DNA from: Lactobacillus isalae
Lineage (GTDB): Bacteria > Bacillota > Bacilli > Lactobacillales > Lactobacillaceae
Assembly (NCBI RefSeq): GCF_947539375.1
Contig: NZ_OX443569.1
Span: forward strand, 1,984,001 to 2,048,000
Direction of reading: 5' to 3'
DNA length: 64,000 bases
Shown: positions 1 through 64,000 of the stretch, piece after piece
Layout of the letters: every line of letters begins with the position of its first letter
How positions within the stretch are numbered: the stretch's first letter is position 1
Notes under the pieces: model-generated
Databases searched by the model: none
What the model was told of the DNA's origin: nothing
Seen by the model: the letters and a program-made list of their open reading frames with translations, nothing else
Program-made: the position numbers and the translations under genes

Positions 1-907
1 AATTGCTGACAAGGTAGGAGTTAAGCTTGGTAAGTCTGATGTTAAACGTTTCAGTGATGGCGAAATTCAAATTAACATCGATGAATCAGTTCGTGGTAAA
101 GATGTTTACTTAGTACAATCAACTTCAGCTCCAGTAAATGATAATTTAATGGAATTGTTGATCATGATTGATGCTGTTAAGCGTGCTTCAGCTCGAAGCG
201 TAAACTTAGTAATGCCTTACTACGGATATGCACGTCAAGATAGAAAGACTCGTGCTCGTGAACCAATTACAGCTAAGTTAGTTGCTGATATGCTACAAAA
301 AGCTGGTGCTGATCGAGTTCTTTCGCTTGATTTACACGCCCCACAAATTCAAGGTTTTTTTGATATTCCAGTTGATAACTTGATGGGTGCGCCACTTCTT
401 GCTGACTACTTCTTGAGTCATGATTTAGAAAAGGATGCTGTTGTAGTTTCACCTGACCATGGTGGTGTAACTAGAGCAAGAAAATTAGCAGAATTTCTTA
501 AGACTCCAATTGCTATTGTTGACAAGCGTCGTCCAAAGGCTAATGTTGCCGAAGTTATGAACATTATTGGAGACGTAAAGGGCAAGCGTGCAATTATTAT
601 CGACGATATGATTGATACCGCTGGTACCATTACCTTAGCTTCTCAAGCCTTAATGGATGCTGGTGCAACTGAAGTTTATGCTTCTGCAACTCATGCTGTT
701 TTATCTGGTCCTGCAATTGAGCGTTTGAACAATTCTCCAATTAAGAAGTTAATTTTAACGGACTCAATTAATCAACCTGAAGAAAAGGACTTATCTAAAG
801 CTGAGATTGTTTCTGTTGGGCCTTTAATGGGAGAAGCAATTAGATTGATTCAAGAGCACAAGCCAGTTAGTCCACTGTTTAATACTCGTTTTCAATCACA
901 TAATTAA
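1..907 (+). CDS. prs: ribose-phosphate pyrophosphokinase (5' end outside window)
   Basis: Makes PRPP from ribose 5-phosphate and ATP for purine, pyrimidine, His and Trp synthesis in the cytosol. The frame is open from base 2, so the gene enters from outside; the ATG at 149 is internal, because the upstream codons encode the conserved [10 protein letters not shown] and QSTSAPVN(D/E) segments. Other visible family signatures are [12 protein letters not shown], the metal-binding [13 protein letters not shown], and the PRPP loop [12 protein letters not shown]. The C-terminus (about residue 300 of the full protein) is complete and is followed directly by a terminator, so prs ends its own transcription unit before malR. 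Function is secure; only the first few residues are missing. Confidence 0.97.
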
Positions 908-920
908 TTGAATAATTACT

Positions 921-948
921 AAGCGATACCAACAGGTGTCGCTTTTTT
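921..948 (+). terminator. intrinsic terminator of prs
   Basis: Ten-base stem (aagcgatacc / ggtgtcgctt, one G-U pair) with a 4-base loop, running into a T6 tract 14 bases after the prs stop. Confidence 0.85.
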
Positions 949-984
949 GTCCATTAAAAGCTATATCTTTAATTTAAAAATCTT

Positions 985-998
985 GCTAAGCGTTTACA
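985..998 (+). promoter_or_regulatory. cre-like site upstream of malR
   Basis: The 14-mer gctaagcgtttaca keeps the AAnCGnTnnCA part of the catabolite-responsive element consensus and lies about 60 bases before malR, where CcpA (or MalR itself) could act. Pattern match only. Confidence 0.45.
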
Positions 999-1059
999 TT
1001 TTTAGAATGATTAGGTTAGTATTAAACTATATAGTTTTTAGAGAAGGAACTAAAATACG

Positions 1060-2004
1060 ATGACTACTTTATCTGATGTAGCAAAAAAAGCTAGCGTATC
1101 TAAAATGACAGTCTCTCGTGTCATTAATCATCCACAACAGGTTACACCTGAATTAAGAAAAATTGTTGAAAAAGCGATGGAGCAGCTGAATTATCATCCT
1201 AATTCAATTGCTAGTGCACTAGCTCACCACCGTACAAATGTAGTTAAGCTAGTAATTTTAGAAGATATTGACACTACTGAACCTTACTATATGAATTTGC
1301 TTTTTGGAATTGCTAAAGGCCTAGGTAAGAAACACTATACATTGCAGCTTGCAACAGACAGTGATGTTAGTGGCGGGGATGGGTATATCATAACTGGAGG
1401 AAGAGCCAATGATGCAAAATGGCTAGATCAGTTGAAAAAGCCGTTTGTTTTATTTGGTGAAAATCGTTATGGCTATGATTTTATTGATACCGATAATAAG
1501 TTAGGTGAGCAAATAGCGACACAGTATGCTCTTGATAAAAATTATCAGTCGATTGTTTTTATTGGTATTGATGAAAAGGAGCCTTTTGAATATTCAAGAG
1601 AAGCAGGATATATTAATACTTTGCAGAAACACAATATGATTCCTAAAATATTTAGGATTCAAAATCATAGTAGCTTGGCTGAGGAATTAATCATTAGCCA
1701 TTGGAAAAAATTTGCACCCAATACTTGTTTTATTTGCGCTAGTGACCGGATAGCAGTTGGAGTAGTACGAGCCATTCAAAGAAAAAATGGAAATATTTCA
1801 CGAGATTTTGGCATTATTGGCTTTGATGGCGTTTTCTTAGACCAAGTGTCTAATCCCAAGATAACTACAATCAAGCAAAATTTGTTTAAATTAGGAGAAC
1901 TCCTAGCAGACATGATCTTGCAGAAAATTAATCAGGGGGGCGCTCAACAGGGAGAGGTTCTTATTGAACCAGAGTTAATAAAAAGTGAATCTACCAGAAA
2001 TTAG
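1060..2004 (+). CDS. malR: LacI-family regulator of the maltose operon (MalR)
   Basis: Transcription factor of 314 residues. Residues 2-22 form the LacI-type helix-turn-helix (TLSDVAKKASVSKMTVSRVIN), followed by the hinge region (NYHPNSIASAL) and a periplasmic-binding-protein-like effector domain ending near IGFDGVFLDQ and ITTIKQN. The ATG lies behind gagaaggaac. It stands alone, with its own terminator, directly upstream of the maltodextrin genes, the usual position of MalR in the L. acidophilus group. The likely operators are the two identical gataccggtaac boxes at 2030 and 5555. Sugar specificity is inferred from context; the LacI family assignment is certain. Confidence 0.9.
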   Translation: MTTLSDVAKKASVSKMTVSRVINHPQQVTPELRKIVEKAMEQLNYHPNSIASALAHHRTNVVKLVILEDIDTTEPYYMNLLFGIAKGLGKKHYTLQLATDSDVSGGDGYIITGGRANDAKWLDQLKKPFVLFGENRYGYDFIDTDNKLGEQIATQYALDKNYQSIVFIGIDEKEPFEYSREAGYINTLQKHNMIPKIFRIQNHSSLAEELIISHWKKFAPNTCFICASDRIAVGVVRAIQRKNGNISRDFGIIGFDGVFLDQVSNPKITTIKQNLFKLGELLADMILQKINQGGAQQGEVLIEPELIKSESTRN

Positions 2005-2029
2005 GAAGCTAATGTTAGCTTCCTTTTTT
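2004..2029 (+). terminator. intrinsic terminator of malR
   Basis: Stem ggaagct / agcttcc around aatgtt, followed by T6, overlapping the last base of the malR stop. It separates malR from the operon that follows. Confidence 0.85.
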
Positions 2030-2068
2030 GATACCGGTAACATCCAAAACAATGTGTAAGCGCTTAAA
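2029..2068 (+). promoter_or_regulatory. MalR box plus cre-like site before the first GH13 gene
   Basis: The box tgataccggtaacat (2029-2043) is repeated letter for letter at 5554-5568. It is followed at 26 bases centre to centre by tgtaagcgcttaaa (2055-2068), a cre-like palindrome. The same pair and order occurs before the maltose phosphorylase gene, which supports dual MalR/CcpA control. Binding is inferred. Confidence 0.65.
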
Positions 2069-2106
2069 AAGATTGCTTAAAATAAGACTTATGGAGGAAG
2101 TTTATT

Positions 2107-3771
2107 ATGAGACATTGGTATGACCAAGCAATTATTTATCAAATTTATCCTAAGTCTTTTCAGGATTCTAACGGTGATGGTATTGGTGACCTAAATGGTA
2201 TTAGAAAAAGAATACCGTATTTAAAAGAATTAGGTGTCAATGCCGTATGGCTAAATCCAATCTTTGTCTCCCCACAAGTCGATAATGGCTATGATGTTTC
2301 AAATTATTTTGCCATTGATCCAAAAATGGGAACAATGGAAGATATGGATAATTTAATTAAAGAAATGCATGCAGCTGGAATTCATGTAATCATGGATTTT
2401 GTTTTAAATCATACATCTGATCAGCATCCATGGTTTCAAGACGCAATTAAAAATCCCGATAGTATTTATCGTGACTATTATATTTTTGCTGGTAAAAATA
2501 ATCAGAGACCAAATAATTGGGGAAGTTTTTTTGGTGGAAGTGTCTGGGAAAAAGATCCTGCTGGGACAGGCCAATTCTATTTCCATCTTTTTGATAAAAG
2601 AATGCCAGATTTGAACTGGAAGAACCCTGAAGTTAGACATGCAATGAGTGAAATTGCAAAATTCTGGCTTGAAAAAGGAATTGATGGTTTAAGGTTAGAT
2701 GCGTTTATTCATATTGCTAAGGCTGATTTAAGACAAAATTACCCGGTTAATAGTAAAGATGAAGAGCCTGTAATTGCAGAACCATTTTTTGCTAACTTAC
2801 CGCAGGTTCAAAAATGGATGCGACCATTCTGCGAAGAAATAAAACAAGATTATCCTGATGCATTGCTGCTAGGAGAAGCCGCAAGTGCAAATGTTAATTT
2901 AGCAGTTGACTATACAAATAAAGATAATCACTTGATGGACAGTGTGATCACGTTTAGATACTTCACAGAAGATCAAAGTAAAGTTGATCCTAGTTTTTCA
3001 GCTCAATACCAGCCAAAACCTCTAGACTTAGTCAAATTTAAGCAAAATCAGACGGTCTGGCAACAAACTTTGAGTCAAATTTCTAAGCCAACCCTATATT
3101 GGAATAATCATGATATGGCTAGAATAGCTACTAGAATTGCCACAAATGATACACAAGCCAAAAGCTTAGCCATGCTAATGTATTTACAAAATGGTATTCC
3201 AATTATTTATTATGGCGAAGAGCTGGGGATGAAAAATCTAGAATTTGAAGATGTAGCTCAGTTTGAAGATGAGACAGTCAAGAAATTTATTGAAAGTGCG
3301 AAAAAAGCTGGAAAGACTAAGCAAGAAGCTTTAGAGATGGCAAGTAAAACTCATAAACTTCCCGCTAGAGGGCCAATGCCATGGGATAATGAGAAAAATA
3401 ACGGTTTTACGGATGGAGAGCCTTGGCTAAAAGGGAAGAAAATTGATAAGACGAATGCTGCCGATGAAATAGCGGACAGCAGTAGTATGTTTAATTTTTA
3501 TAAGAAATTGATCAGTTTGAAGAAAGAAACCTTGTTTGAAGATGGAGGATATTACTTACTGCCAACTTCAAACGATAGCTACGTTTATGAGCGTAATTTA
3601 GAAGGGAAAAAAGCCTTAGTTGCTGTTTCTTTAAGTAAAAATCCGATTGAGCTTGAAGTAAGTGCTGACTTTAAGCAAGAGAGACTAGCAGCAGGCGATT
3701 ATCAATTAAAGGACGGAAAATTAACATTAGCTCCATATGCTGGAGTAGTATTAGAAAAAATTGGAGAGTAA
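2107..3771 (+). CDS. GH13 alpha-glucosidase (oligo-1,6-glucosidase / glucan 1,6-alpha-glucosidase type)
   Basis: Cytosolic glycoside hydrolase of 554 residues, most similar in layout to oligo-1,6-glucosidase and DexB, which hydrolyse alpha-1,6 or alpha-1,4 links of short malto- and isomalto-oligosaccharides. The GH13 regions are in order: DFVLNHTSD (about 97-105), GLRLDAF with nucleophile Asp198, LLGEA with acid/base Glu257, and NNHD with Asp336. The N-terminal QIYPKSFQDSNGDGIGDLNGI stretch is typical of subfamily 31. The start has a GGAGG site. Its 3' end lies 3 bases from the next GH13 gene, so the two are co-translated. It duplicates the fold of the gene at 13347 but with different spacing around the catalytic Glu; exact linkage preference cannot be read from sequence. 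Confidence 0.88.
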   Translation: MRHWYDQAIIYQIYPKSFQDSNGDGIGDLNGIRKRIPYLKELGVNAVWLNPIFVSPQVDNGYDVSNYFAIDPKMGTMEDMDNLIKEMHAAGIHVIMDFVLNHTSDQHPWFQDAIKNPDSIYRDYYIFAGKNNQRPNNWGSFFGGSVWEKDPAGTGQFYFHLFDKRMPDLNWKNPEVRHAMSEIAKFWLEKGIDGLRLDAFIHIAKADLRQNYPVNSKDEEPVIAEPFFANLPQVQKWMRPFCEEIKQDYPDALLLGEAASANVNLAVDYTNKDNHLMDSVITFRYFTEDQSKVDPSFSAQYQPKPLDLVKFKQNQTVWQQTLSQISKPTLYWNNHDMARIATRIATNDTQAKSLAMLMYLQNGIPIIYYGEELGMKNLEFEDVAQFEDETVKKFIESAKKAGKTKQEALEMASKTHKLPARGPMPWDNEKNNGFTDGEPWLKGKKIDKTNAADEIADSSSMFNFYKKLISLKKETLFEDGGYYLLPTSNDSYVYERNLEGKKALVAVSLSKNPIELEVSADFKQERLAAGDYQLKDGKLTLAPYAGVVLEKIGE

Positions 3772-3774
3772 AAT

Positions 3775-5499
3775 ATGCAACTTGCAGCTTTAAAACATAG
3801 AACTGAAAGTGAAGATTGTTCTGTTATTGATCATTCTCATGTGAAGATTAGACTTCATACGGCTAAGGGAGACGTAAAAAAGGTTATTGTTCATTATATT
3901 GATAACTATTTACCACCAGTTGATGCGACAGCTCTTGAAATGAAAAAGGCTGGTAGTGGCCAGGTAAGTGATTATTGGACTGCAACTTTAACAGCTCCAT
4001 ATCACCGAATTAAGTATACTTTTGAAGTTATTGGTGAAGACGGAAGCCATGTTATTTTTGGTGACCGTAGTATTGAGAACTTTAGCGATGAAAAGCTTAA
4101 AGAAGACGGTTTGTACTTTAAAGTTCCGTATTTCCATGATATTGATAAAATTAAAACACCTGCTTGGTTAAAAGATATAGTTTGGTACCAAATCTTCCCA
4201 GAACGCTTTGCTAACGGCGATAAAAGTAATGATCCAGCTAACGCCAAAGCTTGGAATCCAGACGACCATCCAGGTAGAGAAGATTTTTATGGTGGGGACT
4301 TACAGGGGGTCTTGGACCACTTAGATGATTTACAAAAGTTAGGTGTTACTGGCCTATATTTCTGCCCAATTTTTAAGGCAAGTTCTAATCATAAATATGA
4401 CACAATTGATTATCTACAAGTTGATCCAGCCTTTGGTGATAAAGACTTGTTTGCCAAGGTGGTTAATGAAGCACATAAGCGCGGAATGAAGGTAATGCTT
4501 GATGCTGTTTTCAACCATCTGGGCGATCAGTCAATGCAGTGGCAAGATGTAGTTAAAAACGGTGAAAAATCACGCTTTAAAGATTGGTTCCATATTAATT
4601 CATATCCAGTTGAGCCGTATCGAAATCCAAGCAAGGGAGAAGGTAACCCACCTTATGAGACATTTGCATTTGAAAAGCATATGCCAAAATTAAATACTGC
4701 TAACCCTGAGGTTCAAGACTTTTTATTAGAAATTGCAACTTATTGGGTAAAGTATTTTGATATTGATGCTTGGCGCTTAGATGTCGCAAATGAAGTTGAC
4801 CACCATTTCTGGAAGAGATTTCATGATGAACTGGTAAAAATAAAACCAGATTTCTATATTGTTGGAGAAATATGGCATTCAGCTCGTCCATGGCTTCAAG
4901 GCGATCAATTTACAGGCGTGATGAATTATCCATATACGCTTCAAATTGAAGACCATTTCTTTAAGCATAAGTTGAATGCAAAGGAGTTAAGTGAACATTT
5001 AACTGATCAATTAATGATGTATCCAGATGTAGTAGATCAAGCCATGATGAATATGCTTGACTCACATGATACAGCTAGAATTTTGACTTTAGCAAAAGAC
5101 AATCAAGACTTAGCGCTCCAGGCTGTAGCCTATGAATTTGTTCAACCTGGTATTCCATGTATTTACTATGGAACAGAAATGGGGATGAACGGAGATAATG
5201 ATCCAGATTGTCGTAAGCCAATGGATTGGAGTAAACTTGGTGGACCTGTTTGGAAGAGAGTTCATGATCTAGTAAAATTTCGTCTGGATCACCGTGATAC
5301 CTTAAATAAAGGAAATATTAAGTTAACGGTAACAGAAAATGGTCTCTTAAAAGTTGAACGAACAGGAAAAGAAACAGTAAACGCTTACTATAATACTAGT
5401 GACCATAATGTAAAAATTGATAAAAAAGCAGCACTTAGCCAAAATTATCAAAACGGGGTTTTGGCGCCAGATGGCTTTTTAATGGAAGTAAAACCTTAA
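3775..5499 (+). CDS. maltogenic amylase / neopullulanase (GH13_20)
   Basis: 574 residues. An N-terminal domain of about 120 residues (VKIRLHTAKGDVKKV..., CBM34-like) precedes the catalytic barrel, the architecture of cyclomaltodextrinase, neopullulanase and maltogenic amylase. Catalytic regions: DAVFNHLGD, WRLDVANEV with nucleophile Asp336, IVGEIWH with acid/base Glu365, and LDSHDT with Asp432; the MPKLN motif is the family's region V. No signal peptide, so it degrades imported maltodextrins inside the cell to maltose and glucose. The start ATG lies 3 bases after the previous stop and uses the GGAGAG at that gene's end, suggesting translational coupling. Often named malM or malS in lactobacilli. 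Confidence 0.9.
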   Translation: MQLAALKHRTESEDCSVIDHSHVKIRLHTAKGDVKKVIVHYIDNYLPPVDATALEMKKAGSGQVSDYWTATLTAPYHRIKYTFEVIGEDGSHVIFGDRSIENFSDEKLKEDGLYFKVPYFHDIDKIKTPAWLKDIVWYQIFPERFANGDKSNDPANAKAWNPDDHPGREDFYGGDLQGVLDHLDDLQKLGVTGLYFCPIFKASSNHKYDTIDYLQVDPAFGDKDLFAKVVNEAHKRGMKVMLDAVFNHLGDQSMQWQDVVKNGEKSRFKDWFHINSYPVEPYRNPSKGEGNPPYETFAFEKHMPKLNTANPEVQDFLLEIATYWVKYFDIDAWRLDVANEVDHHFWKRFHDELVKIKPDFYIVGEIWHSARPWLQGDQFTGVMNYPYTLQIEDHFFKHKLNAKELSEHLTDQLMMYPDVVDQAMMNMLDSHDTARILTLAKDNQDLALQAVAYEFVQPGIPCIYYGTEMGMNGDNDPDCRKPMDWSKLGGPVWKRVHDLVKFRLDHRDTLNKGNIKLTVTENGLLKVERTGKETVNAYYNTSDHNVKIDKKAALSQNYQNGVLAPDGFLMEVKP

Positions 5500-5513
5500 A
5501 TTTATGATAAGAA

Positions 5514-5541
5514 AGAGCAGCAATAAGAGGCTGCTTTTTTT
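5514..5541 (+). terminator. intrinsic terminator after the first two GH13 genes
   Basis: agcagc / gctgct stem with an 8-base loop and a following T-tract; it divides the regulon into two transcription units, the second with its own operator. Confidence 0.75.
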
Positions 5542-5553
5542 CTTATAATTTTT

Positions 5554-5595
5554 TGATACCGGTAACATGAAATCAAACATTGTGAAGCGCTTTCA
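5554..5595 (+). promoter_or_regulatory. second MalR box plus cre-like site
   Basis: tgataccggtaacat (5554-5568) is identical to 2029-2043. The cre-like gtgaagcgctttca (5582-5595) follows 28 bases centre to centre. This repeats the arrangement of the upstream promoter and probably drives malP onward. Confidence 0.65.
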
Positions 5596-5652
5596 GTAAA
5601 TAGATAATAGACTTGTAAACAAAAAACCTCACAGAAGTGATGGAGAATGATG

Positions 5653-7923
5653 ATGAAGAGAATTTTTGAAGTTGATCCTTGGAAAGTAACAACGCATGAA
5701 TTTTCTAAGGAAGATAAAAGATTACAAGAAAGTATTACCGCAATTGGTAATGATTATATGGGAATGAGAGGAAACTTTGAGGAAGGCTACTCTGGCGACG
5801 CTCTTCAAGGAACCTATTTAGCAGGTGTTTGGTTCCCAGATAAGACAGTTGTTGGTTGGTGGAAGAATGGATATCCAAAGTATTTTGGTAAAACACCAAA
5901 TGCACCAAGCTTTATCGGAATTGGAATTACTGTTAATGGTGAAAAAATTGATCTAGCTAAAGTAAAATTTAGTGATTTTGAATTATCACTTGATATGCAC
6001 CAAGGTCTTCTGTCAAGAAGTTTTGTTTATGAAGGTAAAGATGTCAAAGTTAAGTTTGAGTTTGAACGTTTTCTTCATATTGTTCAAAAAGAAGCAGCTT
6101 TAATTAAAGTTAAAGCTACCGTACTTGAAGGACATGCAAAGATTGACTTTGATTCAACTTTAGATGGAACAGTTGTGAATGAAGATAGTAATTATGATGA
6201 ACGTTTTTGGATTCCACTTGGTGAAGACAAGGATGCAAGAACTATTCAAGTTAAAACTAAGCCAAATCCATACGAAGTTCCTCAATTTACTGTTTTGCTT
6301 AAACAAGCATTACGCCATAACGGTGAAGCACTTCAAGGCGAAGTAACAACTGACGAAGCTAAGTTAAGTGAAAAGCTTTCAGTTGAATTAGACGAGGGTC
6401 AAAGCTATGACCTTGAAAAAGACGTTATTGTTATAACAAGTCGCGATGTTGAAGAAAAAGATCAAGCCAGTGTTGCCGAAGACTTAATGAAAAAGCTTCA
6501 AGCTAAGAGCTTTGAAGAGAATTTAGCTGATCACACGGCTACTTGGAAAACGCGCTGGGAAACAAGTGATGTTGAAATTGACGGTGACGCAGCTGCTCAG
6601 CAAGGTATTCGCTTTAATATCATTCAATTGTTTATGACCTATTACGGCGAAGATGAAAGATTAAATGTCGGTCCAAAAGGCTTTACCGGTGAAAAATACG
6701 GAGGTGCTACTTACTGGGACACAGAAGCATTTATCGTTCCGATGTATTTAGCGATTACTAAGCCAAGCGTAACTAAGGCATTGCTTCAATATCGTCATAA
6801 TCAATTGCCAGGAGCTTATCACAATGCTAAGGAGCAAGGCCTTCCAGGCGCATTGTTCCCAATGGTTACTTTCAATGGTATTGAATGTCACAACGAATGG
6901 GAAATCACTTTTGAAGAAATTCACAGAAATGCTGATATTCCACATGCAATTGCAATGTATACCGAATATACAGGCGATGATAGCTATGTTAAAAACGAAG
7001 GCATGGATGTCTTAGTTGGAACTGCAAGATTCTGGGCAGCTAGAGTTCATTGGTCTAAATGGCGTAATAAATATGTAATGCATGGTGTGACCGGACCGAA
7101 TGAATATGAAAATAATGTTAACAATAACTGGTTCACTAGTACCATGGCAAGATGGCTTTTGAAATATACTTTAGAGCGTTTGCCTCTTGCAACTAAGCAA
7201 GCGCAAGAAAGAGTTCATGTCACTGAAGAAGAAAAAGAGAAGTGGCAAGACATTGTTGATAAGATTTACCTTCCAGAAGATAAAGATTTAGGTATTTTCT
7301 TACAACAAGATGATTTCCTTGATAAAGAGATTCGTCCAGTAAGTGAAATCGAAGATCAAAGACCAATTAATCAACACTGGTCATGGGATAAGATTTTAAG
7401 ATCACCATTTATTAAGCAAGCTGATGTATTGCAAGGAATTTATTTCTTCCCAGAAAATTACACTAAGGAACAAAAAGAAAAGAATTTTGATTTCTACGAA
7501 CCTTTAACTGTTCACGAAAGTTCATTATCTCCTTCAATTCACTCAGTTTTAGCTGCTGAATTGGGAAAGAAAGATAAGGCTGTTGAGCTTTATGAAAGAA
7601 CTGCACGACTTGATTTAGATAATTACAACAACGATACAGTTGATGGTTTGCATATCACATCAATGAGTGGTTCATGGCTTGCAATTGTTCAAGGATTTGC
7701 AGGAATGCGTTATGATCACGATCAATTGAAATTTAAGACTTTTATTCCAGATAATTGGAATCACTATAGTTTCAAAATTAACTACCGTGGTCGGTTGATT
7801 GAAGTTTATGTAGATCATCAAGAAACCAAGATTTCATTACTCAAGGGTAAAGATCTTGAAATTCTAGTTAACGATCAGAAAGTCATGCTTAAAGAAGGTG
7901 AAACTGAATGCTTAAAGGCTTAA
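5653..7923 (+). CDS. malP: maltose phosphorylase (GH65)
   Basis: Splits maltose with inorganic phosphate into beta-glucose 1-phosphate and glucose, saving one ATP. 756 residues from the third of three consecutive ATGs (5647, 5650, 5653); I chose 5653 because the GGAG at 5642 would be only one base from the first ATG. GH65 features: N-terminal beta-sandwich domain, (alpha/alpha)6 barrel, and GVTGPNEYENN, in which Glu484 is the expected general acid. The phosphate-binding HHSSLS-like element appears as VHESSLSPSIHS. It overlaps pgmB by 16 bases, which fits their coupled roles. Also called mapA in L. acidophilus. Confidence 0.95.
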   Translation: MKRIFEVDPWKVTTHEFSKEDKRLQESITAIGNDYMGMRGNFEEGYSGDALQGTYLAGVWFPDKTVVGWWKNGYPKYFGKTPNAPSFIGIGITVNGEKIDLAKVKFSDFELSLDMHQGLLSRSFVYEGKDVKVKFEFERFLHIVQKEAALIKVKATVLEGHAKIDFDSTLDGTVVNEDSNYDERFWIPLGEDKDARTIQVKTKPNPYEVPQFTVLLKQALRHNGEALQGEVTTDEAKLSEKLSVELDEGQSYDLEKDVIVITSRDVEEKDQASVAEDLMKKLQAKSFEENLADHTATWKTRWETSDVEIDGDAAAQQGIRFNIIQLFMTYYGEDERLNVGPKGFTGEKYGGATYWDTEAFIVPMYLAITKPSVTKALLQYRHNQLPGAYHNAKEQGLPGALFPMVTFNGIECHNEWEITFEEIHRNADIPHAIAMYTEYTGDDSYVKNEGMDVLVGTARFWAARVHWSKWRNKYVMHGVTGPNEYENNVNNNWFTSTMARWLLKYTLERLPLATKQAQERVHVTEEEKEKWQDIVDKIYLPEDKDLGIFLQQDDFLDKEIRPVSEIEDQRPINQHWSWDKILRSPFIKQADVLQGIYFFPENYTKEQKEKNFDFYEPLTVHESSLSPSIHSVLAAELGKKDKAVELYERTARLDLDNYNNDTVDGLHITSMSGSWLAIVQGFAGMRYDHDQLKFKTFIPDNWNHYSFKINYRGRLIEVYVDHQETKISLLKGKDLEILVNDQKVMLKEGETECLKA

Positions 7924-8570
7924 TTTTTGACTTAGATGGTGTTTTAACTAACTCAGCTGTTTATCACTTAACTGCTTGGAATAATTTGGCCAATGAATTA
8001 GGAATTAGCTTAACGGATGAACAACTTGACAGCTTAAGGGGTATTTCAAGAATGGATTCATTAAATCTAATTTTGAAATATGGCGGTCAAGAGGATAAAT
8101 ATTCTGAAGCTGAAAAAGAAAAATTTGCAGCAGAAAAAAATACTAAATTTGTTGAACAAGTAGAAAAAATGACGCCAGCAGATATTTTGCCAGGTATTCC
8201 TCAGTTGCTTAGTGATGCAAAGAAACAAAACTTAAAAATGGTTATTGCTTCTGCCTCAAAAAATGCACCTAAGATTTTAACTAAATTAGGAATTATGGAT
8301 GAATTTGATGGCATTGTTGATCCAGCGACTCTTCATCGTGGAAAGCCAGATCCAGAAATTTATGAAAAGGCACAAAAGTTGATTGGATTAAATGCGGATG
8401 AAGTAATTAGCTTTGAAGATGCTCAAGCAGGAGTCCAATCAATCAAGAGTGCTGGGCAATTTGCAGTAGGGATCGGAGATAAAGAAGTCTTAAAAGAGGC
8501 TGATTATATTGTTCCAACTACTAAAGAATTAAAACTTTCAGAAATTGAATCAGTTTTTAATAAAAAATAA
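7908..8570 (+). CDS. pgmB: beta-phosphoglucomutase
   Basis: HAD-superfamily enzyme of 220 residues that turns the beta-glucose 1-phosphate released by maltose phosphorylase into glucose 6-phosphate. Motif I is FDLDGVLTNS with Asp8 (nucleophile, phosphorylated) and Asp10 (acid/base). The cap domain follows (residues about 15-90), then motif II (IASAS), the KPDPEIY segment with the motif III lysine, and motif IV FEDAQAGVQ. The start lies inside malP in another frame behind aaagaaggtgaa. The pairing with malP makes the assignment firm. Confidence 0.95.
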   Translation: MLKGLIFDLDGVLTNSAVYHLTAWNNLANELGISLTDEQLDSLRGISRMDSLNLILKYGGQEDKYSEAEKEKFAAEKNTKFVEQVEKMTPADILPGIPQLLSDAKKQNLKMVIASASKNAPKILTKLGIMDEFDGIVDPATLHRGKPDPEIYEKAQKLIGLNADEVISFEDAQAGVQSIKSAGQFAVGIGDKEVLKEADYIVPTTKELKLSEIESVFNKK

Positions 8571-8590
8571 GAGGGAAGTAGGGAAAGAGA

Positions 8591-9694
8591 ATGGTTGAAG
8601 TAGATTTAAACCATATCTATAAAAAGTACGAAGGAAATGATAAATATTCAGTAAATGACTTTGATTTACATATCAAAGACAAGGAATTTATCGTTTTTGT
8701 TGGGCCATCTGGTTGTGGTAAGTCAACTACTTTAAGAATGGTTGCTGGTCTGGAAGATATTTCTAAGGGTACTTTAGAAATTGACCATAAAGTAATGAAC
8801 GATGTGGCACCTAAAGATAGAAACATCGCCATGGTATTCCAGAACTATGCTTTATACCCTCATATGTCTATTTATGACAACATGGCCTTTGGTTTGAAAC
8901 TTCGTCACTATAAGAAGGATGAAATCGATAAACGGGTTAAACATGCCGCTGATATCTTAGGTTTGTCTGAATACCTTGATAAAAAGCCATCTGAATTATC
9001 TGGTGGTCAAAGACAGCGTGTTGCCTTAGGACGTGCAATTGTGCGTGATGCACCAATCTTCTTGATGGACGAACCATTATCAAACCTGGATGCAAAGTTA
9101 CGTGTCACAATGCGTGCCGAAATTGCTAAATTACACCAAAATTTAGGTACTACTACAATTTATGTTACTCACGATCAAACTGAAGCCATGACTTTAGCTG
9201 ATCGAGTAGTTGTTATGTCTGTTGGTCAAGTTCAACAAATTGGTACGCCACTAGAAGTTTATAACAAGCCTGTAAATATGTTTGTTGCTGGTTTTATTGG
9301 TTCTCCTCAAATGAACTTCTTTAATGTTCACTTTAAGGGAAATCGAATTAGCGACGGCAAAGGTTTAGACATCGAAATTCCTGAAGGTAAGGCAAAGATG
9401 CTTAAGGAAAAGGGATATGAAGATAAGGACTTAGTATTTGGTATTCGTCCTGAAGATATCCACTCAGAGGAAGCCTTCCTTGAAACTTGGCCTAACCAAA
9501 CAGTTAAATCAACAGTTGTTGTTTCAGAATTGCTTGGTTCAACTATTCAACTTTATCAAAAAGTTGATGGTACTGAATTTGTAGCCATTGTAAATGCTCG
9601 TGACTACCATACTCCAGGCGACAAGGTAGAAATGGGATTTGATGTAAACAAGGCTCACTTCTTTGATAAGGATACAACGAATGCAATTCGTTAA
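8591..9694 (+). CDS. msmK: ABC sugar-importer ATPase MsmK (MalK type)
   Basis: Energises MalFG-type sugar import. 367 residues: Walker [10 protein letters not shown] (38-46), Q-loop [11 protein letters not shown], signature LSGGQRQR (about 136-143), Walker [17 protein letters not shown], and switch His in VTHDQ. The C-terminal extension of about 130 residues carries the MOI/TOBE regulatory domain typical of CUT1 ATPases (FGIRPEDIH...). MsmK proteins commonly serve several importers, so it may act beyond maltose. It is 20 bases after pgmB, with GGGAAAGAG before the ATG. Confidence 0.93.
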
Positions 9695-9695
9695 C

Positions 9696-9768
9696 TTGCA
9701 GGAGAGGACGCTTCTGCAAATATTTAATTAAGCTTACAACGAGTGTGAAATTTGGTTCACGGTTGTAA
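9696..9768 (+). other. intercistronic stem-loops between msmK and malE
   Basis: A small inverted repeat (ttgcag 9696 / ctgcaa 9714) is followed by a longer imperfect hairpin, ttacaac...gttgtaa (9734-9768) with an inner gtgtgaa / ttcac pairing. No T-tract follows, so it is not a classical terminator. Such hairpins often protect the highly expressed binding-protein cistron from decay; that role is inference. Confidence 0.5.
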
Positions 9769-9805
9769 TAATGTATTTAGCCAGTCATGGCTAGGAGGAA
9801 ATATC

Positions 9806-11023
9806 ATGAAGTTATGGAAAAAATTAGCTTTAGGTAGTGTCGTAGCTCTATCAGCTATCTCATTAACTGCTTGTGGAAAGAGCTCTAACTCAAACGAATC
9901 AAAGAACTCAGATAAACAATTAACTCTTTGGGTTGATACAGCTCGTGTTAGTTGGTACAAGGGTGTTGTAAAGGATTTTGAAAAGGAACACCCTAACATT
10001 AAAGTTAAGGTTACTCAAAACCCTAATGGTTCTGCTAATGCTAAGACTGACGTTGGTAAGGACCCTTCAAAGGCTGCCGATGTATTTGGTGTCCCAAATG
10101 ACCAATTAGGTCAAATGGCAGATTCAGGTTACATCAACCCACTTTCACCATCTGACACTAAAGAAATTAAGAAGAACTCAGTTCCAGAAGCTTACAAAGG
10201 TGTTGAATGGAAAGGCAAGCTTTATGCATATCCATACGCAGAACAAGCTCAAACTGTTTACTACGACAAATCTAAGCTTTCACCAGAAGATGTTAAATCC
10301 TGGAAGACCATGACTTCTAAAGGTGTAGTTGCAACTGACTTTACTAATGCTTATGTAATGTGGCCAGTAATGTTCTCAGCAGGCACTAAGTTATTTGGTG
10401 ACAGCGGAGAAGACGTTAAGGGTTCAACCATGGACTCACAAAATGGTGTAAACGCAATGAAGTGGTACGCAGAACAAAAGAACAACAAAGGTGTTATGCA
10501 AACTTCTAATGCGCTTAACCAATTAAAGAAGGGTAACGCTAATGCTATCTTAGATGGTCCATGGAATGCCGCAAACATTAAGAAGATTTTAGGCAAGAAC
10601 TTAGGTGTTGCTCCATATCCAACTATTGAAGTTGGTGGTAAGACTGCTCAAATGGAAGCTTTCTTAGGTATTGAATGTTTTGCAGTTAACTCACATACTT
10701 CTAACGCTAAGAATGCCGCAATTTTGGCTAAATACTTATCAAACAAGGAAAACCAATTAATTGTTCACAAGAATGCTGGTGAAATTCCTGTAAACAAGGC
10801 AGCTCAAAATACTGCAGAAGTTAAGAACGACCCAGTTGCTAAGGCCGTAATTCAAATGGCACAACCAGGCTACTCAGTTCTTCAACCAAAATTGCCACAA
10901 ATGTCAATTTTCTGGAATGACTCAGCTCCATTAATCAGTGGTGCATATGACGGCAAGATTAAGCCATCACAATACAAGACTAAGCTTGCTAAATTACAAA
11001 AGAGTATTTCTAAGAAAGAATAA
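9806..11023 (+). CDS. malE: maltose/maltodextrin-binding lipoprotein
   Basis: Extracellular solute-binding lipoprotein of 405 residues feeding the MalFG permease. Signal peptide MKLWKKLALGSVVALSAISL ends in lipobox LTAC with Cys23, followed by a Ser/Asn-rich linker. The mature part has the family-1 binding-protein pattern (LTLWVDTARVSWYKGVVKDF, then DVFGVPNDQ). The start at 9806 is set by AGGAGG at 9793; a longer open frame from 9752 is rejected because it would bury the signal peptide. First of the malEFG group, preceded by stem-loops that could raise its share of expression. Confidence 0.94.
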   Translation: MKLWKKLALGSVVALSAISLTACGKSSNSNESKNSDKQLTLWVDTARVSWYKGVVKDFEKEHPNIKVKVTQNPNGSANAKTDVGKDPSKAADVFGVPNDQLGQMADSGYINPLSPSDTKEIKKNSVPEAYKGVEWKGKLYAYPYAEQAQTVYYDKSKLSPEDVKSWKTMTSKGVVATDFTNAYVMWPVMFSAGTKLFGDSGEDVKGSTMDSQNGVNAMKWYAEQKNNKGVMQTSNALNQLKKGNANAILDGPWNAANIKKILGKNLGVAPYPTIEVGGKTAQMEAFLGIECFAVNSHTSNAKNAAILAKYLSNKENQLIVHKNAGEIPVNKAAQNTAEVKNDPVAKAVIQMAQPGYSVLQPKLPQMSIFWNDSAPLISGAYDGKIKPSQYKTKLAKLQKSISKKE

Positions 11024-11059
11024 TCTTGATAAATCACATAAGCAAAGGTTTGATTAATT

Positions 11060-12415
11060 ATGTTTAAGAAAAAACATGCTACGCCTGCGGTTACCTTAAA
11101 GGAAACATGGAAAGATGGAGATACCGCAACAAAATTAACATTCTTCATCATGGGCTTAAATGCTATTAAGCATCGACAATGGCTAAAAGGATTTTCACTT
11201 TTATTTACTGAAATCGTATTTTTGATTTGGTTCTTCTTAAGTGGAATTCATTCAATTGCTGGTTTAAGTAATTTAGGTGCAATAAAGACAAAACGAGTTG
11301 TATTCGATAAAGCTCAAGGAGTATATGTTACTCAGCAACCAGATAATTCAGTTTTAATCTTATTATTTGGTATTTTAGCTTTGTTTATCGTTGCTGGATT
11401 TATTTACCTATACATCATTAATCTAAAATCTAATAAGCATACTTTCTTATTAGAAAAGAGACATGAACATATTCCAACTAACCGTGAAGAGATTGCATCT
11501 TTGTTTGACCAAAGATTACATGCAACCTTGATGACAATTCCAATTGTTTTAATTATTTTATTTACTGTTTTGCCAACTGTCTTTATGATTTCGATGGCTT
11601 TCACTAACTATGATCGTCAACACTCGATTGGTTTCTCATGGACAGGATTTCAAGCTTTTGGAAACGTGTTAAGTGGAGACTTAGCTGGTACTTTCTTCCC
11701 AGTTTTAGGTTGGACTTTGATTTGGGCAGTGGCAGCTACAGCTACTACTTTCTTCTTTGGAGTTTTGCTTGCACTTTTGATTGAATCGAAAGGAATCAAG
11801 CACAAAAACTTGTGGAGAACAATCTTTGTAATTGTTTATGCTGTACCACAGTTCGTTTCTCTATTAATGATGGCACAATTCCTTGACTACCAAGGTCCAT
11901 TGAACACATTACTTATGAACTGGGGATGGATTAGCCACCCAATTCACTTCATTGATAATCAGGCTAGTCCACTTGTCGCAAGAATTACAGTTATTGTGGT
12001 TAACATGTGGATCGGTATCCCAGTTTCAATGTTAACTTCAACCGCTATTATTCAAAACTTACCACAAGACCAAATTGAAGCTGCACGTATTGACGGTGCA
12101 AGTCCAGTACAAATTTTTAACCACATTACATTTCCACAAATTCTCTTTGTAATGTCTCCAGCTTTGATTCAACAATTTATTGGTAACATCAACAACTTCA
12201 ATGTTATCTACTTGTTAACTGGTGGTGCGCCAATGAACAATAACTACAACGGCGCTGGTTCTACTGACTTGTTAGTAACTTGGCTCTATAACTTAACATT
12301 TGGTCAAGAGCAACGCTACAATGCATCAGCTGTCTTGGGTATCTTGATCTTTATCATTAGTGCAACATTCTCACTAATTGCATATCGTCATACTAATGCG
12401 TACAAGGAGGGCTAA
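11060..12415 (+). CDS. malF: maltose ABC permease subunit
   Basis: Integral membrane subunit of 451 residues, about eight membrane segments. The first two (around 40-60 and 95-120) precede the core. The EAA loop that contacts MsmK is IEAARIDGASPVQIFNHITFP near residue 340. The N-terminal soluble stretch FKKKHATPAVTLKETWKDGD is cytoplasmic. The gene is followed after 2 bases by malG, whose ribosome site (AAGGAGG) lies in the malF end. Confidence 0.93.
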   Translation: MFKKKHATPAVTLKETWKDGDTATKLTFFIMGLNAIKHRQWLKGFSLLFTEIVFLIWFFLSGIHSIAGLSNLGAIKTKRVVFDKAQGVYVTQQPDNSVLILLFGILALFIVAGFIYLYIINLKSNKHTFLLEKRHEHIPTNREEIASLFDQRLHATLMTIPIVLIILFTVLPTVFMISMAFTNYDRQHSIGFSWTGFQAFGNVLSGDLAGTFFPVLGWTLIWAVAATATTFFFGVLLALLIESKGIKHKNLWRTIFVIVYAVPQFVSLLMMAQFLDYQGPLNTLLMNWGWISHPIHFIDNQASPLVARITVIVVNMWIGIPVSMLTSTAIIQNLPQDQIEAARIDGASPVQIFNHITFPQILFVMSPALIQQFIGNINNFNVIYLLTGGAPMNNNYNGAGSTDLLVTWLYNLTFGQEQRYNASAVLGILIFIISATFSLIAYRHTNAYKEG

Positions 12416-12417
12416 AA

Positions 12418-13275
12418 ATGAAGTCTTATCATAATCAAAGAAAGATTGCATTAATCTTTAGATATGTTCTATTAGCCATCTTGGCCGTTTTATGGATCTT
12501 CCCAATTATCTGGATTATTCTAGCTAGTTTTTCATACAACAATACAGGATTCGTATCTACAATTTGGCCAGATAAGTTTACTTGGCAAAATTATATTGGT
12601 ATCTTTACTAACTCACAATATCCATTTGTTAACTGGGTATTAAACACATTATTTGTAGCTGTTATTTCAGCAACATTATCAACTTTTGTTACGATTGCGG
12701 TTGCTTACGTATTATCAAGATTACGTTTCCGCTTCCGTAAGCCATTCTTGCAAATTGCTTTAGTATTAGGAATGTTCCCAGGCTTCATGTCGATGATTGC
12801 TTTGTACTACATCTTGAAAGCCTTGAACATGTTAAACCTCGGTGGTTTGATCTTAGTTTATGTTGGTGGTGCAGGACTTGGTTTCTACATTGCTAAAGGA
12901 TTCTTTGACACAATGCCACGTGCGATTGATGAAGCTGCTGAAATTGATGGTGCAACTAAATGGCAAGTCTTCATTCATATTGGATTGCCACTTTCCAAGC
13001 CAATGATTGTTTATACTGCACTTACCTCATTTATGGCTCCATGGGTAGACTTCATTTTCTCAGGTATTATCCTCTCTACCTCAGGAAATCCGAAGACCTA
13101 CACAGTTGCCTATGGTTTGTACAATATGGTCCACTCATCAAAAGGTATGATGGCTCAATTCTTTACTCAATTCATTGCCGGGTGTGTGGTAATCGCTATC
13201 CCAATTACAATCTTGTTCATTGTAATGCAGAAGTTCTATGTTAACGGAATTACAGCAGGTGCTGATAAGGGTTAA
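12418..13275 (+). CDS. malG: maltose ABC permease subunit
   Basis: 285 residues with six predicted membrane helices; EAA motif IDEAAEIDGATKWQVFIHIGLP near residue 175-195. The short C-terminal tail after the last helix (MQKFYVNGITAGADKG) is the MalG hallmark that reaches the binding site in the E. coli protein. Translationally tied to malF. Completes the importer MalEFG-MsmK. Confidence 0.93.
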   Translation: MKSYHNQRKIALIFRYVLLAILAVLWIFPIIWIILASFSYNNTGFVSTIWPDKFTWQNYIGIFTNSQYPFVNWVLNTLFVAVISATLSTFVTIAVAYVLSRLRFRFRKPFLQIALVLGMFPGFMSMIALYYILKALNMLNLGGLILVYVGGAGLGFYIAKGFFDTMPRAIDEAAEIDGATKWQVFIHIGLPLSKPMIVYTALTSFMAPWVDFIFSGIILSTSGNPKTYTVAYGLYNMVHSSKGMMAQFFTQFIAGCVVIAIPITILFIVMQKFYVNGITAGADKG

Positions 13276-13296
13276 TCAAATTAAAGTTTATGTGAA

Positions 13297-13329
13297 AAAG
13301 GTGTTCTGCAAAGTGCAGGACACTTTTTA
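13297..13329 (+). terminator. hairpin between malG and the last GH13 gene
   Basis: Ten-base stem gtgttctgca / tgcaggacac (one G-U) with an aag loop, then a short T5 run. It probably gives partial termination, since the next start lies only about 18 bases further on and no separate promoter box is obvious. Confidence 0.7.
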
Positions 13330-13346
13330 TTTGAAGGAGAAAAATT

Positions 13347-14963
13347 ATGACACCATGGTGGAAAAAAGCAGTTGTTTATCAGGTTTATCCTAAGTCATTT
13401 CAAGATAGTAATGGGGATGGAATCGGAGATATTCCTGGAATTATTTCCAGACTTGGATATTTAGAAAAATTAGGAATTGATGCAATTTGGCTATCTCCAG
13501 TTTACTTATCTCCTGGAGTAGACAATGGCTATGATATTTCAGATTATCAAAAAATAAACCCACAATACGGAACGATGGAGGATATGGATAATCTGATTAA
13601 AGAAGCTAAAAAACACCATATACGTATAATTATGGACCTTGTCGTAAATCATACATCGGATCAACATCCCTGGTTTGTAGAAGCAAAAAAGAGTAAAGAT
13701 AATCCCTACCGTGACTTTTATATTTGGCGCGATCCTGTAGATGGTCATGAACCGAATGATTTAAAGTCTGCTTTTTCAGGTTCAGCTTGGAAATTTGACG
13801 AAAAGACTGGGCAGTATTATTTGCACTTTTTTGCGGATCAACAACCAGACTTAAACTGGAAGAATCCAGAATTAAGAAATAAGATCTATGACATGATGAA
13901 TTACTGGATTGCTAAAGGTATTGGCGGATTTAGAATGGATGTCATTGAACTAATCGGCAAAGATCCAGATCAAAAAATTCGTGAAAACGGACCAATGCTT
14001 CATCCATATTTGAAAGAAATGAATGAAAACACTTTTGCTGGGAAGAATTTAATGACAGTAGGAGAGACATGGAATGCAACGCCAAAAATTGCCGAAGAAT
14101 ATTCTGATCCTGCACGCCATGAGTTATCGATGGTCTTTCAGTTTGAAAATCAGGGTTTAGATCAAGAGCCAGGAAAAGAAAAGTGGGATTTAAGACCTCT
14201 TGATTTAGGAGAATTGAAAAAGGTTTTAATTAAGTGGCAGACAGAAATTGATTTTAATCATGCTTGGAATAGTCTTTTCTGGGAAAATCACGACATTCCT
14301 CGTGTAATTTCTCGTTGGGGAAATGACCGAGAGTATCGTGTTCAAAGCGCCAAGATGTTTGCAATAATTTTACACCTAATGCATGGAACGCCTTATATCT
14401 ATAATGGCGAAGAAATTGGGATGACTAATTATCCTGTTAAATCTATTGATGAGGTCGAAGATATTGAAAGTATTAATATGTATCATGAAAGACTGGCTCG
14501 AGGTTATAAGAAAGATGACCTAATTAAGTCAATTAATGTTAAAGGCCGTGATAATGCAAGACGGCCAATGCAGTGGTCAGATAAGGCTAATGCTGGATTT
14601 ACTAGCGGGAAACCTTGGCTAAAAGTTAATCCAAACTATCAAAAGATTAACGTGGAAGCAGCGTTAGCAGATCCTGATTCAATTTTCTATACTTATCAAA
14701 AATTAATTAAGCTTAGACATGAAAATTCTGTTGTGGTTGATGGAGATTTTGAGCTGGTTGAAAATACTAGTGATAGTGTTTTAGCATTTTGGCGTAAATT
14801 AGGAAGTGAAAAGTGGCTTATTGTTGCTAATCTATCTGGTGAAAAACAAAAATTTAACTTAGATAATAATTTTAAAGAAGTTTTGATTAGCAATTATGAA
14901 AAGCAACGTAGTCTAAAGAATATTATTCTGAAACCATACGAGGCTTTTGCGGTCAAGGCATAA
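13347..14963 (+). CDS. malL: GH13 oligo-1,6-glucosidase / alpha-glucosidase
   Basis: 538 residues, intracellular. GH13 regions: DLVVNHTSD (about 97), GFRMDVIEL with nucleophile Asp198, TVGET with acid/base Glu240, and ENHD with Asp316. The start QVYPKSFQDSNGDGIGDIPGI is typical of GH13_31. The Val after the nucleophile region differs between alpha-1,4 and alpha-1,6 enzymes; the MDVI form seen here is usual for oligo-1,6-glucosidase. Clear GAAGGAG ribosome site. It likely trims branched maltodextrins for the phosphorylase pathway and closes the operon. Confidence 0.9.
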   Translation: MTPWWKKAVVYQVYPKSFQDSNGDGIGDIPGIISRLGYLEKLGIDAIWLSPVYLSPGVDNGYDISDYQKINPQYGTMEDMDNLIKEAKKHHIRIIMDLVVNHTSDQHPWFVEAKKSKDNPYRDFYIWRDPVDGHEPNDLKSAFSGSAWKFDEKTGQYYLHFFADQQPDLNWKNPELRNKIYDMMNYWIAKGIGGFRMDVIELIGKDPDQKIRENGPMLHPYLKEMNENTFAGKNLMTVGETWNATPKIAEEYSDPARHELSMVFQFENQGLDQEPGKEKWDLRPLDLGELKKVLIKWQTEIDFNHAWNSLFWENHDIPRVISRWGNDREYRVQSAKMFAIILHLMHGTPYIYNGEEIGMTNYPVKSIDEVEDIESINMYHERLARGYKKDDLIKSINVKGRDNARRPMQWSDKANAGFTSGKPWLKVNPNYQKINVEAALADPDSIFYTYQKLIKLRHENSVVVDGDFELVENTSDSVLAFWRKLGSEKWLIVANLSGEKQKFNLDNNFKEVLISNYEKQRSLKNIILKPYEAFAVKA

Positions 14964-14964
14964 A

Positions 14965-15005
14965 TAAAAAAGTACATTGATTTTTACAGTCAATGTACTT
15001 TTTTA
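14965..15005 (+). terminator. bidirectional terminator
   Basis: Eleven-base perfect stem aagtacattga / tcaatgtactt flanked by A-run and T-run, between convergent malL and the HD-domain gene; it serves both strands. Confidence 0.9.
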
Positions 15006-15008
15006 TAG

Positions 15009-16373
15009 TTATTTCTTTTTATTTGGACGTCTTAAGTAGCGCAATGTATTGTTTCTAATATACTTCTGAAATTCTTGATAAATAGGATCAAAGATTTGTG
15101 GCTCATCAGTTTCTTTAACCATTACTTTAGGAAAGAAGAAACGTTCATCTCCTTGAAGAGTACCATTTAAGGATTTAACTAAAGGACTTAACTCGGATAG
15201 TTCGACTAAACTACCATCAGCCTGCATAATTTCGATAGGGCTATGAGCATTTTTACCAGTGGGCTTGTAAGCATCATATGGCTCATCAAATGCAGAATTA
15301 GTAGCAGTGTAGTAGTTAGGATCAAAACCTGCTTGTTTAATTAAATTCTTTAATTTTGGTAGTAAGCTCTTAGTATCTTCGTTAATTTTGACGCTTTCAA
15401 GCGGATGACGGTATAAATAGCGCCTTGAAAGATCTGATAGAATTTGATCACCAGAATTAGTCCATAATAAAAAGTTAGTTTCCATAACTCCATCGTCCAA
15501 ATTTAGATAATCGTCAAGTGTCCAGTTTCCTTTAAGAAAGGCTTCAAGTTGAGGAGTGACTTGGAGTTTACCTTCTTCATATATGATCTGAGCTCTTTCA
15601 AGTAAGTGGTGCAAGATAACTTCCATTGAACGATTAACGCGGTGAAAGTAAACTTGTTGGTACATTTGGTAGCGACTAATAATATAGTCTTCGACGGCAT
15701 GAATTCCCTTATCTGTAAAGCAAATTCCATCGCGGTAAGGGCGTATTACTTCTAAAATTCTAGTCAAATCAAAACTACCATAGGTTACACCAGTAAAGTA
15801 GGCGTCACGAAGTAAGTAATCCATTCTATCGGCATCTGCCTGACTAGAAATTAATTTCACCACTTGTGGATTAGAGTAGGTTTTTGCAATTACACTAGCT
15901 ACTAATTCTGGAAAGTTAGGGCTGATCTGTCTTAAAGCTTGATTAACTTCAGTATTCTTATCGGTAATGATTTGTTGCCCCATCTTTTCATGGTTAGTAC
16001 CGAAGAGGTGTTCAAAAGTATGAGAGTATGGACCATGGCCAATATCATGTAGTAAGGCTGCACATTCGGCTAAAAGTCGTTCATTAGGATCCCACAAGCC
16101 GTCTCCAGGTTCTTTACTTGCATATTTTTCTTCAAAAATATCGCAAATTCGGCGTGTTAATTCATATACCCCTAGATTATGCTCAAAGCGAGTATGAGTT
16201 GCACCTTGAAAAACATAGGAAGCGGGCCCTAACTGTTTAATTCGGCGTAAACGCTGAAATTCTTTTGAATTAATGATATCTAAAATGACTTTATCTTTTA
16301 CATGAATATAGTTGTGGACAGGATCACGCAATACTTTTTCATGATCCAGCTTTTTGCTTTGAAATTTTTCCAT
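15009..16373 (-). CDS. HD-domain phosphohydrolase (YwfO-like)
   Basis: 454 residues. Metal-binding residues of the HD fold are visible: His60...RFEH (64), LLHDIGHGPYSH with HD at 109-110, and DADRMDYLLRDA further on. This is the dNTPase/YwfO-type arrangement found in many Firmicutes, with a long C-terminal part of unknown role. Family members are nucleotide phosphohydrolases; the substrate is not readable here. It is transcribed divergently from the YwiB-like gene, and start MEKFQSKK is the only sensible ATG near a ribosome site (AAGAAAAATGG). Confidence 0.8.
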   Translation of the reverse strand: MEKFQSKKLDHEKVLRDPVHNYIHVKDKVILDIINSKEFQRLRRIKQLGPASYVFQGATHTRFEHNLGVYELTRRICDIFEEKYASKEPGDGLWDPNERLLAECAALLHDIGHGPYSHTFEHLFGTNHEKMGQQIITDKNTEVNQALRQISPNFPELVASVIAKTYSNPQVVKLISSQADADRMDYLLRDAYFTGVTYGSFDLTRILEVIRPYRDGICFTDKGIHAVEDYIISRYQMYQQVYFHRVNRSMEVILHHLLERAQIIYEEGKLQVTPQLEAFLKGNWTLDDYLNLDDGVMETNFLLWTNSGDQILSDLSRRYLYRHPLESVKINEDTKSLLPKLKNLIKQAGFDPNYYTATNSAFDEPYDAYKPTGKNAHSPIEIMQADGSLVELSELSPLVKSLNGTLQGDERFFFPKVMVKETDEPQIFDPIYQEFQKYIRNNTLRYLRRPNKKK

Positions 16374-16485
16374 TTTTCTTATACTATTTTCTCGGATAAT
16401 AAAATAATCTGTTAACTTTTAATTAACTTGATTATAACAATAATGCTACTGTAAGGCCATCTTAGTAAGGATGAAGGTGAAAAAG

Positions 16486-16908
16486 ATGAATAAAGAAGTT
16501 GAGATAAAAATTACTAGTGAAATTCATCAAGAAGATGATTCAGCAATTTTTGAACGTGACGGCTTAGGAACAATTGAAAAAATTGCTGGTGGCTGGCGTA
16601 TAAAATATAATGAAAAAAATAAAGAAGGCGATGTCGAAGTAAAATTATTAGTTAAACAAAATGAGTTAGTAATGCAGCGCGGAGACATCAAGGGCGATCA
16701 TACACTAATGAAATTTGAGCCAGGAGAGAAGAAAAAATGTAAAATTATGGCTGCTGGTAAACAGATGAATTTAGTATCTTTGACCAATAAATTAGATTTT
16801 TCAAAAATTTCTCCAGGAAAGATGCAACTAAAAGTTGAATATGATCTCTTTTCTGGTCTATACTTAGTAGGTAACTATGCAATAAAGATTGAAATAATAG
16901 ATCTTTAG
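16486..16908 (+). CDS. DUF1934 / YwiB-like beta-barrel protein
   Basis: 140 residues, cytosolic, rich in alternating beta-strand pattern (VEIKITSEIH, LVMQRGDIKGDHTLMKF, MQLKVEYDLFSGLYLVGNYAIKIEI). This matches the DUF1934 (YwiB) lipocalin-like family. Function unknown. The start is put at 16486 rather than 16471 because AAGGTG at 16474 gives good spacing only for the later ATG. It lies immediately upstream of rpoE, a neighbourhood common in Firmicutes. Confidence 0.75.
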   Translation: MNKEVEIKITSEIHQEDDSAIFERDGLGTIEKIAGGWRIKYNEKNKEGDVEVKLLVKQNELVMQRGDIKGDHTLMKFEPGEKKKCKIMAAGKQMNLVSLTNKLDFSKISPGKMQLKVEYDLFSGLYLVGNYAIKIEIIDL

Positions 16909-16948
16909 CAAATTTAGATAAATTGATTACGTGAAAGGACGTGCCACT

Positions 16949-17491
16949 GTGGGGTTAGATGATTTTAAAGGCCAAAATAAAGACGAATTGTCAATGATCG
17001 AAGTTGCTCGTGCAATTTTACAAGATAGCGGCAAGCGAATGGCCTTTGCTGATATCGTTAACGCCGTCCAGAATTTTCTGGGTAAGAGTGACGAAGAAAT
17101 TCGTGAGCGTTTGCCACAATTTTACACTGATATGAACACTGATGGTGAATTCATTTCAATGGGTGATAATGTTTGGGCATTGCGTTCTTGGTTCCCATAT
17201 GAATCTGTTGATGAAGAAGTAAACCATCCAGAAGATGAAGATGATGTTCCACGTAAGAAGCACCACAAGAAAGTTAACGCATTTATTGGTGATTCTGACG
17301 ATGATGACATTATTGACTACGATTCAGATGATCCAGAAGATGAAGATTTGGACGTTGATGATGACGATAATAATGAAGATGATTATTCAGATGATGATCT
17401 TGATGATGCTGATGACAATGAACTAGATGATGGTATCGAAGGACAACTATCTGAACTTCATCAAGATGATCTCGATGACGATGATGATTAA
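16949..17491 (+). CDS. rpoE: RNA polymerase delta subunit
   Basis: 180 residues. The N-terminal winged domain (GLDDFKGQNKDELSMIEVARAIL to about residue 85, ending VWALRSWFPYESVDEE) binds RNA polymerase. From about residue 95 the tail is almost wholly Asp/Glu, as in all delta factors, and displaces nucleic acid and helps recycling of polymerase. The GTG at 16949 is preferred to the in-frame GTG at 16931 because AAAGGA lies 9 bases before it and the protein then begins at the conserved (M)GL. The repetitive GAT/GAA coding creates long shadow frames on both strands. Confidence 0.95.
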   Translation: MGLDDFKGQNKDELSMIEVARAILQDSGKRMAFADIVNAVQNFLGKSDEEIRERLPQFYTDMNTDGEFISMGDNVWALRSWFPYESVDEEVNHPEDEDDVPRKKHHKKVNAFIGDSDDDDIIDYDSDDPEDEDLDVDDDDNNEDDYSDDDLDDADDNELDDGIEGQLSELHQDDLDDDDD

Positions 17492-17496
17492 AGTAC

Positions 17497-17580
17497 TTGA
17501 CGGAAAGAGAATTTCCCTTTAGTATTTTGTATGGGCACTCTATGTGCATTTAAGCTCCCATGAATTTGGGAGCTTTTTTT
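17497..17580 (+). promoter_or_regulatory. pyrG promoter and CTP-sensing attenuator leader
   Basis: Promoter TTGACG (17497-17502), 17-base spacer, TAGTAT (17520-17525). The expected start, 7-8 bases on, is the GGGC at 17533. The short leader ends in a perfect 9-base terminator stem AAGCTCCCA / TGGGAGCTT with T7 (17552-17580). A GGG start followed by a terminator whose 5' arm holds CTCCC is the hallmark of the Gram-positive pyrG mechanism, in which low CTP causes extra Gs to be added and these pair with the C/U-rich arm. Confidence 0.8.
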
Positions 17581-17620
17581 GATTTTAACGAAGAATAAAA
17601 GAAAAGAGAGGAAGCACGGC

Positions 17621-19243
17621 ATGACAAAGTATATTTTTGTAACTGGTGGAGTTGTTTCATCATTAGGTAAGGGTATCTCAGCTTCAAGCTTAGGACGTTT
17701 ACTTAAGAATCGTGGTCTAAAGGTTACGATGCAAAAATTTGATCCTTACATTAACATTGATCCAGGTACAATGAACCCATATCAACACGGTGAAGTTTAC
17801 GTTACTGATGATGGTACTGAAGCCGATCTTGATTTGGGACACTACGAAAGAATTGTTGACGTTAGAACAAGTAAGTATTCTAACGTGACTACAGGTAAAA
17901 TTTACCAAGAAGTACTTGATAAAGAACGTCGTGGTGACTATCATGGTGCAACTGTTCAAGTGATTCCACATATCACTGACATGATTAAGAAAAAGATTAT
18001 GCGTGCTGCCTTAACTACTGATTCAGATGTAATTATTTCTGAAATTGGTGGTACAGTAGGTGATATTGAATCAACTCCATTTATGGAAGCCATTCGTCAA
18101 ATGCGTCGTGAAGTTGGTGAAGAAAATGTAATGTATATTCACTGTACTTTAGTACCATACCTTCACGCAGCTCACGAAATGAAGACCAAACCAACTCAAC
18201 ACTCTGTTGCTGAATTAAGGAGTATTGGTATTCAGCCTAACATGCTTGTTTTAAGAGCTGAAAAGCCAGTACCTCAAGAACTAAAAAATAAAATTTCTAC
18301 TTTTACTGATGTCCCAGTAGATAGAATTATTGAATCTATTGATGCTCCTTCACTCTTTGACTTACCACTTGCTTTCCAAGATCAAGGGATGGATCAAAAG
18401 GTTTGTGATTTCTTACATTTAGAAAGTCCAAAACCAGAAGCAGATATGGAAGCTTGGAAGAAACTTGATGAACGTGCAAAGAACTTAAAGCATGAGACTA
18501 CAATTACTTTAGTAGGTAAGTATGTAGAACTTGAAGATGCATATATTTCAGTTACTGATGCTTTGCAACACGCAGGTTACTTATACGATACCAAGATTAA
18601 AGTTAATAAGGTCCAAGCAGAAGACATTACTGAAGATAACATTGCAGACATTATGAAGGATTCAGATGGTTTAATTGTACCTGGTGGTTTTGGTACACGT
18701 GGACTTGAAGGAATGATTACTTCAATTAAATACGCTCGTGAACATGATATTCCATTCTTAGGTATTTGTTTGGGAATGCAAATGGCAAGTGTTGAATTTG
18801 CTAGAAATGTACTTGGATTAAAAGATGCAAATAGTGCAGAAGCTGATCCAGAAACTAGGGATAATATTATTGATATCATGGCTGATAAGCGTGATGAAGA
18901 AAATATTGGTGGAACTCTTCGTTTAGGTTTGTATCCAGCTACATTAAAGAAGGGTACTAAGACTCGTGCTGCTTACGATGATCAAGATGTTATTCAAGAA
19001 AGACACCGTCACCGTTACGAATTCAACAATGACTATCGTGATGCATTTGAAAAGGCTGGTATGGTATTTAGTGGAGTTTCACCTGATAACCACCTAGTAG
19101 AAATCATAGAAATCCCAGATAAGAAATTCTTTATTGCTGCTCAATACCACCCAGAATTTTTGAGTCGTCCACAAAGACCAGAAGGTTTATTCAAGGCATT
19201 TATTGGTGCAGCTAGTGGTCTTCCAGCACAACATTTTAATTAG
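17621..19243 (+). CDS. pyrG: CTP synthase
   Basis: Converts UTP to CTP using Gln and ATP. 540 residues from the ATG at 17621 (GAGAGGAAG before it); a longer open frame from 17579 overlaps the terminator and is rejected. The N-terminal synthetase domain starts [17 protein letters not shown] (P-loop) and carries [14 protein letters not shown]. The C-terminal class I amidotransferase has the nucleophile Cys383 in FLGICLGMQ and the His/Glu pair in AQYHPEF. Neighbours rpoE upstream and murA downstream form a common Lactobacillus order. Confidence 0.97.
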
Positions 19244-19267
19244 GCTTTTCAAAAATTAAATTTCGGT

Positions 19268-19308
19268 AACAAGAGGGCCATAATATACGGGTTCTCTTGT
19301 TTTTTTTA
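19268..19308 (+). terminator. intrinsic terminator of pyrG
   Basis: aacaagag / ctcttgtt stem with an AT-rich loop and a T8 tract just before murA. Confidence 0.85.
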
Positions 19309-19376
19309 CGTTTTTCATTTAATATATTTTGTGATACATTTGGGTATTACAAATAGAGAAAAGGATTGTTTCCCCA

Positions 19377-20642
19377 ATGAAACAGATGATTATTCATGGT
19401 GGAAAGCCCCTGAAGGGCGACGTATGGATTGGCGGTGCGAAGAATTCCACTGTAGCACTGATTCCAGCGTCAATACTTTCGCGGACTCCTGTTACCCTAG
19501 AAGGGGTTCCGCGGATTGCTGATGTAGATAATTTGATGGATCTACTTAGTGAAATGGATGTAAAGTGTGATTTTCATGAGACTACTTTACAAATAAATCC
19601 AGATGACATTAAGCGTAGTCCCCTTCCAGCAGGAAAGATTAAGAGCTTGAGAGCTTCTTATTACTTTATGGGTGCATTATTAGGTCGTTTTGGTAAAGCT
19701 GTAGTGGGCTTTCCAGGTGGCGATGATATTGGCCCTCGTCCTATTGATCAACACATTAAGGGTTTTGAAGCGTTAGGCGCAACTGTTGAAAATGAGAACG
19801 ATCAAATTATTATCACAGCTCCTAAGACTGGGCTTCGTGGTGCAAAAATTCATTTAAAGATGCCGTCTGTCGGCGCAACAATGAACATAATTATGGCTAG
19901 CGTGATGGCTAAGGGACAAACTATTATTGAAAATGCAGCTAAAGAGCCTGAAATTATTGATTTAGCGACATTTTTAAATAATATGGGAGCCGTTATTCGT
20001 GGTGCTGGTACTGATGTAATTCGAATCGAGGGGGTTGAGGAGTTAAATGCTCAAACTCCGCACACTATTATCCCTGATCGAATTGAAGCTGGAACCTACG
20101 TGGCTTTAGCTGCATGTATTGGTGATGGAATTAGAATTCACAATATCATTGAAGAACACCTTGATTCGTACTTGGCAAAAGTAGAGGAAATGGGTGTAGT
20201 AATTGACTCTGATGAAGATTCACTGTATGTGTATCCAGCAGGTGACTTAAAGATGGTTCAGGTTAGAACTGACGTCTATCCAGGTTTTGCAACTGACTTG
20301 CAGCAACCACTTACTCCGCTTCTTTTAACAGCTAAGACTGGTGAAGGTGTAGTAATTGATCAGATCTATCCTAAGCGAGTAGGACATATTCCTGAACTTC
20401 AAAAGATGGGTGCCAATATTCATGTTGAAGATAACATCATCTTAGTTCATCCAACTCATCATTTACATGGAGCACACGTCAGTGCTGGTGAAATCAGAGC
20501 AGGAGCATGTTTAATGCTTGCTGGTTTAATGGCTGATGGCGAGACTATCATTTCAAATGCAGGTAATATTTTGCGTGGCTATGATAGAATTGAACAAAAG
20601 TTGCGTCAATTAGGTGCAGAAGTATCTGTAATTGATGTTTAA
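19377..20642 (+). CDS. murA: UDP-GlcNAc 1-carboxyvinyltransferase with Asp at the catalytic Cys position
   Basis: First committed step of peptidoglycan synthesis: transfers enolpyruvate from PEP to UDP-GlcNAc. 421 residues with the full EPSP-synthase-like fold pattern: IIHGGKPLKGDVWIGGAKNS (Lys22-Asn23 equivalents), the RASYYFMGALLGR segment, the catalytic loop, and the C-terminal ILRGYDRIEQKL. In the loop the usual GGCxIGxRP reads GGDDIGPRP, so Asp116 replaces the Cys (Cys115 in E. coli) that fosfomycin alkylates. The enzyme should remain active but be insensitive to fosfomycin. Start ATG follows AAAAGGA. Monocistronic. Confidence 0.93.
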   Translation: MKQMIIHGGKPLKGDVWIGGAKNSTVALIPASILSRTPVTLEGVPRIADVDNLMDLLSEMDVKCDFHETTLQINPDDIKRSPLPAGKIKSLRASYYFMGALLGRFGKAVVGFPGGDDIGPRPIDQHIKGFEALGATVENENDQIIITAPKTGLRGAKIHLKMPSVGATMNIIMASVMAKGQTIIENAAKEPEIIDLATFLNNMGAVIRGAGTDVIRIEGVEELNAQTPHTIIPDRIEAGTYVALAACIGDGIRIHNIIEEHLDSYLAKVEEMGVVIDSDEDSLYVYPAGDLKMVQVRTDVYPGFATDLQQPLTPLLLTAKTGEGVVIDQIYPKRVGHIPELQKMGANIHVEDNIILVHPTHHLHGAHVSAGEIRAGACLMLAGLMADGETIISNAGNILRGYDRIEQKLRQLGAEVSVIDV

Positions 20643-20658
20643 AGTTTTTGAATAAAGT

Positions 20659-20691
20659 AAAAAGGACTTGGAAAATTCCAAGTCCTTTTTA
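20659..20691 (+). terminator. bidirectional terminator between murA and pbuX
   Basis: Ten-base stem aaggacttgg / ccaagtcctt with A-run and T-run on either side, between convergent genes. Confidence 0.9.
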
Positions 20692-20715
20692 TGTGGTTTT
20701 AAGAAAAAATTTTAA

Positions 20716-22044
20716 TTAGTGTTGTACCTCAATTTTTTCTGGTGCAGCAGGGATAGGCTGCTCTTCTAAGCCAGATTTTCCTTTAAATAGGAGGTTGAGG
20801 ATAGTAGCACTTAAGCTAGCTACAACAATACCATTTCCAAGGAATAACTGAATAGTTTCAGGTAAAGATTGGAAAACTTGCGGATAAACGGTAACACCTA
20901 ATCCTAAACCAATAGAAATAGCTACGATTAAGATGTTGCGAGTATCATCGAAATCAACTCGCTTGAGCATCCGCATTCCTTGGACGGCGATCATAGTGAA
21001 CATTACTAGCATTGCACCGCCCAAGACAGAATCAGGAATAATAGTTACTAAAGCACCAAATTTTGGTAATAAACCCATTAACATTAAGAATCCAGATGCC
21101 CAGTAAATAGGTCGTTTAGTAGTGATGCCTGATAATTCAAGCAAACCAACATTTTGAGAAAAAGTAGTATATGGGAAAGTGTTGAAGATACCACCGAGAA
21201 TTTGAGCTAAACCCTCAGCACGGTATCCTTTCTTAAGATCATCACTTGAAATATCTTTGTGTAGCAAGTCACCGATAGCAAAGAAGACACCGGTTGATTC
21301 AACCATTGAAACTAGTGCAATGATAATCATGGTTAGGCTAGATGACCACTCAAATTGTGGCATACCGAAATAAAATGGTTGTGGTAAGTGAAACCAAGAA
21401 GCTTGTGCAACTGGGGTTAGCGATACCATCCCAAGCGTACTTGCAATTAAGGTTCCTGCAATTAATCCAACTAAAACGGCAATTGATTTGATGAATCCCT
21501 TACCCCAAACCTGTAATGCCAAAATAATTGCTACAGTTATAAAACCAGTTAAAAGATTTTTAGGATCACCAAAGCTCTTAGCAGCAGAATTTCCTCCACC
21601 GAGATTTTGAATAGAAACTGGAATTAAGGAAAGACCAATAACTGTGATTAAACTTCCTGTTACAACGGGTGGAAAGAGTTTCTTTATTTTTGAAAAATAA
21701 CCAGCAACTAAAAATACGAAAATACCTGCTACAATAATAGCACCGTACATTGTACCGATAGTAAATTTTTTACCAATCATTTGAAGTGGAGCGACTGCTT
21801 GAATTGCACATCCTAAGACAACTGGCAAGCCAATTCCAAAGTAACGATTACGCAAGAGTTGAAGTGCAGTGGCTAAACCACACATAAAAATATCAATTGA
21901 AACTAGGTAAGTCATTTGTGTGGAGTTAAATTTTAATGCTGTACCAATTAAAAGAGGAACAGCGATAGCTCCGGAATACATCGCCAATAAATGCTGCAAT
22001 CCTAATAAAGCTGCTTTTTTGTGGTTAACTTGCATATGCTTCAT
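20716..22044 (-). CDS. pbuX: xanthine permease (NCS2 family)
   Basis: Proton-coupled nucleobase transporter, 442 residues, about 12-14 membrane segments. NCS2 signatures: AVPLLIGTAL near the start, ESTGVFFAIGDL (the QH/E substrate motif region) and FSQNVGLLELSGITTKR. The stop/start junction with xpt is direct (22044/22045). Pairing with xpt under one guanine riboswitch points to xanthine rather than uracil as substrate. Confidence 0.92.
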   Translation of the reverse strand: MKHMQVNHKKAALLGLQHLLAMYSGAIAVPLLIGTALKFNSTQMTYLVSIDIFMCGLATALQLLRNRYFGIGLPVVLGCAIQAVAPLQMIGKKFTIGTMYGAIIVAGIFVFLVAGYFSKIKKLFPPVVTGSLITVIGLSLIPVSIQNLGGGNSAAKSFGDPKNLLTGFITVAIILALQVWGKGFIKSIAVLVGLIAGTLIASTLGMVSLTPVAQASWFHLPQPFYFGMPQFEWSSSLTMIIIALVSMVESTGVFFAIGDLLHKDISSDDLKKGYRAEGLAQILGGIFNTFPYTTFSQNVGLLELSGITTKRPIYWASGFLMLMGLLPKFGALVTIIPDSVLGGAMLVMFTMIAVQGMRMLKRVDFDDTRNILIVAISIGLGLGVTVYPQVFQSLPETIQLFLGNGIVVASLSATILNLLFKGKSGLEEQPIPAAPEKIEVQH

Positions 22045-22623
22045 TTATTTTTCTCCTACAAAATGTACTTGATTATTTTCAAAGTTAGCAATTCTAGCTA
22101 AAGCTTCAAGGCGATAACCATGTTCTTTAACCCAGTCGCTACCACCTTGGAACTCTTTGGCTACCACCACGCCGACGCCTGCTACAGATGCATCTGCTTG
22201 TTTGGCAATATTAAGCATTCCCTTAACAGCCTCACCATGTGCTAAGAAATCGTCGATAATTAATAAATGGTCATCACTACTTAAAAATTTCTTTTCAACA
22301 CAAATTTTATTGTTAACCTTTTTGGTATAAGAAAATACGTCAGCCCAGTAAACTGCATCATTGAGAGTAGATGGCTTTTTCTTTCTTGCAAAAACCATTG
22401 GAACGCCTAATTGATAAGCTGCCATAATACCAGGTGCAATTCCTGAAGCTTCGCAGGTAAGAACTTTAGTGATTTTTTCGCTTTCAAATAAACGTTTGAA
22501 TTCTGCTCCTACTTGCATCATAAGTTCCGGATCGACTTGATGATTAAGAAAAGAATTAATTTTTAAGACGTCACCGTCTAGTACTTCACCATCTTTGCGA
22601 ATCCGTTCCTCAAGTAATTTCAA
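22045..22623 (-). CDS. xpt: xanthine phosphoribosyltransferase
   Basis: Salvages xanthine to XMP with PRPP. 192 residues: MKLLEERIRKDGEVLDGDVLKINSFLNHQVDP is the conserved start, VLTCEASGIAPG is the base-site region, and LLIIDDFLAHGEAVKG is the PRPP loop. GGAGGAAAAAA ribosome site lies after the riboswitch terminator. First gene of the xpt-pbuX operon. Confidence 0.95.
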   Translation of the reverse strand: MKLLEERIRKDGEVLDGDVLKINSFLNHQVDPELMMQVGAEFKRLFESEKITKVLTCEASGIAPGIMAAYQLGVPMVFARKKKPSTLNDAVYWADVFSYTKKVNNKICVEKKFLSSDDHLLIIDDFLAHGEAVKGMLNIAKQADASVAGVGVVVAKEFQGGSDWVKEHGYRLEALARIANFENNQVHFVGEK

Positions 22624-22639
22624 TTTTTTCCTCCTGCAT

Positions 22640-22818
22640 AAAAAAGACTTCTTCTACCCGTGAATTAGGGTAAAAGAAGTCTATTGCAGTGCTACTTATG
22701 ACATCGATTACCTATAGTCCAGAATTAATTGGTTCCGGGTAGAAACTGTCGACCTTATTACGACGATATATAGATATTTTGATATTTAGAGTGTAGCAGA
22801 ATCATTTTCCGAACACAA
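22640..22818 (-). promoter_or_regulatory. guanine riboswitch with promoter and terminator for xpt-pbuX
   Basis: On the minus strand: promoter TTGTGT (22818-22813), 17 bases, TACACT (22795-22790). The aptamer spans about 22776-22710, with J2/3 core GTTTCTACC and J3/1 GGACTATA, where the C of GACTAT specifies guanine rather than adenine. P1 arms tatctatat / ctataggta can pair. A 15-base terminator stem (agacttcttttaccc / gggtagaagaagtct) and T6 follow at 22682-22640. Ligand binding should end transcription. Confidence 0.92.
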
Positions 22819-22837
22819 GTGCCTTTTTATGGATAAA

Positions 22838-23614
22838 TCATTCTGAAACTGCTTTTTTCTTTTTTAAAGAAAGAATTGCTTCAAGAATTCCATATGTAAT
22901 TCCAGCAAGTGGCCAAATAATCCAGCTTTGACTCCAATTTTTGCTAATGAAACTATAAGTAAGATAGATAAAAGAAATAGTCATCCAAAAAATAGTGGCA
23001 TATTTTTCAATTATTTTTTTATTGGCTTTTTTCTCAGTAGTATAGTCTTCTATTTGCAAAATAATATTAAAACTATCACGAACAATATTAGTTTTGACTA
23101 AGAAAAAGACACCAATTCCTACAAGAAAAATCGTAGCAGTTGAAAGACCAGTCATTAGGTCATCGATTCGGCTATTTGAAAGAGACCCAATAAATAAAGA
23201 TCCCGTCATAAGTGGAATGGCAGATAAAATACAGAAAGTAATGCCAATAATTTTTAGAACTAGGTGCTGATTTTCATATTCTTTACTTGACTTAAGAACT
23301 TGCTCTTTTGTTTCTTTAGAAAGATTACATTCTTCATACTCGAAATTTTCGTGAACTTTTAGCCAATGATTTCCCGCAATAAAGAGAGCCACAGCTGCTG
23401 CAACTAGAAGTATTAAAACAATTACGCCAATTCCTGTCGCAAAATTAATCGATGAAGTTAAGATATCTAATCTTGTTAGACTGATTAAGATTAATAAAGT
23501 AATTGGCGAGAAAATACATAACATGACGCCAATAGCAATTAACGTAGAACTGCGTTTTCTAGCGGATAAGAAATCTTGAACCGAAGATTGAGATAAGTAG
23601 TTTTTTTGAGACAT
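22838..23614 (-). CDS. membrane protein of unknown function, HTH-less relative of the XRE gene at 29887
   Basis: 258 residues with four to six hydrophobic segments (starting LIAIGVMLCIFSPITLLI, IGVIVLILLVAAAVALFIAG, IIGITFCILSAIPLMTGSLF, ATIFLVGIGVFFLVK) and a charged middle loop. The arrangement and several phrases (R-x-S...AI...IFSP; SNxxG-type turn; C-terminal YLTYSFIS) resemble the membrane half of the XRE-family protein at 29887, but the DNA-binding half is absent. Start is set to 23614, where GAGGGTG precedes the ATG; three codons upstream are open but lack such a site. Function unknown. Confidence 0.6.
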   Translation of the reverse strand: MSQKNYLSQSSVQDFLSARKRSSTLIAIGVMLCIFSPITLLILISLTRLDILTSSINFATGIGVIVLILLVAAAVALFIAGNHWLKVHENFEYEECNLSKETKEQVLKSSKEYENQHLVLKIIGITFCILSAIPLMTGSLFIGSLSNSRIDDLMTGLSTATIFLVGIGVFFLVKTNIVRDSFNIILQIEDYTTEKKANKKIIEKYATIFWMTISFIYLTYSFISKNWSQSWIIWPLAGITYGILEAILSLKKKKAVSE

Positions 23615-23711
23615 AAGTATCACCCTCTTTTGTATATAAAAGCTGAATAGTATAGTTTTATTTTAATTTTATATAACAAATTATCAAAGTGCTATTTTGC
23701 TGCTTGTGAAG

Positions 23712-23757
23712 TTACTAAGAAAAATTAATGATTGACCAATTGAATTTTTCTTAGTAA
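23712..23757 (+). other. 15-base perfect inverted repeat in the guaA leader
   Basis: ttactaagaaaaatt (23712-23726) and aatttttcttagtaa (23743-23757) pair perfectly around a 16-base loop, 45 bases before the guaA start. No T-tract follows. Could be an operator or a leader hairpin; no known riboswitch core is visible. Confidence 0.5.
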
Positions 23758-23802
23758 AGTTTCTAGTAAATAGGGATGAATTGTTTTTAGAAGGAGAAAA
23801 TT

Positions 23803-25356
23803 GTGGCTAAGACTAATCTAAATGATTTTGACAAGATTATCGTGCTTGATTTTGGTAGTCAATATAACCAATTGATTACTCGTCGAATCCGTGATTTTGG
23901 TATTTATTCAGAACTTTTGCCTCATGACTTGAGCATTGACAAGATTAAGAAAATGGCACCTAAGGGAATCATCTTTTCAGGTGGTCCAAACAGTGTTTAC
24001 GACGAAGGTGCGTTAAAGGTTGATCCTGAAATCTTTAAGCTTGGTATTCCAATTTTAGGTATTTGTTACGGAATGCAGCTAATGAGTTACGACTTGGGTG
24101 GTAAGGTTGAAAAGGCTGATAATTCAGAATACGGCCGTGCTGATATTGAAGTAACTGATCCTAATGCAGTATTATTCAGCGGCTTACCAAGAGAGCAATA
24201 CGTTTGGATGAGTCACGGTGACTTAGTAACTAAGGCTCCAGAAGGCTTTACTGTAACTGCTAAAAGTAAGAACTGTCCAATTTCTGCAATTGCTAACGAT
24301 GAAAAGAAATTCTATGGAATTCAGTTCCATGCCGAAGTTCGTAATTCAGAATATGGTTTAGATATTTTGAAGAATTTTGCATTTAATGTTTGTGGCGCAA
24401 AAGCTAACTGGACTATGGATGATTTCATTGACATGCAAGTTGACGAAATTCGTGAAAAAGTCGGCGATAAGAAAGTTATCTTGGGTCTTTCAGGTGGTGT
24501 TGATTCAAGTGTTACAGCAACACTTTTGCACAAAGCAATTGGAGATCAATTAACTGCTATTTTTGTTGATCATGGTATGCTTCGTAAAGACGAAGGCGAT
24601 CAAGTAATGAAGGCTTTGAATAAGGATCTTGGCGTTAATATCATTCGTGTTAATGCCCAAGAACGTTTCTTGAATAAGCTCAAGGGAGTAACTGATCCTG
24701 AACAAAAGCGTAAGATTATCGGTAAAGAATTTATTGAAGTCTTCAATGAAGAGGCAAAGAAGTTAAAAGATGTTGATTTTTTAGCTCAAGGTACTTTATA
24801 TACTGATGTTATTGAGTCAGGGACTAATACTGCTCAAACAATTAAGTCACACCATAACGTTGGTGGACTTCCGGAAGACATGCATTTTGAATTAATTGAG
24901 CCTTTACGTAAGTTGTTCAAGGATGAAGTGCGCGTTCTTGGTGAAAAATTGGGTATTCCACATGACTTAGTATGGCGTCAACCATTTCCAGGTCCAGGTC
25001 TTGGCATTCGTGTATTGGGTGAAGTTACTGAAGATAAACTTAAGATTGTGCGTGAAAGTGACGCAGTTTTACGTGATGAAGTTAAAAAGGCTGGATTGCA
25101 AGAATATATTTGGCAATACTTCACAGTACTGCCTGGTATCCGTTCAGTTGGTGTTATGGGGGATGGACGTACTTACGATTACACTATTGGTATCCGTGCT
25201 GTAACTTCAATTGATGGGATGACTGCTGACTTTGCTCAAATTCCATGGGATGTTTTGAGCAAGATCTCTACTAGAATTGTTGATGAATGTGATCACATTA
25301 ATCGCGTAGTTTACGATATCACCAGTAAGCCACCTTCCACTATTGAATGGGAATAA
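23803..25356 (+). CDS. guaA: GMP synthase (glutamine-hydrolysing)
   Basis: Amidates XMP to GMP. 517 residues from GTG at 23803 (AAGGAG 12 bases before). Class I amidotransferase domain with Cys88 in ILGICYGMQ and FHAEV in place of the usual HPE. The ATP pyrophosphatase domain has P-loop LSGGVDSS (229-236). The C-terminal dimerisation domain ends in the conserved PSTIEWE. It completes the route xanthine - XMP - GMP that starts with pbuX and xpt next door. The 3' end of guaA is a known insertion hotspot for genomic islands in Firmicutes, and the accessory zone of this window begins right after it. Confidence 0.97.
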
Positions 25357-25560
25357 GCGGACAATGTAATTTGAATGGTAAACCTTGATTTAAAAGCATT
25401 TAAAGGAATGAAACCAGCTCAAAAATAATAAAAAAAGATAAGGTTGTATGCCAAAAATATAAATAGGGATGCATGGTAAAACCTTTGTAATAGCAGTAAT
25501 TGGAGAAGATGATATTTGATTCGAAGAAGTATCATGTTTGCCAAAGTATGCCAAAATAAG
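25357..25560. other. guaA 3' intergenic stretch, possibly decayed
   Basis: About 200 bases with no intact gene. It opens with a short frame from 25377 (MVNLDLKAFKGMKPAQK, then stop) without a ribosome site, and twice contains tatgccaaaa. It may be remains of an element once inserted at guaA; no integrase or direct repeat was seen. Confidence 0.3.
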
Positions 25561-25594
25561 AAGCCTTTAGTATAAAAACTAAGGGCTTTTATTC
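25561..25594. terminator. bidirectional terminator between guaA region and hxlR gene
   Basis: aagcctttagt / actaagggctt stem (one G-U) around ataaaa, with a T4 run; it overlaps the 3' end of the minus-strand regulator. Confidence 0.65.
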
Positions 25595-25924
25595 ATGTAA
25601 TTGATTATACTTATTTCCCCATTTTTCCATTTCTAGAATTAATGGAGTAAGAGTTTTACCTAATGATGTTAATTGATAACTGGTTTTAGGCGGCACGGTT
25701 GGAAAGATCGTTTTAGCAATAATTTGATCGTTTTCTAATTCTTTTAATTGCAGTGATAACATTCGTCTTGAACAATTAGGCATCAACTTCTGCAATTCAT
25801 TGAAGCGACAGTTCTTTTCTTTGATTAAATGATAGATAATTACGCTTTTCCATTTGCCTGAGATAATTTGAAGTGTGCTTTCAACAGGACAACCTTCGGC
25901 ACAATTATAAATATGATGTGGCAT
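25589..25924 (-). CDS. HxlR-family transcriptional regulator
   Basis: 111-residue winged-helix protein. The signature CPVESTLQIISGKWKSVIIYHL carries the N-terminal Cys (Cys13) that senses thiol stress in many HxlR proteins; an additional Cys8 is present. The recognition helix lies in CSRRMLSLQLKELENDQII and the wing in PKTSYQLTSLGKTL. Divergent from the oxidoreductase at 26072, with a 147-base shared promoter region, so it probably controls that gene in answer to electrophiles or quinones. Confidence 0.88.
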   Translation of the reverse strand: MPHHIYNCAEGCPVESTLQIISGKWKSVIIYHLIKEKNCRFNELQKLMPNCSRRMLSLQLKELENDQIIAKTIFPTVPPKTSYQLTSLGKTLTPLILEMEKWGNKYNQLHE

Positions 25925-25989
25925 TCTCTCACCTCGATATAATAATTCATTTTAAATCTTTATATTGGATCGAGCTAGGGAAGAATTTG

Positions 25990-26000
25990 TTACTTAGTAA
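25990..26000. promoter_or_regulatory. candidate HxlR operator
   Basis: ttacttagtaa, an 11-base perfect palindrome in the divergent promoter region between the HxlR gene and the oxidoreductase. Position suggests an operator; sequence alone cannot prove it. Confidence 0.4.
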
Positions 26001-26071
26001 GAAAAAATTCACTTCTTGTTTTTATTTATATTCCACTTACAATTAATTAGCAAATAGAAAAGGAGATAAAA

Positions 26072-27097
26072 ATGAAAGCAATTGGATTTAAAAAACATTT
26101 GAAAATTGATGATCCTGAAAGCCTGATTGACTTTGAAATGAAAAAGCCTACTGCTAAGGGACATGATTTGCTGGTAAAAGTAAATGCAGTATCAGTCAAT
26201 CCAGTAGATATTGGAGTAAGAAAAGGAGGACATTCAGTTTTAAAGACTCCAAAAGTAATTGGCTGGGATGCATGTGGTGTAGTTGAAGAAGTAGGATCTA
26301 ATGTTAGCCTTTTTAAACCTGGTGATCGTGTATTTTATGCAGGTTCATTTATTCGCTCAGGTAGTGATAGTGAGTATCAACTGGTTGATGAAAGAATAGT
26401 TGGTCATGCTCCAGAAACTTTAAAAGATAATGAAGCAGCCGCAATGCCTTTAACCTCTCTTACCGCGTACGAAGCCTTATTTGAACAAATGGATTTAACC
26501 TGGAATCAAGAGAATAATCAACATAAAACAATTTTAATTATTAATGGTGCTGGAGGAGTAGGGTCTGTTGCAACTCAACTAGCACATTTAGCAGGGCTAA
26601 CAGTTATTGCTACTGCATCTCGCCCAGACAGTATCAAATGGACACAAGATCATGGTGCTGATTATGTAGTAAATCACCGTGAAGATTTGGTAAAACAAGT
26701 GAGAAAATTAGGTTTCAAGTATGTTGATTATATTTTGGAATTAAAAGATTTAGATGGTCACTGGAAAGAAATGTGTGAATTAATTAAGCCTGAAGGACAC
26801 ATTGTTTCAATTACTGAAAACTATCGTCCAATTAATTTGAGATTGTTAACTAAAAAGAAAGCACACTTTTCATGGGAATGGATGTATACAAAATCCTATT
26901 ATCAAACAGATGATATGATTACTCAGCATGATATTTTAGACAAAATCGCGCAAATGTTAGATAGTGGTAAACTTAGATGCACTATGACTAAGTCATTAAC
27001 ACCTTTGAATGCAACAAATTTACGCAAGGCTCATAAATTAGTGGAAAGTGGTCACATGACTGGAAAAGTTGTGATTTCTGACTGGGAGAATAATTAA
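26072..27097 (+). CDS. zinc-independent MDR-family oxidoreductase (quinone reductase / ZADH type)
   Basis: 341 residues. N-terminal GroES-like domain (MKAIGFKKHLKIDDPESLIDFEM..., SVNPVDIGVRKG, DACGVVEEVGSNV) and Rossmann domain with NADPH loop INGAGGVGSVATQLAHLAG (about 155-173). No zinc-ligand cysteine cluster is visible. Family members reduce quinones or alpha,beta-unsaturated carbonyls with NADPH. AAAAGGAG before the ATG. Regulation by the divergent HxlR protein is inferred. Confidence 0.85.
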   Translation: MKAIGFKKHLKIDDPESLIDFEMKKPTAKGHDLLVKVNAVSVNPVDIGVRKGGHSVLKTPKVIGWDACGVVEEVGSNVSLFKPGDRVFYAGSFIRSGSDSEYQLVDERIVGHAPETLKDNEAAAMPLTSLTAYEALFEQMDLTWNQENNQHKTILIINGAGGVGSVATQLAHLAGLTVIATASRPDSIKWTQDHGADYVVNHREDLVKQVRKLGFKYVDYILELKDLDGHWKEMCELIKPEGHIVSITENYRPINLRLLTKKKAHFSWEWMYTKSYYQTDDMITQHDILDKIAQMLDSGKLRCTMTKSLTPLNATNLRKAHKLVESGHMTGKVVISDWENN

Positions 27098-27569
27098 GAT
27101 AGTTCTTACAAGCATTAATTGTTTGCCAGTGACCATTAGTTTACAAGCTAGGGGCCTTTTTTTGCTTTTTTAAGACTAATGCTAGACTGGTAGAAATTAA
27201 TAAAAACAATGAATAGCATTTTAATTATTTTTAGTTGTGTTAATCACTATATGTTTACAAACCTAGTGTAAAATACACCAAGCAAAAAAAGCCCCAACTT
27301 ACGTTGGAGCTTTTTTCTATAACCAATCTTAACTACTGTCTTAATTAGCTAACGGGCTAACCGTTATTTCCTCATGACTCATATTAGACTTTTTATGAAA
27401 GAGAATCGATTAGTTTAGTTAGTATTGATATAAAAGTATTGATTCTTTGATTATCAGAATATCATTCACTGTGTCGATTGAATCTTTGAAGAAGACGATT
27501 TCCTTCCCTAACTCTGTGTTCTGCTAACTTTTCTATGGCACTTCAGATTTAATAGGCTTTTTATAGTGT
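27098..27569. other. gene-poor stretch with terminator and a decayed minus-strand frame
   Basis: 472 bases. After a T-rich run near 27158 there is a clear hairpin (27284-27317). On the minus strand, 27536-27462 reads 24 codons of coding-like sequence (IEKLAEHRVREGNRLLQRFN...) that ends in a stop and has no start, so it looks like a remnant. Nothing else recognisable. Confidence 0.4.
27284..27317. terminator. bidirectional terminator-like hairpin
   Basis: agccccaac / gttggagct stem around ttac, with A7 on the left and T6 on the right, so it can work on both strands. Confidence 0.75.
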
Positions 27570-27962
27570 TTAATTAAATTCAAGCTTATTTGCTTCATCG
27601 ATCTTAGTTAGGAAAGATGAAATATCAGTAATAATATCATTGGTGTATGAAACATTAATCAGATTAGCCCAATTTTTTCTAAGGAAATAGTCGTCAATGT
27701 CGTATCTAACTTTAGTTAAGTATTTGTAGCTAATAAATAGTAGTTCAGAAAAAATCAAATTACGTTTTTGTGGCTGCATAACGAAATCCAGTAATAGATC
27801 TTTTCCAGAACCCTTAATAAAGTGAAAAAATTCGCAATTGATATGTCTAATCGGATGAAAAGGATATAAGATTTGAGAACTTAGTACTTGTTTTTCAAAT
27901 TGTTTAAGTAGTTTTTGGTCTTTTTTACTAATTTCATAACTATTGTTATGTAGATTAATCAT
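27570..27962 (-). CDS. hypothetical protein
   Basis: 130 residues, no recognised family. Predicted mostly helical and soluble (residues 10-30 charged helix; ILYPFHPIRHINCEFFHFI; NLIFSELLFISYKYL; C-terminal ISSFLTKIDEANKLEFN). It is divergent from the TetR gene at 28169 and shares its operator-bearing promoter region, so it may be that regulator's target. ATG at 27962 is preceded by AAGAGGAC. The frame is intact, but flanking relic sequence raises the chance that it belongs to a decayed island. Confidence 0.55.
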   Translation of the reverse strand: MINLHNNSYEISKKDQKLLKQFEKQVLSSQILYPFHPIRHINCEFFHFIKGSGKDLLLDFVMQPQKRNLIFSELLFISYKYLTKVRYDIDDYFLRKNWANLINVSYTNDIITDISSFLTKIDEANKLEFN

Positions 27963-28066
27963 TGCATATCAAGTCCTCTTCTTAGTTTTGCAACTAAAGT
28001 ATATAAATTGAAAAAAGTAAAAACAATGAATGTTAACTAAGTTGAAAAAGAAAAACTTTTTATACT

Positions 28067-28091
28067 AAAAGTAAAAAGTTATTTTACTTTT
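28067..28091. promoter_or_regulatory. candidate TetR operator
   Basis: aaaagtaaaa / ttttactttt, 10-base perfect arms with a 5-base spacer, between the divergent hypothetical gene and the TetR gene, overlapping a possible TTGACA at 28090. Confidence 0.5.
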
Positions 28092-28168
28092 GACATAATA
28101 TTTTTAATAATTAAGAAATAAAAAGTTACAGACAGTAAATATTCAAGAAAGAGAAGTGAGGAATTAGT

Positions 28169-28801
28169 TTGAGCGATATTAGGGTACAGAATACAAAGAA
28201 TAATTTAAGTGCTGCTCTTTTAAGCTGTTTAGAAAATAAAAGTGTTTATGAGTTAAAAATAAAAGATATTATTGATAAGGCTGGCGTAAGTACTAGAACG
28301 TTTTATCAATATTATTCTGACGTACATGACTTACTAAGAGATACAGAAGATAGCTTTGTTGCAGAATATCTAAAAAATGTTGAAAAAGACCGTGATTCAT
28401 TAGGTGATCTTGATCTAGACATTCCTTTCGAGGATCAGTTAGAAAATATTTTAAATGCAACAAAAAATACTATTGAATTTTGTTATGCAAATAAAAAAGA
28501 AATTCAGATTTTACTATCTGATAATGGTGATATGCACTTTTATAATATGATTTTCCACACTGGTTGTGAGGAAATTATGAAGCGTATGAGCCAGATGAAG
28601 CATATTGATGAGTTAAAGATGAACGAAAAAGAAGAAATGAGAATGATGATTAGTATCCAGGTATTTGTTCATAGTATCATTGGAATGGTAAGGGTTTTAC
28701 TTGAATACAGCGATAGGCTGGCTCCATATGATGTTCGTCAAAGTATACTTACATTCTTACGTGAATCACCGATAGCTTCCATGAATATGAATAAAAAATA
28801 G
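28169..28801 (+). CDS. TetR/AcrR-family regulator
   Basis: 210 residues from a TTG start (GTGAGGAAT upstream). N-terminal HTH is classical: LKIKDIIDKAGVSTRTFYQYYSDVHDLL (about 30-60). The C-terminal ligand domain is helical with a Met-rich segment (MKRMSQMKHIDELKMNEKEEMRMM). Closest in layout to the TetR subgroup with Tyr-rich recognition helix (DhaS/YcnC type). Target unknown; candidates are itself and the divergent 27570 gene. Confidence 0.85.
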   Translation: MSDIRVQNTKNNLSAALLSCLENKSVYELKIKDIIDKAGVSTRTFYQYYSDVHDLLRDTEDSFVAEYLKNVEKDRDSLGDLDLDIPFEDQLENILNATKNTIEFCYANKKEIQILLSDNGDMHFYNMIFHTGCEEIMKRMSQMKHIDELKMNEKEEMRMMISIQVFVHSIIGMVRVLLEYSDRLAPYDVRQSILTFLRESPIASMNMNKK

Positions 28802-28943
28802 ATAGTATAAATAATTTATAGTATATTAGGCTGACCTACACGATAGTTGGCTTTTTTACTGGCAATTGAGAAATAATTGTACTTAAATATGAGTAGCATG
28901 AGAATAATAGTAATTAAAAAACTCAGTTTTAGGGGATACGTCA

Positions 28944-29453
28944 ATGAAAATAGAAATTCCAACTATGAATGGATTCATTCCGGATTGCTACAGTAAATTT
29001 GCTAATGAAGATCAAAAAATTGAAGGGAAGCCTAGTAGATCTTTCCCAATTTTTATTACTGATGCGTCTGATAAGGCAAAAACTTTAGCTGTGTATTTTA
29101 GAGATTTTGATTCAGTTCCAGTCTGTGGATTTACTTGGATTCACTGGTTAGCTGCCAATCTTCCGGTTCAAGATGTTCCAGCTAATATTAGTCATTCTAA
29201 GAATAGCAGCCTTGATTTTGTCCAAGGAAATAATAGTAATATTAGCAAGTTTTTGAGTGAAAATTCTGGCCCAGTTGAGGGCTATACAGGTCCGATGCCT
29301 CCTGATAAGACGCACTATTACACCTTAACCGTGTATGCATTAGATACAAAACTTGATCTAAAAGAAGGTTATTGGTTAAACGACTTTTTGCGTGAAATGG
29401 AAGGTCATATAATTGACAGTGCGACTATTTCAGTTCCAAGTAGAGCAAAGTAA
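28944..29453 (+). CDS. YbhB/YbcL family (PEBP / Raf kinase inhibitor-like) protein
   Basis: 169-residue cytosolic protein of the phosphatidylethanolamine-binding fold. The family hallmark is the GPMPPDKTHYYTLTVYALD segment near residue 112-130 and FTWIHWLAANLP (anion-pocket His). Bacterial members have no settled function. Starts with ATG after AGGGGAT. A low-T terminator follows only distantly; the next unit is the antitoxin RNA promoter. Confidence 0.88.
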   Translation: MKIEIPTMNGFIPDCYSKFANEDQKIEGKPSRSFPIFITDASDKAKTLAVYFRDFDSVPVCGFTWIHWLAANLPVQDVPANISHSKNSSLDFVQGNNSNISKFLSENSGPVEGYTGPMPPDKTHYYTLTVYALDTKLDLKEGYWLNDFLREMEGHIIDSATISVPSRAK

Positions 29454-29484
29454 AAGTCAAAATCAAAATTACTAATAAATATGC

Positions 29485-29620
29485 TATAATTTAGATAAAG
29501 AAAAAGGAGATCATAAGATCTCCCATGCAGCCCGCTTTAAGAGCGGTGGCTAAAGTTATAAAGTTGACAGGCGCCTACTCAATAAACTCGCCAAAGTTAT
29601 GAATTGAGCGGCGTTTTTGT
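29485..29620 (+). ncRNA. type I antitoxin RNA, copy 1
   Basis: Extended -10 TGcTATAAT (29482-29490); RNA predicted from about 29497 to 29620. Structure by eye: hairpin ggagatc-ataa-gatctcc (29506-29523), hairpin ccgct...agcgg (29532-29546), and a terminator pairing cgcc..ctcaat with attgag.ggcg plus T5. Its 3' part is antisense to the end of the toxin frame, as RatA is to txpA in B. subtilis. 70-plus bases at the 5' end are nearly identical to copy 2. Confidence 0.7.
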
Positions 29621-29713
29621 TTGTTTTTTGTTGTGATGATCGATATACGTCAGCAAAGCTAACATAAAGGTACCAAACAACAGCATCAACGAGATAGCTT
29701 CGTATACGCTCAT
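29597..29713 (-). CDS. type I toxin peptide, copy 1 (Hol_Tox / TxpA-BsrG like)
   Basis: 38 residues: MSVYEAISLMLLFGTF, then a membrane helix to about residue 24 and a charged tail ending in NKKQTKTPLNS. The MSxYEaxxLMxxFGxF start and single helix are those of TxpA, BsrG and the 'putative holin-like toxin' family, which depolarise the membrane or disturb wall synthesis. Compared with copy 2 at 32887, seven codons keep the amino acid by silent changes while neighbouring frames diverge, so this is the translated frame. A longer in-frame extension to 29785 is rejected because copy 2 has a stop there. Expression should be held down by the convergent antisense RNA. Confidence 0.78.
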   Translation of the reverse strand: MSVYEAISLMLLFGTFMLALLTYIDHHNKKQTKTPLNS

Positions 29714-29744
29714 TAGACTGAACCCTTTCCAATTGATGTCGGAC

Positions 29745-29833
29745 CATAGGCCTCGCCTCCAGGAGGAAAAACAGCCACCGATCATAAAACTTTCTGCAGA
29801 TATAATTATAGCGAAAATTTGTTTGCAACAGAA
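29745..29833 (-). promoter_or_regulatory. toxin promoter and structured 5' leader, copy 1
   Basis: On the minus strand, TATAAT at 29810-29805 with a weak -35 17 bases upstream. The leader holds cctcctggagg, which can fold on itself so that the Shine-Dalgarno-like GGAGG is masked. This is a common safety device in type I toxins. Confidence 0.5.
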
Positions 29834-29845
29834 TATAGACTAGTG

Positions 29846-29876
29846 AAAAAGCTCGCGATTAATTTCGCGGGCTTTT
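29846..29876. repeat. repeat terminator module, copy 1
   Basis: aaaaagctcgcg-attaattt-cgcgggctttt; terminator-like on both strands. Related copies at 32701, 33112 and 36162 flank every yjdF/toxin unit. Here it ends the XRE gene transcript. Confidence 0.8.
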
Positions 29877-29886
29877 ACTATTAAAC

Positions 29887-30864
29887 TTATTCTGCTTTTT
29901 CCTTAATGAAAAAATATGTAAATAGACAATAGATTACAATTCCTAAATAAAAAACATTCGTAGCGCTAAAATTAGGTTCAATAAATCTACTAACAATGTA
30001 ATCTATACCTAAAATACAAAAAATATAGATCCAGCTTCCGTAAACAAATAATTTGTGTAAGTTAGACGGCAGATGCTTTCTGTATTTAATTAAAAGAGAA
30101 AGATACCGAAGTTGCGCTATATAAGATATAAAGAAATATGTGGCGCCACTGAAAATTGAGAAAGTTATTCCCCAGGCAATAAGAGACACTGTCCCATTAG
30201 AGTTGCTGAGACCACTCATTACTGGTCCAATAATACCTAAGACTGCTAGGATGCAGGATAAAACAAAATATTTATCATTAGTATGGTGAAATGATTGAAT
30301 AGTAGACTTTAATCTCTCTTTCTCTTTCATAATGTCAAAATTTTGTTTATTTAACTGCTTAAATTCACGCATAATAAGAAAACTATAAACTAGAAGACCA
30401 CATGCAATTGCAAGAACTACAATGGTTGCAGCAAATCCAATAAGGGAAATGATTAATTGCATTTTATCACTGGCACCTATTAGGAACCCTGAAAGAGCAC
30501 TGCAAAAACTAATACATGCTGGACTGAAGATAGCAAGAGCTATTGCCAAAGCACGTAATTGTGAACTCTTTTTGGCAGTAGACAAATATTTTTGAACTAA
30601 TTCATCAGGTAAAATAGGTAATTTATCTTCTGCGGGAATATCTACTGTTTTAATTTCAAAAGATGGAGCACCACTTTTTAGTAAATAATCTGTGGTGACG
30701 CCAAATAATTCTGATAAGCTAACGATTTTTTCGATATCGGGAATTGATTGATCGCTTTCCCATTTTGAAACGGCTTGGCGACTAACATTCATTTTTTCAG
30801 CTAAGCCTTCTTGAGAAAGATTATTCTTTTTTCGTAATTCCGTGATTTTTTGACCTAATCTCAT
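29887..30864 (-). CDS. XRE-family regulator with C-terminal membrane domain
   Basis: 325 residues. The N-terminal Cro/CI HTH is [20 protein letters not shown]...[16 protein letters not shown] (1-45). A linker ends near residue 100, then five to six membrane helices ([80 protein letters not shown]). Membrane-anchored XRE proteins of this kind are common in lactobacilli; signal unknown. Start at 30864 is chosen because AAGGAAAGGA precedes it; the 20 codons upstream lack a site and homology. Confidence 0.82.
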
Positions 30865-30950
30865 ATGGATTGTCCTTTCCTTGTTGATTGATTTCAATTT
30901 ATTAAAAATCGCGGTTGCAGACAACCACTTTTTGATTGCATTGTAGGCAA

Positions 30951-31547
30951 CTAATAGTTGCGAGAGGAAAACTTATAGTGATTAATCTTAGTTAAGTAAG
31001 CTATTCTCTGGTGTTGTGTAGAATTTGTGACACCACCAAAATGAATCCAATGTCGATCTTGCATCCCTAATTGCTTTAGAGTTTTGTTAACAAAAATTCG
31101 TTTAATACCATTTCCCAAAAAGAGTTTGACATAAAAAGTTGGTGAAGTTGAAGTGGTGAGGACATAAGTATGTTTAATGTTAGTTAATTCGCCGTGAATA
31201 CCAGTTTTGCTTACAGTATGGGATAATCCTTTTCCTTCTTTCATAACTTTATCAATAAAGCCTTTAAGCATTGCCGGGATACTATTCCACCAAAGTGGAG
31301 TAATAAAAATTATTGCGGAAGCTTCTCTTAAGTAATTTAAGTATTTTGTTACTAGAGGATCATGAGTTTTACCAGTATGAAATAAACGTAATTCTTCTTT
31401 GTCATAAATAGGATTAAATTGTTCTTGATACAAGTCAATTACTTTAAAGCTTTTATGCTTATGTGCTAAATTTGATTTTACTGATTCTAAAATTGCATGG
31501 TTAAAACTGTTTTCATAAGGATGACAATAGATGATTAAGAAATCCAT
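30951..31547 (-). CDS. NAD(P)H dehydrogenase (quinone) / flavodoxin-fold oxidoreductase
   Basis: 198 residues. FMN-binding flavodoxin-like fold of the NQO1/YwrO/KefF group: [16 protein letters not shown] at the N-terminus (phosphate loop), [21 protein letters not shown] (about 78-98), and [11 protein letters not shown] near the end. Catalyses two-electron reduction of quinones or nitro compounds. Lies one base after a TetR gene and is co-transcribed with it, so the regulator probably controls quinone or drug defence. Confidence 0.85.
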
Positions 31548-31548
31548 T

Positions 31549-32082
31549 TTAATCTTTTCCTTTCAAAAGTTGATCTAAAGTGTATTCCACTAATTGTGCG
31601 TCATAGCGAGTAATTTTATTTTTAATTAGTAATGCATATCCTTGAATAAAGGACCAGATTTGAATAAATAAATCTTGATCAGAAAGAGTAGTTGATGAAT
31701 TAAGATTAGTAATTAAAACTTTTACTTTCTGCAAAAAGGGATATTGATTAGCATTTGAATATAAATCTAGTGCTGACAATTGGTAGAATAAGAAGTCCAT
31801 TTGGTTGGGATGCATAGTTATAGACTGACAAATATATTTAGCGATAATGAGTAACTGTTGCTTAGATGAATAATCTTCATTTAATGGGATCTGCTCAATA
31901 AATCGTTTAGATAATTGGATTACTGTTTTTTGAAATAGTTCATTTTTATCTTTGAAATGTCTATAAAAAGCACCTGTTGTAAGTCCCAGTTCCTTTGTAA
32001 GTTTGCGTAAACTTAAGTTTTGATACCCATTAGTGTCGATTAGATGAATGGTTTGATTTATAATTTTTTCTTCGGTTGTCAT
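31549..32082 (-). CDS. TetR-family regulator of the quinone reductase operon
   Basis: 177 residues. HTH: LSLRKLTKELGLTTGAFYRHFKDKNELF (24-51). C-terminal helical domain of WHG/TetR_C type. It is the first gene of a two-gene operon, behind two inverted repeats of the form gataac-n3-gttatc, so autoregulation is likely. ATG at 32082 follows AAGAAGAT. Confidence 0.88.
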   Translation of the reverse strand: MTTEEKIINQTIHLIDTNGYQNLSLRKLTKELGLTTGAFYRHFKDKNELFQKTVIQLSKRFIEQIPLNEDYSSKQQLLIIAKYICQSITMHPNQMDFLFYQLSALDLYSNANQYPFLQKVKVLITNLNSSTTLSDQDLFIQIWSFIQGYALLIKNKITRYDAQLVEYTLDQLLKGKD

Positions 32083-32097
32083 TTTATCTTCTTTCTT

Positions 32098-32139
32098 GAT
32101 AACAGAGTTATCTTTTTAGGTCTATAATAACACTGTTAT
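32098..32139. promoter_or_regulatory. paired TetR operators
   Basis: gataac-aga-gttatc (32098-32112) and ataac-act-gttat (32127-32139), centres 28 bases apart, upstream of the minus-strand TetR gene. Two like palindromes one turn-multiple apart fit cooperative dimer binding. Confidence 0.65.
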
Positions 32140-32166
32140 CATGACAACAAAAGATAAATAATTTGT

Positions 32167-32285
32167 TATAATACACGCTAAGGAAAGTAAAAACACAATT
32201 CGGTTGGTAGTCCGAATGTATGATTTATTCATATCAGTAACCTTCCCTCCTAGGATGTCCCTCTTTCCTCTTATTTTTAGGAGGG
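32167..32285 (+). promoter_or_regulatory. yjdF leader RNA (azaaromatic riboswitch candidate), copy A
   Basis: Promoter -10 TATAAT (32167-32172). The RNA begins near aggaaag (32181), which can pair with ctttcct (32263-32269) to close the motif. Inside are a ttcggttggtagtccgaa hairpin and the block aaccttcc...cctaggatgtccctc. The ribosome site aggaggg (32279-32285) can be masked by the upstream cctc/ccctc. Leaders of this kind before DUF2992 genes are the yjdF motif; assignment rests on gene context and layout. Confidence 0.7.
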
Positions 32286-32291
32286 TACATA

Positions 32292-32705
32292 GTGATTAAA
32301 GGTGTATTAACTATTATTTTTGATGAACCATTCTACAAAGCAATTTTTGAGCGATTCGATGGTACTCAGTATAAAGTGGCTCAAGTTAATATGGGAACTT
32401 CATTGCCAACGATGCCAAAAATAATTAACTTGGTGAATGAGCATTATTCTGACTTACGATTTAGCAAATCAACTCTAGATCAGGAAGTAATGCATCATAT
32501 TAACCCCAAAAGAGCTCAAAGATTAGCGCATAAAGAAGTTCGGGAACGTGGAATTGGTACTAAAGCTCAACAAGCTTTAAAAAAGCAATTTGAGAAATCG
32601 AAAATAACTAGAAAAAAGATGAATAAAGATAAAAAACGTGAAATGCAAAAAGAGCGCTTTTTACAAAAACAAATTAAACGTCGAAAAAAACATCGAGGTC
32701 ATTAA
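32292..32705 (+). CDS. yjdF: YjdF family protein (DUF2992), intact copy
   Basis: 137 residues from GTG at 32292 (AGGAGGG upstream). N-terminal half IIFDEPFYKAIFERFDGTQYKVAQVNMGTS and NLVNEHYSDLRFS is the DUF2992 core; the last 50 residues are strongly basic (KITRKKMNKDKKREMQKERFLQ..., RRKKHRGH). Biochemical role unknown; its leader class responds to azaaromatic compounds, which suggests a part in toxin or drug handling. The neighbouring TetR/quinone reductase and MFS pump fit that idea. Nearly identical to the beheaded copy at 35791. Confidence 0.88.
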   Translation: MIKGVLTIIFDEPFYKAIFERFDGTQYKVAQVNMGTSLPTMPKIINLVNEHYSDLRFSKSTLDQEVMHHINPKRAQRLAHKEVRERGIGTKAQQALKKQFEKSKITRKKMNKDKKREMQKERFLQKQIKRRKKHRGH

Positions 32706-32749
32706 TCAACAAAAGCTCGCAATTAATTTGCGAGCTTTTGTTGATTAAT
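32701..32749. repeat. 22-base perfect inverted repeat after yjdF
   Basis: Arms 32701-32722 and 32728-32749 (attaatcaac... / ...gttgattaat) are fully complementary around ttaat. The left arm contains the yjdF stop codon, the right arm abuts the antitoxin promoter. It is the longest member of the repeat terminator module. Confidence 0.85.
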
Positions 32750-32750
32750 A

Positions 32751-32890
32751 TGCTATAATTTAGATAAAGAAAAAGGAGATCATAAGATCTCCCATGCAGC
32801 CCGCTTTAAGAGCGGTGACAAAATTATAGTTTTGGCAAACGCCTACTCAATAACTCGGTCAAAAGTTATGAATTGAGCGGCGTTTTTTAT
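32751..32890 (+). ncRNA. type I antitoxin RNA, copy 2
   Basis: Extended -10 TGcTATAAT (32751-32759). The first 60 bases match copy 1 (ggagatcataagatctcc hairpin, ccgctttaagagcgg hairpin). The middle is diverged, then the terminator cgcctactcaat / attgagcggcg with T6 returns. The T-tract lies on the toxin stop codon, so the RNA is convergent with and complementary to the toxin 3' end. Confidence 0.7.
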
Positions 32891-32979
32891 TTTTTGTTGT
32901 GGTTATCGATATATGTTAGCAATGCTAACACAAAAGTACCAAACAACAGCATTAACGAGATAGCCTCGTATACGCTCAT
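32887..32979 (-). CDS. type I toxin peptide, copy 2 (Hol_Tox / TxpA-BsrG like)
   Basis: 30 residues: MSVYEAISLMLLFGTF, helix, tail YIDNHNKK. Too short for routine ORF calling. Differs from copy 1 at two residues (Met/Val, His/Asn) and by an earlier stop. Upstream of its start lies aaagggttcag. A second, stronger ribosome site (GGAGGTGAGG) precedes an overlapping out-of-frame ORF starting ATGGTCCGACATCAA; that frame changes freely between copies and is probably at most a leader. Expected to insert in the membrane when the antisense RNA is lost. Confidence 0.78.
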   Translation of the reverse strand: MSVYEAISLMLLFGTFVLALLTYIDNHNKK

Positions 32980-33009
32980 CTGGCTGAACCCTTTCCATTT
33001 GATGTCGGA

Positions 33010-33093
33010 CCATAGGCCTCACCTCCGGGAGGAAAAACAGCCACCGCTCATAAAACTTTCTGCGGATATACTTATAACGAAAATTTGTTTGCA
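33010..33093 (-). promoter_or_regulatory. toxin promoter and structured 5' leader, copy 2
   Basis: Minus-strand -10 TATAAG at 33076-33071. The leader contains cctcccggagg, able to mask the GGAGG, as in copy 1. Confidence 0.45.
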
Positions 33094-33111
33094 ACAGAAT
33101 ATAGACTAGTG

Positions 33112-33143
33112 AAAAAGCTCGCGATTAATTTCGCGGGCTTTTT
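33112..33143. repeat. repeat terminator module, copy 3, forming the end of a TetR gene
   Basis: aaaaagctcgcg-attaattt-cgcgggcttttt, same as 29846 over its length. The stop codon of the minus-strand TetR gene (33125) is inside this hairpin, so the last residues KSPRN are encoded by the repeat. Confidence 0.8.
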
Positions 33144-33694
33144 GTGTACAAAAAATTATTCTTGGCCAAAGCAGCTAAATTAGATAGTGAAATTTCAGTA
33201 GGATTGATTAACCAAGTAGAAAATGCATTCCATAAACTACCGACACTTAAAAGAGCAATATATTTCATTTGGATTGAATTATATTCGTTACCTTGGTAAG
33301 AAATAGAGGGATGCTGGTTGTGAAAATCCATGAAGTACTGTGGAAAAATAGAATTGAATTTGTTTAAAATTACCGACGATAGATTTGCATTAACTAAAAT
33401 AGTTAATTGGGGAATGTATCGTTTCCAAAATTCAAAAAGTAAAGTGATCAGATCTTCATAATTTTGGGGATTCTCTTTATTAGCATAAGTAACCCAATCA
33501 TTAAGTAACTGATCAATATATGTATTTAATAAATTTTCTTTATTTTTAAATAAACGATAAAAGGTCTTTCGTGACACACTTGCACCAATAGAAATATCCA
33601 CAATCGTAATTTCAGAATATGGTTTTTCCTCTAATAGTTTAAAAAAGCTTTTTAAAATTTTTTCTTTATTTTGCTTGGACATTCTATTTCTCAT
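33125..33694 (-). CDS. TetR-family regulator (of the adjacent MFS pump)
   Basis: 189 residues. HTH: ITIVDISIGASVSRKTFYRLFKNKENLL (about 27-54). C-terminal domain of TetR_C_8/DhaS type. Divergent from the EmrB-type transporter with shared promoter DNA containing cacacgtgtg and gacacac boxes, the usual repressor-pump layout. The C-terminus KSPRN falls inside a repeated terminator, so the original end may have been replaced. ATG at 33694 follows GGAGTAATAGGCG. Confidence 0.87.
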   Translation of the reverse strand: MRNRMSKQNKEKILKSFFKLLEEKPYSEITIVDISIGASVSRKTFYRLFKNKENLLNTYIDQLLNDWVTYANKENPQNYEDLITLLFEFWKRYIPQLTILVNANLSSVILNKFNSIFPQYFMDFHNQHPSISYQGNEYNSIQMKYIALLSVGSLWNAFSTWLINPTEISLSNLAALAKNNFLYTKSPRN

Positions 33695-33712
33695 CGCCTA
33701 TTACTCCTAATT

Positions 33713-33826
33713 TTGACACACTTCTATTTAAAGTGAGACACAATTTAAGTTTTCACTGAATCTATTGTCAAATGAAAAATTTCCTCGTATGGTGATAGTA
33801 CAGTTAATGTCACACGTGTGTCAATA
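33713..33826. promoter_or_regulatory. TetR/MFS divergent promoter with candidate operators
   Basis: Perfect palindrome cacacgtgtg (33811-33820) just upstream of the MFS gene, and ttgacacac (33713-33721) near the TetR start. The shared gacacac half-site suggests one repressor acting on both promoters. Confidence 0.5.
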
Positions 33827-33870
33827 ATTTTTAACTGTAAATGACATGGTTAAAACTGGAGGGAAAAACA

Positions 33871-35649
33871 ATGTCAAAGACAAGAAAAATTATTGGCTTT
33901 GTTGGTTTAATACTTGCAATGTTCATGGGAGCACTAGATGCAACCATTGTTAATATCGCTCTGCCTGATATCATGAAAGACCTAAAAACAGGTTTAACGG
34001 ATACTAGTTGGGTAGCAACAATTTATGTTTTGGCAATGGCAGCATTTATTATTACTGCTTCTAAGTTAGCAGATATTTGGGGTCGAAAGAAGGTCATGTT
34101 AATAGGAGTTGTTCTATTTGGTGGTTTCTCTTTCGCCTGTATGACAGCTAATTCATTGAATCTATTAATTATTTACCGTTTCTTTCAAGGAATCGGCGGT
34201 GCAATTTTAACCCCAATTGTTTTACCAATGGGTATTGAACTATTTGGTAAAGAGAATACGAGTAAGATTACTGCGTTAATGGGAGCTTTTAGCGCCTTAG
34301 CTGCAGCTGGCGGTCCTGCTATTGGCGGTTTTATTATTAATTATGAAAGTTACCATTGGATCTTTGGGATTAATGTTCCGATTGCGATTGTTGCTTTCTT
34401 AATGATCTTAATTGGAACAAATGAATCATATGATGAGACAATCAGTAAATCTATTGATTGGTTAGGTGTAATCTTTTTAACTGCATTTATGGGCTCTCTA
34501 TGCTTTGGCTTGCTAGAAGGTAAAGAATATGGCTGGACTTCAAATATCATTGTAAGTTGCTTTATTGGTAGTCTGATCAGTTTGATTTTATTTATCTTAG
34601 TTGAAGCTAAAGTTAAATCACCTGTTGTTAATTTGAGTTTATTTAAAGAAAAGACATTTTCATCATCTTGCATTATTTATATGGTCTTTGGTTTTGCTAT
34701 TATTGGACCATCCTTGATTTTGAATTATTTCTTACAAAACGTGAAGAATTATTCTGCATTACATTCCGCTTATTTAATTATTCCAGCATCATTGGCAATT
34801 GCAGTAGGGATGCCTTTAGCTACTAAAATGTATAAGACTGTTAGTTCTAAGATGTTAATTGGAATTGGCTTAGTCATTACTGCTGGTGGTTTGGCTATGC
34901 TGGGTATGATTAAAATCAATACTAACCAGGATATAATTGTTAGTTGTAATATTATCATTGGTATAGGACTTGGCTTTACGGCTATTGCTTTGACATCATC
35001 AGTTAAGTTTTTACCTGTACAAAAAACGGGTATTGGTTCAGGAGTAGTCAATGCAGCTAGATATGTTGGTCAAGCAGTAGGGATGGCTTTATTAGTTACT
35101 CTACTTAATAACAATGTTGTGAATGCAAAAGATAGTATTAGGGATGTTGCATACACTCAAATTAGAGAAAAGAATCTTTCTCCTGAGGTTAAAAAAGTGG
35201 CTCGTGAACAAATTAAGATTGTTTTTAAGAATTCTAAAAATGATAACAAGATCAGCAGCAAGCAAAAACAAATGAAAGCTAAGATTAAGAAGGCTGCTAA
35301 AAAGACGATTGATTTACCTTTACCTAAAGCAGGAACAACCTACAGAAAACTATATTCAGCTAATAACAAGTTGAATAGTGGTACTAAGAAATTAGGAGCA
35401 CTGCCACTTCCACAATTAAAACAAGATGTGCAGCTTTTAAGTAAGGGACGTCAAAAGATGGGAACGGCCATTAAATTACTAGCACAAAAGCAGCAATTAG
35501 TTTCTGCGTTAGATAAAATTAAATCTAAGAAGAACAGTGAGCTGGCAAATGCTTTTGCAAAGGTATTTAATCTCACTAGTCTCTTAACGATTATTTGGCT
35601 ACCTTTATGTTGGCTGACTGATCGAAAAGAGGATATTGAATATTGCTAA
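33871..35649 (+). CDS. MFS multidrug efflux transporter (DHA2, EmrB/QacA type)
   Basis: 592 residues with 14 membrane segments. Motifs: LDATIVNIALPDI (motif D1 in helix 1), ADIWGRKKVMLIG (motif A), QGIGGAILTPIVLPMG (motif B), GPAIGGFI (motif C). A long lysine-rich, likely extracytoplasmic loop of about 130 residues lies before the last helix (NVVNAKDSIRD... to ...KNSELANAF), as in some lactobacillal EmrB proteins. Start at 33871 is set by GGAGGG. Exports toxic amphiphiles by proton exchange; regulated by the divergent TetR gene. Confidence 0.9.
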   Translation: MSKTRKIIGFVGLILAMFMGALDATIVNIALPDIMKDLKTGLTDTSWVATIYVLAMAAFIITASKLADIWGRKKVMLIGVVLFGGFSFACMTANSLNLLIIYRFFQGIGGAILTPIVLPMGIELFGKENTSKITALMGAFSALAAAGGPAIGGFIINYESYHWIFGINVPIAIVAFLMILIGTNESYDETISKSIDWLGVIFLTAFMGSLCFGLLEGKEYGWTSNIIVSCFIGSLISLILFILVEAKVKSPVVNLSLFKEKTFSSSCIIYMVFGFAIIGPSLILNYFLQNVKNYSALHSAYLIIPASLAIAVGMPLATKMYKTVSSKMLIGIGLVITAGGLAMLGMIKINTNQDIIVSCNIIIGIGLGFTAIALTSSVKFLPVQKTGIGSGVVNAARYVGQAVGMALLVTLLNNNVVNAKDSIRDVAYTQIREKNLSPEVKKVAREQIKIVFKNSKNDNKISSKQKQMKAKIKKAAKKTIDLPLPKAGTTYRKLYSANNKLNSGTKKLGALPLPQLKQDVQLLSKGRQKMGTAIKLLAQKQQLVSALDKIKSKKNSELANAFAKVFNLTSLLTIIWLPLCWLTDRKEDIEYC

Positions 35650-35683
35650 TTTTCCATCTTTGATAATAGCATGGTAATTCTAG

Positions 35684-35790
35684 TATAATTTCCTCTAAGG
35701 AAAGTAAAAACACGATTCGGTTGGTAGTCCGAATATATAATCATTAACTTTATATCAGTAACCTTCCTCCTAGGATGTCCCTCTTTCCTC
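35684..35790 (+). promoter_or_regulatory. yjdF leader RNA, copy B, cut before its ribosome site
   Basis: Promoter TATAAT (35684-35689), then the same leader as at 32179 from aggaaag to ctttcctc. Loop regions differ in a few bases. The copy stops at 35790: the segment holding the ribosome site, start codon and first codons is missing, so the leader no longer controls translation of a normal start. Confidence 0.7.
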
Positions 35791-36156
35791 GCAATTTTTG
35801 AGCGATTCGATGGTACTCAGTATAAAGTGGCTCAAGTTAATATGGGAACTTCATTGCCAACGATACCAAAAATAATTAACTTGGTGAATGAGCATTATTC
35901 TGACTTACGATTTAGCAAATCAACTCTAGATCAGGAAGTAATGCATCATATTAACCCCAAAAGAGCTCAAAGATTAGCGCATAAAGAAGTTCGGGAACGT
36001 GGAATTGGTACTAAAGCTCAACAAGCTTTAAAAAAGCAATTTGAGAAATCGAAAATAACTAGAAAAAAGATGAATAAAGATAAAAAACGTGAAATGCAAA
36101 AAGAGCGCTTTTTACAAAAACAAATTAAACGTCGAAAAAAACATCGAGGTCATTAA
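35791..36156 (+). pseudogene. yjdF: yjdF, 5'-deleted copy
   Basis: Matches 32340-32705 almost base for base (one difference changes Met to Ile in SLPT-PKI). Relative to copy A, 69 bases (32271-32339) are deleted, removing the ribosome site, GTG start and first 16 codons. The remaining frame is open and could start at GTG 35827, but no ribosome site is placed for it. High identity means a recent duplication. Most likely non-functional. Confidence 0.82.
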
Positions 36157-36161
36157 TCAAC

Positions 36162-36193
36162 AAAAGCTCGCAATTAATTTCGCGGGCTTTTTT
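36162..36193. repeat. repeat terminator module, copy 4 (hybrid)
   Basis: Left arm as in copy 2 (aaaagctcgcaattaattt), right arm as in copies 1 and 3 (cgcgggcttttt). The mosaic suggests recombination between modules. Confidence 0.75.
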
Positions 36194-36275
36194 GACAAAT
36201 ATATTATAGTTTAGATGAAATAAGAAGATTATAAGATGGCCTTGTTTAGTCCGTTTTAAGAGCAATGAGTAGCAC
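36194..36275 (+). pseudogene. decayed antitoxin RNA copy
   Basis: tatagtttagatgaaataagaag... to ttttaagagcaatgag follows the order of the antitoxin 5' region (-10, first hairpin, second hairpin) with many changes; neither hairpin is still complementary and no toxin frame is present. Confidence 0.6.
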
Positions 36276-36290
36276 TTTTATTTAAAATTC

Positions 36291-37393
36291 TTAAGTGACT
36301 AAAAATTTTTTTAAGATAAGATGCTTGATTTTTATCCAACAAATATGAAGAAAATATGCGGATGAAAAAGATAAAATCCAAGTGCCAAAAAGTGTCAAAA
36401 TAGAATGAGTTTCTGCATGATACTGCATATTTAATCTACGCCAAATCAGTTGGTTCCAGAAATACATTAGATAAATAAGCGCGATATGCGTAAACAGCCA
36501 AGAAATGAAAATTTTTTAAGCTTTTTTGAGAATTTTTCTTAACCTGATGTAAATAGAAAGCAGAAATTAGTGCGATTACCCTTAGACAATAAAATGTCAT
36601 TGATGGTTTATAGTAGGGGGCATTATTGAAATTAACCGGATGACCAAATCTATGTAATTCAATATTGGTCCAGACAAAACAACCAATAAAAAGCAGTGCA
36701 ATTAGCCACCATACTTTAGTAATAAACTTATTGTAATAATGTTTAAACTGCCATGCTAAAACTTCGTAGACCCCATAAATAAAGAAGAAAATAAAAACAC
36801 GATCTAGTAAATACCAATCGTGTTCATGAATACCATGAAAAACATAATAATCATAAAAATAAAGCCATGCGAAGTAAAAAAATAAAAGTAATAATAGCTA
36901 CAATAAGTCCTCTTTTACCATTGTGCTTAACGAAATAACTAATTGCCCAAAATAATGGCATAAGAATAATAAATTGGAGCATCATTGTGTTATACCATAA
37001 ATGCGGTGCGGCATTACCATTAATAAATTGCCAGCAAAAAGAAGCTAAATTATGATAATGATTTACTTGTTGGAGCCATGGCATTCCTAGTAGGTAAATT
37101 AAAGTCCACCAGAATGTTGGTACAAATAGGTTTGACCAACTATTACGTAAATAATGAAAATAAGAGAATTTTCCATGTTCGTCATTAGTTCGAATAGTCG
37201 TATACAAAATACCGAAGATGAAAGCTGGGGCCGTGTACTTTACTAAATTATAAAAGATGCCAAAGATATCTTGAATAGAATTTGGTTGGAAAGTTTTCAT
37301 GATTAGGGACATAATCAGTTGTGACATAACTGCTGTACAAGCAAATACTTTTAAATAATCACCGATATCAGCATTAGAATTTGATGTTTTCAT
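36291..37393 (-). pseudogene. acyltransferase family 3 membrane protein, frameshifted
   Basis: The intact part (37393-36851) has membrane helices and the start of an OafA-like acyltransferase (DIGDYLKVFACTAV..., LWYNTMMLQFIILMPLFW). It stops at 36851 after RMALFL. The next frame continues without a break in sense (YDYYVFHGIHEHDWYLLDR...), then a third frame takes over near 36478 (LIYLMYFWNQLIWRRLNMQ... to stop 36291). Total length 1103 = 3 x 367 + 2, so two single-base insertions explain it; the first lies in the T5 run at about 36860. Would have encoded about 367 residues for O-acetylation of a surface glycan. Confidence 0.8.
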
Positions 37394-37579
37394 TTATATA
37401 TTTCTAAATAATTGTAACTATTTTGAATTAGGATAATTTTTATTTCCACCATAATTATATTCAAAAAGGAGTTATCTTTGTAAAGTATCGTTGTAAGTAG
37501 ATACTAGTAAACTATAGTAAAATTATTGATATGATAAAGTTAAAAGAGAAAACTTATATTAAGTAAGGTGGAAGAATTT

Positions 37580-38719
37580 TTGAAAAATAAAAAAATTCTA
37601 AAAAGAGTTAATTATTGGGTTGTGATTGGAATAGTTTTAATAATAGGTATGGGTATTTATATATGGTGGAATAATTCTAAAAAGGAAGCCCCACATCATC
37701 AATTAAAGCCCCAACCCGCTGTAATTGATAACACTAGTACTCGGCCCGCTTCTTACACAACTAAAGAATTCAAAAATTTATTATCCCAAAATTACCCCGA
37801 TATTTATAAAAACTTGAATTTTAAGCAAAAACCAACTTTCTATGTGATTCCTGGTTTGATTCAGTCAGCAGCAATTAAATATACTCCTCCTGATCGGGGA
37901 CAACCAGGCATTGCATATGATATGGATCCGCAGGGATTAGCAATTATTGATCATAAATATTTAATTATTTCAGCTTATAGTAAAAGCAAAACATTTGATT
38001 CAGTTCTTTGGGTATTAGACTTTAAGACTGGACGTTTTATAAAAACGGTTGCCTTAAATAATATTGATCATGTTGGTGGGATTGCTTATGATGAAGATCA
38101 CAAGCGTCTATGGGTAGCCACTATTAATCAAGAGCAACGGGCACAAGTTCAATCTGTAACCTTGAAAGAAATTATAGACTATAATTTAAAAAAGCAAAAA
38201 AAGCCGATTAAATTTGAACATGGTACTAACTTATCAGTACCTCTTCGAACATCATATATGACCTATCATAAAAATAAACTCTATATCGGCTACTTCGATA
38301 AAGTTCAAGGTGGTCAGCTTTTTGCGTATAAACTTGATAAAAAAGGATTATTCAAAAAGGATAAAATGCAGGATGGCTTAGCTCTTCCTAGCGAAAATTG
38401 GGCAACTTACTCTAAAATTCAAGGAATCAGTTTTGATAAAAATGATATTTTACTATCTACTTCATATGGTGATTTAAATTCTCAGCTGTTGATCTTTAAA
38501 AATAAATTGAATAAACCAAATTATAATCTTGATCTTTCAGAAGCGGATAAAACCATTCTTTTACCTCCATATATGGAACAAATTATCGGTAAAGATGGTG
38601 AAATTTATATGTTGTTTGAATCTGCTACAGCATTATATCGTCAAAATCCTAATTTGCTGCATATGGATCGGGTAATTAAGTTAAAAGTTAATTTTAAAGG
38701 TCTGGAAAATAGTAAATAA
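37580..38719 (+). CDS. membrane-anchored extracellular protein, possible beta-propeller
   Basis: 379 residues from TTG at 37580 (AAGGTGG upstream; an in-frame GTG at 37568 is too close to it). Residues 1-10 are basic, 11-29 a membrane helix (YWVVIGIVLIIGMGIYIWW), the rest is outside the cell. Repeating strand patterns (GLAIIDHKYLIISAY, VLWVLDFKTGRFIKT, GGIAYDEDHKRLWVATI, LYIGYFDKVQGGQLFAYKL, ILLSTSYGDLNSQLLIF) look like blades of a propeller. No family name is secure. Confidence 0.6.
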   Translation: MKNKKILKRVNYWVVIGIVLIIGMGIYIWWNNSKKEAPHHQLKPQPAVIDNTSTRPASYTTKEFKNLLSQNYPDIYKNLNFKQKPTFYVIPGLIQSAAIKYTPPDRGQPGIAYDMDPQGLAIIDHKYLIISAYSKSKTFDSVLWVLDFKTGRFIKTVALNNIDHVGGIAYDEDHKRLWVATINQEQRAQVQSVTLKEIIDYNLKKQKKPIKFEHGTNLSVPLRTSYMTYHKNKLYIGYFDKVQGGQLFAYKLDKKGLFKKDKMQDGLALPSENWATYSKIQGISFDKNDILLSTSYGDLNSQLLIFKNKLNKPNYNLDLSEADKTILLPPYMEQIIGKDGEIYMLFESATALYRQNPNLLHMDRVIKLKVNFKGLENSK

Positions 38720-38889
38720 GCAATATAGTTATCAATAAGTAATTACATTTCTGCCGAAATATTAACTTTTTCTAAAAATTATTATAAATGAGAACATCCT
38801 TTTTCTTGGAGTGAAGATAATTAGCAAGGTGAAGAAGGACTTTAGGTTAAGAAAGGGTATGGCTTTTTTATACAAAACCATAAGTAATA

Positions 38890-38917
38890 AAAAGATCGTG
38901 AATTTGCGATCTTTTTA
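38890..38917 (+). terminator. intrinsic terminator upstream of the Rrf2 gene
   Basis: aaagatcg / cgatcttt stem with a 7-base loop and T5; ends the unit carrying the propeller-like gene. Confidence 0.7.
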
Positions 38918-38921
38918 TTTA

Positions 38922-38956
38922 TTTGCTAATGTATTTGTATCTGATACATTAGCAAA
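38922..38956. promoter_or_regulatory. Rrf2 operator: 13-base perfect inverted repeat
   Basis: tttgctaatgtat / atacattagcaaa around a 9-base spacer, ending 17 bases before the Rrf2-family start. Long dyads of this kind are bound by Rrf2 dimers; autoregulation is the simplest reading. Confidence 0.65.
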
Positions 38957-38973
38957 TGGAGAGGGAGATAAAA

Positions 38974-39426
38974 ATGAAAGATACTAAATTTTCAGTAGCA
39001 ATTCATATTTTGATTATGTTGGCTACTAGTAATCAATCTTTAAATTCCGATGATCTTGCTCAAAGTGTTGGTACTAATGCTAGTTATATTCGAAAGATTA
39101 TGGCACTTCTAAAAAAAAGCCAAATTATTGCTAGTCAGCGAGGAAAATCTGGTACTAAATTATTAATTTCTCCTGATAGATTAACTTTGCTTGAAATTTA
39201 TGAAGCAGTTGAAACGGATTCGCCGCATATATTTCAAATTCATCAAAATGCTAATCCAACTTGTCCAGTGGGAAGAAATATTAAACAAACAGTTTTCCCA
39301 TTTTTAGAAGAAGCGGAAGAACAGTTACATCGATCATTAGCTCATGACACACTACAAGAGATAATTGAACGTCTTGAAGAGAATGAAAATAGGAGGAAAA
39401 ATTATGAAAGTAGCACAATTGACTAA
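38974..39426 (+). CDS. Rrf2-family transcriptional regulator
   Basis: 150 residues. Winged helix: KFSVAIHILIMLATSNQ, SDDLAQSVGTNASYIRKIMALLKKS, IIASQRGKSGTKLLISPDRLTLLEIYEAVE. Only one Cys (in NPTCPVGRNI) remains of the three that hold an iron-sulfur cluster in IscR/NsrR, so it is probably cluster-free, like B. subtilis YwnA/CymR-type members. GAGAGGGAG before the ATG; six upstream codons rejected. Its last 23 bases overlap the next gene, an oxidoreductase it likely controls. Confidence 0.87.
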   Translation: MKDTKFSVAIHILIMLATSNQSLNSDDLAQSVGTNASYIRKIMALLKKSQIIASQRGKSGTKLLISPDRLTLLEIYEAVETDSPHIFQIHQNANPTCPVGRNIKQTVFPFLEEAEEQLHRSLAHDTLQEIIERLEENENRRKNYESSTID

Positions 39427-40408
39427 GTATAGTAAAAAAGATCCCCAAATTGAAATTAATTCAATTCCTCTTCCTAAATTGAAACCTAATGATCTTAAGA
39501 TAAAAGTTACTTATGCTGGGGTCAATCCATTAGACAATTTAATTGCTCATGGAGATGTAAAATTAATTGTTCCTTATAAAGTACCAGTAAATATGGGTAA
39601 TGAATTTGTAGGTAAAGTTACTCAAATTGGAAGTAATGTCAAAAAAGTTAAAGTTGGTGATCGAGTTTTTGCTCGTATGCCCCTTGATAAGATTGGTGCA
39701 TTTGCTGAAGAAGTGGTAATTGATGCTAATGCTGTAGCCACAGTTCCTGAATATTTAACTGACAAAGAGGCTGCTACAATTCCTTTAACAGCTTTGACTG
39801 CGATGCAAGCTTTAGAGTTAATGCATGCTAAACCTGGTCAGACACTTTTTATTTCAGGAGGGACTGGAAGTTTTGGTGCAATGGCAATTCCAATTGCTGT
39901 TGCTAAAGGACTTAAGGTAATTACAACTGGTAGTGCTCAAAATAAAGAAAATGTTTTAAAGTTAGGCGTTAGTCAATTTATTGATTATCGCACACAAGAT
40001 TATACCAAGTTACTATCAAATATTGACTTGGCAATTGATACTTTAGGCGGTAAGGAATTAGAAAAGCAAATGTCTATCTTAAAACCCGGTGGAATAATTG
40101 TTTCTCTTAAAGCAATGCCAACGGCAGACTTTGCAAAAAGAATGCATATGAGTAAGGCTAAACAGTTGCTTTTTAAGCTTGCTAGTCGAAAAATTGTACA
40201 AATGGCAAATAAGTATCAAGTTCATTATCATTTTATTTTTGTTCATGCAGATGGTAAACAATTACAAGAGGCGGCTGATATTCTCGCTAGAGCAGAGGTT
40301 CACCCGATTTATGGAGATATTTTTACCTTAGAACAAACTAAAGCGGCCATGGATAAAGTCGCACATGGTCATAATAAAGGTAAGGTATTACTAAAGATAG
40401 CGAATTAG
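39404..40408 (+). CDS. NADP-dependent MDR-family oxidoreductase (quinone reductase type)
   Basis: 334 residues: GroES-like domain with VTYAGVNPLDNLIAHGD, GNEFVGKVTQIGSNV, then Rossmann fold with GGTGSFGAMAIPIA (about 145-158). No zinc ligands. Start at 39404 follows AGGAGG inside the 3' end of the Rrf2 gene, so translation is coupled. Second MDR oxidoreductase of the window paired with a redox-type regulator. Confidence 0.87.
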   Translation: MKVAQLTKYSKKDPQIEINSIPLPKLKPNDLKIKVTYAGVNPLDNLIAHGDVKLIVPYKVPVNMGNEFVGKVTQIGSNVKKVKVGDRVFARMPLDKIGAFAEEVVIDANAVATVPEYLTDKEAATIPLTALTAMQALELMHAKPGQTLFISGGTGSFGAMAIPIAVAKGLKVITTGSAQNKENVLKLGVSQFIDYRTQDYTKLLSNIDLAIDTLGGKELEKQMSILKPGGIIVSLKAMPTADFAKRMHMSKAKQLLFKLASRKIVQMANKYQVHYHFIFVHADGKQLQEAADILARAEVHPIYGDIFTLEQTKAAMDKVAHGHNKGKVLLKIAN

Positions 40409-40431
40409 TAAAAAGCTCGTACTTTGATATG

Positions 40432-40466
40432 AACCCCGAAATTCGGATAGAATTTCGAGGTTTTTA
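40432..40466 (+). terminator. intrinsic terminator of the Rrf2 operon
   Basis: aaccccgaaattc / gaatttcgaggtt stem (one mismatch) with loop ggata and T5. Confidence 0.85.
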
Positions 40467-40493
40467 TTTTGAAAAATATGGTGTTAATTTGTG

Positions 40494-40524
40494 TAAAGAA
40501 AAAGGAGATCATAAGATCTCCTTG
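40494..40524 (+). repeat. solitary antitoxin 5' hairpin
   Basis: taaagaaaaaggagatcata and the following agatctcc repeat exactly the start of the antitoxin RNA (29496-29523, 32765-32792), but no promoter copy, second hairpin or toxin follows. A relic of another module copy. Confidence 0.65.
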
Positions 40525-40564
40525 TAGATTAGATTTTTGTTATTATTAGTTATATTCTTACTTA

Positions 40565-41476
40565 TTACCATATTAATCCTATAAGCGAGAAAATAATTTC
40601 ACTGACTAGTACTAACAACACATTCGTTAAAATCCCTTTAAATGTAGTTTCTTTATGAGGATCTTTAATGAAAATTTTAGTTGAATGATAGACTAGAGGG
40701 ATAGTAAGTAAGCTTCCTAAAGCAAGCATAGGCATATAGTGCAAGACAATGCTTAGAATTAAAAAGGTATATGCTAAAACGTAATATATGCACAAAATAA
40801 TTAAAGCGTTTTTGCGGCCAATATAAAATGGGAGAGTTTTACGTCCAATTTTTACATCTTCTTCTACGTCACAAATATTATTGGCTAGCATTACATTAGC
40901 AATGACAAATATTGCAGGACAAGCAACTATAATTGCTTTGGCCCAAAATAAATTATCAAAGGGATGAATATTATAAATATTGATATAGAGCCCCAAAAGA
41001 GTGATATTATAGCCCATTGTAATCCCAGAAGCTGGTTCACCGAAGGGAGTTTTCAAGATAGGATAGGGACCGCCTGAGTAGCAATAACCAATTAAGTAGC
41101 TAAAGAAACCAATTAAAAGAATTATCCAGCCAACTTTAAAGCTTAGTATGATACCAATAGTGGCAGAAACAAGAATTAATAAGATAATTACATTTCTAGC
41201 CCATCTTCGGGAAATATTAAACTTTTCTAGAATATTGTTATAACTAATAACGTGATTTTTCTTATAGCGAATATAATCAGTGTATTGATTATGCCCATTA
41301 ACAGCTAAATGAAAAGAGATTACAGCTAGAAAAAGCCAAAGGCAATAAGCTAAATTAAAATGGTGGTAATAGTAACTAGCCATTAGTGAACCAATAATAT
41401 ATGGTAATGCTGAAATGATAATTGTTTGTATTTGAACAAGTGCGTTAAATTTTTGAATTATAGAATATTTCTTCAT
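40565..41476 (-). CDS. UbiA-family prenyltransferase (MenA-like)
   Basis: 303 residues, eight or nine membrane helices. Two prenyl-diphosphate motifs: NGHNQYTDYIRYKK (the N/DxxxD site, near residue 60) and ANNICDVEEDVKIGRKTLPFYIG (near 195). This is the pattern of 1,4-dihydroxy-2-naphthoate polyprenyltransferase, which makes demethylmenaquinone. Lactobacilli of this group lack most menaquinone genes, so it may use an external naphthoquinone. ATG after GAGGATTACTT. Confidence 0.82.
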   Translation of the reverse strand: MKKYSIIQKFNALVQIQTIIISALPYIIGSLMASYYYHHFNLAYCLWLFLAVISFHLAVNGHNQYTDYIRYKKNHVISYNNILEKFNISRRWARNVIILLILVSATIGIILSFKVGWIILLIGFFSYLIGYCYSGGPYPILKTPFGEPASGITMGYNITLLGLYINIYNIHPFDNLFWAKAIIVACPAIFVIANVMLANNICDVEEDVKIGRKTLPFYIGRKNALIILCIYYVLAYTFLILSIVLHYMPMLALGSLLTIPLVYHSTKIFIKDPHKETTFKGILTNVLLVLVSEIIFSLIGLIW

Positions 41477-41613
41477 AAGTAATCCTCTGAAATAGTGGTT
41501 ACTTAGAATTATAGTTCAAACTTTACGTTAGTATAAATATAATTTCACTAATAGCGTCACTTGATATTGAAATAGATCCTCTTTTGTTTACATATATTGA
41601 TTTTAAGCATAAC

Positions 41614-41650
41614 AAAAAGACCAGCGAATTGAAACGTTCACTGGTCTTTT
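41614..41650 (-). terminator. intrinsic terminator of the 41653 gene
   Basis: Minus-strand stem aaaagaccagtgaac / ttcgctggtcttttt (one wobble) with loop gtttcaa and T5. Confidence 0.8.
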
Positions 41651-41652
41651 CA

Positions 41653-42165
41653 TTATTTAGCAATCTTATGTACCTTATGTGCAATAACCATTTCTTTATT
41701 ACGGTCAGTGTAAATTGCATCTTTTAGATAATTTAAAGGTTGTCTCAACAAACCTTTATTAGCTTGGAACAAGAAGTCTGCGTGATGATGGTTTAAATGA
41801 CGCAGATATCTTTTGGCATTTTTAATCTTAGTATGATGTTCTAAGGCGAGTTTTGGCTCAAAGTCAGTGATTTTGTGCTCAGCATTATATACTGGCTTAA
41901 CTTTGTGATGCCACTTATCGATATGGTGGGTATTATGTGCACCAATTTCTTTACTTGCCTTAACAATGTCTTTTTTAGTGGCTAGGTTATCTTGATGCTT
42001 TAACTGTGAGTTTTTGTCATAGTAGTAATTTCCAAGGCCATCTTGACGATAAAGTTGTAAATTCTTTAATGACTTATCTTTATTATCAACAGTTACCTTT
42101 AGAACATCGCCATTTTTATGATTCATAAGATACATATCATGGTCAATTGTGTAATTATCTTTCAT
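41653..42165 (-). CDS. hypothetical histidine-rich protein
   Basis: 170 residues, soluble, basic, with frequent His (AHNTHHIDKWHHK, LEHHTKIK, RHLNHHHADF). No signal peptide or membrane segment. No family recognised; similar proteins are common in this Lactobacillus group by my recollection. Start at 42165 is set by GAGGTGG; the GTG at 42180 would overlap that site. Monocistronic with its own terminator. Confidence 0.6.
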   Translation of the reverse strand: MKDNYTIDHDMYLMNHKNGDVLKVTVDNKDKSLKNLQLYRQDGLGNYYYDKNSQLKHQDNLATKKDIVKASKEIGAHNTHHIDKWHHKVKPVYNAEHKITDFEPKLALEHHTKIKNAKRYLRHLNHHHADFLFQANKGLLRQPLNYLKDAIYTDRNKEMVIAHKVHKIAK

Positions 42166-42367
42166 GACTAAAATATCCACCTCTTTTATTTATATCTGAA
42201 TGATATTATAGCTACATTTCGAAAGAAAGTATAGTGATTAACTCAAGGTTTTAAGGAATTATAAATTTAGTTAATCTTTATTAATAATAAAAATGATGGA
42301 TATACAAAAAACAGTTAGAAATTAATCTAACTGTTTTTAGCGAAAAGTTAAATATAGTAATTATTGA

Positions 42368-43726
42368 TTATTGTTCTTTACCGTCAATAATTACCTTAAC
42401 GCGTGGATTTTTAGGACTCTTAGCCTTAGAAATAACGCCCTTGTTAACTAAATCTTCAATTTGATCAGGATCATAACCTAACTTAGTCAAAATTTCCTTG
42501 TTGTTTTCCCCTAAGTCAGGAGCCTTATCGTAAACTGGCTTGTAGTTTGAAAGAGTAAATGGTAAACCAATAGTCTTAAAGTTGCCACGATTACCACCTT
42601 GATCGATAGTAACAATAGCACCATCCTTGTTTAGGTCAGGATCGTTTTCAAGTTCATGCCAGTCAAGAACAGGACCAACAGGAACACCAGCGGCACCAAG
42701 TTCTTTAGTTAGAGTGTATTTGTCATATTGCTTAGTGTATTCTTCGATTAGTGGGTAAAGTTCTTCCTTATGTAATTGACGGTGTTGCCAATCAACGAAT
42801 CTTGGATCAGTTTCCCATTCTGGGTGACCCATTGCTTCACAAAGTTTATCCCACTTCTTATTTTCGTTTTGTACAACAATATAAACATAAGCGTTTGGAT
42901 CAGTTTCCCAGCCTTTTGCTTTATAAGTCCAGCCGATAACTTGACCACCTTCAGTGTTTTCAGCACGTGGAATGGCTTTACCCCATTTCCAGTCAGGGTA
43001 AACGGCATAGTGAGGAAGAGCACCTAAGTTATCTAACATAATTTGATCACGTAATTTAATACGGCAAAGGTTTAATACAGCATCCTGCATTGATTGGTAA
43101 ACAAAAGTACCTTCGCCAGTATGTTCGCGTTGTAATAAAGCAGCTAAAATACCAATGGTCAAGTGCATACCTGAGTTTGAATCACCTAAAGCAGCTGCTG
43201 ATTGAGTAGGAACATTATCTTTTCCTTTGTTCCAACCAGTAGCAGAAGCAGCACCACCAGCAGATTGAGCAACTGGTTCGAAGGCCTTAACATTTTCAAA
43301 ACGTGAGCCTTGGTTAAAACCTTTTAATGAAGCATAAATTAATCTAGGGTTTAATTCATGAAGCTTATCCCAGCCGAAGCCATTTCTATCAGCAGAACCA
43401 GGAGCAATATTTTCTACGAATACGTCGGCTTTCTTAATTAAGTCGTACATAATCTTTTTACCTTCTGGAGACTTGATGTCAACAGTTAAAGATTTCTTGT
43501 TTGCGTTTAATTGCAAGAAATAAAGGCTCCAAGAATCTTTAATATCAAGTAATTCATTTCTAGTTGGATCACCAGTATTAGTACGTTCAATTTTAATAAC
43601 TTCAGCACCTAACCATGCTAAAAGTTGTGTACATGAAGGGCCAGATTGTACTTGCGTCCAGTCAATAACCTTAATTCCCTTTAACGGAGCATATTCATTT
43701 TGTTCATTTTTTTCGTTTTCACTCAT
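42368..43726 (-). CDS. frc: formyl-CoA:oxalate CoA-transferase
   Basis: 452-residue class III CoA-transferase. Moves CoA from formyl-CoA to oxalate. Catalytic Asp182 sits in GDSNSGMHL; the N-terminal PLKGIKVIDWTQVQSGPSC and PTRNELLDIKDSWSLYFLQLNANKKS are those of Frc. Works in a cycle with Oxc, encoded 5 bases upstream: oxalyl-CoA is decarboxylated to formyl-CoA, which donates CoA again. The cycle consumes a proton, and in L. acidophilus and L. gasseri this pair is acid-induced and degrades oxalate. Confidence 0.95.
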   Translation of the reverse strand: MSENEKNEQNEYAPLKGIKVIDWTQVQSGPSCTQLLAWLGAEVIKIERTNTGDPTRNELLDIKDSWSLYFLQLNANKKSLTVDIKSPEGKKIMYDLIKKADVFVENIAPGSADRNGFGWDKLHELNPRLIYASLKGFNQGSRFENVKAFEPVAQSAGGAASATGWNKGKDNVPTQSAAALGDSNSGMHLTIGILAALLQREHTGEGTFVYQSMQDAVLNLCRIKLRDQIMLDNLGALPHYAVYPDWKWGKAIPRAENTEGGQVIGWTYKAKGWETDPNAYVYIVVQNENKKWDKLCEAMGHPEWETDPRFVDWQHRQLHKEELYPLIEEYTKQYDKYTLTKELGAAGVPVGPVLDWHELENDPDLNKDGAIVTIDQGGNRGNFKTIGLPFTLSNYKPVYDKAPDLGENNKEILTKLGYDPDQIEDLVNKGVISKAKSPKNPRVKVIIDGKEQ

Positions 43727-43731
43727 TTTAA

Positions 43732-45468
43732 TTACTCCTTATCAATCTTTTTTTGTTCAGCTTCTTCAAGAGGCTTTAAGTTTAATTCTGGGTTCAAATT
43801 ACCAATGTGACCTGATTCTTTACCCATTGATGGATCAATTTGAACATTAATGATACTTGGACGACCAGATTCAACAGCTGTAGCAAAAGTATCTTTCATT
43901 TCTTGATAATTAGTTACATAGTAGTTGTCACCGCCAAAGGCTTTAGCGATTAGATCATATCTAGCAGTTGGATCAAGGGTAGTTGGACCTAGTTGATCAG
44001 GAACTACATTATCAACACCGTTATAGATACCACCATTGTTAATAACAACAACAGTAATAGGTAAGTTGTAGCGGCACATTGTTTCAACATCCATACCGTC
44101 AAAACCAAATGCACTGTCTCCATCTAAGGCAACAACATGCTTGCCAGTTTCAATAGCAGTTGCGATAGCATATCCCATGCCAACGCCCATAACTCCCCAA
44201 GTACCTGTATCAAGTCTGTGGCGAGGAAGTTTCATACCGATCATGTCACGACCAATATCAAGTGTATTTGCACCTTCACTTACAAGGTAAGTATCTGGAT
44301 GTTCTTGGAAGTAATCGTTAATAGGTTCAATAGCACCGTAATAGCCAAATTCTGGGTTAGTTTCACCAGCTTTAATTCTCTTAGCAAATTTAGCATCATT
44401 CTTAGCAGTGTCTTGAGCAATAGCATCAAGCCAATCAGAAGGTACTTTATAGCCAGTTGCAGTGAGAGCTGGAACTAACTTGTTTAAGATAGAGGTTAAG
44501 TCACCTTGTAGTGGAGCAGAGATCTTTTGAGCAGAATCGAATTGAGTTGCATCAATATCTAATTGAATGAATTGAGCATTAGGATTAAATTGTGGTGCAT
44601 CTCCATAAGAAAGCATCCAGTTCAATCTTGCACCGATTAAAATTACAACATCTGCATTCTTTAATGACAAAGAACGAGCGGCAGCTGCGGAGTGCTTGTC
44701 ATCATCAGGTACAACACCTTTAGCCATAGACATTGGCAAAAATGGAATATCTGTCTTATTAATTAATTCTTGAACTTGTTTTTCAGTTCTATCATAGGCA
44801 GCTCCTTTACCAAGAATAATTAAAGGCTTCTTTGCTTGTTTAATGATATTAACTGCACGATTAATTGCGTCATCACTTGGTTCTTGTAATGGAGCAGGGT
44901 CAACTAATTTGTAAACCCCCATATTCTTTTCACCAAGATCGTCATTAAGTTGAGCGATAGTGTCAGCTGGTAAGTCAAGATAAACACCACCTGGTCTACC
45001 AGAAACAGCAGTACGAATAGCGCGTGCGACAGCTAAACCAACATCTTGTGCTCTATCAACACGGTAAGCTTTCTTGCAGAATGGCTTAGCTACGTTATAT
45101 TGATCTAAGCCTTCATAGTCACCTTGAGATAAATCAATAATATGACGTTCTGAAGATCCTGAGATCATAATTAATGGAAAACAGTTTTTAGTAGCTTGAG
45201 CTAAGGCAGTTAGTCCATTCAAGAAGCCTGGAGCAGATACAGTCATTGCTACACCAGGTTTTTTGGTTAAAAATCCTGCAGCTGCGGCAGCATTTACGGC
45301 TGAGTCTTCGCGACGAAAGCCATAATATTTCATTCCTCTTAATTCAGCTAATCTTGCTAAATCTGTAATTGGAATCCCCACAACTCCGTATAGGTTATTA
45401 ATACCATTTTTTTGTAAAGCGTCAATTAATAAACTGGCACCGGTTCTATTTAAAGAGTCATCTACCAT
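43732..45468 (-). CDS. oxc: oxalyl-CoA decarboxylase
   Basis: 578-residue thiamine-diphosphate enzyme. Three-domain layout: N-terminal Pyr domain with YGFRREDSAVNAAAAAGF (the cofactor-activating Glu region), central domain, and C-terminal PP domain with the ThDP motif GDSAFGFDGMDVETM...INN. Converts oxalyl-CoA to formyl-CoA and CO2. First gene of the oxc-frc operon (order reversed from the L. acidophilus frc-oxc report as I recall it). ATG after GGAGG. Confidence 0.95.
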   Translation of the reverse strand: MVDDSLNRTGASLLIDALQKNGINNLYGVVGIPITDLARLAELRGMKYYGFRREDSAVNAAAAAGFLTKKPGVAMTVSAPGFLNGLTALAQATKNCFPLIMISGSSERHIIDLSQGDYEGLDQYNVAKPFCKKAYRVDRAQDVGLAVARAIRTAVSGRPGGVYLDLPADTIAQLNDDLGEKNMGVYKLVDPAPLQEPSDDAINRAVNIIKQAKKPLIILGKGAAYDRTEKQVQELINKTDIPFLPMSMAKGVVPDDDKHSAAAARSLSLKNADVVILIGARLNWMLSYGDAPQFNPNAQFIQLDIDATQFDSAQKISAPLQGDLTSILNKLVPALTATGYKVPSDWLDAIAQDTAKNDAKFAKRIKAGETNPEFGYYGAIEPINDYFQEHPDTYLVSEGANTLDIGRDMIGMKLPRHRLDTGTWGVMGVGMGYAIATAIETGKHVVALDGDSAFGFDGMDVETMCRYNLPITVVVINNGGIYNGVDNVVPDQLGPTTLDPTARYDLIAKAFGGDNYYVTNYQEMKDTFATAVESGRPSIINVQIDPSMGKESGHIGNLNPELNLKPLEEAEQKKIDKE

Positions 45469-45822
45469 AACGTAACCTCCATGGTAACGATAGTTATTAT
45501 CTTAGTAGAGCGCTATTCCTCCATATCGAATGCGTTCACCTAATTTATAGACTTTTTTGATTTTTTTAGCAAGAGAAAAGTTTTAAAAAAACTTTTGTAT
45601 CAGCATAAAAAGCGCTTTCTTAATAAGATATATATTCAAAAAACTACTATAAAATTAATTCCAGATATGGCATGTAATGAATGGAAATTAAAAATAACTA
45701 ATTTAATCGAATTGAAAAACTTTTTGCTTGCTAATATTTGTATTAAGTTTATATTTAAGATGTGATGAAAAGAATTTCATCGGGAATATTAGACTGATCG
45801 AATTATAAGCGGGGTATTAAAG
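45469..45822. promoter_or_regulatory. divergent oxc / AEC promoter region with cre-like core
   Basis: 354 bases, AT-rich, no gene. The palindromic core aaagcgcttt (45608-45618 region) resembles a catabolite-responsive element; a second agcgct lies near 45509. No terminator or other regulator box is evident. Control of both oxalate operon and carrier from here is likely. Confidence 0.5.
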
Positions 45823-47004
45823 ATGGTTAGTATCTTAATCAATGATATAATCCCAATTTTGGTGATTATGTTACTAGGTTATCTCTGCGGAAAGTTTTAC
45901 TTTTTTGATAATGATCAGAGACAAGGACTAAACAAATTAGTTCTTGATATCGCATTACCAGCAGCTTTATTTATTTCAATTGTTAAAGCTACCAGAAAAA
46001 TGTTTGCGCAAGATATCGTATTAACGTTAATTTCCATTGTTGGTGTTGTTGGACTCTTTATGCTAAGTTACTACTTAGATAAATTGTTTTTTCACAGAAC
46101 TACTCAACAAGCTGCGGTTTGTGCGTTAATTGCTGGTTCGCCAACAATTGGTTTCCTAGGTTTTGCTGTTTTGGATCCTATATATGGTAATAATGCAACG
46201 ACTAACTTAGTTATTGGTATTGTATCCATTGTAGTTAATGCAATTACTATTCCTTTAGGATTAGCACTAATTAATAAAGGACAGGCAGCTACTAAGAAGC
46301 AGGCAATTTCTGACCCCAATAATAAGGGAACAAAAATAGAAGTAGAGGATATAAAAGGCAAAGGCATAAAGAAAACTAAAAAGAAGGTTATGGTGACTAT
46401 TCCTGATGGTATTCCAGTTACTGATGCTGAAGCAAAGGCCTTGAAGGAAAAAGGGATAGAGCGTGAAATTGACTTGGCGCGAGCTGAAATTGCTGACCAT
46501 GCAGCTGAGCCTCATCAGTCCATGAATCCAACTTTGAAGTCTGTTATTAATGCGATTAAGCAACCTGTTGCTGCTGCTCCATTGATTGCGGTTATTTTGG
46601 TTTTAATAGGTATTAGAATTCCAAATTCTTGGGCTCCAACTTTTGATTTAATTGCTAAGGCCAATGCTGGTGTTGCTGTATTAGCAGCTGGGTTGGCATT
46701 ATCTACAGTTAAGTTTTCAATTGATAAAGAAGTTATATGGAATACATTTTTCAGATTATTCTTAACACCTGCAGTAATTGTTGCAGCTGCTTATATCTGT
46801 GGTATGGGCTCTGATCCTACTAAGATTTCAATGCTGTGTTTGGCAACTGGCTTGCCACCAGCATTTTCGGGAATTATTATTTCTAGCCGCTACAACATTT
46901 ATGTTAAGGAAGGTGCAAGTTCAGTCGCAGTTTCTACTGTATTCTTCGCAGTAAGCTGTATCTTCTGGATTTGGCTATTACCAATCTTGGCACATATGTT
47001 CTAA
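45823..47004 (+). CDS. AEC-family carrier, candidate oxalate/formate transporter
   Basis: 393 residues with ten predicted membrane helices in two halves of five (LINDIIPILVIMLLGYLCGKFYF... and ...APLIAVILVLIGIRIPNSW). Between the halves is a hydrophilic insert of about 85 residues (KGQAATKKQAIS... to ...EPHQSMNPTLKS), longer than usual for auxin-efflux-carrier proteins. AEC carriers move malate, malonate or other carboxylates. Divergence from oxc suggests import of oxalate or export of formate; that is inference. Confidence 0.8.
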   Translation: MVSILINDIIPILVIMLLGYLCGKFYFFDNDQRQGLNKLVLDIALPAALFISIVKATRKMFAQDIVLTLISIVGVVGLFMLSYYLDKLFFHRTTQQAAVCALIAGSPTIGFLGFAVLDPIYGNNATTNLVIGIVSIVVNAITIPLGLALINKGQAATKKQAISDPNNKGTKIEVEDIKGKGIKKTKKKVMVTIPDGIPVTDAEAKALKEKGIEREIDLARAEIADHAAEPHQSMNPTLKSVINAIKQPVAAAPLIAVILVLIGIRIPNSWAPTFDLIAKANAGVAVLAAGLALSTVKFSIDKEVIWNTFFRLFLTPAVIVAAAYICGMGSDPTKISMLCLATGLPPAFSGIIISSRYNIYVKEGASSVAVSTVFFAVSCIFWIWLLPILAHMF

Positions 47005-47025
47005 ATGAAATTTTGTATATAACCT

Positions 47026-47056
47026 AAGAGACAGGAAATTAACCTGTCTCTTTTTG
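47026..47056 (+). terminator. intrinsic terminator of the AEC carrier
   Basis: agagacagg / cctgtctct stem with loop aaattaa and T5. Confidence 0.88.
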
Positions 47057-47069
47057 TTAGGAATTAAAG

Positions 47070-47336
47070 ATGATTGATAATAAAAATTTGCTGAAGCTCT
47101 TGCGATCAGAACTTAGAAAAATGAATGATAGTGAAAAAATTAAATTTTTAACTTATAAAAAAGATCGTAGTATTATTGTGGAAAAGACTGGGAATAGGTT
47201 TGAAGTAATAGAAGATGGTTATCGCAAAATTGTTTGGGATGATCTCACTGAAGTGGAAACTTTAAAAAGAGTAAAAAAATTACAGAAAATAGAGTTTCCT
47301 AGGAGTAATAAATTATATTTAGCTAAAGAAAAGTAG
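47070..47336 (+). CDS. small conserved hypothetical protein
   Basis: 88 residues, basic. Pattern: helix MIDNKNLLKLLRSELRKMND, then strands RSIIVEKTGNRFEVIEDGYRKIVWDD, then helix ETLKRVKKLQKIE. No family recognised; size and composition fit a small cytosolic regulator or adaptor. Starts behind TTAGGAATT and is followed at once by a strong terminator, so it is an independent unit. Confidence 0.6.
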   Translation: MIDNKNLLKLLRSELRKMNDSEKIKFLTYKKDRSIIVEKTGNRFEVIEDGYRKIVWDDLTEVETLKRVKKLQKIEFPRSNKLYLAKEK

Positions 47337-47337
47337 A

Positions 47338-47368
47338 AAAGCCAGGCTTTGAAAGCCTGGCTTTTCTA
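47338..47368. terminator. bidirectional terminator
   Basis: aaaagccaggct / agcctggctttt perfect stem with short loop ttgaa, between convergent genes. Confidence 0.9.
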
Positions 47369-47370
47369 CG

Positions 47371-48087
47371 CTATTTAATTTTGATATCGCCGTCTTGTGT
47401 AGAAGCCGTTAATACATTAGAGCTATTTGGGTTTTCAACGAAGAAGTCATTAGAAGAGCGATTCTTAACTTTAATATCACCGTCACTTATATTTAGTTTA
47501 TAACCAGTAAAACTAGATAGAGTTATCTTTATATCACCATCATCTGTGTTAACTTTAAAGCCATTTTTGCTACTTAATTTGTTAATTTTGATATCACCAT
47601 CGTTTGTATTAATTTTTCCACTTGGAGCTTTTAGGTTATTAATATCAATATCGCCATCATTTGTATCAATAGATATTGAATTGGTAGTTGCAATATTTTC
47701 AACTTCAATATCGCCGTCATTAGTGGATAAAGTCATATCTTTCAAAAGCCGCTTAGGTATCGTAATGGTAATTATAGGATCCCCATTAACATGGTGGACA
47801 CCAGAAGCCGATTGTTTAATAGTTAATATACCGTTTTTTCTATTAACAGTTGGTTTTAAATTTTTAGGGCCAGCATATTCGACTTTATATTTATCTCCGT
47901 ATTTAACAGAAATAGCAGAAATAGCTGCCGAAACTGCAAGTTTATTGAAACCTTGATTACTGATCGTGGTTTTTATTTCTGGTTTACTATCATTATGGTC
48001 TGAAACAATAATACTACAGGCTGAAAGTAGGATTACTAGTGAAGATAATAAGGGTATTAAGATAAACTTTTTATTATTATTTTTCAT
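47371..48087 (-). CDS. DUF4097-type beta-helix lipoprotein with DGDI repeats
   Basis: 238 residues. Signal peptide with lipobox LLSAC (Cys24) anchors it outside the membrane. From residue 40 the protein is beta-strand with six repeats of about 20 residues, each carrying DGDI followed by (K/E/D)(I/V): TNDGDIEVEN, TNDGDIDINN, TNDGDIKINK, TDDGDIKITL, ISDGDIKVKN, TQDGDIKIK. Such DUF4097 (LiaX-like/putative adhesin) domains form beta-helices or stacked sheets, some linked to envelope-stress sensing. Function here unknown. Confidence 0.85.
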   Translation of the reverse strand: MKNNNKKFILIPLLSSLVILLSACSIIVSDHNDSKPEIKTTISNQGFNKLAVSAAISAISVKYGDKYKVEYAGPKNLKPTVNRKNGILTIKQSASGVHHVNGDPIITITIPKRLLKDMTLSTNDGDIEVENIATTNSISIDTNDGDIDINNLKAPSGKINTNDGDIKINKLSSKNGFKVNTDDGDIKITLSSFTGYKLNISDGDIKVKNRSSNDFFVENPNSSNVLTASTQDGDIKIK

Positions 48088-48175
48088 AATAAACTCCTAA
48101 GATAATAGTTAGATTTAATTATCTTATATTTACTAAATGAAGTAAATTCAAATGAAAAGTAGGGGGATTAAGTTA

Positions 48176-48628
48176 ATGAAAAAATTACCACCAATTCAAA
48201 AAATCTTAGAAGCTTATACCGCAATTGTGGATAATCATGTACATTTGACTGTAGGTCAGGCAGAAGTAAGTTCATCTAATGAAGCAAAGAGATATACAGT
48301 AATCTGGGATAATGATGTCTATCGTTCAAATGATAATGCGACTTATTGGCAAGGCTATGCAGGCTATCCTGTGATTGCAGTTTTGATGCTACAAGGAAAA
48401 TTACCGTATGACCAAAAATTAGCGGAAAATTTTAAAGCGGTTGATTGGAACACAATAAATAAAAAATATAAACGTAACTATGAAGAAGCAGCCACTGAAG
48501 TTATTAAAGAAAAAGGACTTAAAGAAAATGAAGTAATGGCGGAGCTTGGGGCTGTTTATGAAGATTTGAAAAAGTTACCAATTATAATTAAGCGTGGGTC
48601 TCTTAGACCGCCTAAAGATAGAAAATAA
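48176..48628 (+). CDS. conserved hypothetical protein
   Basis: 150 residues, cytosolic. Start MKKLPPIQKILEAYTAIVDNHV at 48176 behind AGGGGGATT; eight upstream codons rejected. Middle contains a strand-rich unit (VTVGQAEVSSSNEAKRYTVIWDNDVYRS) and YWQGYAGYPVIAVLMLQGKLPYD, followed by charged helices. Resembles a widespread lactobacillal family of unknown role; I cannot name a domain. Confidence 0.6.
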   Translation: MKKLPPIQKILEAYTAIVDNHVHLTVGQAEVSSSNEAKRYTVIWDNDVYRSNDNATYWQGYAGYPVIAVLMLQGKLPYDQKLAENFKAVDWNTINKKYKRNYEEAATEVIKEKGLKENEVMAELGAVYEDLKKLPIIIKRGSLRPPKDRK

Positions 48629-48720
48629 TTAAGGATTAGCTTTTAATTACAGTTGCTTAAATATATTACTGAATAGTCTATTTTACATGGGATAAAGTTT
48701 TGATTATTAATTTTTCTATT

Positions 48721-49164
48721 CTACTCCTTATTTTCTATCCAGTTCTTATATATTTGAATTAGATCTGTATTAATAGGATCTTTATCAGCTTTAGGGTTAC
48801 CTTGATTTTTAACCATGATCATTCCTGCCAAAACGTTAGGATCATCGGGAAAATCTGGTCGATCATTAGCAATGACAATATTAGTAGGATAACCATAGCC
48901 AGCATTACGTTTTTCTTTTAAATAACAACGGCAGTTTATTTCAAGTTTTGTTCCTGGATTTAATATTCCTAGGCTTTTAAATCCTTTAGTTAAATTGAAT
49001 AATAAGTATTCTGGTAATTTTAAATCTATATTACTCAGATCCTTACAATCTTTCATGTATACTACAGGACGATAATAAAATGTTCCATTGCTATCAACGC
49101 TTTGTTGAACACCGTAGCGATGAAATGTTCCGATAACTTTAACACTTTCGTAAGTTCCTTGCAT
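48721..49164 (-). CDS. hypothetical protein, possible nucleotide/OB-type beta protein
   Basis: 147 residues from MQGTYESVKVIGTFHRYG at 49164 (AAAGAGGAAAC upstream; the longer start at 49203 is an Lys-rich tail without a site). Strand-rich first two thirds (VKVIGTFHRYGVQQ, GTFYYRPVVYMKDC, LEINCRCYL), helical end. No family recognised. Monocistronic, between convergent and divergent neighbours. Confidence 0.5.
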   Translation of the reverse strand: MQGTYESVKVIGTFHRYGVQQSVDSNGTFYYRPVVYMKDCKDLSNIDLKLPEYLLFNLTKGFKSLGILNPGTKLEINCRCYLKEKRNAGYGYPTNIVIANDRPDFPDDPNVLAGMIMVKNQGNPKADKDPINTDLIQIYKNWIENKE

Positions 49165-49313
49165 ATTATGTTTCCTCTTTATCTTTTTAGATTTATTTTT
49201 CACATTATTATATACGCAAAGAATACTAATAATTTTTTATTAATTTTTGTAAAAATATTTAGTTTATATTCCCCGAAAATAAAAGCTGGGAGAAGATAAT
49301 ATTCTAGATCATA

Positions 49314-49348
49314 AAAAAACGTTGAGCATAAAACTCAACGTTTTTTTA
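49314..49348. terminator. terminator between 49164 gene region and pepD
   Basis: aaaaacgttgag / ctcaacgttttt stem around cataaaa; T7 on the plus and A6 on the other side, so it ends the minus-strand pepD transcript. Confidence 0.85.
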
Positions 49349-49352
49349 CAAA

Positions 49353-50768
49353 TTAATCAAGTAAATCGTATTTCAAAGTCATTAATCCATGACCTTCATT
49401 TACCATATTACCTAGTAATTCAACAGTGTTGTTGTAGACAACATCAGCCATCTTTTGGTTTGCTTCATTAAGCTTATCTTGAAGTTCGTCGCCAGAGTAT
49501 TTTTTGGCTTCTTTATCAGTTTCATGTTGGATTTTATGGCACTGTGCAAGACTCTTTTGTTCAAAATCAGCTTCTAATTCACCATAAACGCGGAAATTGG
49601 TGTCACCTAATTGTGCAGTTAATTTGTTTAACCAGAAAATTTTGTTTAAGTTAAATTTAGGACCAGTTTGAAAGCTTGCAGGAGTAGTGGTGATATTAGT
49701 ATAGAAAGGAACCATGCTATTAAAGGTATTTGGACCGAATGCTAACCATTGAACACCGGCGATTTTTTCTGGAACATCATTTCTAATTTGTAAAATATGG
49801 GTCTCAAAGTTTCTATTAATACCAATTGGACGGAAGGTCTTCTTTTGTTCGGCATTTCCTTGATCACCGTATGCATCAAAAGGAGTGTCTTGGTAGTGGG
49901 AACTTTCTGCCCATTTAATATCTTCAATGCTGATTTTACGGTTAGCATGGCAAATGAATGGCTGATCTTGATCGCTTGGTTCACCGCCAAATTCAGGATC
50001 AAAGTAGTTGTGAATGTACCAAGCACGAGGGTTATTGTAGTGAGCGTCTTTGATTGTTGATGAACCAAAGATATGACGTAAATTGTAGCCTTCAAGATCT
50101 GGATTTAAGTGGTATTCTTCAATTAAATCTTTGAGATCCTTGGACGATGCAAAGTCATCGTCATCAAAGTAGAATTCATCAATGTTTAAACGGTTAGGTG
50201 CAATTACGTAAGCATCATCTGGGATGCGACGAGCTGCCCAGTGGTGGCCACCAATAGTTTCAAGATACCAAATTTCATTTTTATCAGAAAATGCCATACC
50301 GTTCATTTCATAGGTACCGTATTTTTCAAGTAAGTAACCTACACGTTCAACACCTTCGTATGCAGAATGAATGTAAGGCAAGGTCAGAGTGACAAAGTCT
50401 TCTTCACCTAAACCACCTTCTTCAAGCAAGGGATCGATTCCTTGAATACGTGAGTTAGTAGTAATTGTTTCAGTTGCAGTCATAGCAATATTATCTGAGT
50501 TGATACCAGCAGCTGCCCAGATTCCATTTTCACCAGATGCATCAGGTGCACTAGTGTAGCGGAGAGGGTTAGGAAGAAGATCTTCGTCATCAATTTTTTG
50601 GTGGCTAATTACGCTTTCGTAGTGCTTAGGTTGATCTTTTGGCATTACAACGTCGAATCTTTCAGGAATAATAGTACGACCGCCATCTTCACTCCGTGCA
50701 ATCATGGTTGAGCCATCAATAGTTGCATCTTTTCCGACTAAGATAGTAGTACATTCGGTTTGCTTCAT
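49353..50768 (-). CDS. pepD: C69-family dipeptidase
   Basis: 471-residue N-terminal-nucleophile hydrolase that cleaves a wide range of dipeptides in the cytosol. MKQTECTTILVGKDATIDGS gives the nucleophile Cys6 exposed by removal of five residues, followed by TMIARSEDGGR, the family fingerprint of PepD from L. helveticus. Lactobacilli have several pepD paralogues; which one cannot be told. AAAAGGAG before the ATG. Confidence 0.93.
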   Translation of the reverse strand: MKQTECTTILVGKDATIDGSTMIARSEDGGRTIIPERFDVVMPKDQPKHYESVISHQKIDDEDLLPNPLRYTSAPDASGENGIWAAAGINSDNIAMTATETITTNSRIQGIDPLLEEGGLGEEDFVTLTLPYIHSAYEGVERVGYLLEKYGTYEMNGMAFSDKNEIWYLETIGGHHWAARRIPDDAYVIAPNRLNIDEFYFDDDDFASSKDLKDLIEEYHLNPDLEGYNLRHIFGSSTIKDAHYNNPRAWYIHNYFDPEFGGEPSDQDQPFICHANRKISIEDIKWAESSHYQDTPFDAYGDQGNAEQKKTFRPIGINRNFETHILQIRNDVPEKIAGVQWLAFGPNTFNSMVPFYTNITTTPASFQTGPKFNLNKIFWLNKLTAQLGDTNFRVYGELEADFEQKSLAQCHKIQHETDKEAKKYSGDELQDKLNEANQKMADVVYNNTVELLGNMVNEGHGLMTLKYDLLD

Positions 50769-50918
50769 TAGAAAAAACTCCTTTTCTATTAACGTATTTA
50801 TTTATATTTTAAAAGATCTTTCTAATGTAAAGCAAACCTTGAGACTAAATTTACTGTAAATATACGGTATAATTTGATTAAAACTAAAATAATCTGAAAG
50901 CATGGGAGGAATTAATCG

Positions 50919-52154
50919 ATGAATTATGGAGAAAAGGCACCAGTACTTTGGGATGCAATTAAGAATGAAGAAAAAAGACAAGAAAATACTATCGAGTTAA
51001 TTGCATCAGAAAATATTGTTTCCGATGCTGTCAGAGAGGCACAAGGATCTGTTTTAACAAATAAGTATGCAGAAGGCTATCCTGGCAAGCGGTACTATGG
51101 TGGTTGTCAGTATATTGATCAAGTAGAACAATTAGCGATTGATTATGCTAAAAAATTATTTAATGCTAAATACGCAAATGTTCAGCCACATTCTGGTTCA
51201 CAAGCTAATATGACAGTTTATAATGCTTTGCTAAAGCCGGGAGACACAATTTTAGGCATGGGAATGGATGCTGGCGGTCACTTAACTCATGGCTCAAAAG
51301 TTAATTTTTCAGGTAAGATTTTTAATTCTGTTAGCTATGACTTAAACCCTGAAACTGAAGAATTAGATTTTGAAAAAATTAGACGAATTGCGTTGGATAA
51401 TAAACCTAAGCTAATTATTGCTGGAGCTTCTGCATATAGCAGAATTATTGACTGGCAAAAGTTTCGTGAAATTGCGGATGAAGTTGGAGCTTACTTAATG
51501 GTAGATATGGCGCACATTGCAGGCCTAGTTGCTACTGGCGTACATCCAAGTCCAATTCCAATTGCTGATGTGGTTACTACAACTACTCATAAAACTTTAC
51601 GCGGACCACGGGGTGGAATGATTTTATCTAATAATAAAGAATTAGGTAAAAAGATTGATTCTGCTCTTTTCCCAGGTACTCAAGGTGGTCCATTAGAACA
51701 CGTAATTGCAGCAAAGGCCCAAGCCTTCTATGAAGACTTACAACCAGAGTTTTCTAATTATATTGAGCAAGTAATAAAAAATGCCCAAGCTATGGCAGTA
51801 GAATTTAAGAAGAGTGAAAAGATTCGCGTCGTCTCTGGTGGAACCGATAACCATTTAATGATTATTGACATTACTAAAACTGGTGTGACAGGAAAAGATG
51901 CACAGAATTTACTTGATTCAGTAAATATTACGACTAACAAAGAATCAATTCCTGGTGACAAGAGAAGTCCATTTATTACTAGTGGTTTGAGAATTGGAAC
52001 ACCAGCAATAACTAGTCGTGGATTTAAAAAAAATGATGCAAGAGAAGTTGCTAAAATTATTATTAAGGTTTTAGACAATCCTGAAGATAAAAATGTACTA
52101 GCGGAAATTAAAAGTAGTGTTAAGAGCTTAGTAGATAAGCATCAAATTAAATAA
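50919..52154 (+). CDS. glyA: serine hydroxymethyltransferase
   Basis: Interconverts Ser and Gly and supplies methylene-tetrahydrofolate. 411 residues; PLP Lys225 in [15 protein letters not shown], and [27 protein letters not shown] at the substrate site. Start follows GGGAGG. Alone between its promoter (TATAAT-like at 50868) and a terminator. Confidence 0.97.
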
Positions 52155-52156
52155 GC

Positions 52157-52195
52157 GAAAGCAATTAGTCAGATGATTGGCTAATTGCTTTTTTG
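52157..52195 (+). terminator. intrinsic terminator of glyA
   Basis: aagcaattagtca / tggctaattgctt stem (one wobble) with T6. Confidence 0.85.
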
Positions 52196-52242
52196 TGACT
52201 ATACTATGTTTAGTTAACGTTTATTAAAAAGGGATGATCAAA

Positions 52243-53274
52243 ATGGCAAGTATTCGTGATATAGCGAAAATGGCCGGAGTTTCTCCAGCAAGTGTTTCAA
52301 GAATCTTAAACAATGATTCAAGTTTTAGTATTAATAAAAATACTAGGGCGCGAGTAATTGAAATTGCTAATCGAGTGCAGTATTCAAAGAAAAAGAGTGA
52401 ACGTGGTCCAAAGAGCGCAGGTAAAAAGATGACTATCGGCCTAATTTTGCGTCATGATGCCAAGACTGAATTAAGTGATCCTTACTTTCATGAAATACAT
52501 GAGGGAATTGAAGAAGAAGCTGCTAAGTGGAGGCTACATGTTGAAGTAGCCTTTACCATGCATGAAAAAAATAAAGATTGGGCAAGCTTAAGTGCATATG
52601 GAGCGGTCATTATGGTTGGAGAAATGACTGCTGATGCAATTTCTCAAGTGAAAAAATACAACCAAAATTTAATTTTGATAGATGCTACGCCAAAAGATCC
52701 AAATATTAGTTATATTTGTAATGATTTTGTTGAAAAAACATATGAGATATTGAATTATCTTTATTCTTTAGGACATAGAAATATAGCTTATATTGGCGGT
52801 AGATCAAGTATTGTTGATAAAGAAGGAAAGACTATTTACCAAGCTGGCGATGCTCGCGCAAATGCCTACCATAATTGGATGAAGATAAAGGGTTTAATGG
52901 AATTTGACCAAGCTTTTATTACTAATTGGTCTACTAAAGAAGGTTTGCAGTCAGCAGAAAAAGTTTTAGAGTTAAAGTCGCGCCCATCGGCAGTTGTTGT
53001 TGGTAGCGATCCAATGGCTTTAGGTGTTTATAAAGCTTTTAGCAATCATCAGGTAAGCATACCAAATGACATATCAATAGTAAGTTTTGATGATGTTGAG
53101 ATGACCCAATATCTGACTCCGACCTTGTCGAGTGTCTATATTAATGCTGATGAAATGGGAAAACTGGGTGTAAGATTAGCTAAAAGTATGATTAGTGAAG
53201 AAATAGGAGCTAGCATTACTGTTACTGTGCATAGTCAGTTAAAAATTAGAGAATCTATTGCAAAGAAAAAATAA
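52243..53274 (+). CDS. LacI/GalR-family regulator of the alpha-galactosidase operon
   Basis: 343 residues. HTH ASIRDIAKMAGVSPASVSRILNND (2-25), then the sugar-binding domain (TIGLILRHDAKTELSDPYFHEIHEGIEEEA, IGGRSSIVDKEG, ISIVSFDDVEMTQYLTPTLSSV). Layout is that of GalR/MelR of lactobacilli. Start 52243 rather than 52234 because AAAGGG gives spacing only for it. Palindromic boxes at 52211 and 53325 before it and before the PTS gene are likely operators. Confidence 0.88.
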   Translation: MASIRDIAKMAGVSPASVSRILNNDSSFSINKNTRARVIEIANRVQYSKKKSERGPKSAGKKMTIGLILRHDAKTELSDPYFHEIHEGIEEEAAKWRLHVEVAFTMHEKNKDWASLSAYGAVIMVGEMTADAISQVKKYNQNLILIDATPKDPNISYICNDFVEKTYEILNYLYSLGHRNIAYIGGRSSIVDKEGKTIYQAGDARANAYHNWMKIKGLMEFDQAFITNWSTKEGLQSAEKVLELKSRPSAVVVGSDPMALGVYKAFSNHQVSIPNDISIVSFDDVEMTQYLTPTLSSVYINADEMGKLGVRLAKSMISEEIGASITVTVHSQLKIRESIAKKK

Positions 53275-53324
53275 TTTTTATTATCCTCTTGTGTAAACAT
53301 TTACTAAACATATATAGTTATAAT

Positions 53325-53338
53325 TGTAAACGGTTACA
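53325..53338. promoter_or_regulatory. LacI-type operator before the PTS gene
   Basis: tgtaaacggttaca, near-perfect dyad, 19 bases from the PTS ATG. A similar gtgtaaacatttac lies 35 bases upstream (53291). Fits the divergent LacI-family gene; binding not tested. Confidence 0.6.
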
Positions 53339-53356
53339 GATGATGGAGGAACAAAA

Positions 53357-54655
53357 ATGAAAAAATTCCTAGATTGGATGCAGAAAAAACTAGTACCACT
53401 AGCAAGTATGCTCGGAAAAAATAAATACTTAACAAGTTTGCGTGATGGGATGATGATTGCCTTTCCAGCAACAATGTTTGGGGCAATTATGGTAATTTTA
53501 CAAAATCTTCCTCAAACTTTTGGATTCGCTAAGTTTTTGTCACCTGGTGTTTTAAAATTCTTCAATGATTTCTTTGCACCGGTTGGAAATGCAACGATGA
53601 ATATTTCTGCAATGTTTATTGCTTTTGGTGTTGCTTATCAATTAGCCGGACACTATAAACAATCAAAGGTTTTTGCAGGTGCAATTTCATTATCATGTTT
53701 CTTAATGATGACTTTAGTGGGTACTGATAAAACCCAAGGAGCATTTTTCCCAATTACTCAGTTGGGTGCCCAAGGGATGTTTGTGGCTATTATAACAGCT
53801 CTCGTTTCAAGTGAAATTTATTGTCATATTAGTATGGCAAACATCACCATTAAGTTACCTGATTCAGTTCCACCAATGATTGGTCAATCATTCGTAGCAA
53901 TTATTCCAGGTGCAGTTCCCTTATTGCTTGCTAATATTATTCGCTATGTCTTTACTTTCACACCATACAAGGATGCAATTGACTTTATTTATAAAGTATT
54001 GCAACAACCACTTATGGGGTTAGGAGATACATTGCCAGCAGTTTTAATTGCAGTTTTCTTTACTCAATTGTTCTGGTGGTTTGGAATTCACGGTACTTTG
54101 CTTGTAAATTCAATTATTCAGCCAATTATGGATTCTTTGGCATTGCAGAACTATAACGCTTATCGTAATGGAGTTGCTTCAGCACACTTACCACATATTA
54201 TTAACACTACTTTTATGGGTGTCTTTGTTTGCCAAGGATTACAATTAGGTGTTGCTTTACTCTTTGCCTTTTGGCTAGGAAGATCAGCACGGATGAAGAC
54301 AACAATGAAGACTGTTTTAGTCCCATCGATCTTTAACGTTTCTGAACCTATGACTTATGGACTACCTGTTGTGTTGAACCCTGTGATCTTTATACCATGG
54401 ATTTTAGCACCAATGGCTTCAACTGCTATTTCATATTTTGCAATAGCAATGGGCTTAGTACCACGTCCAATCGGTGCAACAGTTGTTTGGTCAACGCCGA
54501 TCTTTATTTCAGGCTGGCTAGGAACAGGCTCAATTGCAGGAGCGATTTTGCAGATTATCGATGTAGTTGTGATGACTTTGATTTTTATTCCATTTATGAA
54601 AGCATTAGACAAGTCATATCTTGTAGAAGAAAATAAAGCAGCAATTAATAAGTAG
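53357..54655 (+). CDS. PTS IIC component, lactose/cellobiose family
   Basis: 432 residues, ten to eleven membrane helices. N-terminal helix MKKFLDWMQKKLVPLASMLGKNKYL and the SLRDGMMIAFPATMFG segment are typical of the EIIC of the Lac/Cel family; the NISEP-like motif reads NVSEPMTYGLPV (the sugar-site Glu). There is no IIA or IIB domain in the protein or nearby, so phosphoryl transfer must come from elsewhere. GGAGG before the ATG. First gene of the operon with DUF3284 and GH36 genes. Confidence 0.9.
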   Translation: MKKFLDWMQKKLVPLASMLGKNKYLTSLRDGMMIAFPATMFGAIMVILQNLPQTFGFAKFLSPGVLKFFNDFFAPVGNATMNISAMFIAFGVAYQLAGHYKQSKVFAGAISLSCFLMMTLVGTDKTQGAFFPITQLGAQGMFVAIITALVSSEIYCHISMANITIKLPDSVPPMIGQSFVAIIPGAVPLLLANIIRYVFTFTPYKDAIDFIYKVLQQPLMGLGDTLPAVLIAVFFTQLFWWFGIHGTLLVNSIIQPIMDSLALQNYNAYRNGVASAHLPHIINTTFMGVFVCQGLQLGVALLFAFWLGRSARMKTTMKTVLVPSIFNVSEPMTYGLPVVLNPVIFIPWILAPMASTAISYFAIAMGLVPRPIGATVVWSTPIFISGWLGTGSIAGAILQIIDVVVMTLIFIPFMKALDKSYLVEENKAAINK

Positions 54656-54669
54656 AAGTGTGAAAAATA

Positions 54670-55134
54670 ATGAGACTTGATACATTAACATATACTTATC
54701 ATTATAAGGCTCCCAAAAGTAAGTTATATCAGACTTTGATGGAGACACAACTTCAATATTTTAAAGCACATAATAAAAAGATACAGCAGCTTCATGAAGG
54801 AGACCGGATAACTACTAATCTAAAGACTAAGTTACAGAAACTAGATTCTGTGACTACAATGGAAATTAGTAAAATTGTTCCTGAGAAATTTTTTCAATTA
54901 GTTACCCAGCAACCTGATAACCATAATATTACTCAAACTTTTGAATTTAGAAGAGATAAAGCAGGAAAAGAAGAACTAATATATTCAGAAAAAACGCAGT
55001 TAAACAATGCAAGAGGATATAGTTTCTTTTTCTTAACAGCTGTTTTATATAAGTACTTCTATAATCGTGGGATGAAGAAAAAGATGCAATATTTAGATGA
55101 TTTAGCTCTTGGTAAGGTTGAGACAAATGATTGA
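54670..55134 (+). CDS. DUF3284 domain protein
   Basis: 154 residues, soluble alpha/beta fold (LDTLTYTYHYKAPKSKLYQTLM... EISKIVPEKFFQLVTQQ...). DUF3284 genes are frequent companions of Lac/Cel-type PTS permeases in lactobacilli; function unknown. Its end overlaps the alpha-galactosidase start (ATGATTGA), a sign of translational coupling. Confidence 0.8.
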   Translation: MRLDTLTYTYHYKAPKSKLYQTLMETQLQYFKAHNKKIQQLHEGDRITTNLKTKLQKLDSVTTMEISKIVPEKFFQLVTQQPDNHNITQTFEFRRDKAGKEELIYSEKTQLNNARGYSFFFLTAVLYKYFYNRGMKKKMQYLDDLALGKVETND

Positions 55135-57358
55135 TGTAATTGATAATAAATACTTTTATTTGCATAACAAGGAAGTTTCTTACTTATTTGACTTATTACC
55201 TAACCAGCAATTAGAGCATTTATATTATGGCGAAGATTTAGGTGAGTTATCTGGTGAAGATTTAGACTATATATCCCTTCACCCAAATAAAGCTTCGGGA
55301 ACAGTAAAATATTCAAAAAAAATAAAAAACTTTACACTAGCTGATCGAATGCAGGAGTTTCCAACATACGGTACAAGCGACTTTCGTGAAGGCGCCATAA
55401 GTATTGAATACCAAGATGAGTATTTATATCCTGATTTTAAATATGATCATTTTAAAATCACAACTGGAAAGCGAAGAAGTTTAGATTTTCCCGCTTCATA
55501 TGGAAAGGATAGCGAAAATCTAACTATCTATTTAATCGATAGTGAGCGGCAATTAGAATTGCAACTATCTTATAGTATTTTCGAAAATTTGTCTGCGATA
55601 GTACGTAAGGCAACTATTATTAATCGAAGTAAGCGAGATATTAAAATCACAAACTTGCAAAGTGCAGTTCTTGACTTACCAAGTGATAATTATGACTTTC
55701 TTCAGCTGTCTGGTGCCTGGATAAAAGAAAGGCATATAGTGCGTCGACCTTTAACGCAAGGTATCGCGAAAGCTGAATCTCTTCGGGGAGCGTCAAGTCA
55801 TCAGGAGAATCCCTTCATTGCTCTTGTGGATAAAGATGTAACAAATGATAATGGAAATATTTACGCTAGTAATTTGATTTATTCTGGTAATTTTATCAGT
55901 CAGGTAGAGGTTGATGAATGGGGACAAAGTCGCTTGATGACAGGAATTAATCCTGCGACCTTTACTTGGAAATTGAGCCAAAATCAAGTGTTTTCTACAC
56001 CAGAAGCTGTCTTATTTTACAGTAATCAAGGTTTTAATGGCTTAATGAAACAGACCCATAATTTTGTTAAAAAGCATATTATTGATCAAAAATGGCAAAA
56101 GCAAGATCGACCGATTGTGGTTAATAATTGGGAAGCAACTTATTTTGATTTTAATGAAGCTAAATTACTGAATCTTGCCAAAGAAGCTAAAAATCTTGGG
56201 ATTGAGTGTTTTGTTCTTGATGATGGATGGTTTGGCACACGGAATAGCGATAATAGTTCATTAGGGAATTGGACTGTGGATAAGAAAAAGTTTCCTCGAG
56301 GATTAGATCATTTTAGTACACAGGTGCATAAGCTGGGGATGAAATTTGGGTTATGGTTTGAACCAGAAATGGTTTCAGCAGATACTGACTTGTACAAATT
56401 CCATCCCGATTGGGTCGTTCGACATCCTTATGGTCGCTTCTCAGTAGGGAGAAGTCAGTATGTACTGGATTTTGCTAACCCAGAAGTCATTAACAATATC
56501 TATAATCAGATGGAAAAGGTAATTGAAAAAGCTCATGTTGACTATATTAAATGGGATATGAATCGAAATATTACTGAAGCCTATTCCCCCTACTTAAAGA
56601 AAATCGGCCTTGGTCAGGGTGAATTTTTCCACAGATATATTCAAGGAGTTTATAAGTTATATGCAAAGTTATTAACACGTTTTCCAAACTTGTTGATAGA
56701 AGGCTGCGCTAGCGGTGGTGGTCGTTTTGATTTAGGTATTTTATTTTATAGTCCGCAAATTTGGCCAAGTGATGATAGTGATGCAGTTGAAAGACTAGAT
56801 ATTATGTCGGGAACTTTACTTGCGTACCCATTATCTACTTTTAGTAATCATGTTTCACAGGTTCCAAACGATCAGGTAAAAAGAATAACAAGTTTGAAGT
56901 TTAGGCAGAATCTTGATTGTTTTGGTCCTTTAGGATATGAATTAGATTTAAATAAATTATCGTTAGAAGAAAAGATTCAAATTAAAGACGAGATAAAATG
57001 GTATAAGAAAAACCGTAAGCTACTAGTTAACGGCAATTTCGATCAATTGTTGAAATTTGATCCTTCTCAAAACACTTATGCATGGAGTGTAAGCGACAAT
57101 AATAGCCAAATTATTGGATTCTATCGTAAACTTGCGCGTCCTAATGAAACTTTAGATCAATATCTCCCTCTTAAACATTTAAAATTTCAGCAGCAATATT
57201 TGATTAATCAAACGCAAATAGTATCAGGCAAAGTTTTACAGAGCTTTGGATTACGAGAACCATATCAATTCAATGCTTCAAATCCTAATACGGCACAAGT
57301 TAGTGGCGACTTTCAATCTTATCTTTATCAAATAAAGGCTATTGACAGAAAAAACTAA
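55127..57358 (+). CDS. alpha-galactosidase (GH36)
   Basis: 743 residues, cytosolic. Hydrolyses terminal alpha-galactose from melibiose, raffinose or stachyose. Nucleophile Asp477 in YIKWDMNRN, acid/base Asp549 in WPSDDSDAVERL; N-terminal beta-sandwich and C-terminal sheet domain frame the barrel. ATG at 55127 overlaps the upstream stop; a longer open frame is rejected. A product of the PTS would enter phosphorylated, which GH36 enzymes do not normally accept; see findings. The gene's 3' end contains the -35 of the next promoter. Confidence 0.95.
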   Translation: MIDVIDNKYFYLHNKEVSYLFDLLPNQQLEHLYYGEDLGELSGEDLDYISLHPNKASGTVKYSKKIKNFTLADRMQEFPTYGTSDFREGAISIEYQDEYLYPDFKYDHFKITTGKRRSLDFPASYGKDSENLTIYLIDSERQLELQLSYSIFENLSAIVRKATIINRSKRDIKITNLQSAVLDLPSDNYDFLQLSGAWIKERHIVRRPLTQGIAKAESLRGASSHQENPFIALVDKDVTNDNGNIYASNLIYSGNFISQVEVDEWGQSRLMTGINPATFTWKLSQNQVFSTPEAVLFYSNQGFNGLMKQTHNFVKKHIIDQKWQKQDRPIVVNNWEATYFDFNEAKLLNLAKEAKNLGIECFVLDDGWFGTRNSDNSSLGNWTVDKKKFPRGLDHFSTQVHKLGMKFGLWFEPEMVSADTDLYKFHPDWVVRHPYGRFSVGRSQYVLDFANPEVINNIYNQMEKVIEKAHVDYIKWDMNRNITEAYSPYLKKIGLGQGEFFHRYIQGVYKLYAKLLTRFPNLLIEGCASGGGRFDLGILFYSPQIWPSDDSDAVERLDIMSGTLLAYPLSTFSNHVSQVPNDQVKRITSLKFRQNLDCFGPLGYELDLNKLSLEEKIQIKDEIKWYKKNRKLLVNGNFDQLLKFDPSQNTYAWSVSDNNSQIIGFYRKLARPNETLDQYLPLKHLKFQQQYLINQTQIVSGKVLQSFGLREPYQFNASNPNTAQVSGDFQSYLYQIKAIDRKN

Positions 57359-57370
57359 GCCCATTACAAT
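57342..57370 (+). promoter_or_regulatory. strong promoter inside the 3' end of the alpha-galactosidase gene
   Basis: TTGACA (57342-57347), exactly 17 bases, TACAAT (57365-57370). Near-consensus. Transcription start expected near 57377, giving a 235-base leader before the ABC substrate-binding gene. Confidence 0.85.
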
Positions 57371-57401
57371 ATAATTAAATTTTTTGAGGAGTACTTAATT
57401 A

Positions 57402-57451
57402 TGAATACACAAGCTAAGTTTATTAAGAATAATCGTTGGCAAGGCCAGTAA
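57402..57451 (+). CDS. leader peptide of the trp-type ABC transporter operon
   Basis: Sixteen codons, MNTQAKFIKNNRWQGQ, with ribosome site GAGGAG and a stop at 57449. Too short for routine ORF calling. It contains a single Trp codon (13) four positions from the stop, directly before the first leader hairpin. The layout is that of a ribosome-sensed attenuator. Translation is not proven. Confidence 0.55.
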
Positions 57452-57452
57452 A

Positions 57453-57601
57453 TCAGGTTGTTAGCTAGATACAACCTGAAGAATTCAGATTGTATCTGTG
57501 CTGGCTGTGTATTTATTGTGGTCTGCATGGAACAACATGCAGACCTTTTCTTTTATAATCAAAGCAATAGGGATCTGCATGGAGTCAGATTCCTATTTTT
57601 T
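57453..57601 (+). promoter_or_regulatory. leader with competing hairpins and two terminators
   Basis: Hairpin 1: tcaggttgt (57453) / acaacctga (57479), starting 1 base after the leader stop codon. Alternative: agatacaa (57467) / ttgtatct (57497), which shares bases with hairpin 1. Terminator 1: ggtctgcatg / catgcagacc (57520-57545) with T4CT4. Terminator 2: ataggg-atctg / cagattcctat (57566-57594) with T7. Both terminators share the word tctgcatgga. The mutually exclusive folds imply regulated readthrough. Confidence 0.7.
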
Positions 57602-57613
57602 TGGAGAAAAATT

Positions 57614-58606
57614 ATGAAAAGAATGTATGGACTAATAGTAATTTTAATAGCTTTTTTGACAGTAGCTTTTTTTGGAGAAAATCATCAGCAAGAAGCTAAT
57701 AAAAAAATTCCACAAGTTGGCGTTTTGACCTTAATGCATCACCCAGCTCTTGACGAAATATATCGAGGCTTCAAGGCAGAATTAAAATCGTCTGGTTATG
57801 TGAATGGGAAGAATGTTCGAATTGATTATCAAAATGCTAATAATGACCAAAGTAATTTGCGCACCATGGCTACGAGATTAACTGATGAGCAATCTGATGT
57901 ACTGGTTGGGATTACTACACCTGCTGCACAAGCTTTAGCAAATACCACTAGTAAAACGCCTATTGTTTTAGGTGCAGTAACAGATCCGAAGGCGAGTGGC
58001 TTAATAAAAAATCTAAGACATCCTGAAGCGAATATAACCGGTGTGTCAGATGCAGCTCCCGTTAGTCAGCAATTAGATTTAATCAAAGAATTTATGCCAA
58101 ATCTAAAGACTTTAGGAGTAATTTATACTTCAAGTGATTCTTCTGCTGTTAGTGGTTTTCATGAAATTGAACGTGAATGTAAAAGAAGACAGATAAATTT
58201 AAAGTCTTTCTCAATAGCAAACAGCAATGATCTTAATCAGGTATCAGAGCAAATGTTTAGTCAGGTAGATGCGGTAATTGTGCCAACTGATAACACAATT
58301 GCAGGGGCAATGGAGACTTTAGTTAAAAATGGAAATGCGGCTAAAAAGCCTATTTTTCCAGCTACTGCAACTATGGTTAAGCAAGGAGGCCTTGCAACGT
58401 ATAGTGTTAACCAGTATAAGCTAGGAAAGATGACTGGAAAAATGACCGTTGCTCTTTTAAAAGGAAAAAAGGTCAGTTCATTGCCTATAGAGAGAGTTAA
58501 AAAAGGAGAACCTGTAATTAACTTAAAAGAAGCAAAAGAACTGAATTTACAAGTACCGCAAAAGTTCTTGAGAGAGTGTCAGAGAAATGGAGTTGTATAT
58601 AGATGA
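57614..58606 (+). CDS. trpX: ABC transporter substrate-binding protein (TrpX-like, PF04392)
   Basis: 330 residues. N-terminal helix (MKRMYGLIVILIAFLTVAFFG) is a signal anchor or lipoprotein-like signal without a clear lipobox Cys. The mature protein has the pattern of the PF04392 family: KIPQVGVLTLMHHPALDEIYRGFKAEL, VGITTPAAQAL, VDAVIVPTDNTIAGAMETLV, ATYSVNQYKLGKM. In streptococci and lactococci this family and its YZ partners import tryptophan/tyrosine. Start at 57614 (GGAGAAAAATT); the 52 codons upstream overlap terminator 2 and are rejected. Confidence 0.82.
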   Translation: MKRMYGLIVILIAFLTVAFFGENHQQEANKKIPQVGVLTLMHHPALDEIYRGFKAELKSSGYVNGKNVRIDYQNANNDQSNLRTMATRLTDEQSDVLVGITTPAAQALANTTSKTPIVLGAVTDPKASGLIKNLRHPEANITGVSDAAPVSQQLDLIKEFMPNLKTLGVIYTSSDSSAVSGFHEIERECKRRQINLKSFSIANSNDLNQVSEQMFSQVDAVIVPTDNTIAGAMETLVKNGNAAKKPIFPATATMVKQGGLATYSVNQYKLGKMTGKMTVALLKGKKVSSLPIERVKKGEPVINLKEAKELNLQVPQKFLRECQRNGVVYR

Positions 58607-59502
58607 ATTTAATCGTATCTGCAATTGGGCAAGGATTATTATGGGCTTTGCTTGGTTTAGGACTATATTTAATATTTAGAATTTTAAATTTCGCTGATAT
58701 GACAGTTGAGGGAACATTTCCATTGGGAGCAGCAGTTGCTGTAGCCAATCTTGCTCATGGAATTTCGCCATATTTAGCTACTTTCTTAGCACTAATTGCT
58801 GGAATGGCGGCAGGACTAGTGACTGGCTTGCTTTATACTAAGGGAAAGATTCCAATTTTACTTGCCGGAATTTTAACTATGACTGCAATCTATTCCATTA
58901 ATTTACGAATTATGGGTGGTTCTAATATTTCGTTAATTGGTAAAAAGACGCTACTTAATAATGAGTTTTTAAAATCTCTACCCCAATATTTCAATAGTGT
59001 GGTTTTAGGAATTATAGTTGTAGCAATTATTACGATAATTTTAGTTTTCTTTTTAAATACAGACTTTGGTCAAGCTTTTATTGCTACTGGTGATAATCCT
59101 AAGATGGCTAAATCATTAGGAATTCATACGGATTCAATGGTAATTATTGGGTTAATGCTCTCAAATGGAATCGTAGCTTTATGCGGAGCTTTGATTGCAC
59201 AAAATAATGGTTATGCAGATATCAACATGGGAATTGGAACTATTGTTATTGCGTTAGCTTCAATAATTATTGGTGAGGTAGCATTTGGTGAATTAACGCT
59301 AAATCAAAGACTAGTGGCTGTGACGTTAGGAAGTATTATTTATCGCTTGATTTTATTAGCAGTCTTACAATTAGGATTTTCAGCTAATGACTTGAATTTA
59401 ATTTCTTCTATTGTTTTGGCTATCTGCATGATGCTACCGCAATTAGAAAAAATTGTACATTTGAAAAAGCCGATAGAAAGAGGTGTGAAGAAGCATGACT
59501 AA
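58603..59502 (+). CDS. trpY: ABC transporter permease (TrpY-like)
   Basis: 299 residues, eight to ten membrane helices, BPD_transp_2 type (LYLIFRILNFADMTVEGTFPLGAAVA, ILTMTAIYSINLRIMGG, GDNPKMAKSLGI). ATGA overlap with trpX and 8-base overlap with the ATPase make one translationally coupled operon. Substrate assigned as tryptophan only from the family and leader. Confidence 0.85.
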   Translation: MNLIVSAIGQGLLWALLGLGLYLIFRILNFADMTVEGTFPLGAAVAVANLAHGISPYLATFLALIAGMAAGLVTGLLYTKGKIPILLAGILTMTAIYSINLRIMGGSNISLIGKKTLLNNEFLKSLPQYFNSVVLGIIVVAIITIILVFFLNTDFGQAFIATGDNPKMAKSLGIHTDSMVIIGLMLSNGIVALCGALIAQNNGYADINMGIGTIVIALASIIIGEVAFGELTLNQRLVAVTLGSIIYRLILLAVLQLGFSANDLNLISSIVLAICMMLPQLEKIVHLKKPIERGVKKHD

Positions 59503-60259
59503 GCCAATTTTAGAATTAAGAAATGTTAAAACTACTGTTAAGACGGCTGATGGTGAAATTGTTCCTATTTTGAAAGGGATTAATCTAGAAATTAGGGCTG
59601 GTGATTTTATTACAATTATTGGAACTAATGGTGCGGGCAAGTCTACACTCTTTAATACTATTGCAGGGAGTTTAAGACCTGATAGTGGAACGATTTTTCA
59701 TAATGGACAAGACATTACTAAGATGAGTGAAGAAAAACGGACGCAATTTATTGGACGCGTCTTCCAGGATCCTAAGATGGGAACCGCGCCAAGAATGACA
59801 GTAGCAGAAAATCTTCTGTTAGCGACTAAGAGAGGTAAACGAAGATTTTTAAAAATCAGAAAACTCAAACAAAATTTACCACGTTTTAAAAAGCTAGCAT
59901 CAGTTATGAACAATGGCTTAGAGAATCGCTTAAACACCTTTGTAGAGGGACTATCAGGTGGTCAAAGACAAGCTTTAAGCTTTTTAATGGCAACAATTGA
60001 GAAACCTGACATTTTATTGCTAGATGAACATACTGCTGCTTTAGATCCCCACACTAGTGAAAACTTATTATCGGTAACGGATAAGCAAATTAAAGAAAAT
60101 AAGTTGACTGCTTTGATGATTACGCACCATATGGAAGATGCTTTAAAATATGGAAATCGACTTTTAGTTTTAAAAGATGGAAAAGTTAAGGCAGATATTG
60201 ATGAAGAAAAGAAGAAAAATTTAAAAGTAAGTGATCTTTATAACTACTTTGAAGATTAA
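59495..60259 (+). CDS. trpZ: ABC transporter ATPase (TrpZ-like)
   Basis: 254 residues. Walker A GTNGAGKST (43-51), Q-loop RVFQDPKMG, signature LSGGQRQAL, Walker B ILLLDEHTAALDP, switch ITHHMEDA. The Q-loop followed by MGTAPRMTVAENLLLA is typical of the TrpZ/YtlC-like group. GGTGTGAAGAAG precedes the start inside trpY. Confidence 0.88.
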   Translation: MTKPILELRNVKTTVKTADGEIVPILKGINLEIRAGDFITIIGTNGAGKSTLFNTIAGSLRPDSGTIFHNGQDITKMSEEKRTQFIGRVFQDPKMGTAPRMTVAENLLLATKRGKRRFLKIRKLKQNLPRFKKLASVMNNGLENRLNTFVEGLSGGQRQALSFLMATIEKPDILLLDEHTAALDPHTSENLLSVTDKQIKENKLTALMITHHMEDALKYGNRLLVLKDGKVKADIDEEKKKNLKVSDLYNYFED

Positions 60260-60264
60260 TTAGA

Positions 60265-60300
60265 AAGCTAGAGCTAGTTGTCGGTTCTAGTTTTTTTAGT
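60265..60300 (+). terminator. weak intrinsic terminator of the trp-type operon
   Basis: ctagagc / ggttctag pairing and a T7 run. Confidence 0.6.
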
Positions 60301-60362
60301 TAAAATAATTTTTAACTGTTTTAAGTATATTTTTAATGTTTAAAGAATGAGTGGGAAAAGCT

Positions 60363-61964
60363 GTGAATAATAAAATACATAAGATAAGCCTGTTTTCAGC
60401 GATAATGCTAGCACTTAATTCGTTAATTGGATCTGGATGGCTATTTGGTGCAGGTTCGGCTGCTAGAATTGCAGGCCCAGCAGCTATTTTATCTTGGATA
60501 ATTGGTGCGGTTATTATTATTTCTGTTGCCTTAACCTATGTTGAACTAGGAACTATGTTTCCAGAAAGTGGGGGCATGAGTAAATATGCCCAGTATAGCC
60601 ATGGGCCAATGCTTGGGTTTATTGCTGCCTGGGCTAATTGGATTTCTTTAGTGACCTTAGTGCCTATGGAAGCTGTAGCGGCAGTTCAGTATATGAGTAC
60701 TTGGCCGTGGAAGTGGGCAAATTGGACGCATCACTTTATGCAAGATGGAAATATTACCACGCCTGGCTTATTAGTAGTATTTGCGTTTATGATTATTTTT
60801 ACTCTGATTAACTTTTGGTCAATTAAGATTATGACGCACTTTACTAACTTGATTTCTGTCTTTAAAATATTGCTGCCGACACTTACGGTTATTATGCTAT
60901 TTGCATCAAGTTTTCACCCTGAAAATTTTGGACATAATGCTCAAACCTTTATGCCGTATGGAAGTAGAGCAATTTTTGAAGCAGTATCAGGCGCAGGAAT
61001 TATTATGTCTTATGATGCCTTTCAGACTGTTATTAACATTGGGGGAGAATTAAAAAATCCCCGTAAAAATATCGTACGTGGTGTTTTAATCTCTATGTTT
61101 ATAACAGCAGCAATTTATATTTTGCTCCAAGTAGCCTTTATCGGGGCGATAGATCCAGCAATGCTGGCTAAAAATTCATGGCATGGGGTTAATTTCGCTT
61201 CTCCATTTGCAGATATTGCAATTCTTTTGGGAATTAATTGGCTAGTAATTTTGCTTTATATGGATGCATTTGTCTCTCCATTTGGAACAGGAGTAGCTTT
61301 TGTTGCGACTGCTTCTAGAGCACTAGCAGCAATGACGCATACTAAACATTTACCAGCGTGGCTAGGTAGACTTAATCGTCGTTATTTGGTACCTCGGTTT
61401 GCGATGATTGCTGATCTAATTTTGGCAACGATTTTAGTTAGTGTTTTTAGAAATTGGAATTTATTAGCAACAGTTATTGCGTGTGCAACTTTGATTGCTT
61501 ATTTAACTGGACCAGTTACAACGATCACATTGAGAAAGATAGCACCGAACTTAGAAAGACCTTATAAGCCTGCGTATATGAAATGGTTTGCGCCACTTAC
61601 CTTTGTCTTGACTAGTTTAGCTATTTACTGGACAATGTGGCCAACAACTATTCAAGTTATTTTTGTAATTGTTTTAGGAATTCCGGTTTATTTCTATTAT
61701 GAAATTAGATATCAAAAAAGAAATTTCAAATCACAGTTTAAGCATGCTGCCTGGCTTTTAGGATATTTAGTGTTTATTTCAATTATGTCTTATTGCGGAA
61801 GCGATGGTTTTGGGGGCCAAAATTGGATTGCATACCCATGGGACTTTTTAGTAATTGTAATTGCTTCATTAATTTTCTACAAACTTGCAATTGATACTGG
61901 TCTAAAAGAAATTGATCCTGCTGCTATAAAAGTAAATGAAAAAATTAAGCTTGAAGATGAGTAG
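60363..61964 (+). CDS. APC-family amino acid permease
   Basis: 533 residues with 12-14 membrane helices. Helix 1 LFSAIMLALNSLIGSGWLFGAG carries the unwound GSGW substrate loop; ALTYVELGTMFPESGGMSKYAQ and the cytoplasmic GGELKNPRKNIVRG are APC hallmarks. Probably imports an amino acid; the subgroup (YjeM/aspartate-like, long C-terminal half) is not certain. Start GTG at 60363 or 60351; 60363 has the better-placed GTGGG but neither is strong. Single gene. Confidence 0.85.
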   Translation: MNNKIHKISLFSAIMLALNSLIGSGWLFGAGSAARIAGPAAILSWIIGAVIIISVALTYVELGTMFPESGGMSKYAQYSHGPMLGFIAAWANWISLVTLVPMEAVAAVQYMSTWPWKWANWTHHFMQDGNITTPGLLVVFAFMIIFTLINFWSIKIMTHFTNLISVFKILLPTLTVIMLFASSFHPENFGHNAQTFMPYGSRAIFEAVSGAGIIMSYDAFQTVINIGGELKNPRKNIVRGVLISMFITAAIYILLQVAFIGAIDPAMLAKNSWHGVNFASPFADIAILLGINWLVILLYMDAFVSPFGTGVAFVATASRALAAMTHTKHLPAWLGRLNRRYLVPRFAMIADLILATILVSVFRNWNLLATVIACATLIAYLTGPVTTITLRKIAPNLERPYKPAYMKWFAPLTFVLTSLAIYWTMWPTTIQVIFVIVLGIPVYFYYEIRYQKRNFKSQFKHAAWLLGYLVFISIMSYCGSDGFGGQNWIAYPWDFLVIVIASLIFYKLAIDTGLKEIDPAAIKVNEKIKLEDE

Positions 61965-62081
61965 GAATTAATGGCCCTACTAGAAAATAGCTTGAATTAT
62001 AGTTTGAAAGGTGCTATTCTTAACTAGTCGTAAAATAATCTATGATCTGAAATATTGGTCATGGCAAAGGAGTATTAAACA

Positions 62082-62333
62082 ATGAGAAAAGGGATTCATC
62101 CAGATTACCAAGAAGTTGTTTTCATGGACTCAGCAACTGGTGCTAAGTTCGTAGCTGGTTCTACTTTAAAGCCAGAAGAAACAATTGAATTCGAAGGTAA
62201 GACTTATCCATTAGTTCGTGTTGAAGTTTCTTCAGATTCTCACCCATTCTACACTGGCAAGCAAAAGTTTGCACAAGCAGATGGTCGTATCGAAAAATTC
62301 AACAAGAAGTACGGTATGTCTTCAAAGAACTAA
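62082..62333 (+). CDS. rpmE2: 50S ribosomal protein L31 type B
   Basis: 83 residues, [45 protein letters not shown]. Lacks the CxxC pairs of the zinc form, so this is the zinc-free paralogue. AAAGGAG before the ATG, terminator directly after. Confidence 0.96.
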
Positions 62334-62351
62334 TAATTCTTGGTTTTTACC

Positions 62352-62384
62352 AAAAGAGCAGCCCACTTTGGACTGCTCTTTTTT
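62352..62384 (+). terminator. intrinsic terminator of rpmE2
   Basis: aaaagagcagccc / ggactgctctttt stem (internal mismatch) and T-tract. Confidence 0.85.
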
Positions 62385-62495
62385 CATGCTTAACGTGGTA
62401 TAATTCTTAATGATATGCACGTGACCTTTTTCTTACAAGTAGAAGTAAGTATAATAGGGTTACATGCAATTTTAAGTAGGAGTAATTTATATATT

Positions 62496-63863
62496 ATGAA
62501 AATGCAACTTGCTGAGATCGCTAAAGCATTAAATAGTTCGGTTAATATGGGAGAAGATAAGGTCATCACATCTGTGGTTTTTGACTCAAGAAAAGCAACT
62601 CCCAATTCTTTGTTTATTCCCTTAGCTGGAGCAAGGGATGGACATGATTTTGTATCTAATGCAATGGCAAATGGAGCAGAAGCAACCCTGTGGAAAAAAG
62701 GTCACGAAGGAAAGCCGACAGATGTACCAGTTATTGAGGTAGATGACCCCTTAACTGCACTTCAAGCTTTGGCTAAATATTACTTGGGTAAAGTTAATCC
62801 AACTGTTGTGGGAATTACTGGATCAAATGGGAAGACTACAACTAAGGATATGGTTGCGGCTGTTTTATCTAAGAGATTTAACGTTCATAAGACACAGGCT
62901 AATTTTAATAATGAAATTGGTGTACCAGTCACGATTTTAGAGATGAAGCCATCTACTGAAATTGTAGTACTTGAGATGGGGATGGATCGTCCTGGACAAT
63001 TACATCATTTAAGTGAATTGGTAAGACCTGACGTTTGTGTAATTACCATGATTGGTGAAGCTCACATCGAATTCTTTGGTACTAGAGATAAAATCGCAGA
63101 CGCTAAGATGGAAATTACTGACTTCTTAAAGGAAGACGGTAAGTTTATTTATAATGGGGATGAACCTTTATTAGAAGAGCGTGCAGCTAAGATTAAGCAA
63201 GATAAGAGTACCTTTGGCTTTAGAGAAGAAGACACCATTTTTGCGACTACATTTAGGTCTTATATGCATCATGCTACTTTTGAAGTTAATGATTCAAAGA
63301 AGCAATTTAAGATTCCAATGATTGGTAAGCATAATGTCTCAAATGCTCTTGCAGCAATTAGTGTGGGACGTCATTTTGGTGAAAATGATGACCAAATTGC
63401 CCAAGCTTTAGCTAACTTTACCCCAACTGCAAATAGAATGCAGTGGAAAAAGGGAGATGTAGGCGAAGCAATTATGGATGATGTCTATAACTCAAACCCA
63501 ACTGCTGTCAAGGCAGTTACGACATCATTTGGTCAAGTAATGGTTGAAGATGGTGGTCGTAGAATCGCAGTTCTAGGCGATATGTTAGAACTTGGGGACG
63601 AGTCTGCAGATCTTCACGCTTCACTTGCAGATGCCTTAGATCCAGCAATTATTAACGAATTATATTTATACGGTCCAGAAATGAAGAACTTATACAATGC
63701 ACTTGTTGATAAGTATCAAGCAGCTAATTTGCACTATTATCCACAAGATGAAATGAACCATATGATTGATGACTTAAAGAATGATATTAAGCCAACTGAT
63801 ATTGTAATGCTAAAAGGATCACATGGAATGCATTTAGAAAAGGTTTTAGACCGTCTAATGTAG
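62496..63863 (+). CDS. murF: UDP-N-acetylmuramoyl-tripeptide--D-alanyl-D-alanine ligase
   Basis: Adds D-Ala-D-Ala to the UDP-MurNAc tripeptide. 455 residues from 62496 (TAGGAG upstream); the longer frame from 62415 is rejected. Three Mur ligase domains: N-terminal VVFDSRKATPNSLFIPLAGARDGHDF, central P-loop VGITGSNGKTTTKDMVA with EMGMDRPGQLHHLS, and C-terminal VYNSNPTAVKAVTTSF...VLGDMLELG. Just upstream of the helicase gene, as in other lactobacilli. Confidence 0.95.
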   Translation: MKMQLAEIAKALNSSVNMGEDKVITSVVFDSRKATPNSLFIPLAGARDGHDFVSNAMANGAEATLWKKGHEGKPTDVPVIEVDDPLTALQALAKYYLGKVNPTVVGITGSNGKTTTKDMVAAVLSKRFNVHKTQANFNNEIGVPVTILEMKPSTEIVVLEMGMDRPGQLHHLSELVRPDVCVITMIGEAHIEFFGTRDKIADAKMEITDFLKEDGKFIYNGDEPLLEERAAKIKQDKSTFGFREEDTIFATTFRSYMHHATFEVNDSKKQFKIPMIGKHNVSNALAAISVGRHFGENDDQIAQALANFTPTANRMQWKKGDVGEAIMDDVYNSNPTAVKAVTTSFGQVMVEDGGRRIAVLGDMLELGDESADLHASLADALDPAIINELYLYGPEMKNLYNALVDKYQAANLHYYPQDEMNHMIDDLKNDIKPTDIVMLKGSHGMHLEKVLDRLM

Positions 63864-63878
63864 GAAGGAATTATATTT

Positions 63879-64000
63879 TTGAAATTTTCTGAAATGAACT
63901 TAAAACCTGAGATTTTGAAAGCAATTAAGCGCTCAGGTTTTGAAGAAGCTACACCAATTCAAGAAAAGACTATTCCATTAGTTTTAGAGGGAAAAGATGT
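63879..64000 (+). CDS. cshA: DEAD-box RNA helicase (3' end outside window)
   Basis: Frame from TTG at 63879 (GGAAGGAATT upstream) encodes MKFSEMNLKPEILKAIKRSG and FEEATPIQEKTIPLVLEGKD, the Q motif and the lead-in to motif I. Open to the window end. The start of CshA-type helicases next to murF is common in Lactobacillales; only about 40 residues are visible. Confidence 0.88.
   Translation, partial: MKFSEMNLKPEILKAIKRSGFEEATPIQEKTIPLVLEGKD

Follow-up and report, generated by a model that had tools for sequence, protein, structure and literature searches.

A probable tryptophan-codon attenuator before the trpXYZ importer genes of Lactobacillus isalae and its relation to the trpB motif RNA

Analysing a stretch of 64,000 nucleotides of Lactobacillus isalae DNA (the window; its features given below all lie on the forward strand), we found that the leader preceding the tryptophan importer genes trpXYZ is very probably a ribosome-mediated transcription attenuator, built on a codon-programmable chassis shared with the Rfam families RF04312 and RF02863. 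This reading draws on conservation, covariation and a match between leader codons and controlled genes, all of which were observed, and on a switching between folds that was calculated. The most telling evidence is that the sensor codons of such leaders, whether Trp, Tyr, Phe or His, follow the gene that is controlled. An earlier note on this DNA had proposed a Trp-codon attenuator before the importer, and the proposal was upheld: the features that mark an attenuator were found, namely a translatable, conserved leader ORF whose Trp codons match the regulated amino acid and gene, and mutually exclusive folds, one of which leads to a terminator.

Architecture of the leader and the proposed switch

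The upstream neighbour of the leader is a melibiase-family ORF (55109–57358), and the near-consensus promoter reported to lie inside it was recovered as a sigma-70-type sequence, TTGACA-17-TACAAT (57342–57370), which matches the consensus at 11 of 12 positions and overlaps the 3' end of that ORF. Since a promoter scan returned 5 sites versus 6.3 expected by chance, the promoter call rests on this near-consensus match together with similar TTGACA boxes seen by eye before Lactobacillus loci. Downstream, the TrpXYZ-type importer that had been predicted was identified by family searches: trpX (57614–58606), encoding a tryptophan ABC transporter substrate-binding protein, scored 466 bits on NF041285, above the cut-off of 390, and matched PF04392, and it is followed by genes for a trpY-like permease (58603–59502, PF02653) and a trpZ-like ATP-binding protein (59495–60259, PF00005).

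Between promoter and trpX, behind a GAGGAG ribosome site, lies the 16-codon leader ORF MNTQAKFIKNNRWQGQ (57401–57451, stop included), with its one Trp codon, the sensor, near the end at 57437–57439, just as described earlier. The final codons of the ORF form element 1 (GGCCAGTA, 57443–57450), which pairs with element 5; that these codons double as a strand of RNA structure is an addition to the earlier note. Element 2 (TCAGGTTGT, 57453–57461) pairs with element 3 (AGATACAACCTGA, 57467–57479), which can alternatively take element 4 (TCAGATTGTATCT, 57485–57497) as its partner, and the resulting 3:4 helix is P1 of RF04312. Element 5 (GTGCTGGCT, 57498–57506) is the antiterminator strand, whose partner is either element 1 or the 5' arm of terminator T1. 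Both of the hairpins reported before are present, and they exclude each other because the strand 57471–57479 is used by both. The two intrinsic terminators said to follow them, T1 (57520–57545) and T2 (57566–57597), were found by a terminator scan that expected 0.4 by chance, and the word that they were noted to share, which in T2 is TCTGCATGG (57574–57582) of the 5' arm, has its complement in the 3' arm of T1 (57536–57545). Thus, the order described earlier for the region upstream of trpX is confirmed: a promoter, an ORF of 16 codons, a pair of exclusive hairpins and tandem terminators.

We infer that in cells the ribosome stalls in this leader, that transcription terminates and that the leader responds to tryptophan, in the following manner. 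When charged tRNA-Trp is scarce, the ribosome would pause once the Trp codon (57437) has entered its A site, covering element 1; the 2:3 helix would then form and element 5, left free, would pair with the 5' arm of T1 and block this terminator, while the freed 3' arm of T1 would pair with the 5' arm of T2 and break T2 as well, so that trpXYZ would be transcribed. When tryptophan is ample, the ribosome would reach the stop codon and cover elements 1 and 2, the 3:4 helix would form and take part of element 5, and, once the ribosome had gone, 1:5 would close, T1 and T2 would form and transcription would end. In an untranslated leader 1:5 would form as well, which would also turn the switch off. 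The choice among Trp, Tyr, Phe and His as sensor codons would be set by the controlled gene in one and the same chassis.

In the Escherichia coli trpL-type attenuator, a ribosome stalled on Trp codons selects the antiterminator over the terminator, and in our proposal it is likewise a ribosome stalled at Trp that would pick the fold. The window differs from trpL in having one Trp codon instead of two in tandem, a weak sensor by E. coli standards, in an off-state made of 1:5 and 3:4, in an antiterminator strand that is the right shoulder of P1, and in the relay to a second terminator.

Conservation of the leader and of its folds

Of 75 genus genomes, 50 have a TrpX that scores above the NF041285 cut-off, and from each of these 50 one locus was counted, the second TrpX copy of one genome (G070) being left aside. 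A short ORF with Trp, placed behind a ribosome site, was found at all 50 loci, in a search that required a Trp near the ORF end; within this limit the Trp proved to be conserved, and the ORF is kept together with the hairpins, the opposite of the case (hairpins kept without the ORF) that the earlier note had named as refuting it. The residue after Trp is Gln in 49 leaders and Pro in one (codons CAA and CCT, respectively). This conserved Gln is left unexplained by the RNA model. The stop is the third codon after Trp in 1 leader, the fourth in 22, the fifth in 19 and the sixth in 8; in the leader with the early stop (G008), the stop takes the place of the CAG in element 1, with a G-U pair preserving the helix.

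In other genera of the family, with a Trp again required, the leader was present at 38 of 40 fetched TrpX loci from 27 genera, 3 of the 38 with a weak ribosome site, and it was not found at the remaining two (L125 and L148); a further 30 family loci (L072–L101) stand outside this count, 4 of them having entered the Rfam search. The description of the leader as having a single Trp was borne out within the genus, where 46 of 50 leaders have one and four have two, but not in the leaders seen from other families, which are mostly of the form W-Q-x-W. Given that form, the window with its one Trp seems to have a reduced version.

The Trp codon is found at a constant distance from the 1:5 helix while the stop codon shifts: in 45 leaders, a count that omits five delbrueckii-type leaders, 284 of 315 cells were paired in this register as opposed to 7–43% when the register was slid. 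To follow covariation we used two alignments, A1, with 15 distinct leaders of the window's type plus G009, and A2, with 18 of the 19 distinct leaders of the WQFQH type (L049 was dropped). Cells with changes on both sides numbered 8 for 1:5 plus 2:3 and 3 for 3:4 in A1, and 12 and 8, respectively, in A2, and counts as high were reached by 1, 0, 0 and 0 of 500 shuffles, which ignore kinship among the leaders. The pairs with a double change numbered 2, 1, 4 and 3 in the same order (shuffles as high: 124, 261, 16 and 12 of 500), so that by this measure neither helix set in A1 was above the shuffles, and further pair types did not exceed them in any of the four tests. The helices pair in 93 to 98% of cells versus 12 to 51% in slid versions. 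By the count of double-change cells, the covariation that had been suggested as a check on the two folds is thus present for 1:5 plus 2:3 and for 3:4 in both alignments. Moreover, element 3 covaries with both of its partners, elements 2 and 4, as two exclusive folds would require.

The antiterminator helix 5:T1 was paired in 118 of 119 cells in A1, a result equalled by 7 of 500 shuffles, and showed no covariation in A2, where the helix hardly varies. It outperformed permuted T1 arms at the 5% level in 28 of 30 distinct pairs, and it contains an unpaired pyrimidine-pyrimidine position in all 45 leaders counted. When element 5 and T1 arms were swapped between groups, the own partner was on average the best for the delbrueckii-type and WQFQH-type leaders and for G009; in the window's group element 5 bound the WQFQH-type and G009 arms at least as well, and in the WQxQxD group the T1 arms of the window's group were bound better than the own ones.

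The shared terminator word fits the proposed relay, and support for the relay comes mainly from the window's group: there, 12 of 12 distinct pairs, with letters that differ between species, beat permuted T2 arms at the 5% level (mean −13.6 versus −4.6 kcal/mol), as did the one pair of G009. Elsewhere the arms did so in only 5 of 18 pairs of the WQFQH type, 1 of 5 of the delbrueckii type and 0 of 5 of the WQxQxD type, and a relay as a general feature was dropped outside the window's group and G009.

Sensor codons, controlled genes and the Rfam families

At gathering thresholds, a search of the window against Rfam gave no match in the leader, and the Rfam Trp leader family was not among the matches of the window or of the leader. 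A match to RF04312, the trpB motif, spans 57463–57556 and covers the full model (1–107) with 48.7 bits (E 5.7e-6 in 401 bases), below the cut-off of 59; the leader of another genus (L150) reaches 60.2 bits and passes it. By this score, then, the RNA of the window is a relative of RF04312, formally below the cut-off. It has the architecture of the motif, a P1 hairpin and an intrinsic terminator in the 5' UTR of an amino-acid transporter gene, and shares with it P1 (3:4), the terminator and the kinds of genes (ABC transporter, trpB), whereas the Rfam model lacks a leader ORF and elements 1 and 2. At E values up to 0.001, RF04312 was found in 45 of 121 genomes of a family sample (5 over the cut-off), 136 of 246 of an order sample (47), 12 of 250 of a class sample (7) and 5 of 398 of a phylum sample (1), samples that overlap and were searched with stricter filters, at a loss of weak matches.

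The second family, RF02863, is Enterococcus sRNA 2410. Its consensus starts within a leader ORF and, as in the window, consists of a 1:5 helix around a 2:3 hairpin; unlike the window, it is filed as an sRNA gene and has Tyr/Phe codons, mostly before TrpX-like paralogs. The leader of the window was not listed for RF02863 at E values up to 5, and its own genome gave no match at E 0.001.

The leaders compared for their codons were chosen without requiring any residue. Among TrpX paralogs of the genus, of which 42 are listed (302–345 bits), 12 were fetched (329–344 bits, below the cut-off), and all 12 have Tyr or mixed Tyr/Phe leaders, such as LNNRYYLSYYR or, with Phe, the TRSYFSFFR of L110; at two remoter paralogs (245 and 268 bits) a leader was not found. 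These 12 Tyr/Phe leaders score 45–70 bits on RF02863, 3 of them over its cut-off of 61. RF02863 itself gave 17 loci in 13 of 101 genomes, and all 17 have Tyr and/or Phe leaders; judged by eye, 15 precede a TrpX-like binding protein and one (L229) an aminotransferase-like gene. The RF02863 set and the paralog set overlap at one place, listed as L227 in the former and as L111 in the latter.

For RF04312, 42 of 68 loci of its type were put through a leader rule based on ribosome site and stop position, and 8 others were seen separately; the loci from the RNA searches are the best-scoring matches, so that low-scoring members are under-represented. The rule returned Trp at 39 of the 42, His at 1 and no leader at 2; at one of these two, L217, there is an ORF with Tyr/Phe but no good ribosome site. 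Trp leaders stand before three trpB genes whose identity a family search confirmed, a transketolase-like gene is preceded by a leader with YYWF in two genomes, and a match from the wide searches (L221) has a Phe-rich leader before a gene that by eye is symporter-like. Three weak RF04312 matches from the wide searches (L218, L222 and L223) lack a leader behind a ribosome site and are probably chance matches. Two places were matched by both families (G122 C1 near 685400, and G125 C41), and both have Tyr/Phe leaders.

The His leader (L216) contains four His codons, and the gene that follows it is hisZ-like (TIGR00443, 200 bits over 300 residues; cut-off 271.65). His leader peptides of hisZ/hisS* have been reported in bacilli (Naville and Gautheret 2010, PMC2965389), likewise a case of leader-peptide attenuation in Firmicutes, and differ from the leaders studied here in that this report, in the part that bears on them, describes His only.

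A tree was computed from 44 binding proteins, a selection among the loci collected (L189, for which there was no full protein, was left out). In it, the 28 proteins with Trp leaders all fall on one side of a single branch with a support of 100/100, and none of 500 shuffles was as low; to account for the three Phe-only leaders, two changes are required inside the Tyr/Phe side, with 23 of 500 shuffles as low. Since the codons follow the genes in this way, the two Rfam families seem to share one attenuator chassis in which the sensor codons can be exchanged.

Calculated folding and competing explanations

For equilibrium folding we took the transcript up to the T1 loop and let the ribosome cover at most 12 bases past the first base of the Trp codon, a footprint length that was assumed. 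Over the 50 genus leaders, the mean number of antiterminator pairs was 0.70 in the free RNA, 7.49 with the ribosome at Trp and 4.53 with the ribosome at the stop; the value at Trp exceeded that of the free RNA in 50 of 50 and that at the stop in 41. The nine leaders that did not exceed the stop value are the window (2.89 at Trp, 6.89 at the stop), G014, G033 and, from the WQxQxD type, six of eight. In a sequential calculation, which keeps the hairpins formed first, as in transcription, Trp exceeded the stop in 42 of 50 leaders, with a margin above one pair in 33, and the two positions were no different in the eight WQxQxD-type leaders (10.43 and 10.47) and in G009. The window gave 10.3 pairs at Trp and 6.9 at the stop in this calculation, the only one to place Trp above the stop for it and a reversal of its equilibrium result.

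A codon-by-codon scan of the ribosome along the window showed the antiterminator rising sharply from 0.06 to 2.89 as the Trp codon, and not its predecessor, enters the A site. In 28 of 50 leaders, including the WQFQH type as a group, half of the maximum was reached already seven codons upstream, and in several groups the values climb again well past the stop, those of the window itself continuing to rise. Among 11 Tyr/Phe leaders folded (L112 was omitted, as its element 5 was not found), the second sensor cluster gave more antiterminator than the free RNA in 10, with no drop at the stop. The calculations thus support a switch, not its fine timing.

A variant of the attenuator has the nascent peptide slow the ribosome, or prime it, with the result that one hungry codon suffices. 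Such an arrest-assisted, codon-programmable attenuator, which may be a translated counterpart of the T-box, is conceivable and on balance unlikely. Many Trp, Tyr and Phe leaders do have L-N(-N-R) directly ahead of the sensor, its Leu encoded by six different codons, and in 49 of the 50 genus leaders Gln comes after Trp; against the idea, L-N occurs within six residues of Trp in only 10 of the 50 genus Trp leaders.

The alternative closest to the literature is a riboswitch, in which the trpB motif RNA would bind tryptophan or a relative directly and the ORF would be incidental. Narunsky et al. (2024, PMC11109978) rate the motif (RF04312, SRC-39-1), of which they report more than 900 members, as a strong candidate for a riboswitch; it mostly lies upstream of an amino-acid-like ABC transporter, and the right shoulder of its P1 contains an antiterminator. 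A structured RNA upstream of amino-acid genes would suit this idea. The same authors left classic attenuation possible; the main text of their paper contains the term 'leader peptide' 0 times, and its uORF passages concern other motifs. Theirs is the only source for the riboswitch view found in the literature searched, and the titles and abstract beginnings searched held no description of Tyr leaders, of sRNA 2410 or of ribosome-mediated attenuation in Lactobacillaceae. Against ligand binding, the ORF and its ribosome site are conserved, the final codons of the ORF form a strand of the switch, and the sensor codons change with the gene while the fold stays constant. Given the conserved ORF and the gene-matched codons on one fold, we set the riboswitch aside as improbable.

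In the tna-type mechanism to which the earlier note had pointed, the nascent peptide senses free tryptophan, the ribosome stalls at the stop codon and the position of the stop matters. The preponderance of one Trp (46 of 50), the Gln after it (49 of 50), an L-N motif that Trp, Tyr and Phe leaders have in common and spell with varied Leu codons (35 of 56) and the excess of antiterminator at the stop in the equilibrium folding of the window speak for it. A tnaC-type arrest peptide has a fixed Trp-to-stop spacing, in contrast to the 50 genus leaders, where the stop moves between the third and the sixth codon after Trp, once lying inside element 1, and it is the register between Trp and the 1:5 helix that is fixed. 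Versions with Tyr, Phe and His exist, the antiterminator is less favoured at the stop in 41 of 50 leaders, and stalling induced by tryptophan would presumably raise importer synthesis when tryptophan is plentiful. A stall at the stop codon was therefore set aside as highly improbable.

A T-box for uncharged tRNA-Trp, of the kind that an account of Streptococcus suis trpX describes as controlling that gene, with tryptophan as the ligand, is next to impossible here, since, in agreement with the lack of a T-box core noted before, RF00230 was absent from the window at gathering, from the 8 weak matches listed for 57300–57700 and, at gathering, from the 58 related loci searched.

The attenuator reading favours a leader-peptide switch over the possible riboswitch entered in the literature, and it offers a testable function for an orphan RNA of more than 900 members that is listed as a strong riboswitch candidate (PMC11109978). 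It would join the trpB motif and the catalogued 'sRNA' RF02863 as two codon settings of one switch. If it is right, the leader codons would serve as labels of the cargo of uncharacterised importers, Tyr or Phe in the case of the TrpX paralogs, and codon-sensing leader peptides would be a widespread alternative to T-boxes in Lactobacillales.

Conserved residues around the sensor codon

Beyond the sensor codon itself, Trp was followed by Gln in 49 of the 50 Trp leaders found before TrpX in the genus. On the 5' side, an L-N motif preceded the sensor codon in 35 of 56 leaders of the Trp, Tyr and Phe types, its Leu being encoded by six Leu codons across the leaders, while among the genus Trp leaders only 10/50 carried it. 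Neither the Gln after Trp nor the L-N before the sensor codons is accounted for by the RNA folds.

Other RNA elements in the window

Two azaaromatic (yjdF) riboswitches were matched on the plus strand, 3.5 kb apart. The first (32177-32278) is followed immediately 3' by an ORF that appeared YjdF-like by eye (32292-32705), and the second (35694-35798) lies immediately 3' of an exporter-like ORF (33841-35649). On the minus strand, family matches were obtained for a purine riboswitch (22695-22793; 56.8 bits) and twice for rli28, a Listeria sRNA family (29642-29820 and 32908-33086; 53.4 and 47.7 bits).

RF04312-type leaders elsewhere

Leaders reading W-Q-S-W occurred at L186 (genome G387) and L187 (G326), two genomes of one genus in another family of the order; in the order and class samples, no RF04312 match was found in the remaining genomes of that genus among those listed. 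The highest RF04312 score, 86.6 bits, belonged to leader L156 (G118, contig C1, near 26859), downstream of which the place of an amino-acid gene is taken by a reverse-transcriptase-like ORF, by eye resembling a group II intron protein. At L157 (G129, C19), a Trp leader reading WQSWQS lies 5' of an oligopeptide-binding-protein-like gene, which scored 318 bits against the Opp4A model (cut-off 650). This arrangement suggests that peptide uptake may be under Trp control.
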